In this document: positions 1 through 6,108 of the stretch, one piece after another
Numbering within the stretch: position 1 is the stretch's first letter
Layout of the letters: each line of letters begins with the position of its first letter
Source: Candidatus Aenigmatarchaeota archaeon
GTDB taxonomy: Archaea; Aenigmatarchaeota; Aenigmatarchaeia; QMZP01
Length of the DNA: 6,108 nt
Direction: 5' to 3'
NCBI GenBank assembly: GCA_030672315.1
Contig: DAOVGQ010000057.1
Location: 1-6,108 of the forward strand
Notes under the pieces: model-generated
What the model saw: the letters and a program-made list of their open reading frames with translations, nothing else
Database searches by the model: none
What the model was told of the DNA's origin: nothing
Translations under genes and position numbers: made by a program

Positions 1-273
1 ATGACTGCCGCACAGGCCGTTGCCGAGCTCAAGGCAGACGCGGTCATAACGGTGAACATGGGCCCCAGGGCATTCATCGTTCTCAAGCAGCTCGGGATAG
101 ATATGTATCTGGGCACCGGAACAGTAAGGAAGGTTGTGGAGGACTTCATTGCCGGAAGGCTCAAGAAGGTCGAGGACGCGACAGGGCCGGGACACATGGG
201 TATGCCCGGGTTCGGGCCGGGAGGCGGAATGGGCAGCGGTCCGGGGAGAGGAATGGGAAGGAGACAGACATGA
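1..273 (+). CDS. NifX/NifB-C-like (dinitrogenase iron-molybdenum cofactor family) protein, N-terminus cut by window edge
   Basis: Only the C-terminal 90 residues are present. The visible part matches the second half of the small NifX/NifB-C fold: an AAQAVAEL helix, then a DAVITVNMGPRAF strand-turn (residues 13-25), then GIDMYLGTGTVRKVVEDF. The family usually begins with about 35-40 further residues containing an S-x-HFG segment, so the ATG at position 1 is most likely an internal methionine and the true start lies upstream. Known relatives bind Fe-Mo, Fe-S or Mo-Cu clusters, or act as cofactor carriers. From about residue 62 the fold gives way to a Gly/Met/Pro-rich tail with one His and several Met, which could bind metal, although this is inference. 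The stop overlaps the next start in an ATGA arrangement, implying translational coupling in one operon. I am confident of the family but not of the metal or cofactor. Confidence 0.85.
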   Translation: MTAAQAVAELKADAVITVNMGPRAFIVLKQLGIDMYLGTGTVRKVVEDFIAGRLKKVEDATGPGHMGMPGFGPGGGMGSGPGRGMGRRQT

Positions 274-602
274 TAATAGCAATGCCTGTGCTTGATAATA
301 AGGGAAGGGAATCCAGGATAAGCATGCATTTCGGGCATAATCCCCTGTTTGCTGTATGCGACACAGATAAGGGAGATGTCACTGTAGTGAATATAGGGGG
401 CCACGGCCAGGGCTGCACCCCGGTGGAGGGGCTAAAGAAATATAAACCCGACCTCATATATACAATAGACATAGGCAGCAGGGCCATGCTCCTGCTGAAC
501 CAGATGGGAGTCAGGATAAAGACAGGAAATTTCATGATAGTAAGAGAGGTTCTGGAAAACATTGACAGGCTCGACGAGCTTGAGGAAGGCTGTGGCCACT
601 GA
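270..602 (+). CDS. NifX/NifB-C-like dinitrogenase iron-molybdenum cofactor family protein
   Basis: This is a complete 110-residue single-domain protein of typical family length. The N-terminal strand MIIAMPVLD is followed by RISMHFGHNPLFAV (residues 15-29), the family's S-x-HFG signature, then by YTIDIGSRAMLLLNQMG (64-80), which corresponds to the VNMGPRAF segment of the preceding protein. Cys30, Cys49 (in GHGQGC) and the C-terminal Cys108-Gly-His could act as metal or cluster ligands, but that role is inferred. The start is fixed by an ATGA overlap with the upstream gene. Tandem unlike copies of this family next to a MinD-type ferredoxin ATPase recall the orange-protein operons of Desulfovibrio, where a NifX-family protein holds a Mo-Cu cluster. 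It probably acts in the cytoplasm as a metal-cluster carrier; the substrate is unknown. Confidence 0.87.
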   Translation: MIIAMPVLDNKGRESRISMHFGHNPLFAVCDTDKGDVTVVNIGGHGQGCTPVEGLKKYKPDLIYTIDIGSRAMLLLNQMGVRIKTGNFMIVREVLENIDRLDELEEGCGH

Positions 603-609
603 GGGTTTT

Positions 610-1002
610 ATGGATGAAGAGATAATGGAAATTAGGGAGAAGAGGATGAAGGAGTTCATGGAGAAGAGGGATTTTCCTGAAAAGCCCCTTGAGGTAAGGG
701 ACAATGATTTCGATGAGACCATCGGGAAGTATCCCCTGGTTGTGGTGGACTTCTGGTCAGAGTTCTGTCCGCCATGCAGGCTTATAGAGCCTGTGCTGGA
801 GGAGCTGGCAAATGAGCTCCATGGAAGGGTTGTGTTCGGAAAGGTCTGTGTGGACCAGGAGCGGTTGATGGCTTCGAAGTTCGGGATAACGGCAATTCCC
901 ACCCTGCTGGTATTCAGGGACGGGAAGCTTGCGGACATGATTATCGGCTATGCCCCCAAGGATGTTCTTCTGGGCAAGCTCAAGAAGCATCTCGGCGAGT
1001 AA
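610..1002 (+). CDS. Thioredoxin with CPPC active site
   Basis: A 130-residue cytoplasmic thioredoxin-fold protein that likely reduces disulfides in partner proteins. The core begins near residue 42 with YPLVVVDFWSEFCPPCRLIEPVL, giving active-site Cys53 and Cys56 in CPPC instead of the usual CGPC. The cis-proline Pro97 in ITAIPTLLVF and the following FRDGK turn are intact. Before the fold lies a charged helical extension of about 20 residues (EIREKRMKEFMEKR), longer than in classical thioredoxins. The ATG at 610 is chosen because it follows a GAGG ribosome-binding site at 601-604; an upstream in-frame ATG at 562 would lie inside the preceding gene with no such site. It sits 7 bases after the NifX-like gene, so it probably serves the same metal-cluster or redox pathway. 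No signal peptide is present. Cys80 is an extra cysteine. Confidence 0.9.
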   Translation: MDEEIMEIREKRMKEFMEKRDFPEKPLEVRDNDFDETIGKYPLVVVDFWSEFCPPCRLIEPVLEELANELHGRVVFGKVCVDQERLMASKFGITAIPTLLVFRDGKLADMIIGYAPKDVLLGKLKKHLGE

Positions 1003-1024
1003 TTCCGCTCAAAGGAGTATTAGT

Positions 1025-1423
1025 GTGGATACCAGGGATTTCCTGAAAAAGGAGAGTGTGATTGCCGTGGTCGGGGCCACGGTCAATCCAGAGAAGTGGG
1101 GATACAAGGTTTACAGGACCCTCAGGGAGGTCTTTCCCAGGGTCTATGCTGTAAACCCAAAGTATAAGGAGGTCCTGGGGGATAGATGCTACCCAAGCCT
1201 GAAGTCCCTGCCTGAAAGGCCTGACACGGTCATAACGGTTATCCCTCCCAAGGTCACTGAGGGGGTCGTGAAGGCCTGCAGGGAGCTGGGAATCAGAAAG
1301 GTCTGGATGCAGCCCGGCTCGGAGTCCAGAGAGGCCATAGCATTCTGCAGGAAGAACGGGGTAGAGTGCATGTCCAATGCATGCTTCGTGGTTAATGGTT
1401 TAAAGAGGGAGTTTGTGGTTTGA
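1025..1423 (+). CDS. CoA-binding domain protein (YccU-like, CoA_binding_2)
   Basis: A 132-residue single Rossmann domain of the small CoA-binding family related to the N-terminal domain of succinyl-CoA synthetase alpha. Visible marks are VIAVVGATVNPEKWGYKVYR (residues 12-31) with the nucleotide-binding glycine and the N-P pair, then YAVNPKY (41-47), VITVIPP (69-75) and VWMQPGSES (93-101). All are at the family's normal positions and the length is normal. The start is a GTG at 1025 preceded by a strong AAAGGAG at 1011-1017, seven bases away. A longer frame from 950 would overlap the thioredoxin gene heavily and is rejected. The biochemical role of stand-alone members is poorly known; CoA or another nucleotide is the expected ligand. 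Its stop codon directly abuts the ATG of the MinD-type ATPase. Its place between a thioredoxin and a ferredoxin-ATPase suggests a redox or CoA-thiol link, which is inference. Confidence 0.88.
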   Translation: MDTRDFLKKESVIAVVGATVNPEKWGYKVYRTLREVFPRVYAVNPKYKEVLGDRCYPSLKSLPERPDTVITVIPPKVTEGVVKACRELGIRKVWMQPGSESREAIAFCRKNGVECMSNACFVVNGLKREFVV

Positions 1424-2307
1424 ATGGAAACGATAGCAGTGACAGGGGGCAAGGGGGAACAGGCAAGTCGACTGTAGCAGCCTCTCTGGCCGTGGTGATG
1501 GTCAGGGAAAGGAGGGTCCTGCTGGCTGATGCGGATGTTGAGTGCCCGAATGACCACCTAATCCTTTCTGTCAAAAGGAAGAAGCTCAGGGATGTCTACC
1601 AGCCCATCCCGGAATGGGACTTCTCCAGGTGCACGAAGTGCGGGAAGTGCGCCACGGTCTGCAAGCAGAATGCCATTGTTGCTGTCAAGGGAAAGTATCC
1701 CGCCTTTGTTCCTGACCTCTGCATAGGCTGCAAGGCCTGTATGGTGGCCTGCCCTGAGGAGGCGATAGGGATGGGCAGGAAAAAGATAGGAACGATTTTT
1801 ACAGGCAGGGAATATGGTGTCGACCTTGTCTCGGGCGAGCTAAAGCTCGGGCAGCTGGCCTCTGGGGAAATCGTGGTGGAGACCAGGAAGGCCTCAGAGG
1901 AGGTTGCCAAGAAGAGGAAGTCTGATATTGTCATTGTGGACTCGTCCGCTGGCGTGGGCTGCCCGGTCATAGCCTCCATACAGGGCTCTGACTTTGTGGT
2001 TGCTGTCACTGAACCCACTCCGTCGGCCCTGCACGACCTCAAGAGGGTTCTGTACATAGCCGACCACTTCAGGATTCCCAAGGGCCTGGTCCTGAACAAG
2101 TCTGACCTTGACAGGGGGTTTGCCAGGAAGATGGAGGCCTTTGCCAGGAAGGAGGGGATTCCTGTGCTGGGAAGGATACCCTACAGGAAGGACTTCGTGG
2201 AGTCTACTGTGAAGATGAAGCCTGTGGTGGCCTACAACAAGGATTACGAGGATGTGTTCCAAGGGATAGCAGAGAAGATTACTGCTTCTCTAGGAAAAGG
2301 TTCCTGA
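1424..2307 (+). CDS. MinD-superfamily P-loop ATPase with inserted ferredoxin domain; one-base frameshift inside the Walker A motif
   Basis: Cytoplasmic MinD/Mrp-like ATPase that should couple ATP hydrolysis to Fe-S or metal-cofactor transfer. The ATG at 1424 reads METIAVTGGKG, the normal first strand and start of the deviant Walker A motif, but then meets a stop at 1475. The rest, GGTGKSTVAAS onward, lies in the other frame and runs open to 2307. Adding one G to the G5 tract at 1453-1457 restores KGGTGKST and a normal protein of 294 residues. Later marks (restored numbering) are LLADADVECPN (34-44), two [4Fe-4S] motifs with Cys70/73/76/80 and Cys100/103/106/110, the Walker B-like VIVDSSAGVGCPV (170-182), and VLNKSDL (223-229) in the base-recognition region. 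The first cluster has Lys where the usual Pro follows its last Cys. A TTG at 1420 opens the long frame directly but would lose strand 1 and the signature lysine. The family is certain; intactness is not. Confidence 0.88.
1453..1457 (+). other. Frameshift point in a G5 homopolymer within the P-loop codons
   Basis: Reading from the ATG at 1424, codons run AAG GGG GAA and lose the family match. Reading one base back from the G tract gives GGG GGA ACA GGC AAG, the expected Gly-Gly-Thr-Gly-Lys. Six G instead of five would join the two frames exactly. The possible causes are a sequencing or assembly indel, a real inactivating deletion, transcript slippage, or a -1 ribosomal slip in which a GGG-reading tRNA re-pairs perfectly on the overlapping GGG. 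Confidence 0.85.
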
Positions 2308-2755
2308 AGTCCTCGCTTAGTGTTATGGCGTTGGTCTTTCCCAGAGGCCTTTTTTCTATCATTCCCCTGGCCTTCATCCTCTCCAGTGTCCTGAAGACCT
2401 TTACCTTGGAGATGCCGGTGAGGGTAGTAAGCCTTGCCTGGGGAAGCTCGCCCCTGTTATCTGTCAGGGTTTTCAATACCCTTGCCTCGTTCTCTCCCAG
2501 GAGGTTCAGGAGCAGGTCTCTGTCTGGTTTTGAATGCCTTCTTTCAAGCCTGGGTGTAAAGAGGTAATAAACAAGCGTTCCTATAAACAGGCCTGTGGAA
2601 CCCACGAAGGGTATGAAGAACGGGAGAGGGATTAAGCATCCGCAGACATCTCCGGACTCTATGGTTACCTGAACATAGAGAGACGTAACTGAGATAATGA
2701 AAACGAACACTGAAAGTATGAGTATTCCGAATACTATCTTTCTTGAGCTGTCCAT
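2279..2755 (-). CDS. Membrane-anchored winged-helix transcriptional regulator with an extracytoplasmic Cys-Gly-Cys pair
   Basis: A 158-residue protein with two predicted transmembrane helices (about residues 8-30 and 42-66) and a C-terminal winged-helix domain (about 84-150). The DNA-binding part reads LLNLLGENEARVLKTL, LTTLTGISKVKVFRTLERMKARGMIEKRPLGKTNAITLS (given here in two parts), with the recognition helix near residues 115-129 and the wing near 133-146. Positive charges at both ends (SSRK; RLERRHSK) place both termini in the cytoplasm, so the short loop with Cys38-Gly-Cys40 would face outward. Two-helix membrane proteins ending in winged helices are common in euryarchaea, mostly uncharacterised. 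It diverges from a secreted thioredoxin/CcdA pair, so a redox sensor is a reasonable inference. The ATG at 2755 has no ribosome-binding site, which fits a leaderless transcript. Its 3' end overlaps the convergent ATPase gene by 29 bases. Confidence 0.85.
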   Translation of the reverse strand: MDSSRKIVFGILILSVFVFIISVTSLYVQVTIESGDVCGCLIPLPFFIPFVGSTGLFIGTLVYYLFTPRLERRHSKPDRDLLLNLLGENEARVLKTLTDNRGELPQARLTTLTGISKVKVFRTLERMKARGMIEKRPLGKTNAITLSEDFRNLFLEKQ

Positions 2756-2761
2756 ATAATG

Positions 2762-2778
2762 GTTTCATATATTGAAAC
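2762..2778. promoter_or_regulatory. Operator-like perfect inverted repeat GTTTCA-N5-TGAAAC
   Basis: GTTTCA at 2762-2767 and TGAAAC at 2773-2778 form a perfect 6-bp dyad with a TATAT spacer. It lies between the shared TATA element and the predicted transcription start of the minus-strand regulator gene, where a bound repressor would block initiation. The 9-base word ATGGTTTCA at 2759-2767 recurs at 2791-2799, next to the second dyad. That this is the regulator's own operator is inferred from position and symmetry. Confidence 0.6.
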
Positions 2779-2792
2779 TTAAATATATATAT
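2779..2792. promoter_or_regulatory. Shared bidirectional TATA element for two divergent leaderless genes
   Basis: The AT-only run TTAAATATATATAT lies almost exactly midway between the two divergent start codons, 2755 on the minus strand and 2814 on the plus strand. Its centre is about 29-30 bases from each, close to the roughly 26-27 base TATA-to-start distance of archaeal promoters. Transcription in either direction would therefore begin at or within a few bases of the start codon. Neither gene has a Shine-Dalgarno sequence upstream, which supports leaderless transcripts. The adjoining GAAAC at 2774-2778 could serve as a BRE for the rightward promoter. Confidence 0.65.
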
Positions 2793-2793
2793 G

Positions 2794-2820
2794 GTTTCAG
2801 ACTATTAAATAGTATGAAAT
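2794..2820. promoter_or_regulatory. Operator-like 27-bp imperfect dyad overlapping the start of the secreted thioredoxin gene
   Basis: The two 13-base arms around A2807 match at 11 of 13 positions. The core ACTATTAAATAGT (2801-2813) is a perfect palindrome and the outer ends are GTTTCA (2794-2799) and TGAAAT (2815-2820). The dyad covers the predicted transcription start and the ATG at 2814, so a protein bound here should repress. The outer half-sites repeat the word of the first dyad with a 21-base offset. Confidence 0.6.
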
Positions 2821-3614
2821 TCGCAGTCATTGTGACCATGGTGCTGGTATTGCTGGCAACCACACCCCCCACCTCAGCTGAGGGTAAGGTGTGCGCAGTA
2901 TATATCACAGGTATAGGGTGTCCGAACTGTATTGTGACAGACCCTGTTATAACATCAGACTTCACCGCACAGAATCCGGATTATCTTGTTATAGAATACG
3001 AGATATACCACAAGAACTTTGACAATTACCCCACTGCTGATGGTTATTTCAACAACTACATCCCGCAGGGGGTGGGACACGGTGTTCCCTTCCTGATACT
3101 GAATGCCAACAATGTCTATATAGGGAGATATGAAGTGCTGGGAGCAGAAAGTGTGATTAAGAGCATGACCTCAAACGACTGCCCCATGCCGGACGGCTCT
3201 TCCGTGGATTTCGGGAATTTGGACATAACCACCTTGACCGGAAAACCGAATATATGGGCCAGGGGCAGGGTCCTGGTTTCAGAGGGAGGCGGCGCTGACA
3301 ACGAACTGCTGAAAGGCCTTTTGTTTGAAGAGGATATAGCGGGTCTGTTGGGGGGCTTGGGTTATGAAGAGATAGAGCCCGTGCCTGTTCAGCTGTCGGG
3401 AAGCCAGACTAACTTTGAGCATGCGGTCCAGCTGGGTGGCTGGATATTCCAGTGGAACGGTGAAGGCCTTGACGGGAATGGTGGAAACGGCTCCGGGGAT
3501 AACGGGGGAGGCAACAACGGTGATGCACAACATGCTGTATCTTTTTATTCAGTAGTCGCAATTTTAATCATAATAATTGCTGGGTTGTTTGTTTACTTCA
3601 AAAGGTTCAGGTGA
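2814..3614 (+). CDS. Secreted, membrane-anchored thioredoxin-like protein (CPNC)
   Basis: A 266-residue exported protein. The first 23 residues form a signal peptide (MKFAVIVTMVLVLLATTPPTSAEG), followed by a thioredoxin-like domain starting KVCAVYITGIGCPNCIVTDPVI. Its redox site is Cys36-Pro-Asn-Cys39, with Pro92 in GHGVPFLIL as the likely cis-proline; Cys27 and Cys123 are additional. Residues 130-215 form a second part I do not recognise. A Gly/Asn-rich linker (about 216-238) leads to a C-terminal transmembrane helix (243-261) and the basic end KRFR, so the domain sits outside the membrane, tethered at its C-terminus. The ATG at 2814 is chosen because it begins the signal peptide and fits the TATA spacing; a TTG at 2772 would put 14 extra residues before it. 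The next gene encodes a CcdA-type protein, its probable electron donor. The target of its thiols is unknown. Confidence 0.85.
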   Translation: MKFAVIVTMVLVLLATTPPTSAEGKVCAVYITGIGCPNCIVTDPVITSDFTAQNPDYLVIEYEIYHKNFDNYPTADGYFNNYIPQGVGHGVPFLILNANNVYIGRYEVLGAESVIKSMTSNDCPMPDGSSVDFGNLDITTLTGKPNIWARGRVLVSEGGGADNELLKGLLFEEDIAGLLGGLGYEEIEPVPVQLSGSQTNFEHAVQLGGWIFQWNGEGLDGNGGNGSGDNGGGNNGDAQHAVSFYSVVAILIIIIAGLFVYFKRFR

Positions 3615-3620
3615 AATAAA

Positions 3621-4454
3621 GTGGATGAAAAAAGAAAGAGGCTCGTCATTGCCCTTGTTCTCGTTGCTGCGATAGTGGCCTTCTTTGTAGTGGCCCAGAA
3701 CGCAGACCCTGGATATCTGAGGGGGCTTGGCCTGGTCCTTCCGCTTCCTTACTTCACGTTTATGATAGCAATCATAGACGGATTTAATCCCTGCACCATG
3801 TGGGTTCTGAGTTTCCTCCTGGTCCTGCTGATATCTGTTTCAGAGAGCAGGAAGAGGATTTTCACTGTCGGGTTCACGTTTGTTGTGGTTGTCTATATAT
3901 TCTATTTCCTGTTCATGGCTGCATGGCTGAACGTCTTCCTTTACCTGGGATTTCTTGACCCGGTAAGGATAGCCATAGGCCTCGTGGCCCTGATAGCAGG
4001 GCTCATAAACTGCAAGGAGTTCTTTGCCTTCAGGAAGGGCATAACTCTGATGATACAAGAGAGTCACAAAATTCCCCTGGTCAACAGGATAGAGGGAATG
4101 AAGGATGTCATAAAGCACGGTTCCTTCCCTGCCCTCATCATGGCCTCGGTTATCCTTGCATCGTTTGCATCGCTTGTCGAGCTACCGTGCACTGCCGGCT
4201 TTCCGATAATATACACCAAAATCCTCTCGGAAAGGGTGTTTGCAGAAAGCATGATTTACTATCTCTACCTGATGTTCTATAACCTGGTATATGTGATACC
4301 ACTTGCCGCCATAATAACCCTGTTCGGGTATTTCTTCAAGGGCAAACAGATAACCAAAGGCCAGATGCAGGCCATCAAGGTCTTTGGGGGCCTGATAATG
4401 ATTGCCCTGGGGATTATCCTTATATTCAACCCCGAGCTGCTGATGCTGGTCTAG
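3621..4454 (+). CDS. CcdA/DsbD-type thiol-disulfide electron-transfer membrane protein
   Basis: A 277-residue integral membrane protein with about seven hydrophobic segments, the first an N-terminal helix at 8-25. The two family hallmarks are present: DGFNPCTMWVLSFLLVLL (residues 53-70) with Cys58 and LVELPCTAGFPIIYTKIL (185-202) with Cys190. In CcdA and DsbD relatives this intramembrane cysteine pair passes electrons from cytoplasmic thioredoxin to proteins outside the membrane. Cys131 is extra. The start is GTG at 3621 with an AGGTGA ribosome-binding site at 3609-3614 that overlaps the upstream stop, so it is co-translated with the secreted thioredoxin-like protein. The natural reading is that this protein keeps the CPNC site of its neighbour reduced, perhaps drawing on the cytoplasmic thioredoxin encoded at 610-1002. 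Its stop lies within CTAG, sharing bases with the opposing gene's stop. Confidence 0.87.
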   Translation: MDEKRKRLVIALVLVAAIVAFFVVAQNADPGYLRGLGLVLPLPYFTFMIAIIDGFNPCTMWVLSFLLVLLISVSESRKRIFTVGFTFVVVVYIFYFLFMAAWLNVFLYLGFLDPVRIAIGLVALIAGLINCKEFFAFRKGITLMIQESHKIPLVNRIEGMKDVIKHGSFPALIMASVILASFASLVELPCTAGFPIIYTKILSERVFAESMIYYLYLMFYNLVYVIPLAAIITLFGYFFKGKQITKGQMQAIKVFGGLIMIALGIILIFNPELLMLV

Positions 4455-4951
4455 CTGCCTCTCTTTCTTTTCATCAGAAGCCTTGCAGTCCCCAGAAGGA
4501 AGTTCGTCCTCGGAACCCTTTTTATGTATCGCCTGTAGTCATCGCCGAACTTCTCGATGCCTGACCTGTCTGCATCCAGTATATCTATGTAGAATATCAC
4601 CATTACCACAAGGCCCAGGGCCGTGATTATCCAGTGCTGTACGATAAGGATTAGTGCGAGGCCGAGCAGTATCCCGGCCAGGAACTGCGGGTGCCTGCAT
4701 ATTGAATAGATTCCGCTGTCAACCAGGGTTGTGGTGTGGACAAAGCTCTTTCCCCTCGGCACACGACCCCTTCTCTTGAGGGTGTAGATGGGAAGCCAGC
4801 CGAATATGGCTGATATCCAGAGGACTACCCATCCGAGATTTCTGACAACCTCGTGGCCGGCCGGGTTGTAGAGGAAGAAACTCAGGACAATTTGGGATAT
4901 CATCACGACTGTCAGGACGGAGACCGAGATAATCATCTTCCAGTCTTTCAT
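4451..4951 (-). CDS. Isoprenylcysteine carboxyl methyltransferase / phospholipid methyltransferase-like membrane protein
   Basis: A 166-residue membrane protein with about four hydrophobic segments (7-28, 37-56, 91-106, 109-125). The C-terminal half carries the family pattern: DSGIYSICRHPQFLAGILLG (78-97) with Arg86-His87-Pro88, which binds S-adenosylmethionine in characterised relatives, and FGDDYRRYIKRVPRTNFLLG (135-154), equivalent to the family's F-G-x-x-Y-x-x-Y motif. Members methylate prenyl-cysteines, phospholipids or other small acceptors; the acceptor here cannot be told. The start ATG at 4951 has an excellent AGGAGG site on the minus strand at 4958-4963. It lies 36 bases after the coiled-coil gene, so it may be the last gene of a minus-strand operon. 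Its stop overlaps the convergent CcdA-type gene by four bases. Confidence 0.85.
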   Translation of the reverse strand: MKDWKMIISVSVLTVVMISQIVLSFFLYNPAGHEVVRNLGWVVLWISAIFGWLPIYTLKRRGRVPRGKSFVHTTTLVDSGIYSICRHPQFLAGILLGLALILIVQHWIITALGLVVMVIFYIDILDADRSGIEKFGDDYRRYIKRVPRTNFLLGTARLLMKRKRGS

Positions 4952-4957
4952 GTTCAG

Positions 4958-4963
4958 CCTCCT
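4958..4963 (-). promoter_or_regulatory. Strong AGGAGG ribosome-binding site of the methyltransferase-like gene
   Basis: On the minus strand AGGAGG is followed by CTGAAC and the ATG at 4951. This perfect Shine-Dalgarno at six-base spacing fixes the start and contrasts with the apparently leaderless genes elsewhere in the window. It implies that the gene is translated from a longer message, probably begun upstream of the coiled-coil gene. Confidence 0.8.
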
Positions 4964-4987
4964 GCCTGGTTTTTAGTTAGAGAAAAT

Positions 4988-5632
4988 TTACCTTGCCTTC
5001 TTCATTGGCCGGCTGCGCGGCCTTTTTGCTCTCCTGGTCCTGGAGCCCCTCAATCTGGATATCTTCCTTGCGGCCTTTACTGGTCTGGGGGTTTTGGTTT
5101 TCCCGGCTTCGTGTGGTTCTGGCTCTGGAAGGCTGGCTTCCTGGGGCTCAAAGGGTTCTTGCTCGGGAAGCTTGACTTCATGGGATTCTGTTGGTTCTGG
5201 CTCTGGAAGGTGAACGCGGTCTGGTTCTGGCGGCTCCGGAAGGATGGTTTCGGGAACTTCAGGGGGCCTGACACCAAGGGATTCTGCCTCTTCCAGTTCT
5301 TCATCCGTTATTTTGTCCGGACTCTTCCTCTCCACGGAATCAAGAAGTTCCTTTTCTCCTAGCCTCCACATTTCAGGAGGCGGCTTGTCCTTGCCGAAGT
5401 TGAGCTTTATGAGGCCCAGGGCCTCGGGGCGCTTGGATATTGGGTTTGCAGCAGGAAGCGCGGAATGGTCCAGCCAGGACCTGAGGGTCTCTATCTCGTC
5501 CTTGAGGGCAGCTATCTCCTCGTCCTTGGCCCTTATTGTGGATTCGTGCTGCTCCCTCATCAGAGCCATCCACCTGGCCTGCTCCATCTTCCTGGCATCC
5601 TCAATCTCCTTGACAAGCCCTTCAAGTGACAT
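4988..5632 (-). CDS. Uncharacterised protein: coiled coil, Pro/Glu 13-residue repeats, basic tail
   Basis: I do not recognise this 214-residue protein. Residues about 1-55 are predicted helical and heptad-like (VKEIEDARKMEQ, then RAKDEEIAALKDEIETLRSW), suggesting a coiled coil that could drive dimerisation. A middle part (65-125) is mixed and charged. Residues 131-180 carry a repeat starting LPE at Leu131, Leu142, Leu155 and Leu168, the last three 13 residues apart, as in LPEPEPTESHEVK. This acidic, proline-rich stretch should be extended and disordered. The end (from about 183) is strongly basic, with RLRGSRTRRAKRPRSRP, and could bind nucleic acid or acidic lipid. No signal peptide or membrane helix is seen. 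The ATG at 5632 lacks a ribosome-binding site, but a TATA-like element lies about 26 bases upstream, fitting a leaderless start. The repeat is present in the DNA as well, so the protein may vary in length between strains. Confidence 0.75.
   Translation of the reverse strand: MSLEGLVKEIEDARKMEQARWMALMREQHESTIRAKDEEIAALKDEIETLRSWLDHSALPAANPISKRPEALGLIKLNFGKDKPPPEMWRLGEKELLDSVERKSPDKITDEELEEAESLGVRPPEVPETILPEPPEPDRVHLPEPEPTESHEVKLPEQEPFEPQEASLPEPEPHEAGKTKTPRPVKAARKISRLRGSRTRRAKRPRSRPMKKAR
5093..5242 (-). repeat. In-frame 39-bp (13-residue) Pro/Glu repeat inside the coiled-coil gene
   Basis: The units begin at LPE codons at 5242, 5209, 5170 and 5131 on the minus strand; the last three are exactly 39 bases apart. 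Two units share an identical 19-base stretch, TGGTTCTGGCTCTGGAAGG on the plus strand, at 5114-5132 and 5192-5210, 78 bases apart (two units). The unit between them has diverged. This suggests expansion by slippage or unequal recombination followed by drift. Confidence 0.75.
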
Positions 5633-5653
5633 GATAAAGAATTGGCAATCAGC

Positions 5654-5661
5654 TTAAAAAA
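5654..5661 (-). promoter_or_regulatory. TATA-like / oligo-T element between two minus-strand genes
   Basis: On the minus strand this reads TTTTTTAA. It is centred about 26 bases upstream of the ATG at 5632, the distance expected for a leaderless archaeal start, and the downstream gene has no ribosome-binding site. The same T run lies about 23 bases beyond the stop of the CV[ND]C gene (5684), where it could serve as an oligo-T terminator. Both roles are inferred. Confidence 0.4.
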
Positions 5662-5683
5662 CTTACTTTGGAATGAAAAGGGG

Positions 5684-5932
5684 CTATTTCTTTGGCTTTC
5701 TGAGCTCGTTGGCTATCTTGGGATTGGTGAAGTTGCAGTCCACGCAGGCCTGGACAGCCCTCTTGCCCGCAGGCCCGGGAACCTTCCCGGCCGCCTTCAT
5801 GGCATTGTTGTAGAGGGTTATTAAAGAAAGGCTTCCCTTCAGCTCCAGCTCCTCATTGGGCTTCATGAGCATTATCATCTTGGCGAGCTCGTAGCAGTTC
5901 ACGCAGTTCTTGGTTGCTATCTCCCTTGACAA
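5684..5932 (-). CDS. Small uncharacterised protein with two CV[ND]C motifs
   Basis: I do not recognise this 82-residue protein. It has two similar cysteine pairs, Cys10-Val-Asn-Cys13 (KNCVNCYELAK) and Cys63-Val-Asp-Cys66 (QACVDCNFTNP), separated by about 50 residues rich in helix formers and followed by a lysine-rich end (RKPKK). Four cysteines in two CxxC pairs could bind one zinc ion or an iron-sulfur cluster. They could also form redox disulfides, but no thioredoxin fold is apparent, and there is no His after either pair as in c-type cytochromes. No signal peptide is seen. The start is taken as TTG at 5932, preceded by GGGTGGT on the minus strand. The frame upstream closes at a TAA within 15 bases and the next internal ATG would remove the first CxxC, so TTG is favoured. 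The gene lies 51 bases upstream of the coiled-coil gene, on the same strand. Confidence 0.65.
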   Translation of the reverse strand: MSREIATKNCVNCYELAKMIMLMKPNEELELKGSLSLITLYNNAMKAAGKVPGPAGKRAVQACVDCNFTNPKIANELRKPKK

Positions 5933-5959
5933 GTAACCACCCTTTTATATTTGCCTGGC

Positions 5960-5972
5960 TATAATAAATATT
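5960..5972. promoter_or_regulatory. Candidate TATA element upstream of the CV[ND]C gene
   Basis: The run TATAATAAATATT is centred about 34 bases upstream of the minus-strand TTG at 5932. This would give a start near 5939 and a leader of only a few bases that includes the GGGTGGT site. Read rightward, the same element would place a start near 5992, at the first copy of the 20-bp direct repeat, so it could again act in both directions. Confidence 0.45.
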
Positions 5973-5989
5973 GCTTCCGGCGTTTGCAA

Positions 5990-6055
5990 GGTGAAGGAGT
6001 ACATGCCGTCATTGACAGGATGAAACAAGACGGATGGTGAAGGAGTACATGCCGT
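5990..6055 (+). repeat. Perfect 20-bp direct repeat carrying a ribosome-binding site and ATG
   Basis: GGTGAAGGAGTACATGCCGT occurs at 5990-6009 and again at 6036-6055, 46 bases apart with no mismatch. Each copy holds GGTGA and AAGGAG, both Shine-Dalgarno-like, just before an ATG. The first ATG (6003) opens MPSLTG and a stop; the second (6049) opens MPYQKYGFCI and a stop. The flanking bases differ, so the repeat is sharply bounded. With only two copies and unlike flanks it is not a CRISPR array. Its function is unknown. Confidence 0.8.
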
Positions 6056-6073
6056 ACCAAAAGTACGGATTTT
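6052..6073 (+). terminator. Small hairpin with T tract at the end of the repeat region
   Basis: CCGTAC (6052-6057) and GTACGG (6063-6068) form a perfect 6-bp stem with a CAAAA loop, followed by TTTT at 6070-6073. It resembles a weak intrinsic terminator or attenuator and overlaps the second short frame. The stem is short, and archaeal termination relies mainly on T tracts, so the role is tentative. Confidence 0.35.
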
Positions 6074-6108
6074 GCATATAGAACCGACATAAACAAGCAG
6101 GTGCAGGG

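Follow-up and report, generated by a model that had tools for sequence, protein, structure and literature searches.

A putative one-component membrane regulator and its candidate operator at secreted thioredoxin-like and CcdA-like genes of an archaeal phylum

In the window, i.e. the whole stretch of 6,108 nucleotides analysed here, a gene encoding a small membrane protein with a winged helix diverges from genes encoding a secreted thioredoxin-like (Trx-like) protein and a CcdA-like membrane protein (Table 1). Does this putative regulator control its neighbours and, if so, which signal from outside the cell does it read? The earlier note had proposed that extracytoplasmic thiol state acts, through this one membrane protein, on genes supplying reducing power outside the cell. 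To our knowledge, there is no worked-out picture of how archaea sense or set the redox state outside their membrane, and few regulators of DPANN cells have been described.

Table 1. Position of the features in the window
Feature	Position	Strand	Basis or remark
Membrane winged-helix regulator, 158 aa	2279..2755	-	Pfam, AlphaFold, homologue charge counts
Cys38-Gly39-Cys40 of the outward loop	2636..2644	-	Homologue alignment
Operator palindrome GTTTCA-N5-TGAAAC	2762..2778	.	Exact inverted repeat; 6 bp from regulator start codon
AT-rich 15-bp spacer with TATA box	2779..2793	.	TATA centre near 2789
Third operator half-site GTTTCA, between TATA and Trx-like gene start	2794..2799	+	
Secreted, membrane-tethered Trx-like protein, 266 aa	2814..3614	+	Alignment, structure model
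CPNC of the Trx-like protein, residues 36-39	2919..2930	+	
CcdA-like membrane protein, 277 aa, GTG start	3621..4454	+	Alignment of relatives
Invariant Cys codons of the CcdA-like protein	3792-3794 (NPC), 4188-4190 (PCT)	+	

The winged helix of the regulator matches DUF7343 (Pfam E 5.7e-13, 49 bits for a cutoff of 27.6) and also MarR_2 (Pfam E 1.6e-6, 28.6 bits for a cutoff of 27). In the AlphaFold model (mean pLDDT 76, below 50 at residues 38-40), TM1 spans residues 3-33, the loop 34-43, TM2 44-66 and the winged helix approximately 79-154. Among 48 homologues, the mean number of K+R is 2.2 before TM1, 0.08 in the loop and 4.1 after TM2, and only four of them carry any K or R in the loop. Because of this distribution, the loop is predicted to lie outside and the winged helix inside the cell. 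Hence, the architecture first described from the window (two membrane helices, an outward Cys-Gly-Cys and a cytoplasmic winged helix) is upheld by Pfam, AlphaFold and the charge counts, and its topology by the charge rule applied to the 48 homologues. The protein falls under the definition of TTRs, i.e. a DNA-binding domain and at least one TM region, both predicted here. It lies outside the ToxR/CadC family, having a C-terminal DUF7343/MarR_2 domain, two TM helices and no periplasmic domain. Moreover, in 40 of the 48 homologues any Cys falls within residues 36-42, which sets the regulator apart from proteins with an OxsR-type cytoplasmic thiol.

The Trx-like gene is more likely to start at ATG 2814 than at the listed TTG 2772, since the 25 nt that separate this ATG from the TATA centre match the spacing in leaderless transcripts of archaea. 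In 22 aligned rows, C36, P37, C39 and P92 of the protein are invariant and an additional Cys pair (C27/C123) is nearly so. A Trx-like domain is followed by a second beta domain (approximately residues 146-213), a Gly/Asn-rich linker and a C-terminal TM helix; this helix and the signal peptide were judged by eye. The structure model contains the Trx-like domain, with a best Trx match at E 0.07. No match was found for the window protein in Pfam or NCBIfam, for its second beta domain in Pfam, or for its model with Foldseek at E 0.001, and weak matches of its profile in the PDB were to DsbA, thioredoxins, and copper-resistance and copper-sensitivity proteins. The protein thus combines a CxxC, a cis-Pro, a predicted Trx-like fold and a by-eye signal peptide, as a secreted thioredoxin-fold protein would, with weak Trx and DsbA matches.

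The neighbouring membrane protein carries the cysteines of CcdA/DsbD, its NPC and PC cysteines (C35 and C167 of A2) being invariant in 25 rows; the CcdA-type gene reported earlier is present on this basis. The window protein has no match in Pfam or NCBIfam, and a PDB search with the CcdA profile found nothing. Two of the relatives scanned, L039 (among the 25 rows) and L074 (outside them), pass the DsbD_2 cutoff, and DsbD_2 does not match L033, L066 or L001. SfLAP ranks first among the Pfam models for L039, L033, L066 and L103, with scores above its cutoff in L039 and L103; the L103 protein is just above this cutoff and below those of DsbD. Since the Pfam results are mixed, the label 'CcdA-like' rests on the Cys positions and on the fusion to a Trx-like domain in relatives. 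A part for CcdA in cytochrome c maturation was also considered and set aside.

Regulators with the CxC loop were collected at 37 loci, window included, all relatives belonging to one archaeal phylum. A search of contigs with the regulator gave one locus and a search of genomes via L001 gave the remaining ones; L067, whose regulator is truncated, and L069-L072, which have no CxC, were left out. These loci are kin to each other (G148, G151, G154 and G155, for instance, are near copies) and the counts are therefore not independent. Recurrence beside CcdA and thioredoxin genes is supported, and the earlier claim largely withstands its own refuting conditions, with qualifications. In 25/37 loci, the regulator has a CcdA-like gene at most 6 kb away, and a script counted a head-to-head order of the regulator and Trx/CcdA genes in 22/37 (L052 falls outside this count, its Trx-like gene scoring under the profile cutoff), but 12/37 loci have no CcdA gene within 6 kb. 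Gene order varies across the set, the genes being fused, split, in operon or head to head. Furthermore, Trx and CcdA are fused in a single gene at L103, whose start is overlapped by the same-strand gene of a distant regulator having CAC in its loop. Between the window and L001, the regulators share 71% identity and the CcdA-like proteins 22%, the CcdA part being exchanged while regulator and operator stay. Concerning the two cysteines, full conservation holds for Cys40, found in 37/37 loci and 48/48 homologues, but not for Cys38, kept in 34/37 and 46/48, respectively. The three loci without Cys38 (L062, L065 and L066) all retain Cys40 and CcdA linkage. The middle residue of the other 34 loops is G (21), S (10) or T (3).

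The strongest evidence is the operator, which was absent from the earlier claim and is new here. The promoter shared with the secreted CPNC Trx-like gene is confirmed and an exact inverted repeat lies inside it, as part of a composite candidate operator, GTTTCA-N5-TGAAAC-(TATA)-GTTTCA, of 38 bp (2762-2799). The palindrome directly adjoins the BRE position, the third half-site has a fixed spacing in composite sites, and the TATA box is possibly common to both transcription directions. None of 100 shuffles gave a palindrome as good as that of the window. In the genomes, the exact palindrome occurs at 48 sites in 37 genomes, versus 6 for a reversed-pattern control, and exactly once in 21 genomes. 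A general promoter element was considered and rejected, the palindrome being too rare in genomes. As a negative control, the composite pattern with a spacer one base longer was found in 0/156 genomes at up to one mismatch. Base counts of composite sites were made on 39 of 52 sites plus the window, 12 being left out as supposed chance matches or overlaps; a further site outside these counts (G021:C7) lies at a regulator promoter.

The regulator profile (A1) matched 146/156 genomes, mostly via the winged helix alone. A strong match denotes 38 genomes with a best E of at most 2.1e-29, excluding G139:C32 (winged helix only); the weak matches are 32 rows picked, among the matches listed, for near-full-length alignment. 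The composite operator lies upstream of the CcdA operon in 32/32 genomes with both genes, against 2/51 genomes with CcdA but without a strong regulator match (Fisher p 6e-21, related genomes being counted as independent). In G053, one of these two, a contig break follows the apparent first codons of a regulator. Six genomes have a strong regulator match but no CcdA match, and two of them (G086 and G153) are without a composite site. Moreover, the operator precedes CcdA in 6/6 genomes whose regulator lies on another contig, the genes not being split by a contig end; the link between regulator and target, formerly drawn from layout and motifs, is thus supported even where the regulator is elsewhere. 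Calling the system self-contained was too strong, as the operator is also found at other genes in G155, G152 and G130. In addition, relatives without CxC carry the palindrome upstream, exactly in L072, with two mismatches in L069 and L071, and at a paralogue locus in L085. Since they share this DNA motif, operator presence is not proof of binding by the CxC protein. Overall, computation gives good support to the view that the regulator very probably controls the Trx-CcdA genes via a dedicated DNA site.

As a whole, the locus is best explained, and rather probably so, as a membrane switch of the one-component kind that would govern thiol supply outside the cytoplasm. The two-helix protein, as a dimer, would hold its winged helices on GTTTCA-N5-TGAAAC beside BRE/TATA. 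As the third half-site leaves the TATA box between sites, the Trx-CcdA promoter would most likely be repressed. That the CxC loop senses thiol redox state is likely, if still a guess. Its oxidation, to a Cys38-Cys40 disulfide or to an inter-subunit or mixed disulfide via Cys40, would alter helix packing and free the DNA; since some loci and homologues have lost Cys38, an intramolecular disulfide cannot be the universal switch. Two proteins would then be made: CcdA, which would carry cytoplasmic electrons across the membrane, and the tethered Trx-like protein, which would reduce external disulfides and possibly that of the regulator itself, thus closing a negative feedback. Repression seems somewhat more probable than activation. 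In an overlapping variant of this explanation, the regulator would be an activator whose palindrome, upstream of BRE/TATA, recruits transcription factors. The palindrome is suitably placed directly beside the BRE position and, according to the part of PMC9426492 available to us, OxsR of Haloferax activates from a motif upstream of BRE/TATA, but the third half-site falls between TATA and start codon, a position from which a bound protein should prevent initiation. Activation is thus a possible, if somewhat doubtful, variant.

The main rival to thiol sensing is copper sensing. The CxC loop would detect a metal outside the cytoplasm, Cu(I) being the likeliest, with two loops per dimer forming a four-thiolate site; external copper would mis-oxidise thiols, and Trx-CcdA would repair the damage. 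Bacterial copper-sensitivity (Scs) loci carry out an analogous thiol repair of copper damage. Such a sensor would suit the copper-related proteins among the weak PDB matches of the Trx-like profile, and even one Cys40 per monomer could bind metal in a dimer. It would also suit a sister clade, divided from the CxC clade by a 100/100 branch, whose members have the same architecture: similar length, two hydrophobic helices, a Cys loop between them and a DUF7343 winged helix (one member, L127, was scanned). This sister set comprises 42 of the 45 best matches (G141, G025 and G054 were left out). Its loop is mostly C-x(n)-CP, partly accompanied by His and Met. A CopA-like ATPase lies within 6 kb in at least 27/42 loci, a lower bound since many of these loci end at contig ends. 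The members of this clade look like copper regulators, and metal may be what was ancestrally sensed in the family. However, a CopA-like ATPase is found in 0/37 CxC loci, so that the window regulator, with its CxC loop, lies outside this copper-linked class; the GMxCxxC motif matches at 1/37 CxC loci (L040) versus 20/42 sister loci, and a calcium-type P-ATPase is near 2/37 CxC loci. Furthermore, the CxC loop consensus holds no conserved His or Met, and the target genes are thiol-redox genes rather than exporters. The palindrome is absent from the 120 bases upstream of 29/29 located sister regulators (30 loci examined). We consider the metal-sensor reading rather unlikely. The cysteines might also be structural, as a constitutive disulfide or dimer link, with another membrane signal such as contact with the Trx-like protein or CcdA, or envelope stress. 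Cys40 is indeed invariant and Cys38 variable, and the part of TM2 around IP, IP and GLFIG equals the cysteines in conservation, but this quite improbable account would leave both the linkage to thiol genes and the operator on CcdA unexplained. Finally, gene order could be a matter of chance kept by common descent, without regulatory link. Although the loci are related, near copies included, the operator stays with CcdA at unlinked regulators, gene order varies and the type of CcdA is exchanged, which makes this already disfavoured idea very improbable.

We know of no membrane one-component regulator associated with CcdA/Trx-type genes and, in agreement with the earlier statement that no named system has this composition, our literature search found none; it returned no paper with DUF7343, and the COG2512 papers were unrelated, judged by title. 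CcdA/DsbD proteins are known with secreted thioredoxin-like partners such as CcmG and ScsC. The window pair resembles them in its two TM cysteines (NPC, PCT) and its secreted CxxC thioredoxin fold, often fused in the relatives, but differs in having no Pfam match and in some relatives being closer to SfLAP than to DsbD_2. The CxC loop and GTTTCA operator likewise contrast with the C-x(n)-CP loop and CopA-like ATPases of the sister clade. TTRs are one-component regulators with a cytoplasmic DNA-binding domain and a membrane anchor, as the accessible part of a survey defines them (PMC10269533). Like CadC and ToxR among them, the regulator is one-component, membrane-anchored and equipped with external cysteines. 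CadC, in the portion of PMC3096576 available, has external cysteines able to pair, an N-terminal DNA-binding domain and, besides a single TM helix, a large domain in the periplasm, whereas the regulator crosses the membrane twice, with ten residues in the loop, and carries a MarR-like winged helix at its C-terminus; the target of CadC is the cadBA lysine decarboxylase operon, and that of the regulator would be thiol supply. Like OxsR, SurR and MsvR, the regulator is an archaeal DNA-binding protein with cysteines as proposed switch (PMC9426492, in part). In OxsR, which has a single winged-helix domain, Cys24 is described where the two subunits meet, whereas the cysteines of the regulator lie in an external loop of a membrane-embedded protein, a feature that the available text does not describe for OxsR (PMC9426492).

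At the level of the family, 2791 profile matches were obtained at E 1e-10 and, among the matches listed, 77/78 new ones have at least two Cys in their first 75 residues. With nearly even chances, DPANN and other archaea may possess a large family of two-helix membrane winged-helix regulators, very small sensors of external thiols and metals, reading external chemistry via a short Cys loop and sensing by TM helix packing, the CxC branch acting on disulfide reduction via GTTTCA and the C-x(n)-CP branch on copper export. The copper branch gives a ready-made contrast to the CxC branch. One small protein and one 38-bp operator, with one electron-transfer module, make up a pair recurring across a phylum. 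If the proposed switch is true, it would be a very small transmembrane signalling design, which could also serve as a genetically encoded reporter for the thiol state outside the cell.

The earlier note described a regulator, a secreted thioredoxin-like protein and a CcdA-like membrane protein, and all three are encoded in the window (table). The regulator scores above the cutoff of both Pfam DUF7343 and MarR_2, and its AlphaFold model consists of two long helices (residues 3-33 and 44-66) joined by a poorly modelled loop (34-43), and a winged helix; Foldseek matches of this model are mostly MarR- and ArsR-type proteins. Among 48 homologues, the mean number of K+R is 2.2 before TM1, 0.08 in the loop and 4.1 after TM2, and any K or R occurs in the loop of only four. 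Since positive charge is concentrated on either side of the loop and nearly absent from it, the loop is predicted to face out and the winged helix to face in, as had been proposed.

Coordinates of the features (positions in the window unless a locus of a relative, L, is named)
Feature	Position	Remarks
CPPC thioredoxin without evident signal peptide	610-1002	neighbouring gene run includes a CoA-binding protein and a FeMo-Co-type protein
MinD/ParA-type ATPase with 2x4Fe-4S insert	1420-2307	convergent with regulator, 29 bp overlap
Membrane winged-helix regulator, 158 aa	2279-2755	minus strand
Secreted thioredoxin-like protein	ATG 2814 to 3614	
Second beta domain of thioredoxin-like model	3249-3452	residues about 146-213
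CcdA-like membrane protein	3621-4454	
PEMT/isoprenylcysteine-methyltransferase-like membrane protein	4451-4951	convergent with CcdA, 4 bp overlap
GGTGAAGGAGTACATGCCGT, two copies near window end	5990-6009, 6036-6055	46 bases apart (by eye)
CP[LVA]C[TS][AV]A membrane protein	L091:2720-3268, L038:11108-11608	also L114-L117, L124, L129

Conservation of the cysteine pair was confirmed for one residue and less complete for the other. Cys40 is kept in 48/48 homologues (one of them, P0022, with the source label 'bacterium') and in 37/37 loci of a second set, composed of the window, locus L001 and 35 further loci in genomes belonging to the same phylum as G001, which carries L001 (Aenigmatarchaeota), while Cys38 is kept in 46/48 and 34/37. 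In this second set, the residue between the two Cys is Gly (21), Ser (10) or Thr (3), and the three loci without Cys38 (L062, L065, L066) all have a linked CcdA-like gene nevertheless. Redox-active CGC pairs have precedents in Erv2p and small CxC peptides. The main counter-result to a simple CxC disulfide switch is that Cys40, not Cys38, is the kept one.

Seven columns are invariant among 25 CcdA-like sequences, including two Cys in NPC and PC contexts. Among the CcdA-like proteins scanned, those of L039 and L074 passed Pfam DsbD_2, SfLAP was the best Pfam match for L039, L033 and L066 as well as for the L103 protein (DsbD_2 and DsbD_TM below cutoff), and those of the window and L001 had no Pfam match. 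By Pfam, their assignment is equivocal between DsbD and SfLAP, which belong to one Pfam clan. The thioredoxin-like proteins have CP-C and P92 in common and nearly all have a further C27/C123 pair. In the structure model, the Trx-like domain (residues 26 to about 125) is accompanied by a second beta domain that is conserved in relatives, for which no Pfam match and no known family were found. At several loci, Trx and CcdA are fused into one protein (469 aa in L001). The regulators of the window and L001 are 71% identical and their CcdA parts only 22%, which points to an exchange of the reductase, regulator and operator staying. Inspection by eye showed genes similar to the MinD/ParA-type ATPase next to the regulator or in its vicinity in L001, L039, L052 and L103.

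The promoter common to the regulator and the Trx-like gene contains the palindrome GTTTCA-N5-TGAAAC. Between -60 and +140 of the regulator start, it occurs with at most one mismatch in 28/37 loci and exactly in 24/37 (shuffle control for both counts: 0 of 100). The palindrome is rare genome-wide: across 37 genomes, 48 sites were found versus 6 for the reversed pattern, with at least one in 33 genomes and exactly one in 21. Of 20 loci retrieved around other palindrome sites, 15 read as lying in or at the edge of genes, these sites being probably due to chance, and five (L073, L074, L077, L085, L091) are intergenic or before a start; L085 (G139:C32), without CxC, has a GTTTCA-type site near its start too. 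The composite site GTTTCA-N5-TGAAAC-N15-GTTTCA, with up to two mismatches, gave 52 sites in 42/156 genomes (control: 6). Its 15-base spacer, free in the search pattern, contains a conserved TATA-like stretch; in 28 of the 42 cases listed, the centre of this stretch and the start codon are 24-26 nt apart, a spacing like that of leaderless transcripts. Since the motif is also upstream of relatives without CxC (L072, exact; L069 and L071, two mismatches), it may predate the CxC loop, and further members of the family may recognise this candidate site, which makes its exclusivity doubtful.

Recurrence of the regulator beside CcdA/thioredoxin genes, as suggested in the earlier note, holds for 25/37 loci with a CcdA-like gene within 6 kb, the other 12 having none in that range; a Trx-like or CcdA-like gene is head to head with the regulator in 22/37. 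CcdA was found in 83/156 genomes, and with about one CcdA per genome, it would fall this close to the regulator by chance in an estimated 1.5% or so of cases. LUD-domain iron-sulfur proteins (confirmed in L060 and L065, others by eye) and CCG-domain HdrB-like proteins (confirmed in L093) were also seen within the Trx-CcdA operon, or close to it or to the regulator; one or both concern L060, L061, L063, L065, L093, L098 and L104, and in some loci these genes stand first after the operator.

The association extends to genomes where the two genes are apart. A script run over the coordinates of regulator, CcdA and composite-site matches retrieved 38 genomes with a strong regulator match, 83 with CcdA and 32 with both. 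A composite site on the CcdA strand precedes CcdA by at most 3.2 kb in 32/32 genomes with both genes versus 2/51 with CcdA but without strong regulator match (Fisher's test, 6e-21, kinship among genomes uncorrected); these two are G053, where a contig end resembles a regulator start, and G145. CcdA and regulator are on separate contigs in 7/32 genomes. In one of these (G020), the regulator itself is split by a contig break; in the remaining six (G021, G032, G085, G133, G139, G140) the site still precedes CcdA with 0 to 2 mismatches (8e-7 against 2/51, kinship uncorrected). Moreover, 24/28 zero-mismatch composite sites precede a CcdA operon. Of the other four, two stand before a Trx-like gene (G138 and, at a contig end, G003), one before an aminotransferase-V gene that by eye looks cysteine-desulfurase-like and is followed by a CPHC gene matching the Trx profile (G130), and one before a membrane protein with CPAC (G152). 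The palindrome is absent by the regulator in nine CxC loci: in seven of them no CcdA lies within 6 kb, and in the other two (L060, L062) the site is at the CcdA operon start instead.

The palindrome covers the position expected for the BRE, and TATA and start flank the third half-site; because of this layout, repression of the Trx-CcdA promoter by the regulator is favoured. The first and third half-sites are offset by 32 bp (start to start), or some three helical turns, and would thus be on one DNA face. Activation can also be conceived, since OxsR, an archaeal regulator, activates from upstream of BRE/TATA (excerpts of PMC9426492). CadC is a membrane-bound regulator that has a periplasmic disulfide (excerpts of PMC3096576). 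Transmembrane transcription regulators (TTRs) are common in archaea, with at least one in 367/404 archaeal species, and the words 'thioredoxin', 'disulfide', 'cysteine' and 'MarR' are absent from the main text of that survey, as excerpted (PMC10269533). No such regulator-Trx-CcdA system was found in titles and abstract openings of the papers retrieved on thioredoxin and CcdA/DsbD, on the regulator families and CXC motifs, and on copper in DPANN archaea.

A broader regulator profile gave 2791 protein matches, 120 of them listed, with Aenigmarchaeota, Woesearchaeota, Altiarchaeota and 'archaeon' among the source names of the listed matches. Among the 78 newly listed proteins, all have at least one Cys in the first 75 residues and 77 have at least two, mostly arranged C-x(n)-CP[HMF]. 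A sister profile made from 32 of them had matches in 86/392 relatives of G001 (E 1e-20). In the tree, a 100/100 branch separates the sister set from the CxC set; L069-L072 and L103 are on the CxC side, the long L103 branch being of uncertain place, and the branch between them and the CxC group has a support of only 93/76. By the sister-clade regulators, GMxCxxC (CopZ/HMA-type) proteins were seen in 20/42 loci. A small membrane protein with N-terminal CP[LVA]C[TS][AV]A was seen by both clades (11/42 sister and 1/37 CxC loci), without Pfam or NCBIfam match in L091 and without NCBIfam match in L129; in G155 and G152 its gene bears a composite site, with an ABC ATPase (SufC-like by eye) a few genes on.

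CopA-like ATPases occur within 6 kb of the regulator in 27/42 sister loci versus 0/37 CxC loci, and both ATPases scanned pass the NCBIfam copper-ATPase cutoff (L113 clearly, L127 just). Such neighbours make copper sensing by the CxC branch, from a metal-sensing ancestry, a serious alternative. However, CcdA lies within 6 kb in 2/42 sister loci versus 25/37 CxC loci, and this contrast of neighbours favours a redox function for the CxC branch. The two-helix Cys-loop regulators of the sister clade (L136-L175, L104, L105) are, from their neighbours, candidate external copper sensors of archaea.
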